A stretch of 64,000 nucleotides of DNA from Sphingopyxis sp. GW247-27LB (lineage in GTDB: Bacteria > Pseudomonadota > Alphaproteobacteria > Sphingomonadales > Sphingomonadaceae). Position 1 is the first letter of the stretch; each line of letters starts with the position of its first letter. A program made the position numbers and the translations under genes. The stretch covers positions 180,841-244,840 of the forward strand of contig NZ_NIWD01000009.1 in the NCBI RefSeq assembly GCF_002277025.1. The letters run 5' to 3'. This document shows positions 1 through 64,000 of the stretch, in pieces. A model generated the notes under the pieces. That model did not search any database and had not been told where the DNA came from. It saw nothing but the letters and a program-made list of their open reading frames with translations.

Positions 1-165
1 GTTCTGCCGAGCGGCCTCACCCGCATCGCGGTGCCGATGAAGGTCTATCGCGGCCGCACGCGCGGCTCGAACGAGCCGCTGCGTCCGGTACATCCCTATC
101 CGGGCGATTTGCGCGACACCGGTGCGCTCGCGCAATGGATCGCGACACTGCCCGAAAACCGCTGA
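1..165 (+). CDS. C-terminal end of an unidentified protein (5' truncated by window edge)
   Basis: An open frame enters from the left edge and ends at a TGA at 163-165, giving 54 residues that end in LPENR. The visible part is rich in Arg and Pro and includes VPMKVYRGRTRG. I do not recognise the family from this tail. It lies about 80 bp upstream of the serine hydrolase on the same strand, so the two could be co-transcribed. Coding is supported by the uninterrupted frame and GC-rich third positions, nothing more. Confidence 0.55.
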   Translation, partial: VLPSGLTRIAVPMKVYRGRTRGSNEPLRPVHPYPGDLRDTGALAQWIATLPENR

Positions 166-247
166 CCCCCGCTCGCCCCATCCATCCTTCCTACCGGCTC
201 GTTGGGGGTGACGAGGGGGAAAGTCGCGGCTAAGAGGGCGGCCGAAT

Positions 248-1549
248 ATGAGGTCGCGATCCCGTAACAAATCCGCGCTGCGGTTTCTTCTTGCCCCCCT
301 TGCGGTCGCCGCACTGGGGCTGGGCTGGTTCGGCCTTCACGCCTCGGGCGGCGGCCAGCCCCTCGCCAGCATCGCGATCCCGATCAACGCTCCCGAAGAC
401 CTGCCCGACACGCCCGCCGAATGGCGCGGCCGGATCGACTATCGCGCGCTCGACCGGCAATTGTCCGATCTGGCGCAGCGCCCCGAAATGGCGGGGCTCG
501 CGGTCGCGGTGGTGGAAGACGGCAAATTGCGCTTCGTTCGCACCTATGGCGTCGCCGACCGCTCGACCGGGGCGCCGGTCACGCCGCACACCCTGTTCCG
601 CTGGGCCTCGGTGTCGAAGACCGCGACGGGCGCCCTCGCCGCCGCGATGGCGCGGGACGGCACCGTCGACCTCGACCGCCCCATCGCCGCGTGGCGCACG
701 TCGCTGCACCTTCCCGGCGGCGCCGAGGCGCACGTCACGCTCGGCCAGCTTCTGGCCCAGCGCACGGGCCTGACCAAGAATGCCTATGACGACCGGCTGG
801 AGGCCGGGCAGAACCCTGCGCTGCTTCGCGCGGGTCTCGTCAATGCACCGCTGCAATGCGAACCCGGAACCTGCCACACCTATCAGAACATCGCCTTCGA
901 CGCCGCGAGCGAGATATTGGGACAGGCCGCGCACAAATCCTTCCCCGACGCGGTGAGCGACCGGCTCTTCCTCCCGCTCGGCATGGTCAGCGCGGGATAT
1001 GGGATGGAGCGGCTGACGGGCGCCAGGGATTGGGCGCGGCCGCACCGCGGCCGAACGATCCTGCCGCTCACCGAATCCTATTGGCGCGTTCCCGCTGCCG
1101 CCGGTGTCGAAAGCGATGTCGTCGATTTCGCGCGCTGGATGCAGGCGATGATGGGAAAGCGCCCGGAGGTGCTGCCGAAGGCGGTCCTGGAGATCGCCCA
1201 TCGCCCCCGCGTGGGCACGGCGCGGCTCTATGGCGGCGCCCTGCGCCAGGCCACCAGCGATGCGGACTATGGCCTGGGCTGGCGGAGCTTTACCTATGAC
1301 GGCCGCCGGCTCGAAGGCCATTCGGGCGCGGTTTCGGGCTATCGCGCCACGCTGATGTTCGAACCGGCGACGCGAACCGGCGTCGTCGCGATGTGGAACA
1401 GCGACTGGGGATTTCCCTTCCGCATCCCCTTCGCGGTGATCGACAGCTATCACAAGCGCGACGACGCGCGCTGGCTCGACCTGAGCAAGCTGCCCAAGGC
1501 CAAAGACGAAATGGCCGGAAGGTCGGCGAAAACCTCCCAAACCGGCTGA
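248..1549 (+). CDS. Serine hydrolase, beta-lactamase (class C/AmpC-like) family, membrane-anchored or exported
   Basis: 433 residues. Residues 10-33 are a hydrophobic stretch after a basic N-terminus (MRSRSRNKSALRF), which reads as an uncleaved anchor or signal peptide, so the enzyme should act in the periplasm. The serine-hydrolase triad is visible: SVSK at 121-124 (nucleophile S121, general base K124), YQN at 212-214, and HSG at 358-360 in the KTG-like position. This is the architecture of class C beta-lactamases, D-aminopeptidases and EstB-type esterases. The substrate cannot be told from sequence. The class C signature KTG is replaced by HSG, which is more usual in esterase or peptidase members, so I would not call it a resistance gene. 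Confidence 0.88.
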   Translation: MRSRSRNKSALRFLLAPLAVAALGLGWFGLHASGGGQPLASIAIPINAPEDLPDTPAEWRGRIDYRALDRQLSDLAQRPEMAGLAVAVVEDGKLRFVRTYGVADRSTGAPVTPHTLFRWASVSKTATGALAAAMARDGTVDLDRPIAAWRTSLHLPGGAEAHVTLGQLLAQRTGLTKNAYDDRLEAGQNPALLRAGLVNAPLQCEPGTCHTYQNIAFDAASEILGQAAHKSFPDAVSDRLFLPLGMVSAGYGMERLTGARDWARPHRGRTILPLTESYWRVPAAAGVESDVVDFARWMQAMMGKRPEVLPKAVLEIAHRPRVGTARLYGGALRQATSDADYGLGWRSFTYDGRRLEGHSGAVSGYRATLMFEPATRTGVVAMWNSDWGFPFRIPFAVIDSYHKRDDARWLDLSKLPKAKDEMAGRSAKTSQTG

Positions 1550-1573
1550 AGGCAAGGTAAGAAGGCGACCCGC

Positions 1574-2254
1574 ATGTACCAACTGATCACCGCGAACCGC
1601 AATTATTCGAGCTGGTCGCTGCGCCCATGGGTGCTGATGAAGGCGCTCGACATCGCGTTCGAGGACCATATCGAGCCCTTTACCAGCCCGATCAACTATG
1701 ACGAGTTCCGCAGCTTCTCGCCGACGGGACAGGTGCCCGTGCTGCTCGACGAGGGGCGAACCGTGCATGATTCGCTCGGCATCGCCCTCTACCTCGCCGA
1801 CCGGCACGATGGCGTCTGGCCGACCGACGCCGACGCGCGCGCCTGGGCGCAGTGCGCGGCGTGCGAGATGCACAGCGGCTTTTCGGCGTTACGGAATGAT
1901 TGCACGATGAACGTCGGCGTCCGCGTGCGACCGAAGCCGATGTCGGACGCGTTGAGAGCCAATGTCGCACGGGTCCGCGAACTTTTCGAAGAGGGACTCG
2001 GCCGCTTCGGCGGCCCATGGCTGGCGGGCGACGCCTTCACCGCGGTCGACGCCTTTTTCGCTCCGGTCGCCTTCCGCATCCGCACCTATGGCCTCGACGT
2101 CGGCGCCGGGCAGGCATGGGTCGACGCGATGCTCGCGCATCCCGCGATGCTGGAATGGGAACGGCAGGCGCTCGCCGAGAGCTGGCGCGAGGAGAGCCAC
2201 GAGGCCGAGCTGGCGGCGGCGGGGGTGATCACCGCGGATTATCGGACGGCCTGA
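1574..2254 (+). CDS. Glutathione S-transferase family protein
   Basis: 226 residues with the two-domain GST layout. The N-terminal thioredoxin-like domain starts MYQLITANRNYSSWSLRPW, where Ser12/Ser13 sit where the catalytic Ser/Tyr is found. It contains the cis-Pro element (GQVPVL) and the glutathione-binding DSLGIALYLADR motif. An all-helical C-terminal domain follows. It starts 24 bp after the serine hydrolase stop on the same strand. The role is probably glutathione conjugation or peroxide handling in the cytoplasm; the physiological substrate is unknown. The opening resembles a proteobacterial subgroup beginning NRNYSSWSLRPW, which has no settled function. Confidence 0.88.
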   Translation: MYQLITANRNYSSWSLRPWVLMKALDIAFEDHIEPFTSPINYDEFRSFSPTGQVPVLLDEGRTVHDSLGIALYLADRHDGVWPTDADARAWAQCAACEMHSGFSALRNDCTMNVGVRVRPKPMSDALRANVARVRELFEEGLGRFGGPWLAGDAFTAVDAFFAPVAFRIRTYGLDVGAGQAWVDAMLAHPAMLEWERQALAESWREESHEAELAAAGVITADYRTA

Positions 2255-2260
2255 CCGGAG

Positions 2261-2779
2261 CTAGTCCGCCAACGCCTCACGCACCACCGCGACCCCCGCC
2301 TCGCGCTGCGCCTTCAGTTCGGCCTTCAGCGTCGCGGGATCGCGCGCCAGCAGGAAGCCGAAACTGACCCCGCCTTCCTTGCCGAGCGTCGCGTGGTGGA
2401 GCCGGTGCGCCTGCACCAGCCGCTTGGCATAGCCGCGCCGCGGCACCCAATGGAACCAGCGCTGGTGGACCAGCCCGTCGTGCGCCAGCGTGTAGAGAAT
2501 GCCGTAGAGGAGAATCCCGAGCCCGATCCACGTCCCCGGTTCCCACGCCCTTGCGCCCATGATCATCGGGCTGCCGGCCGCGAACATCGATATGCTGAGT
2601 CCCGCGCCAGCGATCGCGAAGCGGTCGTTCTTTTCCAGACGATGGTCGTGAGGTTCATGATGGTCGCGGTGCCACGCCCAGCCGAAGCCGTGCATGATAT
2701 ATTTGTGGCTCGCCCAGGCGACGCCCTCCATCGCCGCAACGGTGGCGATCACGAGAGCGATGATGGCGAGGGTGGACAT
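2261..2779 (-). CDS. crtZ: Beta-carotene hydroxylase, CrtZ type
   Basis: 172 residues. This is a membrane di-iron hydroxylase that adds hydroxyl groups to the beta-ionone rings of beta-carotene, giving zeaxanthin. The histidine clusters of the fatty acid hydroxylase superfamily are all visible: H25/H30 in HKYIMH, H37/H40/H41 in HRDHH, H44/H46, and a late HRLHH. Four hydrophobic segments flank them. The start at 2779 was chosen because MSTLAIIAL begins the first membrane helix; an in-frame start six codons upstream only adds an unusual leader. No other carotenoid gene is nearby, so crtZ is unlinked here, as is common in sphingomonads that make nostoxanthin-type pigments. It is convergent with the GST gene, with 6 bp between stops. 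Confidence 0.93.
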   Translation of the reverse strand: MSTLAIIALVIATVAAMEGVAWASHKYIMHGFGWAWHRDHHEPHDHRLEKNDRFAIAGAGLSISMFAAGSPMIMGARAWEPGTWIGLGILLYGILYTLAHDGLVHQRWFHWVPRRGYAKRLVQAHRLHHATLGKEGGVSFGFLLARDPATLKAELKAQREAGVAVVREALAD

Positions 2780-2800
2780 GATGCCGTTATAGACCAACTC

Positions 2801-2888
2801 GTCGCCCCCGCGAAGGCGGGGGCCGCTATCGTTTTACGCCGACATGCCGGCCAAGGCCGACGGCGGCCCCCGTCTTCGCGGGGGCGAC
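2801..2888. repeat. Intergenic palindrome, family A (GTCGCCCCCGCGAAGGCGGG)
   Basis: Two 25-base arms, 2801-2825 and 2864-2888, are inverted copies differing at one base, with a 38-base loop. The whole fills most of the gap between the divergent crtZ and leuC genes. Arms beginning GTCGCCCCCGCGAAGG are of a type scattered through sphingomonad genomes. It probably forms a hairpin in either transcript's leader. Confidence 0.85.
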
Positions 2889-2964
2889 GGTGTATCGCGA
2901 CCGAAAATTGCGTTTTCGATCGCCACTGGCTTGCATTGTTGTGCAACCGGCTTAAGTGGACCGC

Positions 2965-4395
2965 ATGACTCGGCCCCGCACCCTCTATGAGAAAATCTGG
3001 GACGCGCACGTCGTCGAACGGCGCCCCGACGGTACCTCGTTGATCTTCATCGACCGCCACCTCGTCCATGAAGTCACCAGCCCGCAGGCGTTCGCGGGGC
3101 TTCGCGCGAGCGGGCGCACGGTGCGCCGGCCCGACCTGACGCTCGCGGTGCCCGACCATAATGTACCGACGACGGCGCGGCTCGACGCGGACGGCAACAA
3201 GCTGCCGATCGCCGACCCCGAAAGCGCGGCGCAGCTCGCCGCGCTCGAAAAGAACGCACCCGATTTCGGCATCCGCTATATCGACGCGGTCGCGCCCGAG
3301 CAGGGCATCGTCCATGTCGTCGGACCCGAGCAGGGTTTTTCGCTGCCCGGCACGACGATCGTCTGCGGCGACAGCCACACCGCCTGCCACGGCGGCATCG
3401 GCGCGCTCGCCTTCGGCATCGGGACGAGCGAGGTCGAGCATGTGCTCGCGACGCAAACCTTGCTGCTCCAGCCCGCCAAGACGATGGAAGTGCGCGTCGA
3501 GGGCGAGGTCGGACCCGGCGTCAGCGCGAAGGACATCATCCTCCACATCACCGGGACGATCGGCGCGGCGGGCGGCACCGGCCACGTCATCGAATATACG
3601 GGCAGCGCGATCCGCGCGCTGTCGATCGAGGGCCGGCTGACGATCAGCAACATGGCGATCGAGGGCGGCGCGCGCGCCGGACTGATCGCGCCCGACGAGA
3701 CGACGTTCGACTATCTGAAGGGCCGCCCCTATGCGCCGAAAGGTGCCGATTGGGACGCGGCGGTCGCTTACTGGAAGAGCCTCGCGACCGATCCGGGCGC
3801 GACCTACGACAAGATCGTCGTCATCGACGCCGCCGACATCGCGCCGAGCGTCACCTGGGGCACGAGCCCCGAGGATGTCGTGCCGATCACCGGCATCGTC
3901 CCCGACCCCGCGAGCTTCGCCGACCCGTCGAAGCAGGCGGCGGCCGCCAAAAGCCTCGCCTATATGGGGCTCGAACCCGGCATGCGGATGCAGGACGTGC
4001 CGATCGAGAATATCTTCATCGGCAGTTGCACCAACAGCCGCATCGAGGACATGCGCGCCGCGGCCGCGATCGTCAAAGGCCGCCACAAGGCCGCCAATGT
4101 GAAATGGGCGATCGTCGTCCCTGGATCGGGCCTCGTTAAGCGCCAGGCCGAGGCCGAGGGGCTCGACCGAATCTTCATCGATGCCGGACTCGAATGGCGC
4201 GAGCCGGGCTGCTCGGCCTGCCTCGCGATGAACCCCGACAAGGTACCCGCGGGCGAACGCTGCGCATCGACCAGCAACCGCAACTTCGTCGGCCGCCAGG
4301 GGCCCGGCGCGCGCACCCACCTCGTCAGCCCCGCGATGGCGGCGGCGGCGGCGGTCACGGGCCGACTGACCGACGTCAGGGAGTTGATGGCATGA
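2965..4395 (+). CDS. leuC: 3-isopropylmalate dehydratase large subunit
   Basis: 476 residues. With LeuD it isomerises 2-isopropylmalate to 3-isopropylmalate in leucine synthesis. It is an aconitase-family protein carrying a 4Fe-4S cluster; the three ligand cysteines are C355 (in [12 protein letters not shown]) and C416 and C419 (in [12 protein letters not shown]). The N-terminus [17 protein letters not shown] is typical. I prefer the ATG at 2965 over an in-frame GTG three codons upstream. The length matches bacterial LeuC. The stop overlaps the leuD start in an ATGA arrangement, implying translational coupling. The upstream region holds a palindrome and no recognisable leader peptide. Confidence 0.97.
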
Positions 4396-4982
4396 CCCCG
4401 CTGGAAAAGGTCGAGGGCCGCGCTATTCCCCTGGGGCTGAAGAATGTCGATACCGACGTGATCATTCCCGCGCACTGGCTGAAGACGACGAGCCGCGAAG
4501 GCATGGGACGCGGCGCGTTCGAGACGCTGCGCGCCGACCCCGGCAATCTGTTCGACAGCGCCGAGTATCAAGGCGCGCCGATCCTGATCGCGGGCGATAA
4601 TTTCGGCTGCGGATCGAGCCGCGAGCACGCGGCGTGGGCGCTCGGCGACCTTGGCATCCGCGTCGTCATCGCGCCCTCCTATTCGGACATTTTTTCGGGC
4701 AACGCGGTCAAGAACGGCATCCTGCCCGTCGTTCTGCCGCAGGCGGCGATCGACCGGCTGATGGAGGTCGCGGCGACCGACCCCATCCATGTCGACCTCG
4801 ACACGCAGACGGTGACCACGCCCTTCCAGGACCGCTTCGCCTTCGAGATCGACCCGTTCCGCAAGATGTGCCTGCTCGAAGGGCTCGACGAGATTTCGCT
4901 GACCGAGAAAAGCGACGCCGCGATCGGCGCCTATGAACAAAAGCTCGACGCCGAGCGTCCCTGGATGCGACCGGCGGCATGA
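4392..4982 (+). CDS. leuD: 3-isopropylmalate dehydratase small subunit
   Basis: 196 residues. This is the swivel-domain partner of LeuC, needed for the 2- to 3-isopropylmalate isomerisation. The motifs are as expected: [14 protein letters not shown] near the N-terminus, then [17 protein letters not shown] and [17 protein letters not shown]. The ATG at 4392 overlaps the leuC stop by four bases. leuB and leuA are not in the window, so only the dehydratase is clustered here. A strong palindrome begins seven bases after the stop and probably helps terminate or protect the transcript. Confidence 0.97.
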
Positions 4983-4988
4983 GGTAAC

Positions 4989-5067
4989 GGCACCGGCCCG
5001 CTCCCCCACCCGGCCTCCCATCTCAGGATACGCTGTGGGAGGCCGGGTGGGGGAGCGGGCCGGTGCC
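4989..5067. repeat. Intergenic palindrome, family B (first copy)
   Basis: Perfect 32-base inverted arms at 4989-5020 and 5036-5067, beginning GGCACCGGCCCGCTCCCCCA, around a 15-base loop. A second copy of the same arms lies at 60050-60130, so it is a dispersed element. It sits between leuD and the quinone oxidoreductase gene and could end the leuCD transcript, although no T-run follows. Confidence 0.92.
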
Positions 5068-5090
5068 GCCACAACGAAGAAAAGGAGACA

Positions 5091-6089
5091 ATGATGAAAG
5101 CTCTTCTGTCGACCGCGACCGGCGGCCCCGAAACGCTGACGCTGGGCGAACTGCCGCGCCCGACCGCGGGCAAGGGGCAGATCGTGATCGATGTGAAGGC
5201 TTGCGCGGTCAATTTCCCCGACGTGCTGATCATCGAGGATAAATATCAGTTCCGCCCCGAGCGCCCCTTCGCGCCGGGCGGTGAAGTCGCGGGGCTGGTC
5301 GCCGAGGTTGGCGAAGGCGTGACCGAGTTCAAGGTCGGCGACCGCGTGCTTGCGGGTTGCGGCAACGGCGGCATGTCCGAAGCCGTCGCGGTCGGCGTCC
5401 ACAATGTCTATCACCTGCCCGAAGGCCATGATTTCGCCGAGGGCGCATCGCTGCTGATGACCTATGGCACCAGCATCCACGCGCTCGTCGATCGCGGACA
5501 CATCCAGGAAGGCGACACCCTGCTGGTCCTCGGCGCGTCGGGCGGGGTCGGCATCGCCGCGGTCGAGCTGGGCAAGGCGTTCGGCGCGCGGGTGGTCGCC
5601 GGCGTGTCGAGCGAGGCGAAGGCGGAGATCGCACGGGCTGCCGGCGCCGACGAAGTGGTGATCTATGGCCGCCAGCCGTTCGACAAGGACCAGTCGAAGG
5701 ACCTCGCGAACAAGTTCAAGGAAGCGGTGGGGCCGAACGGCGCCAACCTCGTCTACGACGCGGTCGGCGGCGACTATGCCGAGCCGGCGCTGCGCTCGAT
5801 CGCGTGGGAGGGCCGCTACCTCGTCGTCGGCTTCCCCGCGGGCATCCCTCGTCTGCCGCTCAACCTGACCCTGCTCAAGAGCTGCGACGTCGCGGGCGTC
5901 TTCTGGGGCGCCTTCGTCGCGCGCGAACCGGCGCGCAACCGCGCCAACATCGCGCGGCTGTTCCAGCTTTGGGAGCAGGGCAAGATCAAGCCGCGGGTCA
6001 CCGAAACCTTCGCGCTCGCCGACGGCGGCAAGGCGATCGCCAAGCTCGGCGATCGCAGCGCGGTCGGCAAGCTGGTCATCACCCTCTGA
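5091..6089 (+). CDS. Zinc-independent MDR-family oxidoreductase (NADPH:quinone oxidoreductase-like)
   Basis: 332 residues. The N-terminal GroES-like domain contains the ACAVNFPDVLIIEDKYQ region typical of the quinone oxidoreductase/QOR branch. The Rossmann domain carries LVLGASGGVGIAAVELGKA for NADPH binding. The catalytic zinc cysteines of alcohol dehydrogenases are absent, which fits the zinc-independent group. It probably reduces quinones or enoyl compounds in the cytoplasm. Tandem ATG codons occur at 5091 and 5094 after the ribosome-binding sequence AAAGGAG. A DUF167 gene follows directly with overlapping codons. Confidence 0.9.
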   Translation: MMKALLSTATGGPETLTLGELPRPTAGKGQIVIDVKACAVNFPDVLIIEDKYQFRPERPFAPGGEVAGLVAEVGEGVTEFKVGDRVLAGCGNGGMSEAVAVGVHNVYHLPEGHDFAEGASLLMTYGTSIHALVDRGHIQEGDTLLVLGASGGVGIAAVELGKAFGARVVAGVSSEAKAEIARAAGADEVVIYGRQPFDKDQSKDLANKFKEAVGPNGANLVYDAVGGDYAEPALRSIAWEGRYLVVGFPAGIPRLPLNLTLLKSCDVAGVFWGAFVAREPARNRANIARLFQLWEQGKIKPRVTETFALADGGKAIAKLGDRSAVGKLVITL

Positions 6090-6376
6090 AATATCGCCCC
6101 GACCCGGCGCTGACCGAAGCGCTGCGCGCGCTCGCGGCGCCGACGGGCCGGCTCGAACTGCGCGTCACGCCGGGCGCGAGCCGCGACACGGTCGCCATTG
6201 CGGAGGGCGTGGTGCAGGTGCGGGTGACCGCGCCGCCCGCCGATGGCGCCGCGAACGAAGCGGTGCTGAAGCTGCTCGCCGCGGCGCTCGGATGCGCGCG
6301 CCGCGACCTGACGCTGATCCGCGGCGCGACCGGGCGGACCAAGCTCGTGGGGGTGACCCTGCCCGACGCCGGTTAA
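6086..6376 (+). CDS. DUF167 (YggU-like) small protein with a likely non-ATG start
   Basis: About 96 residues of the small DUF167 family, whose function is unknown. The family core is clear: RLELRVTPGASRDTV, VRVTAPPADGAANEAVL and LIRGATGRTKLVGV. In its frame there is no ATG, GTG or TTG between the upstream gene and the conserved core. The best start is CTG at 6086, overlapping the preceding TGA stop, so expression would be by translational coupling to the oxidoreductase gene. The start is therefore uncertain; the family assignment is not. Confidence 0.82.
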   Translation: MKYRPDPALTEALRALAAPTGRLELRVTPGASRDTVAIAEGVVQVRVTAPPADGAANEAVLKLLAAALGCARRDLTLIRGATGRTKLVGVTLPDAG

Positions 6377-6440
6377 CGCTTTGTCAGGGGCTTTCGCCTA
6401 TCGTGCGAGGCTCGACTGAACCGGGCGCAAGGTGGGATTG

Positions 6441-6734
6441 ATGGCGACTCGCCGTTCGATGGGTGAAGCAAGTGCCGCGAGCGTGGCGAATATCTCGCGC
6501 ACCCGCCGCGCGCAGCTCGTCGCCGAGTTCGAGGGCGAGCTGGGCATCGATCACAAGGCGCGCGCCAAGGCCGCCTATGAGGCGCGGCGATGGCAGGTCA
6601 TCAAGACGATCATCGTCTGGACCATCGCGATCATGTTCTTCCTGATCGCATGCCAGAAATTGTGGCTGATGGGGCTCGAGGTCGACCAGCCCTTTTCCGA
6701 CCTCGACCCGATGAAGAGCCTGTTCGGGGAATAG
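6441..6734 (+). CDS. Small single-pass membrane protein of unknown function
   Basis: 97 residues. A basic cytoplasmic N-terminal region (about 1-50, with many Arg and Ala) is followed by one clear membrane helix, TIIVWTIAIMFFLIACQKLW, and a short acidic tail. I do not recognise a family. It is convergent with the following gene, the two stops being one base apart. An ATG at 6441 is preferred over the GTG at 6432 because the latter adds only three residues. The regular GC-rich codon use supports it as a real gene. Confidence 0.62.
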   Translation: MATRRSMGEASAASVANISRTRRAQLVAEFEGELGIDHKARAKAAYEARRWQVIKTIIVWTIAIMFFLIACQKLWLMGLEVDQPFSDLDPMKSLFGE

Positions 6735-6735
6735 A

Positions 6736-7323
6736 TCAGTTCGCAGGCCGAGGCTGCTTGAAGCGCTCGGGCACGACACTGCGGCCGAGAGAGTCCTTCG
6801 AAAAAATGTCGGGCGGCACGTCGGAACTCAAATAGACTGCCCAATTGGTGAGCAGCCGCTGTCCACTGTGATCCGAAATCGTCGCGCCCAGCAAAGCTCC
6901 ATTTTTGTCCACGTCATAAGTCCGGATGAAATTGGGATCGCGAATGACAAGATGCGTGGTCGGCCCGAAACGGCTTTCGCGCTTGCCCTCGATCCGCGCC
7001 GACAGGATCGGCGTGTTGGCCTCGATCCCGCACGCGGCCTTCGCCACCGACATATTCTCTATCAGCTTGCCTTTGCGAAGATCGGCATAGCTGCCCCTCA
7101 TCGCCGCGCAATCGGCGACAATCCGGTCCCGCGGCGTTTCCACCCGATGCAATGTACCGTCGTGATACTCTGCCGACCACTCCTCGACAATCCGACCGTC
7201 GGAACGACGAATCCGGTTCAGGGTGACGAGCGAGTAGCGGGCAGTCGTCTCGCGCGTGAGTGCAATCAACCGCTGTGCGCCATCCGACGTTTGCCCTATG
7301 GCGGTCCCCGTCCCGAGCAGCAC
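6736..7323 (-). CDS. Unknown exported protein downstream of sdhA
   Basis: 195 residues from the GTG at 7323. The N-terminus (LLGTGTAIGQ) looks like the tail of a signal peptide. Reading further upstream in frame gives [20 protein letters not shown], a complete basic-plus-hydrophobic signal, but it contains no ATG, GTG or TTG before a stop. The true start may therefore be a rare codon such as ATT at 7357-7359, overlapping the sdhA stop. The mature part has two cysteines (DCAAM, AACGIE) that could pair in the periplasm. No known domain was recognised. It occupies the place where sdhB normally sits. Confidence 0.6.
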   Translation of the reverse strand: MLLGTGTAIGQTSDGAQRLIALTRETTARYSLVTLNRIRRSDGRIVEEWSAEYHDGTLHRVETPRDRIVADCAAMRGSYADLRKGKLIENMSVAKAACGIEANTPILSARIEGKRESRFGPTTHLVIRDPNFIRTYDVDKNGALLGATISDHSGQRLLTNWAVYLSSDVPPDIFSKDSLGRSVVPERFKQPRPAN

Positions 7324-7354
7324 GAAAGCGCCCAGCCCAAGGGAGCCCAGCGTC

Positions 7355-9157
7355 TCAATAAACCCGCGCCTTCGGCTTGATATATTCGACGTCGTCCGAC
7401 AGCGTATATTCGTGGACGGGGCGGTAATCGAGTTTCACGCCGCCGCCCTTGCCGCCCCAGCCGTCGAACCAGCTGACGGTGTGCTTCATCCAGTTCGCGT
7501 CGTCGCGGTTCGGGAAATCCTCGTGCGCGTGGGCGCCGCGGCTTTCCTTGCGGTTGAAGGCGGAGTGCATCGTCACCGTTGCCTGCGCGATCAGATTGTC
7601 GAGCTCGAGCGTTTCGACGAGGTCGGTGTTCCAGATCAGGCCGCGGTCGGTGACATGAACGTCCTGCATCCGCGCATAGGTCCTGGCGAGCTTTTCCTTG
7701 CCCTCGGCCATCAGCTCGTCGGTGCGGAACACCGCCGCGTGCTGCGACATGGCGCGCTGCATCTCGGTGCGGATTTCCGCCGTCGGCGAACCGCCGTTGG
7801 CATTACGGAAATGGTCGAGGCGGCCGAGCGCGAGATCGGCGCTATCCTTGGGCAGTGCGGGCTGCGCGGCGCCGGGCTTGATCAGTTCCTTCAAGCGATG
7901 CCCGGTCGCGCGGCCGAAGACGACGAGGTCGATCAGGCTGTTCGAACCCAGGCGGTTCGCGCCGTGGACCGACACGCACGCCGCCTCGCCGACCGCGAAC
8001 AGGCCGGGGACGACATGTTCGGGATCGCCGTCCTTCAGCGTCACGACTTCGCCATGATAGTTGGTCGGAATGCCGCCCATATTATAATGGACCGTGGGCA
8101 CCACGGGGAGCGGCGCGCGGGCCAGATCGACCCCGGCGAAAATCTTGCCGCTTTCGGTGATGCCCGGCAGGCGTTCTGCCAGCACCTTCGGGTCGATATG
8201 GTCGAGGTGCAGGTAGATATGGTCCTTGTGCGGACCGACGCCGCGGCCTTCGCGGATTTCGAGCGCCATCGAGCGCGACACGACGTCGCGCGACGCAAGG
8301 TCCTTCGCCGAGGGGGCATAGCGTTCCATGAACCGCTCGCCTTCGGAGTTGGTGAGATACCCCCCCTCGCCGCGTGCGCCTTCGGTGATCAGCACGCCGG
8401 CGCCATAGATGCCGGTCGGGTGGAACTGGACGAATTCCATGTCCTGCAGCGGCAGGCCGGCGCGCAGCACCATGCCGCCGCCGTCGCCGGTGCAGGTGTG
8501 CGCCGAGGTCGCGGTGAAATAGGTGCGGCCGTAGCCGCCGGTCGCGAGCACGACGGCCTGCGAACGGAAGCGATGGATGCTGCCGTCCTCGAGGCACAGC
8601 GCGACGACGCCGCGGCACGCGCCATCCTCCATGATCAGGTCGAGCGCGAAATATTCGACGAAGAAGTCCGCGTCATATTTCAGGCTCTGTTGATAGAGCG
8701 CGTGGAGCATCGCGTGGCCGGTGCGATCGGCCGCGGCGCAGGTGCGCTGCACCGGCGGGCCTTCGCCCATATTCTGCATATGGCCGCCGAACGGGCGCTG
8801 ATAGATGGTGCCGTCCTGGTTGCGGCTGAACGGCACGCCCGCGTGCTCAAGCTCGTAGACCGCCTGCGGCGCCTCGCGCACCATATATTCGATCGCGTCC
8901 TGGTCGCCGAGCCAGTCGGAACCCTTGACGGTGTCGTACATGTGCCATTGCCAATGGTCGGGGCTGTTGTTGCCGAGGCTCGCGGCGATGCCGCCCTGCG
9001 CCGCGACGGTGTGGCTGCGCGTCGGGAACACCTTGGTGATGCACGCGGTCTTCAGGCCCGCTTCGGCGCTGCCCATCGTCGCGCGCAGGCCCGATCCGCC
9101 GGCGCCGACGACGACGGTGTCATAGCTGTGGTCGATAATCTTATAGGCTTCGGTCAT
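7355..9157 (-). CDS. sdhA: Succinate dehydrogenase flavoprotein subunit
   Basis: 600 residues. This is the FAD-bearing catalytic subunit of respiratory complex II, oxidising succinate to fumarate on the cytoplasmic face. The dinucleotide motif [19 protein letters not shown] is near residue 18. The covalent FAD histidine is in [10 protein letters not shown]. The active-site region [11 protein letters not shown] and the SdhA signature [11 protein letters not shown] are present. It ends KPKARVY. It follows sdhD by one base, indicating one operon sdhC-sdhD-sdhA. Downstream is an unknown exported protein rather than sdhB. Confidence 0.98.
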
Positions 9158-9158
9158 C

Positions 9159-9563
9159 TTACATGCCCCCCGGGCCGAGCGCGGCGGGCGCCAGAGCGAT
9201 CCGGATAATGGCGAAAATCCCGTAGGCCGCGCCGCCGATCGCGTAGAAGTTCAGGATGACGAGCGACAGCAGGCGCGTCGCTTCGCCGTGGACATAATCC
9301 TCGATCATCACCTGGAGGCCGAGGCGAAGATGCCAGAAGACGCTGGCGACCATCAGGATCAGGCCGAGCGCAACCGTCGGATTAGACGCCCAGCGGGTGA
9401 CCGCGCCATGATCGGTGAGCGGCAGGCGCAGAAGCGAGACGACGAACCAGGTAACCAGCAGCAGGTTGCCGAGCGCGGTGAAGCGCTGCTGCAGCCAGTG
9501 GCCGGTGCCGTGATGCGACGGGCCGAGGCCGCGCACACGGCCGAGACGCGTACCATTACCCAT
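9159..9563 (-). CDS. sdhD: Succinate dehydrogenase membrane anchor subunit
   Basis: 134 residues with three membrane helices. With SdhC it anchors complex II, binds haem b and forms the ubiquinone site. The [16 protein letters not shown] start and [18 protein letters not shown] (probable haem-ligand histidine and quinone region) match alphaproteobacterial SdhD. The start MGNGTRLG at 9563 is chosen because it overlaps the sdhC stop by eight bases, as expected for a coupled operon. Five codons upstream lies another possible start that would extend the overlap. Confidence 0.93.
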
Positions 9564-9999
9564 TGATCGTCCCCGCAAAGATAGTGAGCCAGGTCGCGGC
9601 GGTCGCGAGGATCGCGCCGACGAAGACCGCGATCGACCACCGCCGGTTTGTCTTCAGTTCATAGCCCGCGCCGGTGTCGAGAACGAGATGGCGAAGCCCC
9701 GAGAAGAGATGCTGGAACAAGGCCCAGGTCAAGCCGATCAACACGACCTTCCCCAATATATTGGTGACCATGTGAAAGGTGCCGCCGGCGGGATCGTGCC
9801 ACACGCAGGCGACGAACGCCGCATATGCGTCGGGACCCGCGGCGATCGCGCCGAGCCACCAGAGGAACATCAGCGCCCCGACGATCGCGAGCCCGTCGCC
9901 GGTTATGCGGTGGAAGATCGAGACCGCCATCGACGGCGCCCATTTATACACCCCGAGGTGTGGAGAGAGCGGTCGCCCGCCCGGTTCCTTGCCAGCCAT
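9556..9999 (-). CDS. sdhC: Succinate dehydrogenase cytochrome b556 subunit
   Basis: 147 residues with three membrane helices. The cytochrome b subunit signature is present: RPLSPHLGVYKW, then SIFHRITGDGLA, and HLFSGLRHLVLD with the axial haem histidine. It is the first gene of the sdhCDA operon, so the promoter should lie in the 117-bp gap 10000-10116 shared with the convergent end of the DMT transporter gene. Its product passes electrons from the iron-sulphur subunit to ubiquinone together with SdhD. Confidence 0.96.
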   Translation of the reverse strand: MAGKEPGGRPLSPHLGVYKWAPSMAVSIFHRITGDGLAIVGALMFLWWLGAIAAGPDAYAAFVACVWHDPAGGTFHMVTNILGKVVLIGLTWALFQHLFSGLRHLVLDTGAGYELKTNRRWSIAVFVGAILATAATWLTIFAGTING

Positions 10000-10116
10000 A
10001 TCAGCCCCGTATCTTCTGACTCTATCCGGTCGATGCGGGCCGGTTAAGCCTTCCCGCCGCGATATGCAATTGCTTAGGGGGCGAATGGGGAAAATTTGCC
10101 TCGCGACGCCGGGCGC

Positions 10117-11085
10117 TCAGCTCGCGAGCGCGGCGGGCGGGTGCCGGCGGTGCGCGGCGATGCAGGAGAGGACGCTGGCGACGACCAGCGCGAACGCCGC
10201 CACTTCGAGCGGCGTCGGCAGCCGCCCTTCCCAGGCGAAACCATAGAGCAGCGCGAAGAGCGTTTCGAACAGGATCATCTGCCCGATCATCGTCAGTGGC
10301 AGCAGGCGGCTCATCCGGTTCCACAGCGCGTTGCCGGCGATCGAGGCGAGAAGCGCGACGCCGACCGACACGCCCGCGAAGCGAAGCCAGGTGGCCGTGT
10401 CATGGCCGATCGGCTCGAGGAGCAGCGCGAGCGGGATCAGCGCCAGCGCCTGCGCGCCGGTGACGACGCCGGTCAGCAGGTTCCAGTCGTGCGCCGAGAC
10501 ATGATCGAGGCGCGCGAGGCAGCGGCTGTTGCCGACCGCATAGGCGGTCCACGACACGAGCGCTCCCACCGCGCACAGCAGACCGACCCTTCCCGCGCCG
10601 CCATCGTCCGACGCCGGCGCGCCGATCGCCTGCCAGCCGATGCAGGCCGCTCCCGCCGCGCAGAGGAGCAGCGACGGCGCGAGGCGCGCCAGCGGAACGG
10701 CGCCGTGATCGCGGCTGCCGATCAGGGTGACCGCGACCGGCAGGAAGCCGATGACGAGCGAGGTCATCGCGATCCCGCCCGCCTGCACCGCCGCCGAAAG
10801 AAAGATGTAATAGAGGGTGTTCCCCGCGAGCGCGAGCCAGCCCAGCACCACCCAATCGCGGCGCGCGAGCCGGCCGGCCAGCGTGCGCCAGCGCGGCGCG
10901 ATCAGCACCGACGCGATCGCGCCGAAGGCGAGATAGCGCCCGATCGCGAGCTGCAGCGGGGTGAAGCCGCGCACCAGTTCGGGCGCGAGGAACACCAGCC
11001 CCCACAAGGCGCCCGCCCCCATGCCGCACGCGAGGCCGGCTCCGATTCGATGCGTGCCGGACGCGCCGGCGATGGCGATGCTCAT
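10117..11085 (-). CDS. DMT-superfamily (EamA) transporter
   Basis: 322 residues with about ten membrane helices and two EamA repeats. The N-terminal repeat starts GALWGLVFLAPELVRG and the second begins near ALVSWTAYAVGNSRCLAR. Members of this family export amino acids, other metabolites or drugs from the cytoplasm. The divergent neighbour is an Lrp/AsnC regulator at 11178, an arrangement that usually means an amino-acid-responsive exporter. The substrate is inferred only from that pairing. Confidence 0.88.
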   Translation of the reverse strand: MSIAIAGASGTHRIGAGLACGMGAGALWGLVFLAPELVRGFTPLQLAIGRYLAFGAIASVLIAPRWRTLAGRLARRDWVVLGWLALAGNTLYYIFLSAAVQAGGIAMTSLVIGFLPVAVTLIGSRDHGAVPLARLAPSLLLCAAGAACIGWQAIGAPASDDGGAGRVGLLCAVGALVSWTAYAVGNSRCLARLDHVSAHDWNLLTGVVTGAQALALIPLALLLEPIGHDTATWLRFAGVSVGVALLASIAGNALWNRMSRLLPLTMIGQMILFETLFALLYGFAWEGRLPTPLEVAAFALVVASVLSCIAAHRRHPPAALAS

Positions 11086-11123
11086 GGCGATCCTTGCTGT
11101 CGATGGGCGGGGGATAGCATCGA

Positions 11124-11150
11124 CGAAGCGAGCGAAGGACGCTTGCTTCG
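11124..11150. promoter_or_regulatory. Inverted repeat between the DMT exporter and Lrp genes (candidate operator)
   Basis: Arms CGAAGCGAGCG (11124-11134) and CGCTTGCTTCG (11140-11150) are inverted copies with one mismatch and a five-base spacer. They lie in the middle of the 92-bp divergent promoter region. Binding by the adjacent Lrp-type protein is plausible but unproven. Confidence 0.4.
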
Positions 11151-11177
11151 GGGATAAAATGCAACAAATACTCGGCT

Positions 11178-11666
11178 ATGGGCCGACCCAGAGCATCCGG
11201 CGAGCGCAGGCTCGACAGCTTCGACCGCGCGATCCTGCGCATCCTTCAGCGCGACAACAAGACGCCGCAGCGCGAAATCGCCGAAGCGGTGAACCTGTCA
11301 GCGGCGGCGGTGCAGCGGCGCATCGCCGCGATGGAGGCGGCGGGGATCATCGAACGCAATGTCGCGATCGTCGACACCGGCGCCCTCGGCATGACGATCA
11401 CCGCGGTCGTCGAGGTCCATCTGATCGACGAGCGCCCGCCCACGGTCGACGGCGCGAAAGCGCTGTTCCTCGCGGCGCCGGAAGTGCAGCAATGCTATTA
11501 TGTGACCGGCGGGATCAGCTTCGTGCTGGTGATCGTAACCCGCGACATGATCGAATATGAAGCGATCAGCCGGCGCCTGTTCGCCGACAATGACGCGGTG
11601 GCGAGCTTTCGCAGCCTGATCGCGCTCAGCCGGGTGAAGACCGGCGCGGAGATATGGATCGCCTGA
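11178..11666 (+). CDS. Lrp/AsnC family transcriptional regulator
   Basis: 162 residues. The N-terminal winged helix-turn-helix reads LDSFDRAILRILQRDN and AEAVNLSAAAVQRRIAAMEA. The C-terminal RAM domain (about 75-155) contains VTGGISFVLVIVTRDM, the ligand-binding fold of the family. It would form octamers or dimers that respond to an amino acid. It is divergent from the DMT exporter, its most likely target. Alanine dehydrogenase is also close (about 1.4 kb), and Lrp-type regulators often control ald, so that is a second candidate. Confidence 0.93.
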   Translation: MGRPRASGERRLDSFDRAILRILQRDNKTPQREIAEAVNLSAAAVQRRIAAMEAAGIIERNVAIVDTGALGMTITAVVEVHLIDERPPTVDGAKALFLAAPEVQQCYYVTGGISFVLVIVTRDMIEYEAISRRLFADNDAVASFRSLIALSRVKTGAEIWIA

Positions 11667-11689
11667 GCGCGTTCAGCGGCCTCGCCGCG

Positions 11690-11917
11690 TCACTTGATCT
11701 TGTCGCGGTTCGCGTAGAGCAGCGCCGCGATCACCGCCGCCGATCCGATGCCGAGACCCGCGGCGGCTTTCCAGCCACGCCCGCGCTTGCCGCCCTTGGC
11801 CTCGGCCTCCGCCGCTTCGAGGGCTTCCTGCTGCTCGTGGCGCTCGCGCGCGGCGCGCAGCACTTCATTTTCCTCGTCTTCGTTCGGGGGAGGAGTCGGC
11901 TGGCCTTGGTCCGTCAT
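11690..11917 (-). CDS. Small acidic single-pass membrane protein
   Basis: 75 residues. An acidic, coiled-coil-like N-terminal half rich in Glu, Ala and Arg (residues 12-42) is followed by a Gly/Lys-rich hinge. One membrane helix, AAAGLGIGSAAVIAALLYA, ends in NRDKIK. No family was recognised. It is 21 bp downstream of ald on the same strand and so probably shares its transcript. The gene ends 23 bp from the convergent lrp gene. Confidence 0.65.
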   Translation of the reverse strand: MTDQGQPTPPPNEDEENEVLRAARERHEQQEALEAAEAEAKGGKRGRGWKAAAGLGIGSAAVIAALLYANRDKIK

Positions 11918-11938
11918 TTGTCTTCTCTACTTTCTTGC

Positions 11939-13054
11939 TCAACTTAGCGCCTGGTCGACGGGCACATAGTCGGTTCCGATCGCTTCGGCTACCGCCTCGA
12001 ACGTCACCTTGCCATTCCAAACGTTCAAGCCCTGCGCAAGATGCACGTCACGGCGCAAAGCCTCTTTCCAGCCGAGGTCGGCGATGCGCAGCGCGTGCGG
12101 CAGCGTGACGTTGTTGAGCGCATAGGTGCTGGTGCGCGCGACCGCGCCCGGCATGTTGGCGACCGCATAATGGACGATGCCGTCGACCACGTAGGTCGGC
12201 TCGGCGTGCGTCGTCGCATGGCTCGTCTCGAAGCAGCCGCCCTGGTCGATCGCGACGTCGACGAGCACCGATCCGGGGCGCATCGTCTTCAGCATGTCGC
12301 GGGTGACGAGCTTGGGCGCCTCGGCTCCCGGGATCAGCACCGCGCCGATGACGAGATCGGCATCGGCGACGCATTCGGCGAGGTTGGCGCGGTTCGAGAA
12401 GCGGGTCTTCGCCCGCGATTCGAAGAAGGTACCGACGCGTTCGAGCACTTCGGGATCGCGGTCGAGGATGGTGACATCGGCGCCGAGCCCGGTCGCCATC
12501 TGCGCCGCGTTGAAGCCGACGACGCCGCCGCCGATGATGCACACCTTGCCCGGCGCGACGCCGGGGACGCCTCCGAGCAGCACGCCGCGGCCGCCGTGCG
12601 CCTTTTCGAGCGCGGTCGCGCCGGCCTGGATCGACATGCGCCCCGCGACCTGACTCATCGGCTTGAGGAGCGGCAAGCCGCCGTGCGGGCTGGTCACGGT
12701 TTCATAGGCGATGCACACCGCGCCCGACGCCATCAGGTCGCGCGTCTGCTCGGGGTCCGGGGCGAGGTGGAGATAGGTGTAGAGGATCTGGCCGGGGCGC
12801 AGCATCGCGCGCTCGGCCGGCTGCGGCTCCTTCACCTTCACCACCATCTCGGCCGTCGCGAAAATCTCGGCGGCGGTCGCGACGATCTCCGCGCCCGCAT
12901 CCTCATAGGTGCGGTCGTGCGCGCCGATGCCTTCGCCCGCCCCGGTCTCGACCAGCACGCGGTGGCCGTGCACGACCAGCTCGCGCGCGCTTTCGGGGGT
13001 CAGGCCGACGCGATATTCGTGATTCTTGATTTCCCTGGGGGTGCCGATGATCAT
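11939..13054 (-). CDS. ald: Alanine dehydrogenase
   Basis: 371 residues, the usual length. It catalyses the NAD-dependent, reversible deamination of L-alanine to pyruvate and ammonium in the cytoplasm. The start [20 protein letters not shown] is the family's hallmark. The Rossmann motif [20 protein letters not shown] and the late SYALNN-like segment ([16 protein letters not shown]) are present. The ATG at 13054 fits this N-terminus better than one ten codons upstream. The 209-bp gap to the divergent chemoreceptor gene holds an inverted repeat at 13140-13168 that could be regulatory. Confidence 0.97.
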
Positions 13055-13139
13055 GGTTTCGTCTCCGACCGGTTTCACCTGCAACCAATAACCGCGCCGC
13101 GCCCTCGAAGTATAGCGCTCATCGGTGCTCCAATCACCA

Positions 13140-13168
13140 AATTCGCCCTGCCGGGTTAACGGCGAATT
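13140..13168. promoter_or_regulatory. Inverted repeat in the ald/chemoreceptor divergent region
   Basis: AATTCGCC (13140-13147) and GGCGAATT (13161-13168) are perfect inverted copies 13 bases apart, in the 209-bp gap between divergent genes. They may be a regulator site or chance; the rest of the gap shows nothing recognisable. Confidence 0.3.
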
Positions 13169-13263
13169 TACCGGTTCCGCAGCATATCCCGTTCACCAGT
13201 TTCGCGGACGCAGGCGGACGGCAGACGCCGCGCATCCAAGATTTGGCCTCGGGGGACGGGATC

Positions 13264-14613
13264 ATGGTGAAGGACAATCCGATTCATAAGCAGCAGATCG
13301 ATCCGGTGCTGATGGCCGATCGCTTTCCCTATTACGACCTCGATGGCCGGCTTGCCGCGGATGCGCGCGAGATCGCCGAGATGGTGGTGGGCCACGAGGA
13401 GCCGATCGGCCGCGCCTATTGGACCGCCTTCAACGCGCTGCCCCACGTCCGCAAGGCCGAAGGCGAACTGCTCGAAGCCTATGTGCGCGGCAGCACCCGG
13501 CACATGCTGGTCAAATATTCCGATCCCGCGGGCCAGGAATCGGCGACGATCGCCTGCCAGAACACCCATATGGCGCTGCGCGTCGGCGTGCCGCTCGCCT
13601 CGGTATTGTCGTGCCTCGGCGAAAGCCAGCGGCTGACCATCGAGCATGTCGTCCACGCCTGCGCCGGCGACACCGACCGCATCGTCCGGCTGACGAGCGC
13701 GATCAACCGCCTCGCGCTGCTCGAGATGGACATCATGCAGACCTATGCCGAAAAGCTGGAGCGCGCCGCGATCTCGAGCGAGCGCCAGGCGCTGGCGGGC
13801 GATTTCGACCGCTCGATCGCGACGCTGGTGCAGGACACCGACGGAGTGCGCCAGCAACTCGCGAGCCAGGCCGAATCGGCCGATCTCGCGGCCAAAGGCA
13901 TGATCGCCAAGACGAGCGAGGTCGCCGCGGCGTCCGAGCAGTCGGCGATCGCGATGCGCGAGGCGGCGTCGACCGCCGCCGGGCTGATCCGCGCGATCGA
14001 GGATGCGCGCAGCGAGGTCGAAGCCTCGGCCAGCGTCGCGACCCGCGCGTCGGAACAGGCGGGCGAAGCGGTCGCCATGTCGGAAGCGCTGTCGCGCCAC
14101 GCCGAATCGATCGAATCGATCCTCGGCCTGATCCGCGAGATCGCGGGACAGACCAACCTTCTCGCCCTCAACGCCACGATCGAGGCGGCGCGCGCCGGCG
14201 AATCGGGCCGCGGCTTCGCAGTCGTCGCGCAGGAAGTGAAGAGCCTCGCCAACGAAACCGCGCGCGCGACCGACGATATCGCGGGCAAGATCACCGCGAT
14301 CCAGCAGGCGACAAAGGGTTCGGTGAGCGCCAACCAGTCGATCCAGGCGACGATCGTCGAGGTCCAGCAATCGGCCGAACGCATCCGCGACGCGATGGAC
14401 GCGCAGGCGCAGACGGTCACCTCGATCACCGCCGCGGTCGACGAGACCGCGCTCGCCGCCGATTCGATGTCGTCGACCATCGCCAGCATCCGCAACGATT
14501 CGGGAATGGTCGCGGGCGAGATCAGCGTGCTGAGCGAGAAATTCGCCAAGATGGGCGAGCGGCTCCAGTCGCTCGAACAGGCGGCGAGCGAGTTCAGCCG
14601 CCGGGTGGCTTGA
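13264..14613 (+). CDS. Soluble methyl-accepting chemotaxis protein with globin-coupled-sensor-like N-terminus
   Basis: 449 residues with no membrane segment. Residues about 10-170 resemble the globin domain of globin-coupled sensors. The rest is a long helical MCP signalling domain whose hairpin tip reads [20 protein letters not shown], followed by [15 protein letters not shown]. In sensor globins the proximal histidine precedes an R-I-G-x-P element. Here the element is RVGVP (106-110), but the aligned position is Ala104, with a histidine two residues earlier at 102. Haem binding is therefore doubtful. No che or flagellar genes are in the window. The ATG at 13264 is preferred over a TTG seven codons upstream. 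Confidence 0.88.
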
Positions 14614-14635
14614 CGAAGGCAAGAATTTTCAAAAC

Positions 14636-14724
14636 CCGTTCGTGCTGAGCCTGTCGAAGCACCGTTCTTCCCTTCCACGCCCGAAGAAGGAAGAACGGCC
14701 CTTCGACAGGCTCAGGGCGAACGG
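14636..14724. repeat. Intergenic palindrome, family C (CTGAGCCTGTCGAAG)
   Basis: 34-base arms at 14636-14669 and 14691-14724 are inverted copies with four mismatches; both contain CTGAGCCTGTCGAAG or its complement, a word scattered through sphingomonad genomes. A TTTTTT run follows at once on the + strand, so it may also terminate the chemoreceptor transcript. Confidence 0.87.
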
Positions 14725-14778
14725 AATTTTTTGACCGCCCCTTTTGCGCTGAACCTCGCCGGCCGCTAAAGCCGCGGC

Positions 14779-15468
14779 ATGACACATATCCTGATCACCG
14801 GCGCGAGCCGCGGCATCGGCGCGGCGATCGCCGATGCGCTGACCACCGACGCGACGAAGGTCGTCGCGCTTTCCAGCGCCGACGGCGACCTTGCAGACCC
14901 CCACGCTCCCGCGCGGCTGTGGGCCGAAAGCCTCGATCGCCTCGACGGCCGCATCGACGTGCTGATCAACAATGCCGGAGTGTTCGAGACCAATCCGATC
15001 GACAAAAGCGATGCCGACTGGCTCGCCGGCTGGAATCGCACGCTGGAGGTCAATCTGACCGCAAGCGCGCAGCTCTGCCGCCTCGCGGTGCGCCACTGGC
15101 AGCAAGGCGCGCGCGGCGGCCGCATCGTCAATATCGCGAGCCGCGCCGCCTATCGCGGCGACAGTCCCGCACACTGGCATTATGCGGCGTCGAAGGCGGG
15201 GATGGTCGCGATGACCAAGACGATCGCGCGCGCCTATGCCCGCGAGAATATCCTCGCCTTCGCCATCTGCCCCGGCTTCACCATGACCGGCATGGCCGAG
15301 GAGTATCTCGAAAGCCGCGGCGGCGACAAATTGCTCGCCGATATCCCGCTCGGACGCGTCGCGATGCCAGAGGAGATCGCCGAGATGGCGCGCTGGTGCG
15401 CTCTCGCCGCGCCGCCCTCGATGACCGGCGCGGTGCTCGACGCCAATGGAGCAAGCTATGTCCGGTAA
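14779..15468 (+). CDS. Short-chain dehydrogenase/reductase
   Basis: 229 residues of the classical SDR family. The cofactor loop ITGASRGIGAAIA is at residues 6-18, NNAG is near 69, and the catalytic Ser and YAASK tetrad members are in NIASRA and HYAASKAGM. It is a cytoplasmic NAD(P)-dependent oxidoreductase of unknown substrate. Its last 11 bases overlap the start of the metallo-beta-lactamase gene, so the two are coupled with prmA in one three-gene operon. Confidence 0.92.
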   Translation: MTHILITGASRGIGAAIADALTTDATKVVALSSADGDLADPHAPARLWAESLDRLDGRIDVLINNAGVFETNPIDKSDADWLAGWNRTLEVNLTASAQLCRLAVRHWQQGARGGRIVNIASRAAYRGDSPAHWHYAASKAGMVAMTKTIARAYARENILAFAICPGFTMTGMAEEYLESRGGDKLLADIPLGRVAMPEEIAEMARWCALAAPPSMTGAVLDANGASYVR

Positions 15469-16360
15469 ACCCATGCTGTTCGCCGCGCTGCTGCTCGCAG
15501 GCTGCGCGTCCCAGGCCGAAGCGCCCGCTTCCGCACCCGCCGCGCCCACAGGCCAGGCGCTTGCCGCCGCGTGCGAAGGCCGCGACGGCTGGAGCGATCC
15601 CGCGCCGCCCGCGAAGATCTTCGGCAACAGCTATTATGTCGGCACCTGCGGCATTTCGGCGGTGCTGATCGACGCGCCGGGCGGGCTCGTGCTGATCGAC
15701 GCGGCGACCGAGGAGGCCGCGCCCGCGATCCTCGCCAACATCCGTGCGCTGGGCTTCGACCCGAAGCAGGTGCATACCCTGCTCGCGAGCCACGAGCATC
15801 TCGACCATGTCGGCGGGCTCAGGGCGCTGCAGGATGCGACCGGCGCGAAAATCTATGCGCGCCATGAAGCGGTCGCCACGCTGACGAGCGGCGAGCCCGA
15901 AGCGCGCGACCCGCAGCGCGGCGCGATCCCGCCCTTCCGCGGCGTGAAGATCGCGGGCGAGCTCCGCGACGGCGAGGCGCTGCCGATTCCCGGCCTCGAC
16001 CTGACGCTCCATGCGACGCCCGGCCACACGCCGGGGAGCACGAGCTGGACGTGGCGGTCGTGCGAGGACAGCGACTGCCGCACCATCGCCTATGTCGACA
16101 GCCTGAGCGCGGTGTCGGGCGACGACTACCGCTTCACCGACCATCCCGATTATGTCGCAATGATGCGCGCGACCTTCGCAAAGGTGCCGGCGCTGCCCTG
16201 CGACATATTGATCACCCCGCATCCGGGCGCGAGCGACCTGTTCGCGCGCCTCGCGGGCGATGCCCCCCTCGCCGACCCGGGCGGCTGCCGCACCTATGCC
16301 GCCGAGGCCGCGAAACGGCTCGCCGATCGGCTGGCGAAGGAAGCCGCGGGCAAGCCATGA
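15458..16360 (+). CDS. Subclass B3 metallo-beta-lactamase (lipoprotein)
   Basis: 300 residues. The N-terminus MSGKPMLFAALLLAGC ends in a lipobox, so the protein should be a lipid-anchored periplasmic enzyme. All B3 zinc ligands are present: H112, H114, D116 and H117 in HEHLDH, H190 in TPGHTPGSTSW, and H255 in ITPHPGASD. The B3-specific stretches DSLSAVSGDDYRF and LPCDILITPHP are also there. B3 enzymes hydrolyse penicillins, cephalosporins and often carbapenems. Whether this one does is not provable from sequence, since some family members act on other lactones. The start at 15458 gives the signal; it overlaps the upstream SDR gene and shares ATGA with prmA. Confidence 0.93.
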   Translation: MSGKPMLFAALLLAGCASQAEAPASAPAAPTGQALAAACEGRDGWSDPAPPAKIFGNSYYVGTCGISAVLIDAPGGLVLIDAATEEAAPAILANIRALGFDPKQVHTLLASHEHLDHVGGLRALQDATGAKIYARHEAVATLTSGEPEARDPQRGAIPPFRGVKIAGELRDGEALPIPGLDLTLHATPGHTPGSTSWTWRSCEDSDCRTIAYVDSLSAVSGDDYRFTDHPDYVAMMRATFAKVPALPCDILITPHPGASDLFARLAGDAPLADPGGCRTYAAEAAKRLADRLAKEAAGKP

Positions 16361-17328
16361 GCTGGCTCGTCTCGCTCCCCTGCACCCGCGATGAGGCCGA
16401 GGCGCTGTCGGGCGAGGTGCCGGCACTCGACGCGCTGCCCGATGCGCCGGTGGTGGTGACGCGCGAGATCGACGAAGCGGCCGCGCGCTGGCAGCTCGAC
16501 GCCTATGTCGAGGCGCCGCCGAGCGCCGCGCTCATCGAAACGTTGCGCGCGCTGGTGCCGAGCGCGAAGGGCGCCGCGCCCACGGTCGAGGAGCTGCCCG
16601 AGGAGGATTGGGTGACGCTGAGCCAGCAGGGGCTCGAACCCGTGCAGGCCGGCCGCTTTTTCGTCCATACGAGCAGCCATGCCGACCGCGTGCCGCCGGA
16701 CGTCGTGCCCTTCCTGATCGACGCGAGCCAGGCCTTCGGCACCGGCGGGCACGACACGACCGCGGGATGCCTGTCGATGCTCGACCGGATCGCGCGGGCC
16801 GGCGCGGCGCCGCGCAATATCGCCGATATCGGCACCGGCACCGGACTGCTCGCCTTCGCCGCGCTGGCGCTGTGGCCGCGCGCCCGGGCGATCGCGTCGG
16901 ACATCGACCCCGCGAGCATCCTCGTGACGCGCGACAATGCCGCGATCAACGGCGTCGCGCTCGGTCGAGGAGGCGGCCGGCTCGCGCTCGCGGTCGCGCC
17001 GGGAACCGATCATCCCGCAATCCGCCACCGCGCGCCCTACGATCTGGTCGTCGCAAACATCCTCGCTGGCCCCCTCATCACCCTCGCCCCCGACATCGCC
17101 GCCGCGACCGCGCCCGGCGGCCACGCGATCCTCGCGGGCCTGATCGCGCGGCAGATGGAACCGGTGCTCGCCGCCTATCGCGCGCAGGGATTCCGGCTTG
17201 CGGGCCGGGGCGGGAGCGCCGAATGGCCGTGCCTGCTGCTGGTCAAGCGGCGGCGCTATGGTTGGCGGCGCAAGGAGCGCGCGCTGCACCGCGCGAACCC
17301 GTCGGACGCGACGTTCGGGAGCTGGTGA
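16357..17328 (+). CDS. prmA: Ribosomal protein L11 methyltransferase
   Basis: 323 residues. It transfers methyl groups from S-adenosylmethionine to ribosomal protein L11. The SAM-binding motif is IADIGTGTGLLAFAALAL, preceded by the family-specific QAFGTGGHDTT and followed by DLVVANILAGPL. The N-terminal 110 residues form the substrate-recognition domain. The basic tail (KRRRYGWRRKERALHR) is longer than in many homologues. It starts within the stop of the beta-lactamase gene (ATGA). It is convergent with phhA. Confidence 0.94.
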   Translation: MSWLVSLPCTRDEAEALSGEVPALDALPDAPVVVTREIDEAAARWQLDAYVEAPPSAALIETLRALVPSAKGAAPTVEELPEEDWVTLSQQGLEPVQAGRFFVHTSSHADRVPPDVVPFLIDASQAFGTGGHDTTAGCLSMLDRIARAGAAPRNIADIGTGTGLLAFAALALWPRARAIASDIDPASILVTRDNAAINGVALGRGGGRLALAVAPGTDHPAIRHRAPYDLVVANILAGPLITLAPDIAAATAPGGHAILAGLIARQMEPVLAAYRAQGFRLAGRGGSAEWPCLLLVKRRRYGWRRKERALHRANPSDATFGSW

Positions 17329-17360
17329 GACTTCCCCTTCAGGGGAGAGGGCGTCGTTGG

Positions 17361-18233
17361 TCACCCGCTCTTCGCCAGCGCATAATCCTGCGTGCCGCGC
17401 GTAATCACTTCATCCTCGCCCAATATGTCGGCGATCGGGATCGACGGTAGCGCGGCATTGGCCGCATAGAGCGGTGCAAAATCGGTGTTCACCGTCACGT
17501 CGAGCAGCTGGTCCAGACTGTCGATGACGAAATAATTCTGCTGGAAATCGTCGATCCTGTAGTCGGTACGCATCACGCGGGCGAGGTTGAAGCCGATGCG
17601 GTTCGGGCTGTCCGAATCGAGCGCGAAAACGCTTTCGGCATAGGAAGAGACGATCCCCGCTCCATAGATGCGAAGCCCCCCGGCCTCGCGGATCAGGCCG
17701 AATTCGACCGTGTACCAATAAAGCCGCGCAAGCTGTTTCAGCGCATCGAATTTCAGGCTGCGCAGGCCGCCCTCGCCATAGGCCTGCATATAGTCGCCGA
17801 ACACCGGGTCTGCGAGCATCGGAACATGGCCGAAGACGTCGTGAAAGACGTCGGGTTCCTGCAGATAGTCGAGCTGTTCGGGGGTGCGGATGAAATTGCC
17901 CGCGGGAAAGCGCCGGTTCGCGAGATGATCGAAGAAGACGTCGTCGGGAACCAGCCCCGGCACCGCGACCACCTGCCACCCCGTCGCTGCCGTCAGCCGC
18001 GCGTTGAGGTCGCGATAGTCGGGGATGCCCGGCTTTTCGAGCCGCAGCACGTCGATGCCGCGCAGAAAGGCCTCCGACGCGCGGCCCGGCAGCATCGCCG
18101 ACTGGCGCGCGAAAAGGCGGTCCCACATCGCATGCTCGTCGGCGGTGAACGCCTCCCAGTCCTGCGATATCGTCCAGTCGGGCGCGGCGCCCGGCGGCGG
18201 CGTGTCATGGACATGGGTGTCGGGATTCTTCAT
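17361..18233 (-). CDS. phhA: Phenylalanine-4-hydroxylase
   Basis: 290 residues, the single-domain bacterial form. It converts L-phenylalanine to tyrosine using molecular oxygen and a pterin cofactor. The non-haem iron ligands are H131 and H136 (in FHDVFGH) and E177 (in YWYTVEFG). It would feed tyrosine or homogentisate breakdown; no such genes are linked. The ATG at 18233 is chosen over a TTG two codons upstream. A perfect inverted repeat GTTTCA/TGAAAC lies 25 bases upstream, overlapping a possible -35 box. Confidence 0.96.
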   Translation of the reverse strand: MKNPDTHVHDTPPPGAAPDWTISQDWEAFTADEHAMWDRLFARQSAMLPGRASEAFLRGIDVLRLEKPGIPDYRDLNARLTAATGWQVVAVPGLVPDDVFFDHLANRRFPAGNFIRTPEQLDYLQEPDVFHDVFGHVPMLADPVFGDYMQAYGEGGLRSLKFDALKQLARLYWYTVEFGLIREAGGLRIYGAGIVSSYAESVFALDSDSPNRIGFNLARVMRTDYRIDDFQQNYFVIDSLDQLLDVTVNTDFAPLYAANAALPSIPIADILGEDEVITRGTQDYALAKSG

Positions 18234-18257
18234 GCGCAACGGGCTATCACAAAACTG

Positions 18258-18271
18258 GTTTCAAGTGAAAC
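18258..18271 (-). promoter_or_regulatory. Candidate operator/promoter upstream of phhA
   Basis: GTTTCA (18258-18263) and TGAAAC (18266-18271) form a perfect palindrome with a two-base centre, in the 50-bp gap between modC and phhA. On the minus strand it contains TTGAAA, which could serve as a -35 box for phhA, so a bound protein would block transcription. Which regulator binds is unknown. Confidence 0.45.
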
Positions 18272-18283
18272 TTTAAGTCGACC

Positions 18284-18904
18284 TCACCCATCGAGCGCGA
18301 TCACCTCGGTCGCCAGCCGGTCGACCTCGGCGCGGTCGTGGCTGACGTAGAGGATCGGCAGTTTCAGCTCGTCGCGGATGCGCTCGATCACCGCCATGAT
18401 GTCGCCGCGCCGCGCCGCATCGAGCGACGACAGCGGTTCGTCCATCAAAAGGATTTCGGGCCCGGCAAGCAAAGCGCGGCCGATCGCGACGCGCTGCGCC
18501 TCGCCGCCCGACAGGCTGCGCGGCCAGCGATCGAGCAGATGCCCGATGCCGAGGAAGGCGGCGGCTTCGTCGAGGCCCATCCAGCGGTCGCCCGGCGCCG
18601 CGAGCTGGTGCCCGTAGAGCAGGTTGGCGCGCACCCGCCGGTGCGGAAAGAGGCGGCCGTCCTGAAAGACATAGCCGATCCGCCGCGCCTCGGGCGGCAG
18701 GTCGACATCGTCACCGAAAAGCGTGCGGGTGCCGATGCGGATATGCCCGCGATCGGGCCGCAGCAGCCCCGCGACCATGGCCAACAGGCTGGTCTTGCCG
18801 ACGCCCGAGGGACCGAAGAGCGCGGTCAGTCCCGGCCCGGCGGTGAAGCGCGCCGCGATGATGCGCTCGCCGCGGCGCTTTTCGACGTCGATATCAATCG
18901 CCAT
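18284..18904 (-). CDS. modC: Molybdate ABC transporter ATP-binding protein
   Basis: 206 residues, the nucleotide-binding subunit of the molybdate importer. Walker A is FGPSGVGKTS (30-39), the signature is SLSGGEAQRVAIGRALL, and Walker B is ILLMDEPLSSLD; the switch histidine is in YVSHD. The protein is short because the C-terminal molybdate-binding (TOBE/MOP) domain of E. coli ModC is missing, so the transporter would lack that feedback domain. It overlaps modB by 11 bases. The ATG at 18904 (MAIDIDVEKRRG) fits the ModC N-terminus. Confidence 0.92.
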   Translation of the reverse strand: MAIDIDVEKRRGERIIAARFTAGPGLTALFGPSGVGKTSLLAMVAGLLRPDRGHIRIGTRTLFGDDVDLPPEARRIGYVFQDGRLFPHRRVRANLLYGHQLAAPGDRWMGLDEAAAFLGIGHLLDRWPRSLSGGEAQRVAIGRALLAGPEILLMDEPLSSLDAARRGDIMAVIERIRDELKLPILYVSHDRAEVDRLATEVIALDG

Positions 18905-19589
18905 GCCGCTGTCTTTCGGCATGGGTGCGGCGGACGAGCCATTCGGAGAGGATCAGCGCGCCGAGCGACAGCGCGACCGAGAACAGCGCGAGCCGCGTCA
19001 CCATCGCCTCGGCCCCCGGGATCTGGAGCGCCGAATAGATGGCGAGCGGCAGGGTTCGCGTCTCGCCCGGGATGTTCGACACGAAGGTGATCGTCGCGCC
19101 GAATTCGCCGATCGAGCGCGCGAAGCCGAGCACCAGCGCCGCGAGCACGCCCGGAAATGCGAGCGGCAGGCTGATCGTCCAGAAGGCGTGCCAGCGGCTT
19201 GCCCCCAGCGTGCGCGCCGCACCCTCGAATCGCCGGTCGATCGCCTCGATCGACAGCCGCATCGCGCGCACCATCAGCGGCAGCGCCATGATCGCCGCCG
19301 CGAGCGCAGCGCCGGTCCAGCGAAACATCACGCTCACCCCGAACCAGCTTTCGAGCCAGCGCCCGATGGGCCCGAGCGGCCCGAAGGCGAGCAGCAGCAG
19401 CCAGCCGGTGACGACGGGGGGCAGGACGAGCGGCAGGTGGACGAGGCCGTCGAGCAGCACGCGGCCCGGAAAGCGGTAGCGCGCGAGCGCCCAGGCGAGC
19501 GCGAAGGCGAGCGGCAGCGTCGCGAGCACCGCGACGCCGCCCACCTTCAGCGACAGCGCGACGATGCTCCATTCCTCGGGTGAGAGCAT
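18894..19589 (-). CDS. modB: Molybdate ABC transporter permease
   Basis: 231 residues with five or six membrane helices. This is the inner-membrane channel of the molybdate importer. The permease EAA loop, GASRWHAFWTISLPLAFPGVLAAL, and the family-typical RSIGEFGATITFVSNIPGETRTL are present. The start MLSPEEWSIVALSLKVG at 19589 overlaps the modA stop by one base. It follows modA and precedes modC in a tight operon. Confidence 0.95.
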   Translation of the reverse strand: MLSPEEWSIVALSLKVGGVAVLATLPLAFALAWALARYRFPGRVLLDGLVHLPLVLPPVVTGWLLLLAFGPLGPIGRWLESWFGVSVMFRWTGAALAAAIMALPLMVRAMRLSIEAIDRRFEGAARTLGASRWHAFWTISLPLAFPGVLAALVLGFARSIGEFGATITFVSNIPGETRTLPLAIYSALQIPGAEAMVTRLALFSVALSLGALILSEWLVRRTHAERQRHGD

Positions 19590-20353
19590 CAGGGGGCCGA
19601 AAAGCCGTGCCGCGCGAAGATCGCGCGCGCCTGCCGCGACAGCAGGAAGGCGCGGAAGGCCGTGGCATCCTTGTGCCGCGAAGCCTTCAGCACCGCGACC
19701 GGATAGCGGATCGGCGGGTGGCTCGACGCGGGAAAGGTGCCGATGACGCGAACCGCGCGCGAGGCTTTCGCGTCGGTCGCGTAAACGATGCCGAGCGGCG
19801 CGGCGCCGCGCTCGACCAGCGCCATCGCGGCGCGGACATTCTCGGCCGGGGCGAGCCGCTCCGCGACCCCGCGCCAGACGCCGAGCGACGTCAGCGCCGC
19901 CTTCGCATATTTGCCTGCCGGCACCGCGTCGGGATCGGCTACCGCGAGCCGCCCGCCGCCGAGCGCGCGGGCGATCGGAAAGCCGCGCGCCGGCGTCAGC
20001 CGGACCCTGCTCCCCACCGGCGCGATCAGCACCAGCCGGTTGCCGAGCAAGGTCGTGCGCGTGCCGCCGCGCAGCAATCCCGCCTTCTGGACCGCGTCCA
20101 TCCATGGCTCGTCGGCCGACAGAAAGAGGTCGGCGGGCGCCCCCGCCATGATCTGCCGCGCCAGCGCCGAGGAAGCCGCAAACGACAGCACCGGCCGGGC
20201 ATGCCCCTGCGCCGCCCAGGCATCGGCCGCTTCGGTCAGCGATTCCTGCAGACTCGCCGCCGCGAGCACCAGCGGCCCGCGGTCGGCGGCGCTCGCGGTG
20301 GGCGCGAGCAGCAGCGCGGCGAGAAACAGGCAAAGAGAGCGGAGGAATGCCAT
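19589..20353 (-). CDS. modA: Molybdate ABC transporter substrate-binding protein
   Basis: 254 residues. A signal peptide (MAFLRSLCLFLAALLLAPTASA) leads a periplasmic binding protein that captures molybdate. The family pattern LVLAAASLQESLTEAAD, then FAASSALARQIMAGAPADLFLSAD, holds the oxyanion-binding serines. YATDAKAS and the C-terminal SRQARAIFARHGF are also typical. The start lies six bases after the stop of the Crp-like regulator, so the regulator and modABC are almost certainly co-transcribed. Confidence 0.95.
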   Translation of the reverse strand: MAFLRSLCLFLAALLLAPTASAADRGPLVLAAASLQESLTEAADAWAAQGHARPVLSFAASSALARQIMAGAPADLFLSADEPWMDAVQKAGLLRGGTRTTLLGNRLVLIAPVGSRVRLTPARGFPIARALGGGRLAVADPDAVPAGKYAKAALTSLGVWRGVAERLAPAENVRAAMALVERGAAPLGIVYATDAKASRAVRVIGTFPASSHPPIRYPVAVLKASRHKDATAFRAFLLSRQARAIFARHGFSAP

Positions 20354-20359
20354 AGCGTC

Positions 20360-21025
20360 CTAGCTATAACGAGCGCTGTCGCTCTGCGAAAGCGATGCGG
20401 TGATCCGAATCCGGCCATAGCCGCGCTCGACCAGCCCGCGCGCGGTCAGATCGCGCAGTGCCACCCCCAAAGTGACGCGCGAGACGCCGAGCAGGTCGGC
20501 GAGCTGCTGCTGGGTCGCGCGCACCGTGCAGCGGTCGGACGCGTCGGCCGCCATCGCGGCGAGCAGCCGCGCGAGCCGGTCGGCGGTCGGCAGCCGCCGC
20601 GCGGCGTCGATGATGTCGAGCGTGACCGCGAGCTGGCGCGACAGGCTGCGGAGAAGCAGTTCGGCCCAGCCGATGTCGTCGGCCATCAGCCGGCGCAGCA
20701 GCGGCCGGTCGATCGCGATCAGCCGCGCCGGGCCGCTGGCGATCGCATCGGCCTGACGCGGCACGCCGGTGAAGAAGGCGAGCTCGCCGAAGATGTCGCC
20801 GGGGCCCAGCACGGCAAAGGCGGTGAAGCATCCGTCTTCGGCATGGCGCCCGGCAAGAACATTCCCCTCGCACACCACCCAGAAAGCGTCGCCCGGATCG
20901 CCCTGATGCTGCACGAACTGACCGTCGGCGAGACTGCGCATCGGCGCCATCGCCGCCAGCCGCTCGCGCTCGGCCTGCGAAAGCCCGGTTCGCTCGGCGA
21001 GCGCGAAATGGTAACTTCTTTGCAT
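20360..21025 (-). CDS. Crp/Fnr family transcriptional regulator
   Basis: 221 residues. An N-terminal cyclic-nucleotide-binding-like barrel (about 10-130) contains GDIFGELAFFTGVPRQADA, in the place of the phosphate-binding cassette. A winged helix-turn-helix follows: RATQQQLADLLGVSRVTLGV. No Fnr-type cysteine cluster is seen at the N-terminus. It lies between a PepSY gene (56 bp upstream) and modA (6 bp downstream), which suggests control of metal or molybdate uptake; the ligand is unknown. The ATG at 21025 gives the start MQRSYHFALAERTGLS. Confidence 0.9.
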   Translation of the reverse strand: MQRSYHFALAERTGLSQAERERLAAMAPMRSLADGQFVQHQGDPGDAFWVVCEGNVLAGRHAEDGCFTAFAVLGPGDIFGELAFFTGVPRQADAIASGPARLIAIDRPLLRRLMADDIGWAELLLRSLSRQLAVTLDIIDAARRLPTADRLARLLAAMAADASDRCTVRATQQQLADLLGVSRVTLGVALRDLTARGLVERGYGRIRITASLSQSDSARYS

Positions 21026-21081
21026 TCCACTCGGGAATTGCGGCAGCGAGCGGCAAAACGCGAGCGCCCCTTCCCTGTCGA

Positions 21082-22428
21082 TCAGCTCCTCACCGCCATC
21101 CCGAGCCAGCGTGCCGCCCGCGGCAGGCGCGGCAGCAGCAGCCGGTCGACGAACCAGAGCAGGATCAGCGATGCCGCGAGCAACGGCAGAAACGCCGCGA
21201 GCAGCAGGAGGATCGCGGCGACGCCCTTGAGCTTCGCCGGATCGCGCGGCGGCGCGGGCGCACCGAGCGCGCCATCGGGCCTCCGCCGCCGCCACATCAG
21301 AAAGCCCGTGACGGCGAGCAGGATCATCCCGAGCGCCGTCGCCACGCCGATCAGCTGGCTGACGACACCGAAGAGCGCGCCCTCGTGCCACGCGATGCCG
21401 ATGCCGACGACGCGGTCGATGACATGCTTGTCGGCGAAACCGCTGCGCGTCACCTCGATCCCCGTTTCGGGATCGTAGCTGACCGATCGCACGTAGGGAC
21501 GGTTCTGCGTCAGCGTGGTCAACGTCCAGACATCGCCGTTGGGCGGCCCGAACAGATTGGGGGCGCCCGGCGGCTGGACGATCGCCGGCGCGGGCATCGC
21601 CTCGCCGCGCGCGCGAAGCAGGATGGTGTCGAGCGGCACGCGCGCCGAAGCGGTCGGCATGGGCATCGCCATCTCCGCCATCGCGCCATGATCGTGCGCG
21701 GCATGACCGCCGAGACCCCCCTTCCAGTCCCGCGGTCCTGCGACCCAACCCATTTCGGCGCGCACCGCGTTGAAGCCGGTCGCCCAGACATCGGTCCACG
21801 GCAGCGCGGTGGTCAGCAGCACCAGCGCGAAACCCGAAACCCAGAAACCGGTGACCGCGTGGAGATCGCGAAGCGCCGTCCGCCCGCCAAGCGACACGCG
21901 CGGCCAGACCACACCCGCCAGCCCGCGCCCGCGCGGCCACCAGAGGTAAAGGCCGGTGAGAATCAGCACCATCGCCCAGCTCGCGGCGAGCTCGACGAGG
22001 ATGCCGCCGCCGACCCCGAGCAGCAACGTGCCGTGGATGCGCTGCACCACCGCCGACAGCCGCCGCTCGGGGTCGATCGCGCCGAGTATCCGGCCCCGCG
22101 GCGAGACGCCGACATCGCGCATCGTGCCGTCGGCGAGCCCGATATGGACGACCGCGGCGTCGCCGGGCGCCGCGGGGATACGATAATAGTGGAAGCGCGC
22201 GCCCGGAAAGGCCGCGAGCGCCGCCGCCACCTGCGCGTCGGCATCGACCGTTTGCGCGGCAGGCAGGTCCCGCCATGCACGTTCTTCCCAGCGGTCGGTC
22301 TGCGGCTTGAACAGATAGATCGCGCCGGTCGCCGACAGCAGCAGGACGAAGGGAATGACGAACAGCCCGGCATAGAAATGCCAGCGCCAGATGGTGCGAT
22401 AGAGCGGGAGCTGGTTGACGTCCGCCAT
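21082..22428 (-). CDS. PepSY-associated membrane protein (PiuB-like)
   Basis: 448 residues with four to six membrane helices and large periplasmic loops. The N-terminus YRTIWRWHFYAGLFVIPFVL and the later RDLHAVTGFWVSGFALVLL are the paired helix motifs of the PepSY_TM family. These proteins commonly sit next to TonB-dependent receptors and are thought to reduce or handle metals or siderophores. A His/Met-rich periplasmic stretch (GHAAHDHGAMAEMAMPMP) could bind copper or iron. Two ATGs lie close together, at 22434 and 22428. The second has better spacing from the purine-rich GGGGAGAA sequence. It starts 13 bp after the receptor gene. Confidence 0.9.
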   Translation of the reverse strand: MADVNQLPLYRTIWRWHFYAGLFVIPFVLLLSATGAIYLFKPQTDRWEERAWRDLPAAQTVDADAQVAAALAAFPGARFHYYRIPAAPGDAAVVHIGLADGTMRDVGVSPRGRILGAIDPERRLSAVVQRIHGTLLLGVGGGILVELAASWAMVLILTGLYLWWPRGRGLAGVVWPRVSLGGRTALRDLHAVTGFWVSGFALVLLTTALPWTDVWATGFNAVRAEMGWVAGPRDWKGGLGGHAAHDHGAMAEMAMPMPTASARVPLDTILLRARGEAMPAPAIVQPPGAPNLFGPPNGDVWTLTTLTQNRPYVRSVSYDPETGIEVTRSGFADKHVIDRVVGIGIAWHEGALFGVVSQLIGVATALGMILLAVTGFLMWRRRRPDGALGAPAPPRDPAKLKGVAAILLLLAAFLPLLAASLILLWFVDRLLLPRLPRAARWLGMAVRS

Positions 22429-22441
22429 CCCCATTCTCCCC

Positions 22442-24442
22442 TTAGAAGCGCGCGCGCAGGCCGGCCGAGACCGCGCGGCGCTCGACCGGATAATAGATCG
22501 CCGAGGTGTCGGTCACGTCGATCGCCGCGCTGATGTCGCCGATCGCCCTTTTTCCCGTGATGTTGCGGACGTCGAGGAAGGCGTCAATGCCCTCCCCCAC
22601 GCGCGCGCCGACGGTGAAGCCGAGCAGCGCGTAGCCAGGAGTGCGAACGCGGCCCCGGTAATCGGCGAAGGGCCCCTGCGGCACCCATTCGACGTTGGGC
22701 GCGACGTGCAGCGCGTCGGTGCCGAGGCGCATTTCGGCGCGATAGACGTGGCGCGGGACGACCGGCAGGCGGTTGTCGCCATAGACGGCGTCGCCGCGGA
22801 AGCGGAAGTCGCTGTAGGTATAGACCTGCCGCAGCCGCAACCAATCGGCGGGATTCAACTCCAGCGCCGCCTCGATCCCCTCGTGACGCGTCTTCCCGGC
22901 GTTGAAGGTCGCGGCCGGGACATCCGCCTCACCCGGATTATATTGCAGCAGTTCGCCCTTGATGTCGGCGCGGTAGAGCGAAAGGTCCCAGCTCAGCATC
23001 CCTCTCCGGCCGCGCGTACCGATTTCCGCTGTCCACGCGCGCTGCGGATCGAGCGGGACGAAGGCCGATGTCTGCGCCAGTTCGATGAAGCCCGGAAATT
23101 CGACCGAGCGGCTGTAGTTGCCGTAGATCTGTACCCCCGGCGCGGGTTCGAGCAGCACCCCGAACTTGGGCGAGAAGGCGTCGAAGTCGGCGCGACCTTC
23201 ATTGTCGACCGGACCGTTGTTGAAGGCCTCGCGCTGGCGCCGCATGCCGTCGGCATAAATGCCGCCCGCGATCAGCGACAGGCTGTCGACCGGCCTCAGC
23301 CGGATCTCCCCATAGAGGGTCGCGGTGCGGGCATCCTGCTGCGCGTCGAAGGTCTTCGCGCCCCGCCGACCCGCAATGTTGACGAAGCGCCGCGAATGGA
23401 CGTCGCCGACGCGCAGTTCGCCGCCGAGGGTCGCCTCGACCGATCCGGCGGCATAGTCGAGACGGAAGAAGCCGCCGCGATCGAGGCTCTTCTGGTCGAT
23501 GAGCTGATAGATGGGATGGTGGAGCCTCTTCGTGTTGACGAAGACGCCGAGGTCGAGCTGCGCGGCGCCCAAATCGAAGCGGGTGCGGTTCTGGAGCCGC
23601 AGCGATTCGATATCGCGCGCCTGATCGCCAGCGACGCTGCCGACATTGGCCTTGCGCGGCGTGGTCAGCGCCTCCCCTAGGGTCAGGGCGCCGGGCAGTT
23701 CCTGATCGATATTATTGTAGCTCGCGTAGAGACGCGTCGTGATTCTGTCGGTCAGCGCGAGCCCGGCATTGCCGTGGAAGCGCAGGCTGCGCCGCCGCGC
23801 ATGGTCGCGGTCCCCGTCCGACGTGTCGGCGCTGACCGCGCCCCACGCATCGACGCGCTCGCCCGCGACACCCGCCGACACCAGCCCCCGCAGGCTGTCG
23901 AAGCTGCCGCCGTCGGCGCGCAGATAGATGCCGCGCGCGGTGCGTCCGGTCGGCGTCACGCCATTGATCGCACCGCCGAGCGTTCCCGAGCCGAAACGCA
24001 GCGCATTGGCGCCGCGATAGACCTCGAGATGATCGAAGAAGATCGGCTCCAGCTCCTGGAAATCGCCATTGTCGTCGGCGAGGTTGATTGGCACCCCGTC
24101 CTGGAGCAGCGTCAGACCGCGCATATGGTATCCGCGCGACAAACCCGAGCCGCGGATGGAGATCCGCACCTCCTGCCCGAAGCGCGGCTGGAGATAGACG
24201 CCGGGCGAGAAGGCGAGCGTGTCGCGCAAGCTGACGATCGATTTGTCGGCATAATCCTCATAGCCGACGATATCGGCGCCGCCGGGCGTCTTCGCCGCGC
24301 GCACCTCGGCGGCGTCGGTTCCGGTGGTGGCGGTGACGATGATGGTCTGGTCGCTCTCGGCCGTTTCGGCATGGGCGAGCATTGGAACGAACGTGATGGC
24401 GAGCGCCAGCAAGGGCGCCACGCAGGTAACAGGGCTTTGCAT
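22442..24442 (-). CDS. TonB-dependent outer-membrane receptor
   Basis: 666 residues. A signal peptide (cleavage after LAHA) is followed by a plug domain with VSLRDTLAFSPGVYLQPRFG, SIRGSGLSRGYHMRGLTLLQ and GSGTLGGAINGVT. A 22-strand barrel follows, ending in RARF with the terminal aromatic residue. The family has FecA-like and OprC-like branches. The neighbours, a PepSY protein and a DUF2946 protein, favour a metal substrate such as a ferric siderophore or copper. No iron-box was recognised in the 70-bp gap upstream, which instead holds a GC-rich hairpin at about 24472-24502. Confidence 0.93.
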   Translation of the reverse strand: MQSPVTCVAPLLALAITFVPMLAHAETAESDQTIIVTATTGTDAAEVRAAKTPGGADIVGYEDYADKSIVSLRDTLAFSPGVYLQPRFGQEVRISIRGSGLSRGYHMRGLTLLQDGVPINLADDNGDFQELEPIFFDHLEVYRGANALRFGSGTLGGAINGVTPTGRTARGIYLRADGGSFDSLRGLVSAGVAGERVDAWGAVSADTSDGDRDHARRRSLRFHGNAGLALTDRITTRLYASYNNIDQELPGALTLGEALTTPRKANVGSVAGDQARDIESLRLQNRTRFDLGAAQLDLGVFVNTKRLHHPIYQLIDQKSLDRGGFFRLDYAAGSVEATLGGELRVGDVHSRRFVNIAGRRGAKTFDAQQDARTATLYGEIRLRPVDSLSLIAGGIYADGMRRQREAFNNGPVDNEGRADFDAFSPKFGVLLEPAPGVQIYGNYSRSVEFPGFIELAQTSAFVPLDPQRAWTAEIGTRGRRGMLSWDLSLYRADIKGELLQYNPGEADVPAATFNAGKTRHEGIEAALELNPADWLRLRQVYTYSDFRFRGDAVYGDNRLPVVPRHVYRAEMRLGTDALHVAPNVEWVPQGPFADYRGRVRTPGYALLGFTVGARVGEGIDAFLDVRNITGKRAIGDISAAIDVTDTSAIYYPVERRAVSAGLRARF

Positions 24443-24512
24443 CGATAATCCTTCGCTTGAATGCAGGCAGGAGCCGGCGCGCGCAGGCGCGCGCCCGGCC
24501 GGTCAGGCTGAT

Positions 24513-24959
24513 TCAGGCGAAGGCGGGTGGTCCGGTGCTCGGCGGCAGCGGCGAGGCGATGCCCGGCGCATAGCCGAGCGCGGGAATCGCGGCGGGGGCG
24601 GGCGCGGCCCTTGCGAGCGCCTCGGGCAGCGCGGGGGTGTCGGGAACGATCGGCGCAACCGCGAGCGCGCCCCACGGGCAATGCTGGTCCTGCGCCGCGT
24701 CATGATCGCCGACCTTCTCGCCATCTCTCTCGAGCGCGATGGTCAGCGTCGCGCCCGGGTTCGCGGGGTCCGAACAGACGCGGACGGTGATCGACCCGCC
24801 GCTGTCGGTTTCGATCATCCACCCCGGCGCGACGAGCACGCGCGCCGCGAGCGCGAGCAACGCGGGCAGCAGGAGCAGGATGCCGGGACGGCGAAAGGCG
24901 GCGAGGATGCCCACGGTGCGTGGCCTTATGGCGTGGGGCGAGGCGGCGCAAGCGGACAT
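24513..24959 (-). CDS. DUF2946 family protein
   Basis: 148 residues. An N-terminal membrane helix (ILLLLPALLALAARVLVAPGW) is followed by VRVCSDP, a charged middle and DQHCPWGALAV, and then a Pro/Ala-rich tail. The HCP motif after the helix is the mark of DUF2946, small proteins repeatedly found beside TonB-dependent copper or haem receptors. The function is unproven; the cysteines and histidines suggest periplasmic metal handling. It lies 16 bp downstream of the sterol desaturase gene and 70 bp upstream of the receptor. Confidence 0.78.
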   Translation of the reverse strand: MSACAASPHAIRPRTVGILAAFRRPGILLLLPALLALAARVLVAPGWMIETDSGGSITVRVCSDPANPGATLTIALERDGEKVGDHDAAQDQHCPWGALAVAPIVPDTPALPEALARAAPAPAAIPALGYAPGIASPLPPSTGPPAFA

Positions 24960-24975
24960 AATGTCCACGCGCCCC

Positions 24976-26145
24976 TTATTCCGCCGGCGTCTCGTCGGTC
25001 TTCTTCCCCGTCCGCGTCCACGGATAGAGGAACTGGCCCCAATAGGCCTTCGGCACATCCTCGGGGATGCCGTAATTCTGGGGCCAGCGATCCTTGGGCA
25101 GATGGAAGGTGCCGAAGATCTTGTCGAGCCAGGGGAAATGGATCGCGAAATTGACGTCGAACGCCTCGCGTTCGAGCCCGTGGTGCCAGTGGTGGAAACG
25201 CGGGGTCGCGAGCCAGTGGCCGAGCCGGTTGAAGCTGCCCCCGACATTGGCGTGGAGCAGCGATGACCAGACATAGACGAAACCGATATAGGCCTGCATC
25301 ACCGAGGGCGCGAAGCCGAGCGTGAACAGCGGCAGCGAGGTGATCGAGCGCAAGAGGATGATCTCGACGAAGTGCATCCGCGACCCCGCGAGCCAGTCCA
25401 TCGACTTCGCGCTGTGGTGGATCGCGTGGAATCCCCACAGGAAAGGGAATTTGTGGAAGCTGCGGTGGAACCAATATTGCACGAAATCCGACGCGACGAG
25501 GACGATGGCGAACTGGACGATCCACGGCAAGGACGCGACCCCGGCGCGGAACGCCGCCCAGCTCGACGTATGGTCGTTGACGAAGGCCTGCGGCGCGAGC
25601 GCGAGAAAGCTCAGTATCTGCACGAACATCGTGCTGACCAGATAATAGAAGAGATCCTCGCGCCATTCGGTGCGGAACAATCTTTGAGCACGCCGGTGCG
25701 GGAAAGCGCGCTCGAGCGGGGCGAACATGAAGCCGGTGACGAGCAGATTGACGATGAAGAAGTCGAGCCCGAAGAAAATGCCCCAGTCGCGCGTCTCGGC
25801 GGGCTGGACATTGGCGCCGCCGAGCAGCGCCGCGACGAGCCCGATCATCAGCGCGGTCAGCCCGAGCACTTTCCGGGGACGCAGCAAGAGGCTGAGCAGC
25901 GCAAGGCCGTAGCTGACGAGCAGGATCAGATGGACGAAGCCGCGAAAGCCGGTCCAGTTCTTGACGATTTCGAGTTCGGGGGTCGCGAACCAGTCGGGAA
26001 AGCGCAGCGCGATGACCAGAAAGAAGCCGGTGATCGCGAACAGCAGACCGAAGAAGCCCGACAGCCAGCCGCTGCCGAAACGCCGCACCTCGGTATGCGA
26101 TTCGAGGTCGCGCATGAGCGTGTTCAGATAGTCGCGTCTGGCCAT
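24976..26145 (-). CDS. Sterol desaturase/fatty acid hydroxylase family membrane protein
   Basis: 389 residues with about six membrane helices. The di-iron histidine boxes are clear: HRSFHKFP, FHAIHHSAKSMDW, HANVGG and FHHWHHGLERE. These enzymes use oxygen to hydroxylate or desaturate lipids. The substrate here is unknown; sterol, sphingolipid or fatty acid modification are all possible in a sphingomonad. The ATG at 26145 is preferred over one five codons upstream. It begins the minus-strand run that ends with modC, though a shared promoter is not shown. Confidence 0.92.
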   Translation of the reverse strand: MARRDYLNTLMRDLESHTEVRRFGSGWLSGFFGLLFAITGFFLVIALRFPDWFATPELEIVKNWTGFRGFVHLILLVSYGLALLSLLLRPRKVLGLTALMIGLVAALLGGANVQPAETRDWGIFFGLDFFIVNLLVTGFMFAPLERAFPHRRAQRLFRTEWREDLFYYLVSTMFVQILSFLALAPQAFVNDHTSSWAAFRAGVASLPWIVQFAIVLVASDFVQYWFHRSFHKFPFLWGFHAIHHSAKSMDWLAGSRMHFVEIILLRSITSLPLFTLGFAPSVMQAYIGFVYVWSSLLHANVGGSFNRLGHWLATPRFHHWHHGLEREAFDVNFAIHFPWLDKIFGTFHLPKDRWPQNYGIPEDVPKAYWGQFLYPWTRTGKKTDETPAE

Positions 26146-26163
26146 TCTCTCCGCCCCCAACTC

Positions 26164-26238
26164 TCGTCATGCCGGACTTGATCCGGCATCCATTCTCGCC
26201 AAGCCGTGATCGACCCCGGATCAAGTCCGGGGTGACGA
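26164..26238. repeat. Intergenic palindrome, family D (CCGGACTTGATCCGG), intergenic copy
   Basis: Inverted arms begin TCGTCATGCCGGACTTGATC at 26164 and end in the complementary word at 26238. Each arm also holds the shorter palindrome CCGGACTTGATCCGG or CCGGATCAAGTCCGG. It lies between the ligA stop and the sterol desaturase start. A second copy of this family sits inside truB at 43935-44012. Confidence 0.9.
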
Positions 26239-26256
26239 AAAATACTGATCAAAGCG

Positions 26257-29475
<3,219 letters not shown>

Positions 29476-29479
<4 letters not shown>

Positions 29480-29853
29480 GATAGAGTGTTGCCCGACGAC
29501 CATCGGTCGGGCGCTCGGCAGGCGACATCTTCGATATGTTGCAGAACACCGTCCATGTTGCCGAGCACGTCCTCGTTGGTCACGCGAATGGTCCGATAGC
29601 CATATTGCGCTGCTATCTGGCGGTCCAGCGCGGCATCCCGTTCGCGATCATGTGTATTGCCGTCGATTTCGATGATAAGCCCTTTTGCCGGGCAGAAGAA
29701 ATCGGCGACCCGGTTGCCGATCGTCGCCTGCCGCCGGAATTTCAGTCCACCCAGCTTTGCGCCGGATAGATAGCGCCACAACCGCTTTTCGGCCTCCGTA
29801 GGCTCTCGCCGCATTGCAGCAGCGCGTTCAAGCATGGTGCGGCGGCTGACCAT
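29476..29853 (-). CDS. DUF559 (Vsr-like nuclease fold) protein
   Basis: 125 residues of the DUF559 family, related by fold to very-short-patch repair endonucleases. It shows the family series AEKRLWRYLSGAKLGGLKFR, RQATIGNRVADFFC and LIIEIDGNTHD, then RTIRVTNEDVLGNMDGVL. The conserved E-x-D of IIEIDG is the presumed metal site. The biological role is not known. The start at 29853 lies just inside a palindromic repeat, which probably supplies or shapes the mRNA leader. Confidence 0.87.
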
Positions 29854-29859
29854 TATAAG

Positions 29860-29974
29860 CCCCTCCTCTTCAGAGGAGGGGTTGGGGTGGTGGACGCCGG
29901 TGCGGGGCACCACCCCGCTGCGACTAACGAGCAAAGCTCGTAAGTCTCGCTGCCCCTCCTCTGAAGAGGAGGGG
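29860..29974. repeat. Intergenic palindrome, family E (CCCCTCCTCTTCAGAGGAGG)
   Basis: CCCCTCCTCT and AGAGGAGGGG form a self-complementary unit at about 29860-29881, repeated near 29953-29975. Between them is a second hairpin (GGGGTGGTG at about 29885, CACCACCCC at about 29908) and a third around GCGACT/AGTCTCGC. It fills the gap between the divergent-facing ends of DUF559 and recN. Confidence 0.85.
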
Positions 29975-29989
29975 GCATGTGCCTCCGAC

Positions 29990-31657
29990 TCACACCACCT
30001 CCAGCAATCGCTCCGCCTGCGCGCGCGCTTCCGCCGTCACTTCGGCACCGGAGAGCATGCGGGCGATTTCCTCGCGGCGGCCGGCGGGGTCGAGGGCGCG
30101 GACGCCCGTTCGTGTCACCGTTCCCTCGCTCGATTTGGCGATGACGAAATGCGCCGCGCCCTTGGCGGCGACCTGCGGGCTGTGAGTCACCGCGAGCAAT
30201 TGCTTGCCCGCGCCTGCCAGCCTGGCGAGCCGCTCACCGATCGCGCTCGCGACCGCGCCGCCGACGCCGCGGTCGATCTCGTCGAAGATGATCGTGTCGG
30301 CACCGCCCTCCTCGGCGAGCGCGACCTTGAGCGCGAGGATGAAGCGCGAGAGTTCGCCGCCGCTCGCGATCTTCGCCAGCGGCGCGAAGGGGGCGCCAGG
30401 GTTGGTCGAAATGAGGAATTCGACGCGGTCGATTCCGTCTGCCCCCCAACGCTCGGCGGGAAGCCGTTCGACGAGCGTCTGGAAGCGCGCGGCGTCGAGC
30501 TTCAGCGGGGCGAGTTCGCTCGCCACCGCAGCATCGAGCCGCGCCGCCGCCCTGACGCGCTGGCCGGAGAGTGCGGTCGCCGCGTGGGTATAGGCCGCCA
30601 CGGTCTCGGCGACCGTCGCCTCCAGCTTCGCAAGCCCCGCGCTTCCGCCCTCGATCGCGTCGAGCCGAGCCGCGAGGTCGCCCGCGAGCTGCGGCAGCTC
30701 GTCGGGCTGGACGCTATGCTTGCGCGCCATCGCGCGCAGTTCGAACAGCCGCGTTTCGGCCGCCTCCAATCGCTCAGGATCATATTCCATCGCGCGCGCC
30801 GCTTCGTGCAGCTTCGATTCGGCCTCGTCGGCGTCGATGATCGCGCGGTCGAGGCTGGCGAGCGCCTCGGCGAGCAGCACATGATCGCCCGCGAGTCGGT
30901 CGAGCCGCCGCGCCGCGCCGCGCAGCAGCGCCGGGCCGCCCGCGCTGCCGTCGAAGGCTTCGAGGATGGTGGCGAGATCGCCCGCGATCTTTTCGCCCTT
31001 CTGCATCGCGGCGCGCGCTTCGGCGAGTTCGGCCTCTTCACCGGGCTGCGGCGCGAGCGCCGCGAGTTCGGCGACGCAATGTTCGAGCCATTCGCGGTCG
31101 CGCTCCGCCTCGCTCACCGCAGCCTGCGCCGCCGCGAGCTTCGCCTCGGCGGCGCGCCAGGCGGCGTGCGCTTCGGCTACCGCGCCGGTGTCGGCGCGCG
31201 CATAGGCGTCGAGCAGCGCGCGATGCCCCGCGGGCGCGAGCAGGCCGCGATCGTCGTGCTGGCCGTGGATTTCGACCAACTGTCCGCCGACTTCGCGCAG
31301 CAGCGCCGCCGAGCAGGGCTGGTCATTGAGAAAGGCGCGGCTGCCGCCGTCGGCCCTCAGCGTGCGGCGGATCAGCAGCGGCTCGCCGGATTCGAGCGCG
31401 ATGTCGTTGTCGGTGAGCAGGTTGGCGAGCGGCGTGCCGGAGCCGGGGGCTCGGAAGCTCGCAGTGACCTGCGCCTTGTCGGCGCCCTGCCGCACCAATC
31501 CGGTGTCGGCGCGCATCCCGAGCGCCAGGCCCAGCGCATCGAGCAGGATCGATTTGCCCGCCCCCGTCTCACCGGTGAGCACGCCGAGTCCGGCCTCGAA
31601 ATCGAGGTCGAGCCGTTCGATCAGCACGATATTGGCGATGGAGAGCGCCGTCAGCAT
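29990..31657 (-). CDS. recN: DNA repair protein RecN
   Basis: 555 residues, an SMC-like ATPase in double-strand-break repair. The Walker A motif VLTGETGAGKSILLDALGL is near residue 29. Central coiled-coil segments (about 150-370) follow, and the C-terminal Walker B is TIIFDEIDRGVGG, preceded by the ABC-type signature ASGGELSRFILAL. It is in the same orientation as bamD, 47 bp upstream, so the two may be one transcript. A palindromic repeat lies just after its stop. Confidence 0.97.
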   Translation of the reverse strand: MLTALSIANIVLIERLDLDFEAGLGVLTGETGAGKSILLDALGLALGMRADTGLVRQGADKAQVTASFRAPGSGTPLANLLTDNDIALESGEPLLIRRTLRADGGSRAFLNDQPCSAALLREVGGQLVEIHGQHDDRGLLAPAGHRALLDAYARADTGAVAEAHAAWRAAEAKLAAAQAAVSEAERDREWLEHCVAELAALAPQPGEEAELAEARAAMQKGEKIAGDLATILEAFDGSAGGPALLRGAARRLDRLAGDHVLLAEALASLDRAIIDADEAESKLHEAARAMEYDPERLEAAETRLFELRAMARKHSVQPDELPQLAGDLAARLDAIEGGSAGLAKLEATVAETVAAYTHAATALSGQRVRAAARLDAAVASELAPLKLDAARFQTLVERLPAERWGADGIDRVEFLISTNPGAPFAPLAKIASGGELSRFILALKVALAEEGGADTIIFDEIDRGVGGAVASAIGERLARLAGAGKQLLAVTHSPQVAAKGAAHFVIAKSSEGTVTRTGVRALDPAGRREEIARMLSGAEVTAEARAQAERLLEVV

Positions 31658-31704
31658 GACCCGCTCTTATCGCAGAACAAAATGCGAATCTATCGCGCGA
31701 TGCG

Positions 31705-32499
31705 TCAGGCCTGCGGTGCGTATTTCCGCATCAGGTCGAAGGAGCGCTTGTACCATTTGCTGCCCGGATAGTTGGCGCCGAGGACGGCGGCCGCCTTCTT
31801 CGCCTCGGCGGGGATGCCGAGCGCGAGATAGCATTCGGTCAGGCGATAGAGCGCCTCGGGCGTGTGACTGGTGGTCTGGAACTTCTCGGTCACTTCGCGG
31901 AAGCGGAGCGAGGCGGCGAGCCAGTTCGAACTGCGCTGATAGAAGCGGCCGATCTCCATCTCCTTGCCCGCAAGGTGGTCGCGCACCAGGTCCATCTTGA
32001 CCCGCGCGTCGGCGGCGTAGCGCGTATCGGGATAGCGGCGGATCACCTCGCCGAGCGCGGCCTGCGCCTGCTGGGTGATCTTCTGGTCGCGGGTAACGTC
32101 GCTGATCTGCTCATAATAGCTGAGCGCGATCAGATAATAGGCGTAGGGCGCGTCCTTGTTGCCCGGATGGATCGCCAGAAACCGCTGTGACGCCTCGATC
32201 GACGGCGTATATTCGCGGTCCATATAATAGGAAAAGGCGCTCATCAGCTGCGCGCGGCGCGCCCAGGGCGAATAGGGGTGCTGGCGCTCGACCTCATCGA
32301 ACAGCGCGGCGGCGAGCTTGTACTGGTTGCGGTCGAGCCGATCCTGCGCCGCGCGATAGAGCGTGCTGACGTCGCGCGCGACATAGCGCGTGTCCTTCTT
32401 CACCCCGCCCCCCCCGGCGCAGGCCGCCAGCAGGGGCGTCATCACGAGAGCGGCGGCGAGCAGGCGCACGGCGGCGCGCGAGGAAACGGGGTGAGTCAT
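31705..32499 (-). CDS. bamD: Outer membrane protein assembly factor BamD
   Basis: 264 residues. A lipobox (PLLAAC, lipidated Cys27) makes it an outer-membrane lipoprotein facing the periplasm. Tetratricopeptide repeats follow, with the typical start LYRAAQDRLDRNQYKLAAALFDEVE and HPYSPWARRAQLMSAFSYY. It works with BamA to insert beta-barrel proteins. Gram-negative alphaproteobacteria usually carry bamD beside recN, as here. Confidence 0.95.
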   Translation of the reverse strand: MTHPVSSRAAVRLLAAALVMTPLLAACAGGGGVKKDTRYVARDVSTLYRAAQDRLDRNQYKLAAALFDEVERQHPYSPWARRAQLMSAFSYYMDREYTPSIEASQRFLAIHPGNKDAPYAYYLIALSYYEQISDVTRDQKITQQAQAALGEVIRRYPDTRYAADARVKMDLVRDHLAGKEMEIGRFYQRSSNWLAASLRFREVTEKFQTTSHTPEALYRLTECYLALGIPAEAKKAAAVLGANYPGSKWYKRSFDLMRKYAPQA

Positions 32500-32568
32500 G
32501 CGCGCGGTATAGCCACAGCGCGGATGAACGCAAAATAAATGATCGCGCGGAGTCGGCGCTTCACCCCG

Positions 32569-33285
32569 CTATTGCGCCGGGGTGCCGGGCGTCGCCGCGC
32601 TCGCCGCCTTGACGATGCAGCCCTGCGGCGCGTCGGCGGGCGCCGGAACGCGGCGCGCGGTCCTGATCGTCACCATCGGATCGAGGATCTGGCCCTTCAT
32701 CGCCCCCTCGCCCGCGGTCGGCGACAACGGCGCGGCGTAGATTTTCTCGGCCACGTCGCGCCCGCCGACGATCTCGCCGAACACCGCGAAACCCGCGCCG
32801 TCGCCGCCCTCGGCATCGGCGTCGAAGCCCTTGATGTCGGAGAGCAGCAGGAAGAAGTCGGTCGCCGCATCGCCGGGGTTGAGCCGCGCCATCGACACCG
32901 CACCGTCGCAATTGGTGAGCCCGGTCGCGGTGGTCGGCTCGTGCTTGATCGGCGGGAAGTTCCGCGCCGCATTGCCGCGGTTGCCCGCCTGGATCAGCTT
33001 GCTCGCCGGCCCCCAGCTCCGCGTCGCGCGATAGAATTTGAAGCCGTCCATCCGCTTCGTGTCGACATAGCGCAGGAAATTGGCGGCAGTGACCGGCGCG
33101 CGCTTGTCCTCGAGACGTACGGTGATCGTCCCGAGGTCGGTGACGAGCGCAACATAGGGCCGCGTGTCGGGCACCGCGGGGTTTGAGGGCGCAGTGGCGA
33201 TCACAGGTGCGGGCGGCGTCGAATCGGGCTGCGTTGCCGCGGGCTGGGCGGCGAGCGCGAGGAGCGGGAGAAGGATCGTGAGCAT
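32569..33285 (-). CDS. Periplasmic cyclophilin-type peptidyl-prolyl isomerase
   Basis: 238 residues with an N-terminal signal (MLTILLPLLALAAQPAA). The cyclophilin core includes TDLGTITVRLEDKRAPVTAANFL, FYRATR, LIQAGN and GFAVFGEIVGGRDVAEKI. It probably speeds proline isomerisation in exported proteins. The usual active-site glutamine motif IQGGD is changed to IQAGN, and the catalytic arginine lies in FKFYRATRSW, so activity may be lower than in PpiA. The ATG at 33285 is chosen over a start six codons upstream. Confidence 0.9.
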   Translation of the reverse strand: MLTILLPLLALAAQPAATQPDSTPPAPVIATAPSNPAVPDTRPYVALVTDLGTITVRLEDKRAPVTAANFLRYVDTKRMDGFKFYRATRSWGPASKLIQAGNRGNAARNFPPIKHEPTTATGLTNCDGAVSMARLNPGDAATDFFLLLSDIKGFDADAEGGDGAGFAVFGEIVGGRDVAEKIYAAPLSPTAGEGAMKGQILDPMVTIRTARRVPAPADAPQGCIVKAASAATPGTPAQ

Positions 33286-33355
33286 GCCCTTGGCATAACC
33301 CAAAGGCGGCGGCCTTGGCGACCCCTTGCGTAAGGCAATCTCTTTTAGAAGAGTG

Positions 33356-33430
33356 TGGCTCCCCGGGTAGGATTCGAACCTACGACCGGTCGATTAACAG
33401 TCGACTGCTCTACCGCTGAGCTACCGAGGA
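33356..33430 (-). tRNA. tRNA-Asn (anticodon GTT)
   Basis: Read on the minus strand it begins TCCTCGGTAGCTCAGCGG and ends in an encoded CCA. The acceptor stem TCCTCGG pairs with CCGGGGA, the TTCGAAT T-loop is intact, and the anticodon loop is CTGTTAA with GTT in the centre. It is 75 nt with CCA and lies alone between the cyclophilin gene and nadK. Confidence 0.97.
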
Positions 33431-33511
33431 ACACGCCGCCGGAGCGGGCAAGGCGGCCCCTTTGCCGCCAACGAACATATTTATCAAGGGGGTTTTGGCG
33501 GGTCCTGCGCT

Positions 33512-34282
33512 CTAGACGATAAATTGTTCCATCGCGATGCGTTCGTCGAGCCCCTGGTCGGGGTCGAACAGCAGGGTCAACGGCCGGCTGCGGTCGGTTG
33601 TCACCAATACCGTCTTCACGTCGCGGATCTCGCGCTGGTCGGCGACCGCGCTGACCGGGCGCTTCGCCGCCTCGCGGACGTTGAAGCGGATGCTCGTCGA
33701 TTCGGGCACCAGCGCGCCGCGCCAGCGCCGCGGGCGGAAGGGACTGATCGGGGTCAGCGCGAGCATTTCCGATTCGAGCGGCAGGATCGGGCCATTGGCG
33801 GACAGATTATAGGCGGTCGAGCCCGCGGGCGTCGCGACGAGCACGCCGTCGCAGGCGAGTTCCTCGAGCATCGTCTTCTCGTTGATCAGCACCTCGAGCT
33901 TCGCCGCCTGGCGCGTCTCGCGCAGTAGCGAAATCTCGTTGATCGCCGGCAGGATATGTCGCTCGCCGCTGATCGTCGTGATGTCGCCCGAGAGGGGATG
34001 GATCAGGAAGGGGCGCGCTCCGGCGATGCGTTCGAGTAGCCCCTCGACGCGGAACTCGTTCATCAGAAAGCCGATGGTACCGCGATTCATGCCGAAGACG
34101 GGCAGGCTTCGCCGCTGGTCGAGCAGCTGGTGCAGCATGTGGAGCAGGAAGCCGTCGCCGCCGAGCGCGATCAGCAGGTCGGCTTCGGCCAGATCGACGA
34201 AGTCGTAGAGCGGACGCAGCTCGGCCTCGGCCTCCTCGCCCGCGGGCGTGTTCGATGCGACGAGCGCGATCTTGCGATGCAT
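33512..34282 (-). CDS. nadK: NAD kinase
   Basis: 256 residues. It phosphorylates NAD to NADP in the cytoplasm. The catalytic GGDG is in LLIALGGDGFLLHML, and the substrate-binding residues are in NRGTIGFLMNEF and STAYNLSANGPIL. This short form, lacking an N-terminal extension, is normal for alphaproteobacteria. It lies 29 bp upstream of moaA on the same strand; the two stand close enough to share a transcript in part. Confidence 0.96.
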   Translation of the reverse strand: MHRKIALVASNTPAGEEAEAELRPLYDFVDLAEADLLIALGGDGFLLHMLHQLLDQRRSLPVFGMNRGTIGFLMNEFRVEGLLERIAGARPFLIHPLSGDITTISGERHILPAINEISLLRETRQAAKLEVLINEKTMLEELACDGVLVATPAGSTAYNLSANGPILPLESEMLALTPISPFRPRRWRGALVPESTSIRFNVREAAKRPVSAVADQREIRDVKTVLVTTDRSRPLTLLFDPDQGLDERIAMEQFIV

Positions 34283-34311
34283 AGTGGTCCGGTCCCCCTG
34301 GAGTCGGCGTG

Positions 34312-35322
34312 TCAGCCGCCCGTTGCACTCATATGACGCGCGACCGCCGGTTTGGACTTTCGTTCGATGTGAAAATCATGCGCGCGGGGTTTGCCAGCCA
34401 AAGCGGCATCAATCAAGCCGTCGACCGCGCCGATGCCGCCGTCGCGCAGCGCGGCGCGCAGGTCGATATGGTCGTCCTGGCCGAGGCACATGTAGATTCG
34501 CCCTTCGACCGTCAGCCGGATGCGGTTGCACGTCGTGCAGAAATTGTCGCTGAGCGGGGTGATCAGGCCGAGCGTCACGGGGCTGTCCTCGACCCCGAAA
34601 TAGCGCGCCGGGCCGCCGGTGCGCCGGTCGACCGGGTAGATGGCGCGCTCGGCACGGAGCGGAGCGATGAAGCGGTGGAGCGGAATATAATGGTCGCTGC
34701 GGTCGCCCTCGACGTCGCCGAGGGGCATCGTCTCGATCAGCGTCAGGTCGCAGCCTGTCGCGGCGCAATAATCGAGCATCGGGAGGAGCTGGTCCTCGTT
34801 GAGCCCCGCGAGAGCGACCATGTTGATCTTGACCGAAAGGCCCGCGGCACGCGCCGCGTCGATCCCGCGCAGCGCGACGGCGACGTCGCCGACGCGGGTG
34901 ATGTGGCGGAAGGCCTGGGGGTCGAGCGTATCGAGGCTCACGTTGACACGCCGCATCCCCGCTTCGGCGAGCATCGGCGCATGGTCGGCGAGGCGCATGC
35001 CGTTGGTGGTCAGCGTCAGTTCGTCGAGTCCGCTCCCGATCAGCGCGCCGAGCCGGCCCGCGAGCATGTCGATGCCGCGCCGCACCAGCGGCTCGCCGCC
35101 GGTCAGGCGGATGCGCCGGATGCCGCGCGCGACGAAGCGCTCGGCGAGCGCGCCCATTTCCTCGATGCTGAGCACCGCCGAGCGCGGCAGGAAGCTCATA
35201 TGTTCGGCCATGCAGTAGCGGCATCGCAGGTCGCACCGGTCGGTGACCGACAGGCGCAAATAGCTGATCCGGCGGCCGTGGCCGTCGGTCAGCGGAGTAT
35301 CTACGGGCGATTGAATAACCAT
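34312..35322 (-). CDS. moaA: GTP 3',8-cyclase (molybdenum cofactor synthesis)
   Basis: 336 residues, a radical-SAM enzyme that starts molybdopterin synthesis from GTP. The SAM cluster cysteines are C30, C34 and C37 in CDLRCRYC. The second cluster is in FCTTCNRIRL and, 14 residues on, CLG. It ends with a Gly-Gly pair, as required for MoaA activity. The start is MVIQSPVDTPLTDGHGRR at 35322. No other moa, moe or mob gene is nearby, but modABC is in this window and would supply molybdate. Confidence 0.97.
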   Translation of the reverse strand: MVIQSPVDTPLTDGHGRRISYLRLSVTDRCDLRCRYCMAEHMSFLPRSAVLSIEEMGALAERFVARGIRRIRLTGGEPLVRRGIDMLAGRLGALIGSGLDELTLTTNGMRLADHAPMLAEAGMRRVNVSLDTLDPQAFRHITRVGDVAVALRGIDAARAAGLSVKINMVALAGLNEDQLLPMLDYCAATGCDLTLIETMPLGDVEGDRSDHYIPLHRFIAPLRAERAIYPVDRRTGGPARYFGVEDSPVTLGLITPLSDNFCTTCNRIRLTVEGRIYMCLGQDDHIDLRAALRDGGIGAVDGLIDAALAGKPRAHDFHIERKSKPAVARHMSATGG

Positions 35323-35382
35323 CGCGCCGATTGTGATGCAAAAGGGAAGGGCTTGGCAAGCAAAGCCTGATATGGCGGCGCG

Positions 35383-36579
35383 ATGAATCGCTCCGTCGAC
35401 CCCAATAGCGCCAGCATCCGTCACCTGACCTGGCTGCACGCGCGCCACGATGCCGATGTCGGCGTGATCCTGGTCCAGGTCGACCAGCTCGCGCGAATCA
35501 ACCACAGCGCGGGGACCGAGACGGGCAATGCGCTGCTCGAAGAGGTCGCGCGGCGGCTCGAGAATTTCGCCGGCGACGAATTCGGCCACGGGGCGGTGGT
35601 CGAGCGGCTGAGCGGGCCGCGCTTCCTGATCGTTCCGGCGGTGCCGCTGTCGCTCGCCGCCCTGCACGCGCAGGAGCGGGCGCTGCACGTCGCGCTCGCC
35701 GAGCCGATGGTCGGCGACCCGAGCGGGCGGCTCGCGATCCGCATCGCCGCGGCGCTGATCACCCGCGACGAGCCGATCGCCGACCAGCTCCGCATCGCCA
35801 GCGACCAGCTCGCGCGCCCGGCCTCGGCGCGTGACGGCGCGATGGTCAAGGCGGCGCTGTCGCACGGCGAGGTCGCGATCTTCTATCAGCCGCAATATGA
35901 CGTCGCGAGCGGCGCGATGACCGGGGTCGAGGCGCTGCTGCGCTGGCGGCATCCCGAGCTCGGGCTGCTCGGCGCCGGGCCGCTCGTCACCGCCGCGCGC
36001 GCCGCGCGGATGGAGCGCGAACTCACCGAGCATGCGCACCGCGTCGCGCTCGCCGAGATCGCGCGCTGGCCGAAGGCGCTCGGCGGCCTCCGGGTGTCGC
36101 TCAACATCACCGCGGCCGACCTCGGCGACCCCGGTTTCGCCGACCGTTTCGCCGCGATGGCGAAGCAGGCGAAGGTCGACCCCGACCGGCTGACGCTCGA
36201 ACTCACCGAACAGGCGATGCTCAGCGACCCGGCGAGCGCGGCGGCGCAGCTCGCGCAGATCCGTGCGCTCGGCTCGGCGATCGCGATCGACGATTTCGGC
36301 ACCGGCTATTCGAGCCTGTCGCTGCTCGCGCGGCTGCCGATCGACTATCTGAAGATCGACAGCGGCTTCACTCGCACGATCGACGGCAGCGACCGCGACC
36401 GCATCGTCGTGCGCGCGATCGTCGATCTGGCGCGCGCGCTGGGGCTGCTGGTGGTCGCCGAAGGGGTCGAGAACGACCGGCAGCTCGCGCGGCTGAAGGA
36501 GATCGGGGTCGCGACCTGGCAGGGCTTCCTGAAATCGGGGCCGGTGCCGGGGGAGGAGCTTCTCGCTTTGATACAATAG
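35383..36579 (+). CDS. Degenerate GGDEF plus EAL-domain c-di-GMP phosphodiesterase
   Basis: 398 residues, no membrane segment. Residues about 15-150 resemble a GGDEF domain, but the active-site GGDEF position reads LSGPRF (76-81), so it cannot make c-di-GMP. The EAL domain (about 165-395) keeps all the main residues: EALLRW (183-188), SLNIT, ELTE, IDDFGTGYSSL, LKID, AEGVE and WQGF. It should hydrolyse c-di-GMP. The GGDEF part may be a regulatory GTP sensor. It is divergent from moaA (60 bp) and convergent with mfd. Confidence 0.9.
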   Translation: MNRSVDPNSASIRHLTWLHARHDADVGVILVQVDQLARINHSAGTETGNALLEEVARRLENFAGDEFGHGAVVERLSGPRFLIVPAVPLSLAALHAQERALHVALAEPMVGDPSGRLAIRIAAALITRDEPIADQLRIASDQLARPASARDGAMVKAALSHGEVAIFYQPQYDVASGAMTGVEALLRWRHPELGLLGAGPLVTAARAARMERELTEHAHRVALAEIARWPKALGGLRVSLNITAADLGDPGFADRFAAMAKQAKVDPDRLTLELTEQAMLSDPASAAAQLAQIRALGSAIAIDDFGTGYSSLSLLARLPIDYLKIDSGFTRTIDGSDRDRIVVRAIVDLARALGLLVVAEGVENDRQLARLKEIGVATWQGFLKSGPVPGEELLALIQ

Positions 36580-36582
36580 CTC

Positions 36583-36678
36583 CGTCATTGCGAGGAGCGT
36601 AGCGACGAAGCAATCTCCAGCTATCGGCCTTGCGCAAGGCCGATAGCTGGAGATTGCTTCGCTCCGCTCGCAATGACG
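36583..36678. repeat. Intergenic palindrome, family F (CGTCATTGCGAG ... GAAGCAATC)
   Basis: Long inverted arms start CGTCATTGCGAG at 36583 and end CTCGCAATGACG at 36678. The inner parts, from GAAGCAATCTCCAGCTATCG to the centre at about 36633, match perfectly; the outer parts differ by a few inserted bases. It lies between convergent genes (EAL and mfd) and may act as a two-way transcription end. It resembles a small non-autonomous mobile element. Confidence 0.9.
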
Positions 36679-36683
36679 ATGTT

Positions 36684-39600
36684 TTACGCCGCCTGCCGCG
36701 CCAGCTTTCCCAGCCCCTTCGACAGTTGCAGCGCGCCGTTGAGCCGCGCGCCCGCGCTCGCCCACTCGCCGCTGACCGACAGCCGGTTGTCGGGGCGGAT
36801 GCGCGCGCGACCCTTCAGCCGCTCGACATAGGCGATCAGCCCGGGGACGTTCGCGAACTGGTCGCCGTGGAAGCTGACCAGCGCGCCCTTGGTGCCGACG
36901 TCGAGCTTGGCGATGCCCGCGGCCTTCGCGTTCGCCTTGATCTCCATCAACTGGACGAGGTTCGCGGTCTCGGGCGGCAGCGGACCGAAGCGGTCGATCA
37001 TCTCGGCCGCGAAGGCGTCGAGCCCGGCGCGGTCCTCGGCCTCGTTGAGGCGGCGATAGAGCGCCATGCGGAGCGGCAGGTCGGGCACATAATCCTCGGG
37101 GATCAGGATCGGCGCGTCGACCGTGATCACCGGCGACAGCGCCTCGCGCGGCGGCGCCACGCCGGCACCCTCGGCCTTGGCGACGAGGATCGCCTCCTCG
37201 AGCATCGACTGATAGAGTTCGAAGCCGACCTCGCGGATATGCCCCGACTGCTCGTCGCCGACCAGATTGCCGGCGCCGCGAATATCGAGGTCGTGGCTCG
37301 CGAGCTGGAAGCCCGCGCCCAGCGTGTCGAGGTCGCCGAGCAGCTTGAGCCGCTTTTCCGCGGTGTCGGTGATGCCGCCGTGATCGGGCGTCGTGAGATA
37401 GGCGTAGGCGCGCGTCTTCGACCGCCCGACCCGGCCGCGAAGCTGGTAGAGCTGCGCAAGGCCGAAGCGGTCGGCGCGGTGGACGACCAGCGTGTTGGCG
37501 CTCGGAATGTCGAGCCCCGACTCGACGATGGTGGTCGAGACCAGCACGTCATATTTGCGGTCGTAGAAGGCACTCATCCGCTCCTCGACCTCGCCCGGCG
37601 CCATCTGGCCGTGCGCCACGACATATTTGACCTCGGGTACCCGCGTGCGCAGGAACTCCTCGATGTCGGGCAGGTCCTTGATCCGCGGCGTGACGAAGAA
37701 GCTCTGACCGCCACGGTCGTGCTCGCGCAGCAGCGCCTCGCGGATCACCACCGGGTCCCACGGCGCCACATAGGTCCGCACCGCGAGCCGGTCGACCGGC
37801 GGGGTCTGGATGACGCTGAGCTCGCGCAGCCCCGACATCGCCATCTGCAGCGTCCGCGGAATCGGCGTTGCGGTCAGCGTCAGCACATGGACGTCGGTCT
37901 TGAGTTGCTTCAGCCGCTCCTTGTGGACGACGCCGAAGCGCTGCTCCTCGTCGACGACGACGAGGCCGAGGCGCTGAAACTCGACCGCTTTCGCAAAGAC
38001 CGCGTGCGTGCCGACGACGATGTCGATCTGCCCGCTCGCCAGCCCGTCGCGCGTCTTCGTCGCTTCGCCCGCGGGCACCAGCCGCGACAGCCGTCCGATG
38101 TTGATCGGGAAGCCTTTGAAGCGCTCGACGAAGTTCGTGTAATGCTGGCGCGCCAACAGAGTGGTCGGACAGACGACCGCGACCTGCACCCCCGCCATCG
38201 CCGCGACGAAGGCGGCGCGCAGCGCGACCTCGGTCTTGCCGAAGCCGACGTCGCCGCAGACGAGCCGGTCCATCGGCCGCCCCGACGCCATGTCGGCGAG
38301 CACGTCGCCGATCGCGCGATCCTGATCGTCGGTTTCCTGATAGGGAAAGCGGTCGGCGAAGGCGGGATAGGCGGCATCCTGCGCGAGCAGTTCGCCCGAG
38401 CGCAGCGCGCGCTGCGCCGCGGTCGCGAGCAGTTCGCCCGCGATCTCGCGGATGCGCTCTTTCATCCGCGCCTTGCGCCGCTGCCACGCCTCGCCGCCCA
38501 GCTTGTCGAGCCCGACCCCCTCGCTTTCGCCGCCGTAGCGCGACAGGACGTCGAGATTCTCAACCGGGACATAGAGCTTGTCGCCGCCGGCGTAAGTAAG
38601 CGCGACGCAGTCGTGCGGGCTGTTCCCGACCGGGATCGAGGTCAGCCCCTCGTAGCGGCCGATGCCGTGGTCGAGATGGACGACGAGATCGCCGACGCTG
38701 AGCGTCGCGAGCTCGGCGAGGAAAGCGTCGGCGCTCTTGCGGCGCTTCTGCCGCCGCACGAGGCGTTCGCCGAGGATGTCCTGCTCGGTCAGCAGGCTGA
38801 GCGCGTCGGACGCGAAGCCATGGTCGAGCGGCAGGACGACCATCGCGGTGGCGCCGCCAGCCTCGGCCGAGGCGGTGCCGAGAGCGTCCTGCCAGCCTTC
38901 GGCAGGCGCGAGCGACGTCACTCCATGTTCGCGCAGCAACCCCGACAACCGATCCCGCGCGCCCGCCGAATAGCTGGCGATGATCGTTCGCCGCCCCTTG
39001 CGCCGCTCGTCCGACAGATGGTCGGCGACCTTGTCGTAGACATTGAGGTCGGCGGTCCGCTCGGGCGTGAAATCGCGCGCCGCGAACGTCTCGAGGTCGA
39101 GCACCGCCGGCGCTTCGGGGATGTCGAACGGGGTGACGACATGGACGGGTCGCGCCGCCTCGGCGTCGCTCCATTCGGCCTCGGTCAGATAGAGCGTGTC
39201 GGGGGCGAGCGGGCGATAGCTGCCCGCCTGCTCGCGCTCGGCGGCGACGCGGTTCGCGTGATAGTCGCAGATCGCGTCGAAGCGCGTCTCGGCGGTCGCG
39301 TCGGTGCGGTGGCCGCGCAGCACCGGGGTTGCCGGGTCGATATGGTCGAACAAGGTCGCGAGCCGCTCCTCGAACAGCGGCAGCCAATGGTCCATGCCCG
39401 CCTGCCGCCGCCCTTCGCTCACCGCCTGATACAGCGGATCGCCGGTCGCCTGCGCGCCAAAGATTTCGCGGTAGGCGGAACGGAAGCGCTTGATCGTCGC
39501 TTCATCGAGCAAAGTTTCGGCGGCGGGGAGCAGCGACAGCGCCTTGGCGGGGCCGAGGCTGCGCTGGTCGGCGGGGTCGAAGCGGCGGATGCTCTCGATC

Positions 39601-40178
39601 TCGTCACCGAAGAAATCGACGCGGAGACCCGTTTCCTCGCCCGCGGGGAACAGGTCGACGATGCCGCCGCGCACCGCGAACTCGCCCTGGTCGGCGACGG
39701 TGTCGACGCGATTGAAGCCGTTCGAGACGAGCAGCTCGGTCAGCGCGTCGCGGTCGATCCGCTGGCCGGGCGCGAGCGTCGTCGCGAGTTGGCGGATGCG
39801 AAAAGGGGTGAGCGTGCGCTGGGTGATCGCGGCGACGGTGGTCAGGATCAGTTCGCCGCGCTTCGCGGGCGCCTGCAACGCCGACAGCGTCGCCAGCCGG
39901 TCGGCGCTGACCCGCATCGACGGCCCCGCGCGGTCATAGGGCAGGCAGTCCCACGCCGGAAAGCGATGGACGATCAGGTCGGGCGCGAAAAAGGGCGCGG
40001 CGTCGGCGACCGCCTGCATCGCCGCATCGTCGGTCGCCACGTAAACCAGCCGCGTGTCGCTCGCCCGCGCCAGATCGGCGAGCAGCAGCGGCAGGAAGCC
40101 GTCGGCCGCGCGCGCCAGCGTCAGCGGCGCCGACGCCGATCCGATCGCGGCGAAAATGTCGGCGGCCGTCCGGGTCAT
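36684..40178 (-). CDS. mfd: Transcription-repair coupling factor
   Basis: 1164 residues. It removes RNA polymerase stalled at DNA damage and recruits the UvrABC repair enzymes. The UvrB-like N-terminal region is followed by the RNA polymerase interaction domain (around [15 protein letters not shown]). The RecG-like motor then has Walker [21 protein letters not shown], box [10 protein letters not shown] and [22 protein letters not shown]-terminal TRCF domain closes it. The ATG at 40178 overlaps the sdhE stop by four bases. The opposite strand carries a 1187-codon open frame with no family features; I regard it as a base-composition shadow. Confidence 0.97.
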
Positions 40179-40435
40179 GGCAGCGGAATATAGTCCAGCC
40201 GGCGCATCGCGGCGATCAGTTCGGGGCGGTCGAGATGCGCGGGCGGCTGCCCGGTGCCGAGCGCCCACGCCATGATGTCGACATCATCCTCTTCGACGAC
40301 CGCCTCATACCAGGCAATCTCGTCCTCGCTCCATTCGGGCGCATAACGGTCGAAAAAGCCGCCGATCATATAGTCGGCCTCGCGCGTGCCGCGATGCCAG
40401 GCGCGGAATTTCAGGCGTTTCAGGCGATCTTGCAT
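40175..40435 (-). CDS. sdhE: FAD assembly factor SdhE (SDHAF2/YgfY family)
   Basis: 86 residues. It helps attach FAD covalently to SdhA. The family signature RGTREADYMIGGFFD is intact, containing the RGxxE motif that mediates flavinylation. The gene is over 30 kb from sdhCDA and sits directly before mfd with overlapping codons, an arrangement seen in other alphaproteobacteria. Linking it to complex II is family knowledge. Confidence 0.95.
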   Translation of the reverse strand: MQDRLKRLKFRAWHRGTREADYMIGGFFDRYAPEWSEDEIAWYEAVVEEDDVDIMAWALGTGQPPAHLDRPELIAAMRRLDYIPLP

Positions 40436-40516
40436 GGCGGCCTTTTAGAGCGGTTGCGCGAGGTATCAACCGTCATGGCGGTCATGCAGAAAACGGCCGA
40501 TTGCGGCCATACCTTC

Positions 40517-40628
40517 TCCCCTCCCTTTTAGGGAGGGGCTGGGGGTAGGTAGCCGCGAAGGCGGCATTCTTTCGTGGGCTCGCTCCGCTCGCGCACCCAC
40601 CCCTAACCCCTCCCTAAAAGGGAGGGGA
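40517..40628. repeat. Intergenic palindrome, family G (CCCTCCCTTTTAGGGAGGGG)
   Basis: Arms from 40517 (TCCCCTCCCTTTTAGGGAGG) and to 40628 are inverted copies; each arm is itself nearly palindromic. GGTAGG at about 40545 pairs with ACCCACC at about 40594. It lies in the 280-bp gap between sdhE (reading away) and the pnp terminator, which otherwise shows no gene. Confidence 0.87.
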
Positions 40629-40664
40629 ATGGCCCAAATCCACCCCAAAACAGTCAATCGCGCC

Positions 40665-40691
40665 AAAAAAAGGGGCCGCTTTCGCGGCCCC
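40665..40691 (-). terminator. Rho-independent terminator of pnp
   Basis: On the minus strand GGGGCCGC (40691-40684), loop GAAA, and GCGGCCCC (40679-40672) form a perfect eight-pair stem followed by a run of seven T (40671-40665). It lies about 25 bases after the pnp stop and is the clearest intrinsic terminator in the window. Confidence 0.93.
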
Positions 40692-40715
40692 TCTCCTAGT
40701 TCGCTTTGCGGGCGA

Positions 40716-43022
<2,307 letters not shown>

Positions 43023-43182
43023 GATGTTTCCTTCGCCCGCCGGGCCCTATGCCGGGCGGGGCCTCTGATTCCGGGCGATCCGGCCCGGGGCGGTGTGGGG
43101 CGCTTTGATGCCCCTATGGCGGTCCCGCCGGATGCGGGAGCGGCCCTGTGGCCGCGCACATAGGCGGGCGGCCAATATGACA

Positions 43183-43206
43183 GCGGCCCCGGAAGTCCGG
43201 GGCCGC
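43183..43206 (-). terminator. Hairpin after rpsO, in the rpsO-pnp gap
   Basis: GCGGCCCCGG (43183-43192) and CCGGGGCCGC (43197-43206) are perfect inverted copies around a four-base loop, ten bases after the rpsO stop. No T-run follows, so it may be an RNA-stabilising or processing stem, or a weak terminator, between rpsO and pnp. Confidence 0.7.
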
Positions 43207-43215
43207 CAGAAATTC

Positions 43216-43485
43216 TTATTTACGAAGACCCAGCTTCGCGATGAGCGCCTGATAGCGGCCCTCGTCCTTCTTGCGAAGATAGTCGAGCAGGCTGCGGCGC
43301 TTGTTGACCATCATCAGCAGCCCGCGGCGGCTGTGATTGTCCTTGTGGTGCGCCTTGAAGTGATCGGTCAGCGTGTTGATGCGGTCGGTCAGGATCGCGA
43401 CCTGGACTTCCGGCGAACCGGTGTCGCCCTTGGCACGGGCATTGTCCTTGATGACTTCGGCTTTGCGCTCGGCGGTAATCGACAT
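43216..43485 (-). CDS. rpsO: 30S ribosomal protein S15
   Basis: 89 residues, the standard length. It binds 16S rRNA early in assembly of the 30S platform. Family features include the start [20 protein letters not shown], the [16 protein letters not shown] segment and the basic [20 protein letters not shown]. It follows truB on the minus strand with 25 bp between, and precedes pnp. In many bacteria S15 represses its own translation through the leader; no such structure was identified here. Confidence 0.98.
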
Positions 43486-43510
43486 GTACTACTTCCTTCG
43501 AACATCCTGC

Positions 43511-44470
43511 TTACAGATTGAAGCCCCGCACGACCTTCAGCGTTCCCGCCGAAACCTCTATCAGGGCGATGGGACGATATTCGCCGTCCCGTCCCCAATA
43601 GAGCCCGTCGTGCGTGCTTGCCCCGGTCCAGACGCGACCCTGGCGGATCGCCCCTGCCGCTTCCGGGGAAAGGTCCAGAGCCGGGATGTCGACCAGCCCT
43701 GCCTCCAGCGGCAGAATAATCTCTGATTGCGCGGCCCCTTGGCCGAAAGCGTTCAATTTGTCCAGCGAAATCGCGTCGTCGAGCGTGAAGGGCCCCGCTT
43801 TCGTGCGGCGGAGCATGGTGACATGGCCGACGCTGCCGACGGCCTGCGCGATGTCGCGCGCAAGGCTGCGGATATAGGTGCCTTTCGAGACATGGGCGGT
43901 AAAGGTGATGCTGTCGAGCCTCCCTTCCTCCTTCTCGTCACTCCGGACTTGATCCGGGGCCCCGCTTTCCGGCGCCGCTGAGCGGGACCCCGGATCAAGT
44001 CCGGGATGACGAAGGCTGAAGACCGTCACGCTGCGCGCCTTCATCTCGACCGCTTCGCCCTTGCGCGCCAAGTCATAGGCGCGCTGGCCGTCCACCTTGA
44101 TCGCGGAAAAGGCAGGCGGCACCTGCTCGATGTCGCCGGTGAAGCGCGGCAGCACGGCCTCGACCTCGGCGAGCGTCGGCCGCACGTCGCTGGTCGCGAC
44201 CACCTCGCCTTCGGCATCGAGCCCCGCGGTCTCGGTGCCGAACGCCACCGTAAAGTCGTAGACCTTGCTCGCATCGAGCATGCGGCCGGTCAGCTTCGTC
44301 GCCTCGCCGAGCGCGATCGGCAGCACCCCCGACGCGAGCGGGTCGAGCGTGCCGCCATGCCCGACCTTGACCTTGCCCAGCCCGGCCTCGCGGCACACGC
44401 GCTTGACCGCGCCCACCGCCTGGGTCGAGCCGAGGCCCACGGGTTTGTCGAGGATGATCCAGCCGTTCAT
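43511..44470 (-). CDS. truB: tRNA pseudouridine(55) synthase, with an in-frame palindromic insert
   Basis: 319 residues. It converts uridine 55 of tRNA T-arms to pseudouridine. Start MNGWIILDKPVGLGST and the catalytic aspartate D43 in GGTLDPLASGVLP are normal. Residues about 153-179 are encoded by a palindromic repeat of family D and have no counterpart in the family. They interrupt a beta-hairpin turn between ARSVTVFSL and ITFTAHVSKGTYIRSLARD. The 78-base insert keeps the frame. Without it the protein would be about 293 residues, closer to the family norm. Activity is probably kept, as the insert is on a surface turn. Confidence 0.95.
   Translation of the reverse strand: MNGWIILDKPVGLGSTQAVGAVKRVCREAGLGKVKVGHGGTLDPLASGVLPIALGEATKLTGRMLDASKVYDFTVAFGTETAGLDAEGEVVATSDVRPTLAEVEAVLPRFTGDIEQVPPAFSAIKVDGQRAYDLARKGEAVEMKARSVTVFSLRHPGLDPGSRSAAPESGAPDQVRSDEKEEGRLDSITFTAHVSKGTYIRSLARDIAQAVGSVGHVTMLRRTKAGPFTLDDAISLDKLNAFGQGAAQSEIILPLEAGLVDIPALDLSPEAAGAIRQGRVWTGASTHDGLYWGRDGEYRPIALIEVSAGTLKVVRGFNL
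43935..44012. repeat. Family D palindrome inside the truB coding region
   Basis: Inverted 32-base arms at 43935-43966 and 43981-44012 differ at three positions and share the word CCGGACTTGATCCGGGG with the intergenic copy at 26164-26238. The element is 78 bases long, 26 codons exactly, and contains no stop in the truB frame. It encodes a Pro/Gly/Ser-rich loop (HPGLDPGSRSAAP). Confidence 0.94.
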
Positions 44471-44502
44471 CCGCCGCCGCTAGGCCGGTGCGGCGCGGCT
44501 TG

Positions 44503-44934
44503 TCAATTTCGCGGCGGCGTTTCGGCCTTCGCCGCGTCCTTCGCCTTGTCGCGTTCGGCCTTCGACGGCGGCGGCGCCGAGTTCACGAACGACACCAGCG
44601 GGCAGCGCTCGCCGCGCACGACCAGCGTCGCAAAACGGTCGAGCCGCGATTGGCCGCGGGTGTCGAAGCCGATCGCCTGCGCGAAATCGACATCGCGGCA
44701 AATTCCGGCGAACAACCCGTAATACCAGTCGCCGCGGCGGTCCTGCACCCAGATGCCGCGCTCGCGGTCGGCGCGCCAGTTGCGGATCGTCGTGTCGCTG
44801 GGGAAGACGATGCTCGCCTCGGCGCCGATCTCGCGCGACGCGGCCGCAGCCTGTTTCGGGGCGGGCTCGTCGGCCGCCGCTGCAGAAAGGGGAAGCAGCA
44901 TGGCGGCCAGGGAGAGTGCGAGTTTCTGTTTCAT
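44503..44934 (-). CDS. Exported small protein, probably DUF6491 family
   Basis: 143 residues. Signal peptide MKQKLALSLAAMLLPLSAAAA. The mature part has a conserved-looking core IRNWRADRERGIWVQDRRGD, then CRDVDFAQAIGFDTRG and RFATLVVRGERCPLVSFV, which includes two cysteines probably forming a disulphide. This layout fits the DUF6491 family of sphingomonads; I rate the name tentative. The C-terminus is a charged Lys/Ala/Asp tail. It is 32 bp downstream of the truB start on the opposite reading side, same strand. Confidence 0.75.
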   Translation of the reverse strand: MKQKLALSLAAMLLPLSAAAADEPAPKQAAAASREIGAEASIVFPSDTTIRNWRADRERGIWVQDRRGDWYYGLFAGICRDVDFAQAIGFDTRGQSRLDRFATLVVRGERCPLVSFVNSAPPPSKAERDKAKDAAKAETPPRN

Positions 44935-44985
44935 GGCGCGGTGCCTAGCACAGCGCGGCTGAACGGGCGCTGACTTGCGAGCGCC

Positions 44986-45522
44986 CTACCCCCGCCACTC
45001 CCCCGCGAGCAGCGACCAGAGGCCGGTATCGCGCACATGCCCGGTCCAGGTGATGCGCTCGGCGCGGAGCACGCCTTCCTTGATGGCGCCGAGCTTCGCG
45101 ACCGCCGCCTGGCTGCGCTGGTTGCGCTCGTCGATGCGGAATTCGACGCGGCGGATGCCGGCCGCGAAAGCGTGGCCCAGCATCAGCCGCTTCAATCGCC
45201 CGTTGAGCCCGGTGCCGCGCACATCGGGATGGATATAGCTGTTACCGATCTCGATCGTCTGTGCCGACACATCGGCCCGCAGATAAGCCGTCATGCCGAC
45301 CAGCCGGTCGCCGGCGAATACCGCATAGGGCATGCGCGCGGGGTTCGCGAGCAGCGCGGTGAAGGTGGCGTCGAAATGCCCGGGGTCGAAGCTCGACGCA
45401 TAGATCGGCCAGATATCGGGATCGGCGGCGCAGGCCGCGCCAAGCGGCTCGCGATGCGCTTCGACGAGCTTGACGAGCCTCAACTCGCCGTCGACGAGTT
45501 CGGCGTAGAGGCGGTCAAGCAT
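44986..45522 (-). CDS. GNAT family N-acetyltransferase (RimJ/RimL-like)
   Basis: 178 residues. The acetyl-CoA loop region reads [20 protein letters not shown] and is followed by [20 protein letters not shown] and [12 protein letters not shown], which is the pattern of the RimJ/RimL branch that modifies N-termini or amino acids. The acceptor is unknown. The start is at 45522 ([12 protein letters not shown]) and overlaps the tdk stop by eight bases, so the two are co-translated. Confidence 0.88.
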
Positions 45523-46129
45523 CGGCGCCCACCTCCCTTGGCGCCTCCGCCGCCTGGCGCCGCTTTTCCATGAAATGCCGGCGGCACATCGCGACATAGC
45601 GATCGTTGCCGCCGATCTCGGTCTGCGCGCCCTCGACCACCGCGCGACCGCGTTCGTCGACGCGCAGGTTCATCGTCGCCTTGCGCCCGCATTCGCACAC
45701 CGCCTTGAGCTCGACGAGCGCGTCGGCGAGGCCGAGCAGCGCTGCCGAGCCGGGAAACAAATTCGCCGCGAAATCGGTGCGAAGGCCATAGCAGAGCACC
45801 GGAATATTCGCCTCGTCGGCGAGCCGCGCGAGATCGAGCACCTGCGCGCGCGACAGGAACTGCGCCTCGTCGACGAGCACGCAGGCGAGCGGACGCTCGG
45901 CGTTCTCGGCCTGCACCGCCGCCCAAAGGTCGCTGTCGGGGTCGAATTTATGCGCCTCGGCCATCAATCCGATGCGGCTCGTCACCTGCCCCGCGCCGTA
46001 GCGGTCGTCGAGCGCCGCGGTCCACAGCATCGTTTCCATGCCGCGCTCGCGATAGTTGAAATCCGCTTGAAGCAGCGTCGTCGACTTGCCCGCGTTCATG
46101 CTGGCATAATAGAAATAGAGCTTGGCCAT
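45515..46129 (-). CDS. tdk: Thymidine kinase
   Basis: 204 residues, the type II (human TK1-like) form. It phosphorylates thymidine in the salvage pathway. The P-loop [13 protein letters not shown] is at residues 8-20, followed by VDEAQFLS. The lasso-domain zinc cysteines are in VCECGRKA and CRR. The start [15 protein letters not shown] at 46129 is unambiguous. It precedes the GNAT gene and lies 43 bp from the nsrR stop. Confidence 0.96.
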
Positions 46130-46172
46130 GCGCCGAGCGATACCGCCTTGGCCGCGCCACGCAAATCGAAAA

Positions 46173-46604
46173 TCAGGCGACCCCGAGCAGCGCGCGGAAG
46201 CGCCCGGGCTGCGGCACCAGATCGGTGAGCCGATAGCCGTCGAGATGCGTGAGGAACGCCGCGAGCGCCCCGCCGAGCGCGCCCTGCAAGCCGCAGCCGC
46301 CACACACCGGGCAGGTCGAGGTCGCGGGGTCCATGCACTCGACCAGCCCCTCCAGATTCTCGAACTCGCGCACCACCGTGCCGACGATCACCGCCTCGGG
46401 TTCGCGCGCCAGCGTCAGCCCGCCGCCGCGCCCGCGCTGCGCGCTGACATAGCCGAGCGCCTGCAGCCGCTGCGCGACCTTGGCGAGATGGTTGCGCGAA
46501 ATGCCATATTGGCCCGCGATCTCGTCGACCGACATCTGGCGGCCGGTCGCGGATAGCGCCATCAGGATGCGCAGGGCATAATCGCTATGGAGACTGAGCC
46601 GCAT
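46173..46604 (-). CDS. nsrR: Rrf2-family repressor, NsrR-like (nitric oxide sensing)
   Basis: 143 residues. The winged helix region reads [19 protein letters not shown]. The iron-sulphur cluster cysteines are C90, C98, C101 and C104 in [20 protein letters not shown]. NsrR senses nitric oxide through its cluster and lets go of DNA. The gene is divergent from a truncated haemoglobin and a DUF1971 protein, both typical NO-stress genes, which supports the NsrR call over IscR or RirA. Two operator-like sequences lie in the 82-bp gap, so it should repress itself and the haemoglobin operon. Confidence 0.88.
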
Positions 46605-46610
46605 AAAAGT

Positions 46611-46625
46611 GGTATATTAGATATT
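46611..46625. promoter_or_regulatory. NsrR-like operator 1
   Basis: GGTATATTAGATATT is an imperfect palindrome lying seven bases before the nsrR start codon. It matches operator 2 (46652-46666) at 12 of 15 positions. NsrR sites are AT-rich inverted repeats with ATGTAT-type halves. The assignment is inferred from position and similarity, not binding. Confidence 0.6.
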
Positions 46626-46651
46626 GCTTTTTGCGGCAACCCGCTTAAAGA

Positions 46652-46666
46652 GGTATTTCAGATACT
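46652..46666. promoter_or_regulatory. NsrR-like operator 2
   Basis: GGTATTTCAGATACT has GTAT/ATAC halves and shares GGTAT and AGATA with operator 1. The start-to-start distance is 41 bases, near four helical turns, so two dimers would sit on the same face. It lies 20 bases upstream of the haemoglobin start. Confidence 0.62.
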
Positions 46667-46686
46667 CAATATAGAGTCGGAACATT

Positions 46687-47166
46687 ATGACGACACGAAC
46701 GGTCCAGGCCCATCCCCACGCCATCGCCGCCCGGGAGGAGCGACGCGCCGAGGCGCTGGCCATGGGCATCGACGAGCCTTTCATCGCCGAACTGGTCGAT
46801 CGCTTCTACGCCTCGGTGCGCGAGGATGCGATGCTCGGCCCGATCTTCGACGCGCGCATCGACGACTGGCCGAAGCACCTCGGCCAGATGAACCGCTTCT
46901 GGCAGTCGATCCTGCTCAGCGCCGGCAATTTCACCGGCAATCCGATGATGAAGCATCTGGCGATCCCGACGATCGGGCAGGAGCATTTCCAGCAGTGGCT
47001 ACGGCTCTTCTACCGGACGCTGCACGATATCGCCCCGACCCCGGAAGCCACCGCCCATGTCGGCGCGAAGGCGCGGATGATCGCCGAGAGCCTGCTCACC
47101 GGCATCTGGGTTCACCGCGACCGGGACGATCCCCTCGCGAAGAAAGTGGAGTTGCCCGATGTCTGA
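46687..47166 (+). CDS. Group III truncated haemoglobin
   Basis: 159 residues. Group III features are present: FIAELVDRFYASVREDAML, KHLGQMNRFWQSILLSAGNF, and GQEHFQQWLRLFYRTL with the likely proximal histidine. These globins are thought to handle nitric oxide or peroxide, sometimes with a partner reductase. It is divergent from nsrR and starts an operon with a membrane protein and a DUF1971 gene, overlapping the first by eight bases. Confidence 0.93.
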   Translation: MTTRTVQAHPHAIAAREERRAEALAMGIDEPFIAELVDRFYASVREDAMLGPIFDARIDDWPKHLGQMNRFWQSILLSAGNFTGNPMMKHLAIPTIGQEHFQQWLRLFYRTLHDIAPTPEATAHVGAKARMIAESLLTGIWVHRDRDDPLAKKVELPDV

Positions 47167-47572
47167 TCTCCCCTCCGTTCCCCCGCCCGTCTATCGCTCC
47201 AACGATCCCTATGAAACCAGCGGGGTCCAGGCGGGCTTCCAGCTTCCGCGCTCGACCTGGCACGCGATGTTCGCCTGCTATGCGGTCTTCTTTCTCGGCA
47301 TCTTCGCGGCGACCGGGCGCGATGCGGCGACGGTGATGATGCTCGTCATCTCGGGCCTCTACATGCTGATGTTCTTCGGCACCGCGAAGCTGCTCAACGC
47401 GCAGAAGGGCGCGGAGCATGATTCGCCGCTCGACCGCAGCGATGGCCTGCTCGACACCTGGACCGGGCCGATGGACCGGCGCACCGTCGCGGCGCAGATT
47501 CTCGCGGTGCCCGCTGGCTTCGCCTTCCTTGGCGTCACCTTCTTCGTCGTCCGAGCGGCCGCGGGCTTTTAG
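47159..47572 (+). CDS. Membrane protein of unknown function in the NsrR cluster
   Basis: 137 residues with three hydrophobic segments (about 37-52, 57-75 and 113-135). A Pro-rich leader VPPPVYRSNDPYETSGVQ precedes the first. No domain was recognised. It overlaps the truncated haemoglobin gene and lies three bases before the DUF1971 gene, so it is expressed with them. A role linked to nitric-oxide stress is inferred from this placement alone. Confidence 0.72.
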   Translation: MSDLPSVPPPVYRSNDPYETSGVQAGFQLPRSTWHAMFACYAVFFLGIFAATGRDAATVMMLVISGLYMLMFFGTAKLLNAQKGAEHDSPLDRSDGLLDTWTGPMDRRTVAAQILAVPAGFAFLGVTFFVVRAAAGF

Positions 47573-47575
47573 ACC

Positions 47576-47878
47576 ATGACCGTGCCGATCGCCGAGCGCG
47601 GGCCGCCGCTTCCCTCCGGCGCCCGCGCCTACCGGCGGATCGGCCCGTTCGGGGCGGACGCCATTCCGGCGGGCCTGCTCCGCCGCCACGACCTCAAGGA
47701 GGGCGCATGGGGGCTGCTGTCGGTCCTCGCCGGGTCGATCCGTTTCCACTGGGACGACGAGACAGGGGGCGCCCGCCTGTTGAAGACCGGCGACACGATG
47801 CTGATCCCACCCTGCGTTCCGCATCATCTGGAACGGCAAGGGTCGGTGACGATCGAAATCGCCTTCTGCGCGCCCTGA
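47576..47878 (+). CDS. DUF1971 (YeaR/TehB N-terminal-like) cupin protein
   Basis: 100 residues. It matches the DUF1971 fold: SGARAYRRIGPFGADAIPAG, LLRRHDLKEGAWGLLSVL and CVPHHLE. E. coli YeaR of this family is induced by nitrate and nitric oxide through NsrR, which fits the cluster. The small beta-barrel could bind metal through its late histidines. Third gene of the haemoglobin operon, it starts three bases after the upstream stop. Confidence 0.85.
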   Translation: MTVPIAERGPPLPSGARAYRRIGPFGADAIPAGLLRRHDLKEGAWGLLSVLAGSIRFHWDDETGGARLLKTGDTMLIPPCVPHHLERQGSVTIEIAFCAP

Positions 47879-47950
47879 CCTCCGCTTGACTCACCGCTGC
47901 TCGCTGTCATGCTGCGCTCAAATGCCGCAGCATGACGGGGAGAGCTGCCG

Positions 47951-49372
47951 ATGCGCCTGATGCCGGTGACCGACGCGATGTTCCTGTGGGGGGAAAGCCG
48001 CGAGATGCCGATGCACATCGGCGGCATCAACCTCTACACCCTCCCCGACGATGTCGACGAGACCGAATGGCTGAACGAGCAACTCGCGCTGCTCCGCCAG
48101 TCGGAAGGGCTGCGGCGCCCGTTCAGCGAAGTGCTGAAGCTGACCCCGCTCGGCCAGTACGGCCCGATCCGGCTCGAGCCCGACCGCGACATCGACATGC
48201 ACTATCATGTCCGCGCCGCGGCGCTGCCCAAGCCGGGGCGCTACCGCGAGATGTTCGAACTCGCCTCGCGCCTCCATTCGGGGCTGCTCGACCGCACCCG
48301 GCCGTTGTGGGAGATCACGCTGATCTCGGGCCTGCCGAACCGCCAGATCGCGACCTTCAAGAAGATCCACCACGCGTTGATGGACGGCGCGGCGAGCATC
48401 CATTTCTATAATTCGATGCTGTCGCCCGACCCCAAGGAGCGGCGCACCGCTTCGCCGCTGTCGGTCGAGGCCTATGAAGCCTATAAGCGCCAGTTCCCGC
48501 TGCCCAGGAAGGCGCCGCGCCCCAGCCTGACCGACATCGGCGCGATCGGCGAATTCCTGAAGGAGCAATGGGGGAACAGCGTCGGGGTGACCAAGGCGCT
48601 CAATCAATATGCCGCGGCAATGGTCGGCCTGGGCGGCGAGGGACTCGTCACGCCCTTCGCCGGCGTGCCGCGCACCAGCTTCAACCGCAACATCACCGGC
48701 GCGCGCCGCTTCGTCGCGCAAAGCTGGTCGCTCGACCGCGTCCGTGCGGTGGGCAAGGCCTATGACGGGACGATCAACGATGCGGTGCTCGGCATGTGCG
48801 CGGGCGCGATGCGGAAATATCTGCAATCGCTGAACGAACTGCCCGACAAGCCCCTGAAAGCCATGGCGCCGGTGTCGATCCGCCCCAAGGACGACGTCGA
48901 TTCGGGCAATTCGGTCGCCTCGGTCACCGCCAATCTCGCAACCAACATCGACGATCCCGCCGAACGGATGGCGGCGATCCAGGCGTCGATGAACGCGGCC
49001 AAGGCACAGCTCCGCGCGATGACCGCCCAGCAGATTCAGCTCTACACCGCGATCACCAGCTTCCCGCAGATGCTCACCGCGCTGACCCGCACCGCCGACA
49101 AATTCCCCGCCTATTCGGCGACCATCTCGAACGTGCCGGGACCGCGCGAGCAGATGTATTGGAACGGCGCGCGGCTCGACGGCATGTATCCCGCGAGCAT
49201 CCCGGTCGACGGCATGGCGATGAACATCACCCAAGTCAGCAACAACAAGAATATCGACTTCGGCATCACCGCCTGCCGCCGCAGCGTCCCGCATGCGCAG
49301 CGGATGATCGACTATCTGGAGGATGCGCTGGTCGAGCTGGAGGCAGCGGCGGGGATCAGGAAGGGGAAGTAG
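47951..49372 (+). CDS. Wax ester synthase/diacylglycerol acyltransferase (WS/DGAT) family
   Basis: 473 residues. The acyltransferase motif HHALMDG is at 140-146, the catalytic histidine being H141, and the family's later NVPGPREQMYWNGARLDGMY is present. These enzymes join an acyl-CoA to an alcohol or diacylglycerol to make wax esters or triacylglycerol. The motif is complete, so activity is plausible. The start is ATG at 47951 after GGGGAG. It is the only lipid-storage candidate in the window. Confidence 0.92.
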   Translation: MRLMPVTDAMFLWGESREMPMHIGGINLYTLPDDVDETEWLNEQLALLRQSEGLRRPFSEVLKLTPLGQYGPIRLEPDRDIDMHYHVRAAALPKPGRYREMFELASRLHSGLLDRTRPLWEITLISGLPNRQIATFKKIHHALMDGAASIHFYNSMLSPDPKERRTASPLSVEAYEAYKRQFPLPRKAPRPSLTDIGAIGEFLKEQWGNSVGVTKALNQYAAAMVGLGGEGLVTPFAGVPRTSFNRNITGARRFVAQSWSLDRVRAVGKAYDGTINDAVLGMCAGAMRKYLQSLNELPDKPLKAMAPVSIRPKDDVDSGNSVASVTANLATNIDDPAERMAAIQASMNAAKAQLRAMTAQQIQLYTAITSFPQMLTALTRTADKFPAYSATISNVPGPREQMYWNGARLDGMYPASIPVDGMAMNITQVSNNKNIDFGITACRRSVPHAQRMIDYLEDALVELEAAAGIRKGK

Positions 49373-49467
49373 AAAACCTCCGCGCGGGCTTTGACGAATC
49401 CGCTTTCGCACTCCCCCGAAACGCGCGATACATCGCCGTCAGGGCGGCTAGCCGAAGACGGGTGACC

Positions 49468-50049
49468 ATGCCGACATTCGCCATCTCATCGCTTGCGACG
49501 GCCGCGCTCCTGCTCGCGGCGCCGGCGGCCAGCGCCCCCGCGACCCTCGCCTACCGCATCGACAGCGCGGCGAGCCGCGTTGACGCGAAGGTCGGCTTTC
49601 TCGGCATCGGCAGCCGCACCGCCCATTTCCCCTCGGTATCGGGCAGCGTCGCGCTATCGCCCGGCGCGATGGACAGGATCGATCTGAACGTGGCGATCGA
49701 CGCGCGCCAGCTCAGCGCGAGCGATGCGCTCACCACCGGGCGGCTGAAGGGCAGGAATTTCTTCGACGTCGACCATCATCCGATCGTCCGCTTCGCCGGC
49801 CATGCGCTGGCCATGACCGGGGCGACGACAGGCAATGTGTCGGGCGACCTCACCGCGCGCGGCGTAACGAAGCCGGTCGTGCTCGCCGTCACCTTCTCCA
49901 ACCCGCCGGCACGCGCGACCGGACGCGAGACCATCGACCTCACCGGAACGACGACGATCAACCGCCGCGATTTCGGCATGACCGCCTATTCGTTCATCGT
50001 CGGCCGCAAGGTGCGGATCATCATCAACACCCGGCTGGTGCCGGCCTGA
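49468..50049 (+). CDS. YceI family periplasmic lipid-binding protein
   Basis: 193 residues with a signal peptide (ATAALLLAAPAASA). The lipocalin-like YceI domain follows: YRIDSAASRVDAKVGFLG, GRLKGRNFFDVDHHPIVRF, GDLTARGVTKPVVL and NRRDFGMTAYSFIVGRKVRI. YceI proteins bind isoprenoid or ubiquinone-like lipids in the periplasm. In E. coli yceI is induced under stress. It lies 95 bp after the WS/DGAT gene on the same strand and is convergent with rbfA. A GTG two codons upstream is an alternative start. Confidence 0.9.
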   Translation: MPTFAISSLATAALLLAAPAASAPATLAYRIDSAASRVDAKVGFLGIGSRTAHFPSVSGSVALSPGAMDRIDLNVAIDARQLSASDALTTGRLKGRNFFDVDHHPIVRFAGHALAMTGATTGNVSGDLTARGVTKPVVLAVTFSNPPARATGRETIDLTGTTTINRRDFGMTAYSFIVGRKVRIIINTRLVPA

Positions 50050-50079
50050 TGAGCGCGAGCATGAGGGACAGCAAGGAGT

Positions 50080-50490
50080 TCAGCCCTCTTCACCGCCCCC
50101 CAAATCCCGCGCCACCTTCGGATCGCGCAGCAGCGCATCGATATGGCTCGCCTCGTCGAAGCTTTCGTCGGCGAGGAATTTCAGCTTGGCGGCATATTTC
50201 ATCCGCACCTTCGCCGCGACGCTCTTTTGGAGATAGGCGGTGTTGGTGCGCAGCGCCTTCAGCACCGCCTCCTCGTCCTTGCCCAGCAGCGGCTTCACGA
50301 ACACCGTCGCGTGGCGCAGGTCGGGCGACATGCGGACTTCGGTGATGCTGACCGGATGCGTCGCGAGCACATCGTCGTGGACATCGCCGCGCGCGAGAAT
50401 TTCGGACAGGAGGTGGCGTACCTGCTCGCCGACGCGCAGCACGCGAACCGAGGGGCCGCTATCCCTTTTCCGATCCCTTTCGGTTTTCAT
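50080..50490 (-). CDS. rbfA: Ribosome-binding factor A
   Basis: 136 residues. It binds the 30S subunit and helps mature 16S rRNA. The KH-like fold is seen in [20 protein letters not shown] and [20 protein letters not shown]. Its start overlaps the DUF1697 stop by four bases. It ends the rimP-nusA-ylxR-infB run, with DUF1697 inserted after infB. truB, which usually follows rbfA, lies over 5 kb further on. Confidence 0.95.
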
Positions 50491-51044
50491 CGCTCCGCTT
50501 TCTCCAACTGGTCGAGCTTGTCGACGATCCGAGCGATCGAACGCATGTTGCGCGCCGTGCCCTTATGTTCCAGCCGACGCTCGATCAGGCGCGCGGTGAG
50601 CTTGCTGTCGGCCACGCCGTCGCCATAATCGATATAAAGCGCCCGGTCGCCCAGCGCGAGGCGCTCGTTCGGCTTGATCCATTTGTCGGCCGCCAGCGCA
50701 TCGAACTGCGCCGCGGTCGGCTGCCCGTCGAGGAACATGGTGTGGACGAACTTGTCCTCGTTGGTGCCCGCGAACGGATTGTCGGCGATTCCCGCGGCGA
50801 GTTCGTCGCGGCTGCGCACGAGGGCGGCGCAGCTCATGTCGAACCGGTCGTCGACCATCAGCGTCAGCTTTTCCTCCAGCCCGCGCGTCGGCCGCGCGGG
50901 GTGCGAGAAGATGACATTGCCGCTCGCCACGACGGTTTCGACGTCGCTGAACCCCTCGGCTTCGAACGCCGCGCGCAGATCGGCCATCTTCAGCCGGTTT
51001 CCACCGACGTTGATGCTGCCGAACAGTGCCACATAGCGTGCCAT
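50487..51044 (-). CDS. DUF1697 family protein
   Basis: 185 residues. The DUF1697 start [20 protein letters not shown] and the segments [29 protein letters not shown] and [14 protein letters not shown] mark the family. The function is unknown; a ferredoxin-like fold is assumed for it. It interrupts the normally adjacent infB-rbfA pair and overlaps rbfA, so it is now part of this translation operon. A hairpin without T-run (about 51062-51081) separates it from infB. Confidence 0.88.
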
Positions 51045-51089
51045 GCTGGCGCCTCCCGATCCCTTCCCGCACGCGGGAGGGGAAGTGAT

Positions 51090-53627
51090 TTACAGCGTCC
51101 GTTCGCGCAGCTCGACTTCGAAGACTTCGAGGTGGTCGCCCGGCTTGATGTCGTTGGTGTCCGCCAGCACGACGCCGCACTCCAGGCCCGCGCGCACTTC
51201 GGCGACATCGTCCTTGAAGCGGCGGAGCGAGGCGATCGTCGTCGCCGAGACGATGACGTCGTCGCGGGTGAGGCGCGCGTGGAGCCCCTTGCGGATCGAT
51301 CCCTCGAGCACCAGCAGACCCGCGGCCTTGTCGCGCTTGCCAGCCGGGAAGACTTCCTTGACCTCGGCGCGGCCGACGACATTCTCGATGCGCTCCGGAC
51401 CCAGCTCGCCCGCCATCTCCTTCGCGACTTCCTCGGTCAGGTGATAGATGACGTCATAGTACATGAAGCGCACCTTCTCGCGGTTCGCGATCTCGCGCGC
51501 CTTGGCGTTCGGGCGGACGTTGAAGCCGATGATCGGCGCCTTGGTCGAGGCGGCGAGCGTCACGTCGCTCTCGGTGATCGCGCCGGCGCCCGAATGGAGC
51601 ACGCGGACGCGGATCTCGTCGGTCGACAGCTTGTTGAGCGCATTGACGATCGCCTCGACGCTGCCCTGCACGTCGCCCTTGATGACCACCGGATATTCGA
51701 TGACATTGGCCTTGTCGGCGAGCGCCGAGAACATGCCTTCGAGGCTGACCGGCGCCTGCGCCGTCCGCTTCTTCAGCGCTTCGCTCTGGCGATAGGCCGC
51801 GACCTCGCGGGCGCGCGCCTCATTCTCGACGACGGTCAGCGTATCGCCCGCCATCGGCACGCCGCCGAGGCCGAGGACCTCGACCGGCATCGACGGGCCG
51901 GCTTCCTTGATCTGCTGGCCCTTGTCGTTGACGAGCGCGCGAACGCGGCCGCTTTCGGCGCCACAGACGAAGATGTCGCCGACCTTCAGCGTGCCGCGGC
52001 GGACGAGGATCGTCGCCACGGGCCCGCGGCCCTTGTCGAGCTTCGCCTCGACCACCGTGCCTTCGGCGGCGCGGTCGGGGTTGGCCTTCAGCTCCATGAT
52101 CTCGGCCTGCACCGCGATCGCGTCGAGCAGCTTGTCGAGACCGGTCTTCTTGAGCGCCGACACTTCGACATTCTGGACGTCGCCGCCCATTTCCTCGACG
52201 ATCACCTCATGCTCGAGCAGGCGCTCGCGCACGCGCTGGGGATTCGCGCCTTCCTTGTCGACCTTGTTGATCGCGACGATCATCGGCACGCCCGCCGCCT
52301 TGGCATGGTTGATCGCCTCGATCGACTGCGGCTTCAGCCCGTCGTCGGCGGCAACCACCAGGATGACGATGTCGGTGACGTTGGCACCGCGCTGGCGCAT
52401 TTCGGTAAAGGCTTCGTGGCCCGGCGTATCGAGGAAGGTCACCAGCGACCCGTCGGGGGTCTTCACCTGATAGGCGCCGATATGCTGGGTGATGCCGCCG
52501 GCCTCGCCCGCCTGCACGTTCGCGCCGCGCAGCGCGTCGAGCAGGCTGGTCTTGCCATGATCGACGTGGCCCATGATCGTGACGACCGGCGCGCGCGGCT
52601 TCAGCGCCGCGGCGTCGTCGACGTCCTTGTCGTGGCGGATGTCGACGTCGGCCTCGCTGACGCGCTTGATCTCGTGCCCGAATTCGGTGACGAGCAGCTC
52701 GGCGGTGTCCTGGTCGATCGTCTGGTTGACGGTGACCGGCATGCCCATCTTGAACAGGGCCTTCACCAGGTCCGCGCCCTTTTCGGCCATGCGGTTGGCG
52801 AGTTCCTGCACCGTGATCGTGTCGGGCACGACGACTTCGCGGATCTGCTTTTCGCGCGGACCCGACGAGGTGATATGCGAGCGCCGCTCCTTTTCGCGGG
52901 CGCGCTTCAGCGCCGCGAGGCTGCGGGCGCGGGCGCCCTCGTCATCGTTGAGCGCACGCGCGACGGTCAGCTTGCCCGACTGGCGGCGATTGTCGGCGCC
53001 GCGATTCGCCTTGGGCTCGGGACGCTTGGGCTCGGGACGCTTGGGCGCCTCGACCGGCGTGAAGCGGCGCGGCGCAGGAGCGGCGGTGGCCGCGGCGCGC
53101 GGCGCAGCGGCGGCGGCGGGCGTCGTTTCGGCCGCGGGGGCTTCGGCCGCCTCGGGCTCGCTCGCGGCGGGCGCGGGCGCGGGCTCGGTCGCCTTGGCCG
53201 CCACCTGTTCCTCGCGCGCCTCGACGCGCTGCTTTTCTTCCTCGGCGGCGCGGGCGCGTGCGGCTTCCTCGCGGCGGCGCGTTTCCTCGAGCGCCGTCAT
53301 GCGGGCTTCCTCGGCTTCGCGAAGCAGCTGCGCCTGGCGTTCCTGACGCGACATCAGGCTGTCCGATTCGGTCGCGCGCGGCGCCGGGGCCGGTTTGGGG
53401 GCCGGGGCGGGCTTCGGCGCGGGCGCGGGTGCGGCCTGGACCTCTTCGGGCTCGGGCGCGGGTGCGGCTTCGCCCGGACGTCCGATCACGCGGCGGCGCT
53501 TCACCTCGACCACCACCGTGTTGCGGCGTCCGTGGCTGAATTGCTGCTGCACCTGCCCGGCCTCGACCGTCCGCTTCAGCCCCAGGGGCTTGCGGGTAAG
53601 AGTCGGCTTGTCCTGTTCGTCACTCAT
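51090..53627 (-). CDS. infB: Translation initiation factor IF-2
   Basis: 845 residues. It brings initiator tRNA to the ribosome. The N-terminal 300 residues are Ala/Pro/Glu-rich and low-complexity, typical of this domain. The GTPase motifs follow: [27 protein letters not shown] and NKVDKEG. Domain II and the C-terminal domain that binds initiator tRNA close the protein. It is preceded by the ylxR gene, nine bases away, and followed by DUF1697. Confidence 0.98.
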
Positions 53628-53636
53628 CGAAAACCA

Positions 53637-54404
53637 TCATTCCTTCAAAAACGCGCCCGAAGCCCCGGAATCCGTGGACGCCGCCTCGTCTCCCGCCGCG
53701 CGGGAATCCTCCGTCGGAACGCGGTTGGCCGCGTCCCTACTCCATCCGGTGAAAAACTGCCAGCGGCTCAAATGCGCCAGCACCCGGTCGGCGGCGCGGG
53801 CGTCGATAATCGCCAAATGCACCGCATTTTCACGCCCCAATGCCATAGATAGGGACTGCCGGTCCACCGGCAAGACCATCCCTTCACGGCCCGAGCCTTC
53901 GTCATCCTCACCGACGCGCCACGCCTGCGCCAGTTTCTTGCGCCCATCCTCGCCGGCATCCCGCGCGTGCAGCAGCAGGCGGACCTGCCCGCGCCGCGCC
54001 GCCTGCTCGATCTTGTCGTTGCCGCTGATCAGCGTGCCCGCGCGCGCTTCGAGCCCCAGTCGGTCGAGCGTCGCGCGCGCAAGCTGCGCCGCGATCCGCT
54101 CGCCGAGATCGTCGGGGATCGCGATATGACCTTCGTGCAGCGCCCGCGCGAGCCCGCCCTTGAGCTTGCCCTTCGCCTGCGCCGCCTCGAGCTCGGCGCG
54201 CGGCACGCCGATCCACGCGCCGCGCCCCGGCGCCTTGCCGTGGACGTCGGGCGCGATGGCGCCGTCGGGCCCGAGTGCGAGGCGCACGAGCCGGTCGGCC
54301 GGCGAAACCTCGCCGGTCACCACACAGCGCCGCTCGGGCACGTGCTCCCCGCGCTTCCCCGCGCGGCTGGTTTCGCTCAGCTGATCATTGCGCGGGGTCC
54401 GCAT
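53637..54404 (-). CDS. YlxR (DUF448) RNA-binding protein with an L7Ae-like C-terminal region
   Basis: 255 residues. The N-terminal DUF448 domain has the signature ERRCVVTGEVSPADRLVRLA and the GRGAWI element. A second domain (about 95-215), beginning LGLEARAGTLISGNDKIEQA, fits the L7Ae/L30e RNA-binding fold often fused in alphaproteobacteria. The tail is acidic and low-complexity. Its start overlaps the nusA stop by 20 bases, indicating strong coupling. In Gram-positives YlxR affects RNase P and transcription; its role here is not known. Confidence 0.88.
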   Translation of the reverse strand: MRTPRNDQLSETSRAGKRGEHVPERRCVVTGEVSPADRLVRLALGPDGAIAPDVHGKAPGRGAWIGVPRAELEAAQAKGKLKGGLARALHEGHIAIPDDLGERIAAQLARATLDRLGLEARAGTLISGNDKIEQAARRGQVRLLLHARDAGEDGRKKLAQAWRVGEDDEGSGREGMVLPVDRQSLSMALGRENAVHLAIIDARAADRVLAHLSRWQFFTGWSRDAANRVPTEDSRAAGDEAASTDSGASGAFLKE

Positions 54405-56040
54405 CGGCGGCCTCCCCGGTTTGCGGCTCCGCCGCGGGCCCGGCTTGCGGCGCTTCGGCCACGGGTTCGTCGTCGAACCAGTGCGCGCGCGCTGCCATGA
54501 TGATCTCGTTGCCCTGCTCTTCGCTCAGGCCATATTCGCCGAGCACGCCGCCCTTGTCCTCAGCGCGCTCGCTGCGTTCGCGCGACGGGCCGCGGCGGTT
54601 GTCCTGCCGCTTCTTGGCGATCAGTTCGTCGGTCGCGAGGTCGGCGAGGTCGTCGAGTGTCTTGATCCCCGCCTTGCCGAGCACGACCAGCATCGCTTCG
54701 GTCAGGTGCGGAACCTCGGCCAGATCGTCCTCGACCCCCAGTTCGCGGCGCTCGGCGCGCGCGGCTTCCTCGCGGCGTTCCAGCCCCTCGGTCGCACGGC
54801 TCTGCAGTTCCTGCGCCAGCTCCTCGTCAAAGCCTTCGATGCCCGCCAGTTCCTCGAGCGGCACGTATGCGACTTCCTCGAGCTCGCCGAAGCCTTCGGC
54901 GACCAGAAGCTGCGCGAGCGTCTCGTCGACGTCGAGCTCTTCCTGGAACATCGTCGAACGTTCGACGAATTCGCGCTGGCGCTTCTCGCTCGCGTCGGCC
55001 TCGGTCATGATGTCGATCTGGCTGCCAGTCAGCTGGCTGGCGAGACGGACGTTCTGGCCGCGGCGGCCGATGGCGAGGCTCAACTGGTCGTCGGGAACGA
55101 CGACCTCGATCCGCCCGTCATCCTCGTCGATGACGACGCGCTGCACCGTCGCGGGCTGGAGCGCGTTGACGACGAAGGTCGCGGTGTCTTCGGACCAGGG
55201 GATGATGTCGATCTTTTCGCCCTGCATTTCCTGGACGACCGCCTGCACGCGGCTGCCCTTCATGCCGACGCAGGCGCCGACGGGGTCGATGCTGCCGTCA
55301 TAGCTGATCACGCCGATCTTGGCGCGGCTGCCCGGATCGCGGGCGGCCGCCTTGATCTCGATGATGCCGTCGTAGATTTCGGGCACTTCCTGCGCGAACA
55401 GCTTCTTCATGAAGTCGGGGTGTGCGCGGGACAGGAAAATCTGCGGCCCGCGCGTCTCGCTGCGCACCGACAGGATCAGCGCGCGAACGCGGTCGCCGAC
55501 GCGCATCAGTTCGCGCGGGATCTGCTGGTCGCGGCGGATCACGCCCTCGGCGCGGCCGAGGTTGACGACGATGTGGCCGAACTCGACCGACTTGACGACG
55601 CCGGTGATGATCTCACCCGCGCGGTCCTTGAATTCCTGATACTGGCGCTCGCGGTCGGCTTCGCGGACCTTCTGAAAGATCACCTGCTTCGCCGACTGGG
55701 CGTCGATACGACCGAGGTCGACCGCGGGGAGCGGGTCGACGATGAAGTCGCCGATCTTGGCGTCCTTCTGCAGCTTCTGGCCTGCGGCGAGGTCGACCTG
55801 CTTGAAATAATCGTCGACCTGCTCGACCACCTCGACGACGCGCCACAGGCGGAGATCGCCGGTCTGCGGGTCCAATTTCGCACGAATGTCGTTCTCGGCG
55901 CCGTAGCGCGCGCGCGCCGCGCGCTGGATCGCTTCCTCGATCGCCTCGATGACGATCGTCTTGTCGATCATCTTCTCGCTGGCGACGCTGTTGGCAATCG
56001 CGAGCAATTCGGCCTTGTTGGCGGAAATGGCAGTGGCCAT
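54385..56040 (-). CDS. nusA: Transcription termination/antitermination factor NusA
   Basis: 551 residues. NusA binds RNA polymerase and modulates pausing and termination. The N-terminal domain, an S1 domain (around AGEIITGVVKSVEFGHIVVN), two KH domains (GACVGMKGSRVQAVVQEM) and C-terminal acidic repeats are present in order. An acidic region and Ala/Glu-rich tail follow, common in alphaproteobacteria. It overlaps the rimP stop by one base and ylxR by 20 bases. Confidence 0.98.
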   Translation of the reverse strand: MATAISANKAELLAIANSVASEKMIDKTIVIEAIEEAIQRAARARYGAENDIRAKLDPQTGDLRLWRVVEVVEQVDDYFKQVDLAAGQKLQKDAKIGDFIVDPLPAVDLGRIDAQSAKQVIFQKVREADRERQYQEFKDRAGEIITGVVKSVEFGHIVVNLGRAEGVIRRDQQIPRELMRVGDRVRALILSVRSETRGPQIFLSRAHPDFMKKLFAQEVPEIYDGIIEIKAAARDPGSRAKIGVISYDGSIDPVGACVGMKGSRVQAVVQEMQGEKIDIIPWSEDTATFVVNALQPATVQRVVIDEDDGRIEVVVPDDQLSLAIGRRGQNVRLASQLTGSQIDIMTEADASEKRQREFVERSTMFQEELDVDETLAQLLVAEGFGELEEVAYVPLEELAGIEGFDEELAQELQSRATEGLERREEAARAERRELGVEDDLAEVPHLTEAMLVVLGKAGIKTLDDLADLATDELIAKKRQDNRRGPSRERSERAEDKGGVLGEYGLSEEQGNEIIMAARAHWFDDEPVAEAPQAGPAAEPQTGEAADADPAQ

Positions 56041-56585
56041 CAGTCCTGTCCTTCTTCTTCCATATCGTCGGCGCCCTCGGTCGAGAGCGGGACGGTTGCG
56101 GCAATCAATTTGTCGGTGAGAACGAGCTTCGCGGTGTCGATCGCGTCGAACGGCAGTTTATGCTCGACCTCTTCCTTGTCCAAAATCGTCACGATATCGC
56201 CGTCGATCCCGACGAGGGTACCGTTGAAACGCTGGCGCCCGTCCAGCTTCTCCTTGAGCGCCACCTTCGCCTCATGCCCCGCCCAGTCGGCGAAGTCGGC
56301 GCGGCGGGTCAGCGGCCGGTCGATGCCGGGCGACGAAACCTCGAGCCGGTAGGCGCCGTCGATCGGGTCCTTGCCCGCCTCTTCCAGCGCGTCGAGCCGT
56401 TCCGAGATACGGCGCGACAGATCGGCGCAATCGGCGATGGTGAGCTGGCGCGTGTCGGGCCGCTCGGCCATCACCTGCAGGGTCGGGTCGCTGTCGCCGC
56501 CGAAGAAGGCGACGCGCACGAGCGCAAGGCCCATCGCCTCGGCTTCGGGCGCGATGATCGCATTGAGGGCGTCGAAATCGACCAA
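56040..56585 (-). CDS. rimP: Ribosome maturation factor RimP
   Basis: 181 residues from the TTG at 56585. RimP acts in 30S assembly. The family core reads LVRVAFFGGDSDPTLQVMAE, LTIADCADLSRRISERLDAL and YRLEVSSPGIDRPLTRRADF. The start is uncertain. The TTG gives the length expected (VDFDALNAIIAPEAEAMG). An ATG at 56672 would add 29 basic residues not seen in the family. It heads the rimP-nusA-ylxR-infB-DUF1697-rbfA operon, so its promoter should lie upstream in the 56586-56954 region. Confidence 0.93.
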   Translation of the reverse strand: MVDFDALNAIIAPEAEAMGLALVRVAFFGGDSDPTLQVMAERPDTRQLTIADCADLSRRISERLDALEEAGKDPIDGAYRLEVSSPGIDRPLTRRADFADWAGHEAKVALKEKLDGRQRFNGTLVGIDGDIVTILDKEEVEHKLPFDAIDTAKLVLTDKLIAATVPLSTEGADDMEEEGQD

Positions 56586-56954
56586 CTGATGATCCCAAAT
56601 CGGATGACCGGAAGAACCATGCGGAAACAGCCGCCGCGGCCCGCGGCCCCGACGTCCCAACTGGCTAACCATGTCAAGAAGTGCGCTGCATATAGGCGCG
56701 TTGCGGAGAGATCCTCCCTGCGGCGGAGCCGTGGGGAGGGGGACCATCCGAAGGATGGTGGAGGGGCCGCGAGCGCCAGCGAGCGCTTCGCGCTCGGCCC
56801 CTCCGTCAGCGGCTACGCCGCTGCCACCTCCCCATCGCTGCGCGACAGGGAGGATCGGAGGATCGTCCGCTCCCCACCCCAAAGCGACCGCCACGTCCCC
56901 GCCAAACCATTTCCCCCTTGCCCTATCGCACCGCACCATGCTCAACGCGCCGCC
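56586..56954. other. Gene-free divergent region between rimP and an ABC ATPase
   Basis: This 369-base gap separates the rimP operon (minus) from the ABC ATPase gene (plus). It contains the family H palindrome (56710-56855). The remaining parts, 56586-56709 and 56856-56954, should hold the two promoters, but no clear -35/-10 pair or known regulator site was recognised. Confidence 0.6.
56710..56855. repeat. Intergenic palindrome, family H (GATCCTCCCTG)
   Basis: The outer arms start GATCCTCCCTG at 56710 and end CAGGGAGGATC at 56855. Inside are GGGGAGGGGG pairing with CACCTCCCC, a small hairpin CCATCCGAAGGATGG (about 56744-56758), and a large GC-rich hairpin around GAGCGCTTCGCGCTC. The nested stems make a branched structure of about 146 bases. 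Confidence 0.84.
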
Positions 56955-57749
56955 ATGGCCGACGACTCTCCCCTCCTCGCCCTCGCCGATGTCCGCGTCA
57001 TGGCGGACGAGGCCTGCATTCTCGATCTCGCCGCACTGACCATCGGCGCGGGTGAAAGCACCGCGATCCTCGGCGCCAACGGCTCGGGCAAGTCGACGCT
57101 GGTCAAGCTGATCACGCGCCAGCTCTATCCCGTCTGGGGCGCCGATGTCCGTATCTTCGGGCAGGACAGCTGGAACGTCTTCGAGCTTCGCAAGCTGCTC
57201 GGCATCGTCTCCTCCACCGAACAGCTCGATTTCGACGCCGAGCCGCCGCTCGAGGTGCTCGACTGCGTCGTCTCGGGCTTCTTCGCCTCGCGCGGCCTCT
57301 GGAAGCATCAACATTATACGCAGGAGATGATCGACGTCTCGCGCGCCGCGCTCGAAGAGGTCGGCGCGAGCCGCCTGATCGGGCGCAGCATGGCGAGCCT
57401 GTCGACCGGCGAGGCGCGCCGCGTTCTGATCGCCCGCGCCCTCGCGCACCGGCCGCGCGCGCTGCTGCTCGACGAGCCCTGCGCGGGGCTCGACCCCGCG
57501 GCGCGGCACCATTTCCTCGACATGCTGCGCGGCGTCGCGCGGGGCGGCACGACGATGCTGCTCATCACCCATCATATCGAGGAAATCCTGCCCGAGATCG
57601 ACCGCATCGTGATGCTGCGCGGCGGCCACCTCCTCCGCGACGGGGCCAAGGCCGACCTGCTGACGAGCGACACGCTCACCGACCTCTTCGGCCTCGACAT
57701 CACCGTCACCCCGCGCGGCGAATGGTATCACGCCGAGATCGACGGCTGA
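56955..57749 (+). CDS. ABC transporter ATP-binding protein (stand-alone)
   Basis: 264 residues. Walker A is ILGANGSGKSTLVKL (about 38-52), the signature MASLSTGEARRVLIARALA carries STGE rather than SGGQ, and Walker B is LLLDEPCAGLD with switch histidine in LITHHIEE. This pattern resembles the ModF/YlmA group of soluble ABC ATPases. No permease is adjacent, so its partner is unknown; it may act in energy-dependent regulation rather than transport. The ATG at 56955 was chosen over an out-of-frame ATG 17 bases upstream. Confidence 0.88.
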   Translation: MADDSPLLALADVRVMADEACILDLAALTIGAGESTAILGANGSGKSTLVKLITRQLYPVWGADVRIFGQDSWNVFELRKLLGIVSSTEQLDFDAEPPLEVLDCVVSGFFASRGLWKHQHYTQEMIDVSRAALEEVGASRLIGRSMASLSTGEARRVLIARALAHRPRALLLDEPCAGLDPAARHHFLDMLRGVARGGTTMLLITHHIEEILPEIDRIVMLRGGHLLRDGAKADLLTSDTLTDLFGLDITVTPRGEWYHAEIDG

Positions 57750-57830
57750 CAGGCCGGCCGGCGGGGCTCGCAAAGCCTCCCGATCTCGTCTAGTCTCGCG
57801 ACCCGCGCCGTTTGCCGGGACGAGGCTGTC

Positions 57831-58313
57831 ATGGATCACGCGATCACTATCCTGCTCTGGTTCTCGGTCGTCGCCTGCGGCCTGCTCGCCGGGCTCTATT
57901 TCGCTTTCTCGGCGTTCGTGATGACGGCGCTCGGCCGCATCGACACGACCGCCGGCGTCGCGGCGATGAACAGCATCGACGCCGCGATCCTGCGCTCGCC
58001 GTTCATGCCGCTCTTCCTCGGCAGCAGCCTGTCGAGCCTCGCGCTCGCGATCATCGCGCTTCTCGGATGGGACCGGCCCGGCGCCCCGGCGATGCTCGCG
58101 GGCGGCCTCCTCTATTTCGCCGGCATGTTCGTCGTCACGATGCTGTTCAACGTCCCCCGCAACAATGCGCTCGCTGCGAGCGATCCGGCGAGCGCGGCCG
58201 GCGCGGAGCTGTGGGCGCGCTATCTGCGCGAATGGACCGCGTGGAACCATGTCCGCACGATCGCCTCGACCACGGCGCTGATCCTCTTCGTGATCGCGCT
58301 GCTCGCGCGCTGA
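57831..58313 (+). CDS. DUF1772 family membrane protein
   Basis: 160 residues with four membrane helices. The family pattern is seen in FSVVACGLLAGLYFAFSAFV, MFVVTMLFNVPRNNAL and WARYLREWTAWNHVRTIAST. DUF1772 is related to anthrone oxygenase-like proteins. The bacterial function is unknown. The region before it (57750-57830) and after it (58314-58453) shows no gene. Confidence 0.85.
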   Translation: MDHAITILLWFSVVACGLLAGLYFAFSAFVMTALGRIDTTAGVAAMNSIDAAILRSPFMPLFLGSSLSSLALAIIALLGWDRPGAPAMLAGGLLYFAGMFVVTMLFNVPRNNALAASDPASAAGAELWARYLREWTAWNHVRTIASTTALILFVIALLAR

Positions 58314-58453
58314 CAGGCGCCTTTTTCGCCTGTCCCGCCGCGGGACATTTCGCCCGCGGCGCAACTTTTTGTTCGTATCTCGCGGCTTAAGAGGGTCAGC
58401 GTGGGTCGCGCGCGAATCGGTCGCGCGGGGCGGCACCGGATTCCGACGCGCGC

Positions 58454-59590
58454 ATGAAACCCGAACTGCATCTTACGCCCGGCATCGCCTGGCTCGATCC
58501 GCTGGCTGAACGGCCGGCCGGGCCGGGGCGCAATTTCTGGGCCGGGCTGATCGCCGCGGTGATCGTCGCCTCGCTGGCGATGGCCCTGGGAAGCGGGCAG
58601 TTGCGCGCCTACACGCCGCATTTCGGCCCCTATAGCGTCAGCGTGCCGCTCGACTTCAAGCCCTATGACCCGCAGCGCTGGGCGATCATGAACGCCGGAA
58701 GCTATGCCGACGCGCTGAAGATCGATCCGACGCTGCCCGATCCCGCGAGCGTCGGATATGCCGATGCCACCGGACAGCCGCCCGCCGACCCCGCGACGCT
58801 GCAACAGGAAGCGTTCGTCGGCCCGCCCGCCAAATCCTATGTCTTTCGCGGCGCGACCGCGCTCGACCGCGAGCGAGCGCATTATTGCCTGACCGCCGCC
58901 ATTTATTACGAGGCGGCGTCCGAAAGCGACGACGGGATGCGCGGGGTCGCGCAGGTCGTGCTCAACCGCGTCCGCCACCCGAGCTTCCCCAACACCGTCT
59001 GCGGCGTCGTCTTCCAGGGGTCGCAGCGTCCGGGCGTCTGCCAGTTCACCTTCGCCTGCGACGGCGCGATGGCGCGGGCGCCCGAAAAGCGGAACTGGCT
59101 GCGCGCGAGCCGTATCGCCTCGGCGGCGCTCGGCGGATATGTCTTTTCCGGCGTCGGCCTCGCGACCCATTATCACACGCAGGCGATCTGGCCGCGCTGG
59201 GGCAAGAGCCTGGTGATGACCAATATCGTCGGCGCGCATATCTTTCACCGCTGGCGCGGGCGCTGGGGGATGCCCGACGCGTTCCGCGCGCCCTATCTCG
59301 GCCGCGAGCCGGCACCGGGGCCTTATCTGCCGGTCGCCGAGCAGATCGCGGCGCGCGCGAAGGGCGCGGTGCCGGCCGCGCTGCTTCCCGAAACCGCCGC
59401 CGCGCCGCTCCCGGACGTCGCGGCCGCCCCGATGCCCGGCGCGCTGGCGCAGCAGGGGCGCGACATTGGTACGCCGGTCACCGCCGCCCGGCAGCCGGCA
59501 TCGCCGCCGCCCACCTATGCCGACCCGCGGCTCAACCAGTCGGGCCAGATCCGCGACGAGTTCAAGGGCAGCGGGGAGTGGATTCGTTGA
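58454..59590 (+). CDS. SleB-type cell wall hydrolase, membrane-anchored
   Basis: 378 residues. One membrane helix (about 34-52, IAAVIVASLAMALGSGQL) suggests a signal anchor with the catalytic part in the periplasm. The hydrolase_2 domain starts at CLTAAIYYEAASESDDGMR, which includes the catalytic glutamate (E in YYEAA). It continues VVLNRVRHPSFPNTVCGVV and QFTFACDG, and ends at NIVGAHIFHRW. The C-terminal 90 residues are Ala/Pro-rich and disordered. SleB proteins in proteobacteria cut peptidoglycan; the exact bond is inferred from the family. Confidence 0.9.
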   Translation: MKPELHLTPGIAWLDPLAERPAGPGRNFWAGLIAAVIVASLAMALGSGQLRAYTPHFGPYSVSVPLDFKPYDPQRWAIMNAGSYADALKIDPTLPDPASVGYADATGQPPADPATLQQEAFVGPPAKSYVFRGATALDRERAHYCLTAAIYYEAASESDDGMRGVAQVVLNRVRHPSFPNTVCGVVFQGSQRPGVCQFTFACDGAMARAPEKRNWLRASRIASAALGGYVFSGVGLATHYHTQAIWPRWGKSLVMTNIVGAHIFHRWRGRWGMPDAFRAPYLGREPAPGPYLPVAEQIAARAKGAVPAALLPETAAAPLPDVAAAPMPGALAQQGRDIGTPVTAARQPASPPPTYADPRLNQSGQIRDEFKGSGEWIR

Positions 59591-59636
59591 AGCAATCGTC
59601 CTAGCATTCGCGCTTCACCAGACAGGGAGGCATCCC

Positions 59637-60023
59637 ATGGGACATGTGAAAGGCATCGGCGGGCTCTTCTTCCGGTCGCGCGACCCTGCGGCGCTCAAGA
59701 CATGGTATCAGCAGCGGCTCGGCGTCGGTGGCGGCTGCAGCGCCGACGACAGCGTGCCGCCCAACGAATGGGTATGGAACGTCACCGCCGGTCCGCTCGT
59801 CTTCGAACCCTTCAAGGCCGACAGCGATTATTTCACCGCCGACCGCCAGCATATGATCAATTTCCGCGTCGACGATCTCGACGCGGTGCTCGAACCCTTC
59901 CGCGCCGCTGGCGAGGAGATCATCACCAAGGACGAGTGGAACGACCCCGCGACCGGCCGTTTCGCGCGGGTGCACGATCCGGAGGGCAATCCGATCGAGC
60001 TGTGGGAGCCGCCGGCGGGCTGA
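59637..60023 (+). CDS. VOC (glyoxalase/bleomycin resistance) superfamily protein
   Basis: 128 residues forming one paired beta-alpha-beta-beta-beta VOC unit. The start MGHVKGIGGLFFRSRDPAAL and the closing VHDPEGNPIELWEPP (with the metal-binding glutamate E) are standard. It could isomerise or bind a small compound; the substrate is unknown. The ATG at 59637 follows GGGAGG at good spacing. A family B palindrome follows the stop. Confidence 0.88.
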   Translation: MGHVKGIGGLFFRSRDPAALKTWYQQRLGVGGGCSADDSVPPNEWVWNVTAGPLVFEPFKADSDYFTADRQHMINFRVDDLDAVLEPFRAAGEEIITKDEWNDPATGRFARVHDPEGNPIELWEPPAG

Positions 60024-60049
60024 TGTTCTTGTCTGGCTGAGCCAGACGC

Positions 60050-60130
60050 GGCACCGGCCCGCTCCCCCACCCGGCCTCCCATAGAATACTATGTCGGGAG
60101 GCCGCCGGGTGGGGGGAGCGGGCCGGTGCC
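60050..60130. repeat. Intergenic palindrome, family B (second copy)
   Basis: The arms start GGCACCGGCCCGCTCCCCCA at 60050, as in the copy at 4989, and end at 60130. The right arm has two small insertions relative to the first copy, so this one is slightly degraded. It lies between the VOC gene and the convergent HerA-like gene. Confidence 0.92.
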
Positions 60131-60154
60131 GCCTTCGCCGTCAGGCGAAGAAAA

Positions 60155-61867
60155 TCAACGCCCCTGGCTGCGCCAGCGCTTGACCACCCGGTCGAGGATT
60201 TCGACCTCGCCGCCCGTATCGCGCCATAGCTTCGAGAATAGCGGGTCGCTCGACGCCGGGCGCTTGTCCTCTTCGAGCGTGTCGAGATAGACGCGGATCG
60301 GGATCGAGACGCCTTCGCCGCAGACGATGCACTCGCGGTTGCGCAGCGCCGGGATCGAATCGATGAAACCGCGCGCGCCCTCGGGCATCGCGGCCTTGAC
60401 GAAATGCTGGTCGCGCTCGTTGTTGAGGCGCATCGAGATGATCGTGCCGCACTGCGACAGCACGCCTTCGGCGAGGTCCGACGGGCGCTGGGTGATCAGG
60501 CCGAGCGACACGCCATATTTGCGGCCTTCCTTGGCGATCCGCTCGAGAATCTTGCGCACCGCCTGCCCCTGGCCGACGTCCTTTGCCGGGATGTAGCGGT
60601 GCGCCTCCTCGCAGACGAGCAGGATCGGCCGCTGCGGCTCGCCGCGCGACCAGATCGCATAGTCGAAGGTCAGGCGCGACAGCACCGCGACGACGACGCT
60701 GGTGATGTCCGAAGGCACCCCCGACACGTCGATGATCGAGATCGGGCGCCCGTCCGAGGGCAGGCGGAAGATCTTGCCGATGAAGGCCGCCATCGTATCG
60801 GCGACGAGCATGCCCGAAAACATGAAATTATAGCGCGGATCGGCGCGCATTTCCTCGATCTTGCCCTTGATCCGCATAAAGGGCGCCGACGAGGTCGCCT
60901 TGTCGAGCTTGCCCATCTCGTTCGACAGGATGGCGAGCAGGTCGGAGAGCAGATAGGGGATCGGCGAATCGACCGTGAGCTTGGTCATCCCTTCGGCCAG
61001 GCGGTTCTTTTGCCGCGCCTGGAGCAGGCATTTGGCGAGCACGTCGCAGTCGCCCTGCCGTTCGCGACCCTCGCTGGTGACGAAGACCTCGCAATGTTCC
61101 TCGAAGTTCATCAGCCAATAGGGCATCGCGAGATTGTCGACGTCGAACAGCGCGCCGGTGCCCTTGAAGGCAGCCGAATATTCGCCGTGCGGGTCGATCA
61201 TCACGATATGGCCCTGCGGCGCGAGTTCGCAGATCCTATGGAGGATCAGCGCCGCGCTCGTCGATTTGCCGGTGCCGGTCGAACCCAATAGCGCGAAATG
61301 CTTGCCGAGCATCGCGTCGACATAGAGCGAGCCGCGGATATCCTTGGTCGGATAGACGGTTCCGATCTCGACATGCGCGCGCTCGTCGGCGGCATAGATC
61401 TGCTTCAAATCGGCGCTGGTCGCCGCATAGACCTCGCTGCCCGGCACCGGATAGCGGGTGACGCCGCGGCGGAAATTGTGGATGCGCCCGGTCAGCTTCT
61501 CCTCGTCGCCCTCGCCGAGGAAGTCGACCGAGGCGACGATCACGCCCCTGTCGCCTTCGTGAAGTTGCTGGTCGCGGATACTGGCGAGAAGCCAGACGTT
61601 GCCGACGCGGACCTTGATCTGGGCGCCGACCTGGCCCGCCATCGCGACCGCGGGGTCGCCCGACCCCGCAAGCCGGCCGATCGCTCCCGCGTCGAGGATG
61701 ATGCGCGAGGTCGAACCCGCGATGTCGATCACTTCGCCGACGAGCAGCTCGTCGCGATGATGCGCCGTCACCGCCGCGATGGGCGCGACGGTCCCGCCAC
61801 CGGCGAGGCGCACGGTTTGCGCGGCCGTCTGATCGCCGGCGCTGAACCCGCCGCTCTGCATGTCCAT
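60155..61867 (-). CDS. HerA-like (DUF87) ATPase
   Basis: 570 residues. A FtsK/HerA-type motor domain has Walker A LGSTGTGKSTSAALILHRI and Walker B ILLVCEEAHRYIP, an arginine-finger region after LITQRPSDLAEGVLSQCGT, and an N-terminal beta-barrel (HAS-like) domain about residues 30-170. Archaeal HerA works with nuclease NurA. No nurA, SIR2 or other nuclease is adjacent here, and such stand-alone genes are common in alphaproteobacteria. Function is unclear, possibly DNA translocation or repair. The ATG at 61867 is chosen; another in-frame ATG lies two codons downstream. Confidence 0.9.
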   Translation of the reverse strand: MDMQSGGFSAGDQTAAQTVRLAGGGTVAPIAAVTAHHRDELLVGEVIDIAGSTSRIILDAGAIGRLAGSGDPAVAMAGQVGAQIKVRVGNVWLLASIRDQQLHEGDRGVIVASVDFLGEGDEEKLTGRIHNFRRGVTRYPVPGSEVYAATSADLKQIYAADERAHVEIGTVYPTKDIRGSLYVDAMLGKHFALLGSTGTGKSTSAALILHRICELAPQGHIVMIDPHGEYSAAFKGTGALFDVDNLAMPYWLMNFEEHCEVFVTSEGRERQGDCDVLAKCLLQARQKNRLAEGMTKLTVDSPIPYLLSDLLAILSNEMGKLDKATSSAPFMRIKGKIEEMRADPRYNFMFSGMLVADTMAAFIGKIFRLPSDGRPISIIDVSGVPSDITSVVVAVLSRLTFDYAIWSRGEPQRPILLVCEEAHRYIPAKDVGQGQAVRKILERIAKEGRKYGVSLGLITQRPSDLAEGVLSQCGTIISMRLNNERDQHFVKAAMPEGARGFIDSIPALRNRECIVCGEGVSIPIRVYLDTLEEDKRPASSDPLFSKLWRDTGGEVEILDRVVKRWRSQGR

Positions 61868-61949
61868 CCCAATGCCCCGCCTGTTGTCAGTCCCGACACC
61901 GGTATCGCACCGGATGGTAAAGAAAGCGCTTATGCTGCTTTTTTGGGGT

Positions 61950-62723
61950 TCAGCGCCGCCGGAAGATCGCCGAAGCGCCATAGCCGAGGACGAGCGACAG
62001 GAGGACCGCGGTCAGGCCATAGAGAAAGCCGTGGCGCTGCGCCGCGAGCGCGACGAAGCGTTCGAACCCCGCCTTGCGGATCTCGACGTCGCGCGAGGCG
62101 ACCGCGATGACGCGGCCCTTGCTGATCAGGTAGGTTTCGGCGCGGTAATTGCCGACCGGAACGCGCGCCGGCACGGGAATGCGCGCGCGATAGAGCACCC
62201 CTTCGCTGATCTCCACCGCGCGGGGGTTTTCATAGAAAAGGCCGAGCCGGCGATAGAGATCGATCAGCCCGCCCTCGAAGCGTTCGAGCTTCTTCGCTTC
62301 GGAAAAGCCCGTCGGCGACATCGACAGGTTGCTGAGCCCGAGTTCGAAGATCGCCGCGGTACGCTCGTCGACCAGCTTGTCGATCGGGCGCGACGATCCG
62401 ATCGCATAGAAGCCGGGCGAGGTGCGCAGGCGAATGCTGCTGGCGTTCACCCAGATGCCCGCGACGCGCTGTTTCTCGCGCAGCACGATCGGACGCACCG
62501 GCCCTTTCAGCACGACGACGATATCAGCGCGGTCGTCGGGCAGGCGCTGGCCCGGATAGAGGATCGCGCCGAACAGCAGCAGTTCCTCGCCCGTGAAGCT
62601 GTACTGGATGTCGATCGCGCGGTTCGACACGTCGGGCACCAGCCGCGGGTCGGCCGCCTGCACGCTCCCGGCGGGCAACAGCGTGGCGGCAAGCCCCAGC
62701 AGCAAGGCGGCCAGGCGCGTCAT
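61950..62723 (-). CDS. TIGR02186 family membrane-anchored periplasmic protein
   Basis: 257 residues. A signal peptide (LLLGLAATLLPAGSVQA) is followed by a periplasmic beta-rich domain (DIQYSFTGEELLLFGAILY, IVVVLKGPVRPIVLREKQ) and a C-terminal helix (FLYGLTAVLLSLVLGYGAS). TIGR02186 proteins of unknown role are nearly always coupled to a TauE/SafE exporter. Here they overlap by four bases, so the two probably form one export complex or a regulated pair. Confidence 0.88.
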   Translation of the reverse strand: MTRLAALLLGLAATLLPAGSVQAADPRLVPDVSNRAIDIQYSFTGEELLLFGAILYPGQRLPDDRADIVVVLKGPVRPIVLREKQRVAGIWVNASSIRLRTSPGFYAIGSSRPIDKLVDERTAAIFELGLSNLSMSPTGFSEAKKLERFEGGLIDLYRRLGLFYENPRAVEISEGVLYRARIPVPARVPVGNYRAETYLISKGRVIAVASRDVEIRKAGFERFVALAAQRHGFLYGLTAVLLSLVLGYGASAIFRRR

Positions 62724-63676
62724 TGCACGGTATAGATTTCTTCGGGGCGGATGAAGAGGTCGACCCCCATGCGCAGCGCCACGAGAAGGACGATCACCGC
62801 GAGCAGCAGCCGCAGATATTCGGGCCGAACCGACTGGGCGAAGCGCGCGCCGACCTGCGCGCCGGTGACGCTGCCGAGCAGCAGCAACCCCGCGAGCACG
62901 ATGTCGACCGCACCCGTCGTCATCGCATGCACCATCGTCGTCGCGATCGTCACGAACAATATCTGGAACAGCGAGGTGCCGACGACCACCTGCGTCCCCA
63001 TGCCGAGCAGATAGACCATCGCGGGAACCATGATGAAGCCGCCGCCGACGCCGAGCAGCATCGTCAATATCCCGACCCCCATGCCGAGCAGCAGCGGCGC
63101 GAGCGGCGAGATATAGAGGCCCGAGCGATAGAAGCGCCAGCGCAGCGGCAGGTTGGCGACCATCGGGTGATGGCGGCGCTTGCGCGGGGGCGGCGGTATC
63201 CCCGCCTTCATCGCCCGCAGCGAGCCCCACGCCTCGCGCCCCATGATCGTGCCGACCGATCCCAGCATCGCGACATAGAGGATCGAGATCACCGTATCGA
63301 TCTGTCCCCAGGCGGTCAGCAGCTCGAACAGCCCCGCGCCGATCACCGACCCGACAAGGCCACCCGCGACGAGCACCGCGCCCATGCGCAGGTCGACGCC
63401 ATCGCGCTCGAGGTAGGCCATCGTCCCCGACACGCTGGCGCCCGTGACCTGCGTCGCCGCCGATGCCGCGGCCACCGTCGGCGGAATCCCGTAAAAGATC
63501 AGCAGCGGCGTGGTCAGGAAGCCGCCGCCGACGCCGAACATGCCCGACAGAAAGCCGACCCCGCCGCCGAGCAGGATGATGAACAGCGCGTTGACCGACA
63601 GGTTGGCGACAGGAAGATAGAGATCCAAGAACAGGCCCCGACGCGTGATGCCGGCGCCCGGGCGGCGCCGATTCAT
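62720..63676 (-). CDS. TauE/SafE family sulfite/anion exporter
   Basis: 318 residues with eight predicted membrane helices. Two family repeats show the glycine-rich GVGFLSGMFGVGGGFLTTPL (about 38-57) and ILTMLLGVGGGFIMVPAMVY. Substrates include sulfite, sulfoacetate and other organosulphur anions; which one here cannot be told. A basic cytoplasmic loop (PPPRKRRHHP) lies between the repeats. The stop overlaps the TIGR02186 gene start. Confidence 0.93.
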   Translation of the reverse strand: MNRRRPGAGITRRGLFLDLYLPVANLSVNALFIILLGGGVGFLSGMFGVGGGFLTTPLLIFYGIPPTVAAASAATQVTGASVSGTMAYLERDGVDLRMGAVLVAGGLVGSVIGAGLFELLTAWGQIDTVISILYVAMLGSVGTIMGREAWGSLRAMKAGIPPPPRKRRHHPMVANLPLRWRFYRSGLYISPLAPLLLGMGVGILTMLLGVGGGFIMVPAMVYLLGMGTQVVVGTSLFQILFVTIATTMVHAMTTGAVDIVLAGLLLLGSVTGAQVGARFAQSVRPEYLRLLLAVIVLLVALRMGVDLFIRPEEIYTVQ

Positions 63677-63737
63677 GCGACCCTAGACGATTTTTCCGGG
63701 CCGGGGAATCGGCTGCGCGCCTATGGCCGCGCGATTT

Positions 63738-64000
63738 TCAAAAGTCGGCCGCCAGCGTCACTGCGAGCCCGCTCGCGGGGCGCGCATCGCCCGCGACGCG
63801 CTGCCGCCAGTCGACCGCGATCCGGCTGCCCTGCCCGACGTCGGGCAGGCGCAGGGTCAACCGAGGGCCGACGTCGACCCGCGATGCGCCGGGCTGCGCC
63901 GCGGCAACCGCCAGCCCGCCGAGCCGCAGCGGCGCGTCCCTGCCAACCGCGTGATCGACGACGACCGCGGCCTCGGCGAAGCCGTCGCGGCGATGGGCGC
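63738..64000 (-). CDS. C-terminal part of a probable outer-membrane beta-barrel protein (5' end outside window)
   Basis: 86 residues plus stop at 63738-63740. The tail is made of alternating polar and hydrophobic strands (VDVGPRLTLRLPDVG, RIAVDWRQRVAG, SGLAVTLAADF) and ends in phenylalanine, the mark recognised by the BAM complex. The pattern resembles the barrel end of large export or adsorption proteins such as NfrA or BcsC, but too little is visible to name it. It is 61 bp from the TauE start on the same strand. Confidence 0.7.
   Translation of the reverse strand, partial: AHRRDGFAEAAVVVDHAVGRDAPLRLGGLAVAAAQPGASRVDVGPRLTLRLPDVGQGSRIAVDWRQRVAGDARPASGLAVTLAADF

Follow-up and report, generated by a model that had tools for sequence, protein, structure and literature searches.

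One beta-hairpin tip of TruB holds in-frame palindromic repeats of unrelated families in Sphingopyxis and other sphingomonads

How does a long palindrome come to lie in frame within a conserved enzyme gene, and is it the repeat or the place that is unusual? The question is raised by truB of Sphingopyxis sp. GW247-27LB, on a stretch of 64,000 nucleotides which, taken whole, is called the window here. The gene was recognised as full-length truB by Pfam and NCBIfam (TIGR00431, E 4e-68). The family-model scan at the locus covered truB only, and the neighbours are taken by us, from sequence and position, to be rpsO and pnp and, farther upstream, rbfA, infB, ylxR and nusA. The features in the window are as follows.

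43511..44470, minus strand: truB, tRNA pseudouridine-55 synthase, 319 aa (Pfam, NCBIfam TIGR00431, AlphaFold2/Foldseek match to 1k8w_A)
43935..44012, no strand assigned: family A palindrome made of two CGTC-type REP units in head-to-head arrangement (repeat search, folding, REP-unit scan)
43935..43940, plus strand: TCGTCA terminus of one REP unit (sequence)
44007..44012, minus strand: TCGTCA terminus of the other REP unit, its first T being the third base of the Leu153 codon (sequence)
43943..43957, plus strand: core word CCGGACTTGATCCGG, arm 1 (word search)
43990..44004, minus strand: core word CCGGACTTGATCCGG, arm 2 (word search)
43910..44011, minus strand: hairpin-tip loop (residues 154-187), site of insertion in every genome compared (loop comparison, AlphaFold2 model)
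43216-43485: presumed rpsO, neighbour of truB
40716-43022: presumed pnp, neighbour of truB
26164..26238, no strand assigned: family A copy outside truB, arm pair CGTCATGCCGG / CCGGGGTGACG (sequence, word search)

An earlier note on this DNA had described a 78-bp palindrome within truB, and this was borne out. The inverted repeat lies entirely within the gene with 85% complementarity over 39-nt half-arms, and the ungapped palindrome scorer placed a 14-nt apex between 32-nt arms. Folded as RNA with 10-nt flanks it gave -67 and -73 kcal/mol for the two strands (z about -9), and none of 200 shuffles folded as well. The further claim, that the element is exactly 26 codons with no stop, held in its second part only. 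There are no in-frame stops, but the palindrome starts at the third base of the Leu153 codon, off the codon boundary, and the net gain is 19 codons, not 26, because the loop around the element also differs (102 nt in the window truB versus 45 nt in the nearest element-free relatives, L059 and L078).

The AlphaFold2 model of the window TruB (46 window and locus TruB proteins) had a mean pLDDT of 89 and agreed with the proposed position at a beta-hairpin turn. Strands 146-154 and 187-194 flank the loop, within which residues 161-179 have pLDDT below 50, and the model matched E. coli TruB bound to RNA (1k8w_A; Foldseek E 3.9e-29, TM 0.82). The loop is predicted to be disordered and the insert to form the floppy tip of the beta-hairpin.

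The repeat is also dispersed, as had been claimed. The core word shared with 26164-26238 is an exact match, and the 4.79-Mb genome contains 67 exact copies of it, two for each element with both arms, with the reversed word giving 0. At up to 2 mismatches the window itself contains 4 matches, all exact, with 0.28 expected, and the arm pair of 26164..26238 recurs in the majority of Sphingopyxis truB inserts of family A. Eight window palindromes score at least 18; three codon-shuffled versions gave 0, 0 and 0. Further strong palindromes of several families, seven in all, are present in the window at 2800-2889, 4988-5068, 14636-14724, 29860-29974, 36606-36661, 40517-40628 and 60048-60132, that at 40517-40628 lying directly past the end of pnp. 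The words of families E, F and G, found in truB of other genomes, are also present in palindromes outside truB in the own genome. The family C insert of genome G016 has many matches in its own and other genomes over positions 2 to ~130 of 138, at up to 96% identity (89 in G016 and 94 in G071, where palindromic copies can match on both strands), and the family D insert of G076 has other matches in G076 and G062 over nearly its full length, at up to 85%. Since the C and D inserts match dispersed copies nearly end to end, the truB copies are whole members of dispersed families.

At a cut-off of one mismatch the window insert contains one CGTC unit, ATCCCGGA-CTTGA-TCCGGGGT, with 1 mismatch and with the tag, stem (8-9 bp) and loop (4-5 nt) expected of such units; the other unit of 43935..44012 has 2 stem mismatches when the stems are compared by eye. 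There are 123 CGTC units in 864 kb of the own genome versus 24, 36 and 32 in codon-shuffled versions. The window unit has the tail CCC, and tails in the own-genome sample were CGC (17), CCC (16), GAC (13) and CCA (11), chance units included. Both units were found at no more than one stem mismatch in 18/32 A, 3/4 B, 3/5 F and 2/2 G inserts, and no CGTC unit was found in 84 element-free loops or in the inserts of families C (0/8), D (0/19), E (0/8) and H (0/4; a mixed bag of four unlike sequences). Judged by sequence, the published CGTC-tagged REPs accommodate families A, B, F and G; C, D, E and H fall outside them and are classed only as palindromic repeats.

CGTC REPs of Alphaproteobacteria are described as mostly head-to-head dimers, mostly with a CCA tail and with no dedicated transposase (Di Nocera et al. 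2013, PMC3733652), and the CGTC tag, 8-bp stem, 4-5 nt loop and dimers given in the available text resemble those of families A, B, F and G. The same text takes away the newness that the earlier note had attached to a palindrome inside truB, since REPs within truB of S. alaskensis, E. litoralis and S. maltophilia are reported in one sentence and RPE-1 in truB of R. conorii is mentioned. It argues that intragenic REPs occupy flexible loops. In as much of PMC3733652 as was available, no site is given for the truB inserts, genes of the same functional category other than recB have REPs at different sites, and the turnover of many families at one site that is present here is absent. The RPEs of Rickettsia are likewise palindromes in frame within protein genes (PMC10969869), that of R. 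conorii truB among them (PMC3733652), and the in-frame, stop-free palindrome in the conserved truB of the window is RPE-like in this respect; in the available parts of both papers, however, one RPE family enters many genes, whereas here one truB site receives many families. No description of a same-site truB hotspot was found in the open-licence literature searched. What is new here is that the site is fixed, that unrelated families replace one another there and that the inserts decay; REPs inside truB were already known.

The REPIN/RAYT system, as far as the available sources describe it, shares the inverted REP pair, the long hairpin, the non-autonomous character and the dispersal, but differs in that a RAYT domain is found in only 15/80 genus genomes and is absent from the genomes rich in family C. 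A RAYT (Y1_Tnp) link was considered and is unsupported. The own genome has one Y1_Tnp gene, on a 3.4-kb locus without A, B or E core words, and no Y1_Tnp gene was found in G016 and G071, in which C-insert matches abound. Close to the single Y1_Tnp gene of the own genome there is a perfect inverted repeat of ~28 nt (L109, 1883-1955), unlike the truB families.

Eighty Sphingopyxis genomes were searched, of which 77 have a real truB and 76 an assessable loop; G048, G067 and G068 gave weak matches and no truB, and G065 is broken up by contig ends. Throughout the genus the protein is similar on either side of one turn, but the contents of the turn differ widely. The alignment suggested in the earlier note showed the palindromic insert to be present in some relatives and absent from others: an element or remnant sits at the turn, in frame, in 57/76 assessable genomes and belongs to one of five families, A to E. 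Seventy-two loops were parsed jointly and used for the tree (A 32, D 11, C 6, B 4, E 3, none 16). Four (L092, L093, L101 and L104) were read separately; L093 has family A and L092 none, which brings the count to 57 with and 17 without, all in frame. The peptides are RHPGLDPGS...DQVRGDE and RHAGLDPAS...WTPDQVRGDE for A, RHPGEGRD...GLRRGD for B, PLPFRGGVGV...PSPEGEG for C, ILPTCGEVAA or ILPGTGRGT...GPPPRAGEE for D and ELVEG...STSSG for E, and element-free loops are short, for example ELHPAPAGPLES. Loops with an element label folded better than shuffles, at z -3 or beyond, in 50/56 cases and empty loops in none; the 6/56 that fell short of z -3 were assigned a family by motif. Labels assigned by hand were L063, L069, L094 and L095 (remnants of A), L066 (decayed C) and L273 (E). 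The number of groups from automatic BLAST components ranged from 4 to 15 with the cut-off chosen, since some families are linked by the conserved R segment and by GC-rich arms; families were therefore named by core words. The remarkable feature is the site and not family A, since in this genus alone the site is occupied by no fewer than five unrelated families.

The site is also used outside the genus. From 103 sphingomonad genomes, evenly drawn, 101 gave a match; after two of the own genus were counted there, G095 (contig edge) and G101 (truncated) were excluded and G093 was counted once, 97 loops were assessable and 94 entered a tree. Of these 97 non-Sphingopyxis loops, 25 have elements (families C-H by core word), 2 are uncertain, 44 are short, 23 have nothing but a conserved non-palindromic segment and 3 are long loops that contain no known word. 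Shuffles were beaten at z -3 by 22/26 labelled loops that were folded and by no other loop; the remaining 4/26 were assigned by motif. The L277 loop, of 93 residues, has F-type and E-type words in tandem, and in two genera represented by two genomes each the families differ within the genus (L240 vs L252; L285 vs L288). Named records show the same pattern in Sphingorhabdus, Novosphingobium, Sphingomonas and others; they overlap the samples and were kept out of the counts. In 58 genomes across the class, 56 had a TruB match, two of them in the sphingomonad family and the other 54 as a single unsplit match. From other alphaproteobacterial families 28 loci were fetched, and the 23 loops that were readable were all short.

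The conserved segment, S-F-TT-GRPDPYDPxAPLELADS, has 24 residues and occupies the same turn in 30/94 parsed loops outside the genus (L234, L247, L276 and 27 more). It is not palindromic (z near 0 where it is alone) and it is clustered on the tree, requiring 7 changes versus a shuffled mean of 25.7, with 0/500 shuffles as low. Over 29 sequences its third positions diverge like those of the core (0.572 and 0.553) and its positions 1+2 (0.196) far less. By these values the segment is old and under purifying selection. A recognised repeat stands just ahead of it in 7/30, and the segment is possibly a domesticated old insertion. Its conservation in 30/94 genomes might be taken to mean that a filled turn is an ordinary family-wide feature of sphingomonad TruB, but it is a different and non-palindromic sequence. 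For the palindromic inserts such a feature is refuted by their variation in presence, family and length between close sisters, and we regard this explanation as having next to no chance of being correct.

Reading frame was kept almost without exception. All parsed loops are in frame and free of stops (72/72 in the genus and 94/94 outside it) and, with other parsings included, 74/76 and 97/97 loops are in frame, a total of 171/173. When 77 own-genome palindromes were placed in 6 frames each, 81/462 (17.5%) were in frame and stop-free; a p-value for this result is withheld because related genomes share insertions. Both out-of-frame genes come from fragmented assemblies, in which assembly error is possible. 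In G036 (L104) a single REP lies at the loop, on a 3.7-kb contig. In G064 (L101) a deletion that ends in the repeat took the element and part of the preceding strand. These counts bear on the suggestion that the element is never translated, because the ribosome passes over it or because it is cut out of the RNA. Mitochondrial bypass elements provide the model for a skipped element, and the clean placement of a hairpin in an otherwise normal gene would suit it, but neither frame nor freedom from stops would then be needed, and with 171/173 loops in frame against 17.5% for random placement we consider skipping or removal very improbable.

Turnover was examined on a tree of the 72 genus genomes built from the truB core, the loop being left out. 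At least 30 family changes are required, where the least possible is 5 and the shuffled mean is 36.2; labels are spread near randomly partly because many branches are weak (21/69 starred, bootstrap unsettled), and the 30 changes are not an insertion count because of these branches, the unsettled bootstrap and possible recombination of a single gene. Fully supported sisters nevertheless differ in family, L060 (A) from L083 (D) at 97.2% core identity and L084 (D) from L085 (C) at 96.4%, and the window truB (A) joins L059 and L078 (none) with support of 100/99. The tree of 94 from the family sample requires 24 family changes.

The third positions of family A arms diverge by 0.117 and 0.113 versus 0.277 for the truB core, and positions 1+2 by 0.068 and 0.044 versus 0.057. 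The reverse pattern would be expected of an old peptide under selection. The arms would have arrived recently, been homogenised or been constrained by pairing, and the unpaired changes in several copies favour decay. The truB insert of G023 (L033) has a paired double change, CTGGATC / GATCCAG, which is found nowhere else in that genome. A source within G023 for this variant was considered and rejected, since it is confined to the two arms in truB; among six genomes searched, the variant word has one single match each in G006 and G076.

The convergence of unrelated families leaves room for a use of the hairpin itself, namely that as RNA or DNA it regulates truB-rpsO-pnp expression and that any family which supplies it is kept. 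Most full-length inserts, from unrelated families at one site, do fold at about -40 to -125 kcal/mol, and in G023 pairing was kept through the double change. However, 17/74 in-frame genus loops are without an element, others have decayed without compensation (L038, L053, L057, L060) or shrunk to remnants, and genomes with an insert are also richer in elements elsewhere. Among the matches listed, the median number of other family A peptides was 17 in insert-bearing and 4.5 in empty genomes (Mann-Whitney p 0.006, which ignores kinship and uses counts from the matches listed), as expected if the genomic load of repeats determines how often truB receives one. A selected hairpin seems to us distinctly improbable.

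The neighbours of truB are free of such elements. In 80 named loci of at most 9 kb each, truB has 19 strong palindromes in 73.8 kb and rpsO, pnp, rbfA, infB and ylxR have 0 in 282.9 kb; 20 further strong palindromes are elsewhere in these loci. The best thirty genus loci gave 16 palindromes in truB and 0 in rpsO and pnp, and the best thirty family loci 9 in truB, against none in the four neighbours that they include. A census of 864 kb of the own genome, including two 400-kb sets of stretches, gave 78 palindromes, 30 of them at least 90 bp inside frames of at least 100 aa. Besides truB there are 29 such frames, of which 27 were scanned with Pfam and 3 have domains. In the acyl-CoA dehydrogenase and MoaA-like frames the palindrome is N-terminal to the domains, and in an AAA ATPase a weak palindrome, with a score of 18 and belonging to none of the families described here, is inside. 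Within the 864-kb sample, and among genes of Pfam families, truB alone has a recognised family split by a member of a dispersed repeat. Thirteen other places with the family A peptide were chosen among the matches listed, and 6 of them have a frame of at least 150 aa around an A palindrome. Nine frames were scanned and one has Pfam domains (GGDEF/EAL), the repeat lying in its N-terminal extension.

For one site occupied by many families, in a frame almost always kept, with dispersed copies, turnover between sisters and clean neighbours, the probable explanation is that REP-like repeats are dispersed through these genomes and that the TruB hairpin tip tolerates translated inserts which are in frame and stop-free, drift and loss following. 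In the window a dimer of a REP-like palindromic repeat would have landed in truB and been translated. Several unrelated families are scattered through sphingomonad genomes (no transposase was found for them), and insertions almost anywhere within conserved genes, including those that truncate the protein or break the frame, would be removed by selection. One beta-hairpin tip would tolerate from a few to ~90 extra residues; inserts that are a multiple of three and free of stops would survive there and would later decay, shrink in frame or give way to another family. We infer from these patterns that the loop is harmless to the enzyme and that survival, not aimed insertion, makes the hotspot, and what is said here of the route by which the repeats move is to be taken in the same way.

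Whatever the family, the left end of the insert stays close to a single codon. A constant end of this kind is not what tolerance alone would predict, and it leaves room for a target preference. Insertion would then be aimed, the truB site bearing a DNA target preferred by the mobilising machinery. In genus examples of all five families the left junction is within ~2 codons of the same Leu codon, CTT precedes 24/25 family A inserts that begin CGTCA versus 2/16 empty loops, and by eye a GTGACG word resembling a REP end lies just upstream, the G064 deletion spanning such a word to the element end. However, C, D, E and H are not CGTC REPs, so that a single target for all is hard to see, the CTT is equally explained if the first T of the element is the third base of the codon, and no flank common to the dispersed A, C and E copies of the own genome was seen by eye. 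We consider aimed insertion unlikely. Similarly doubtful is a broader proposal in which the TruB tip has long served as a landing pad, either targeted by several independent repeat systems or favoured for a useful hairpin, and in which GRPDPYDPxAPLELADS is a domesticated ancient insertion that has become a working part.

Under tolerance and survival, the truB site would be a natural record of selfish DNA becoming protein under frame constraint. In-frame palindromes in proteins were previously known gene by gene; here one codon-level site has been followed across ~170 genomes. The tolerance of a fold may thereby be measured from nature, and the site could serve as a visible trap for repeats of obscure mobility. 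The surroundings of the gene vary as well: in the window ~5.6 kb of other open frames (44500-50050) separate truB from rbfA, unlike 58/80 named loci, in which rbfA lies inside the 4-kb flank of truB.
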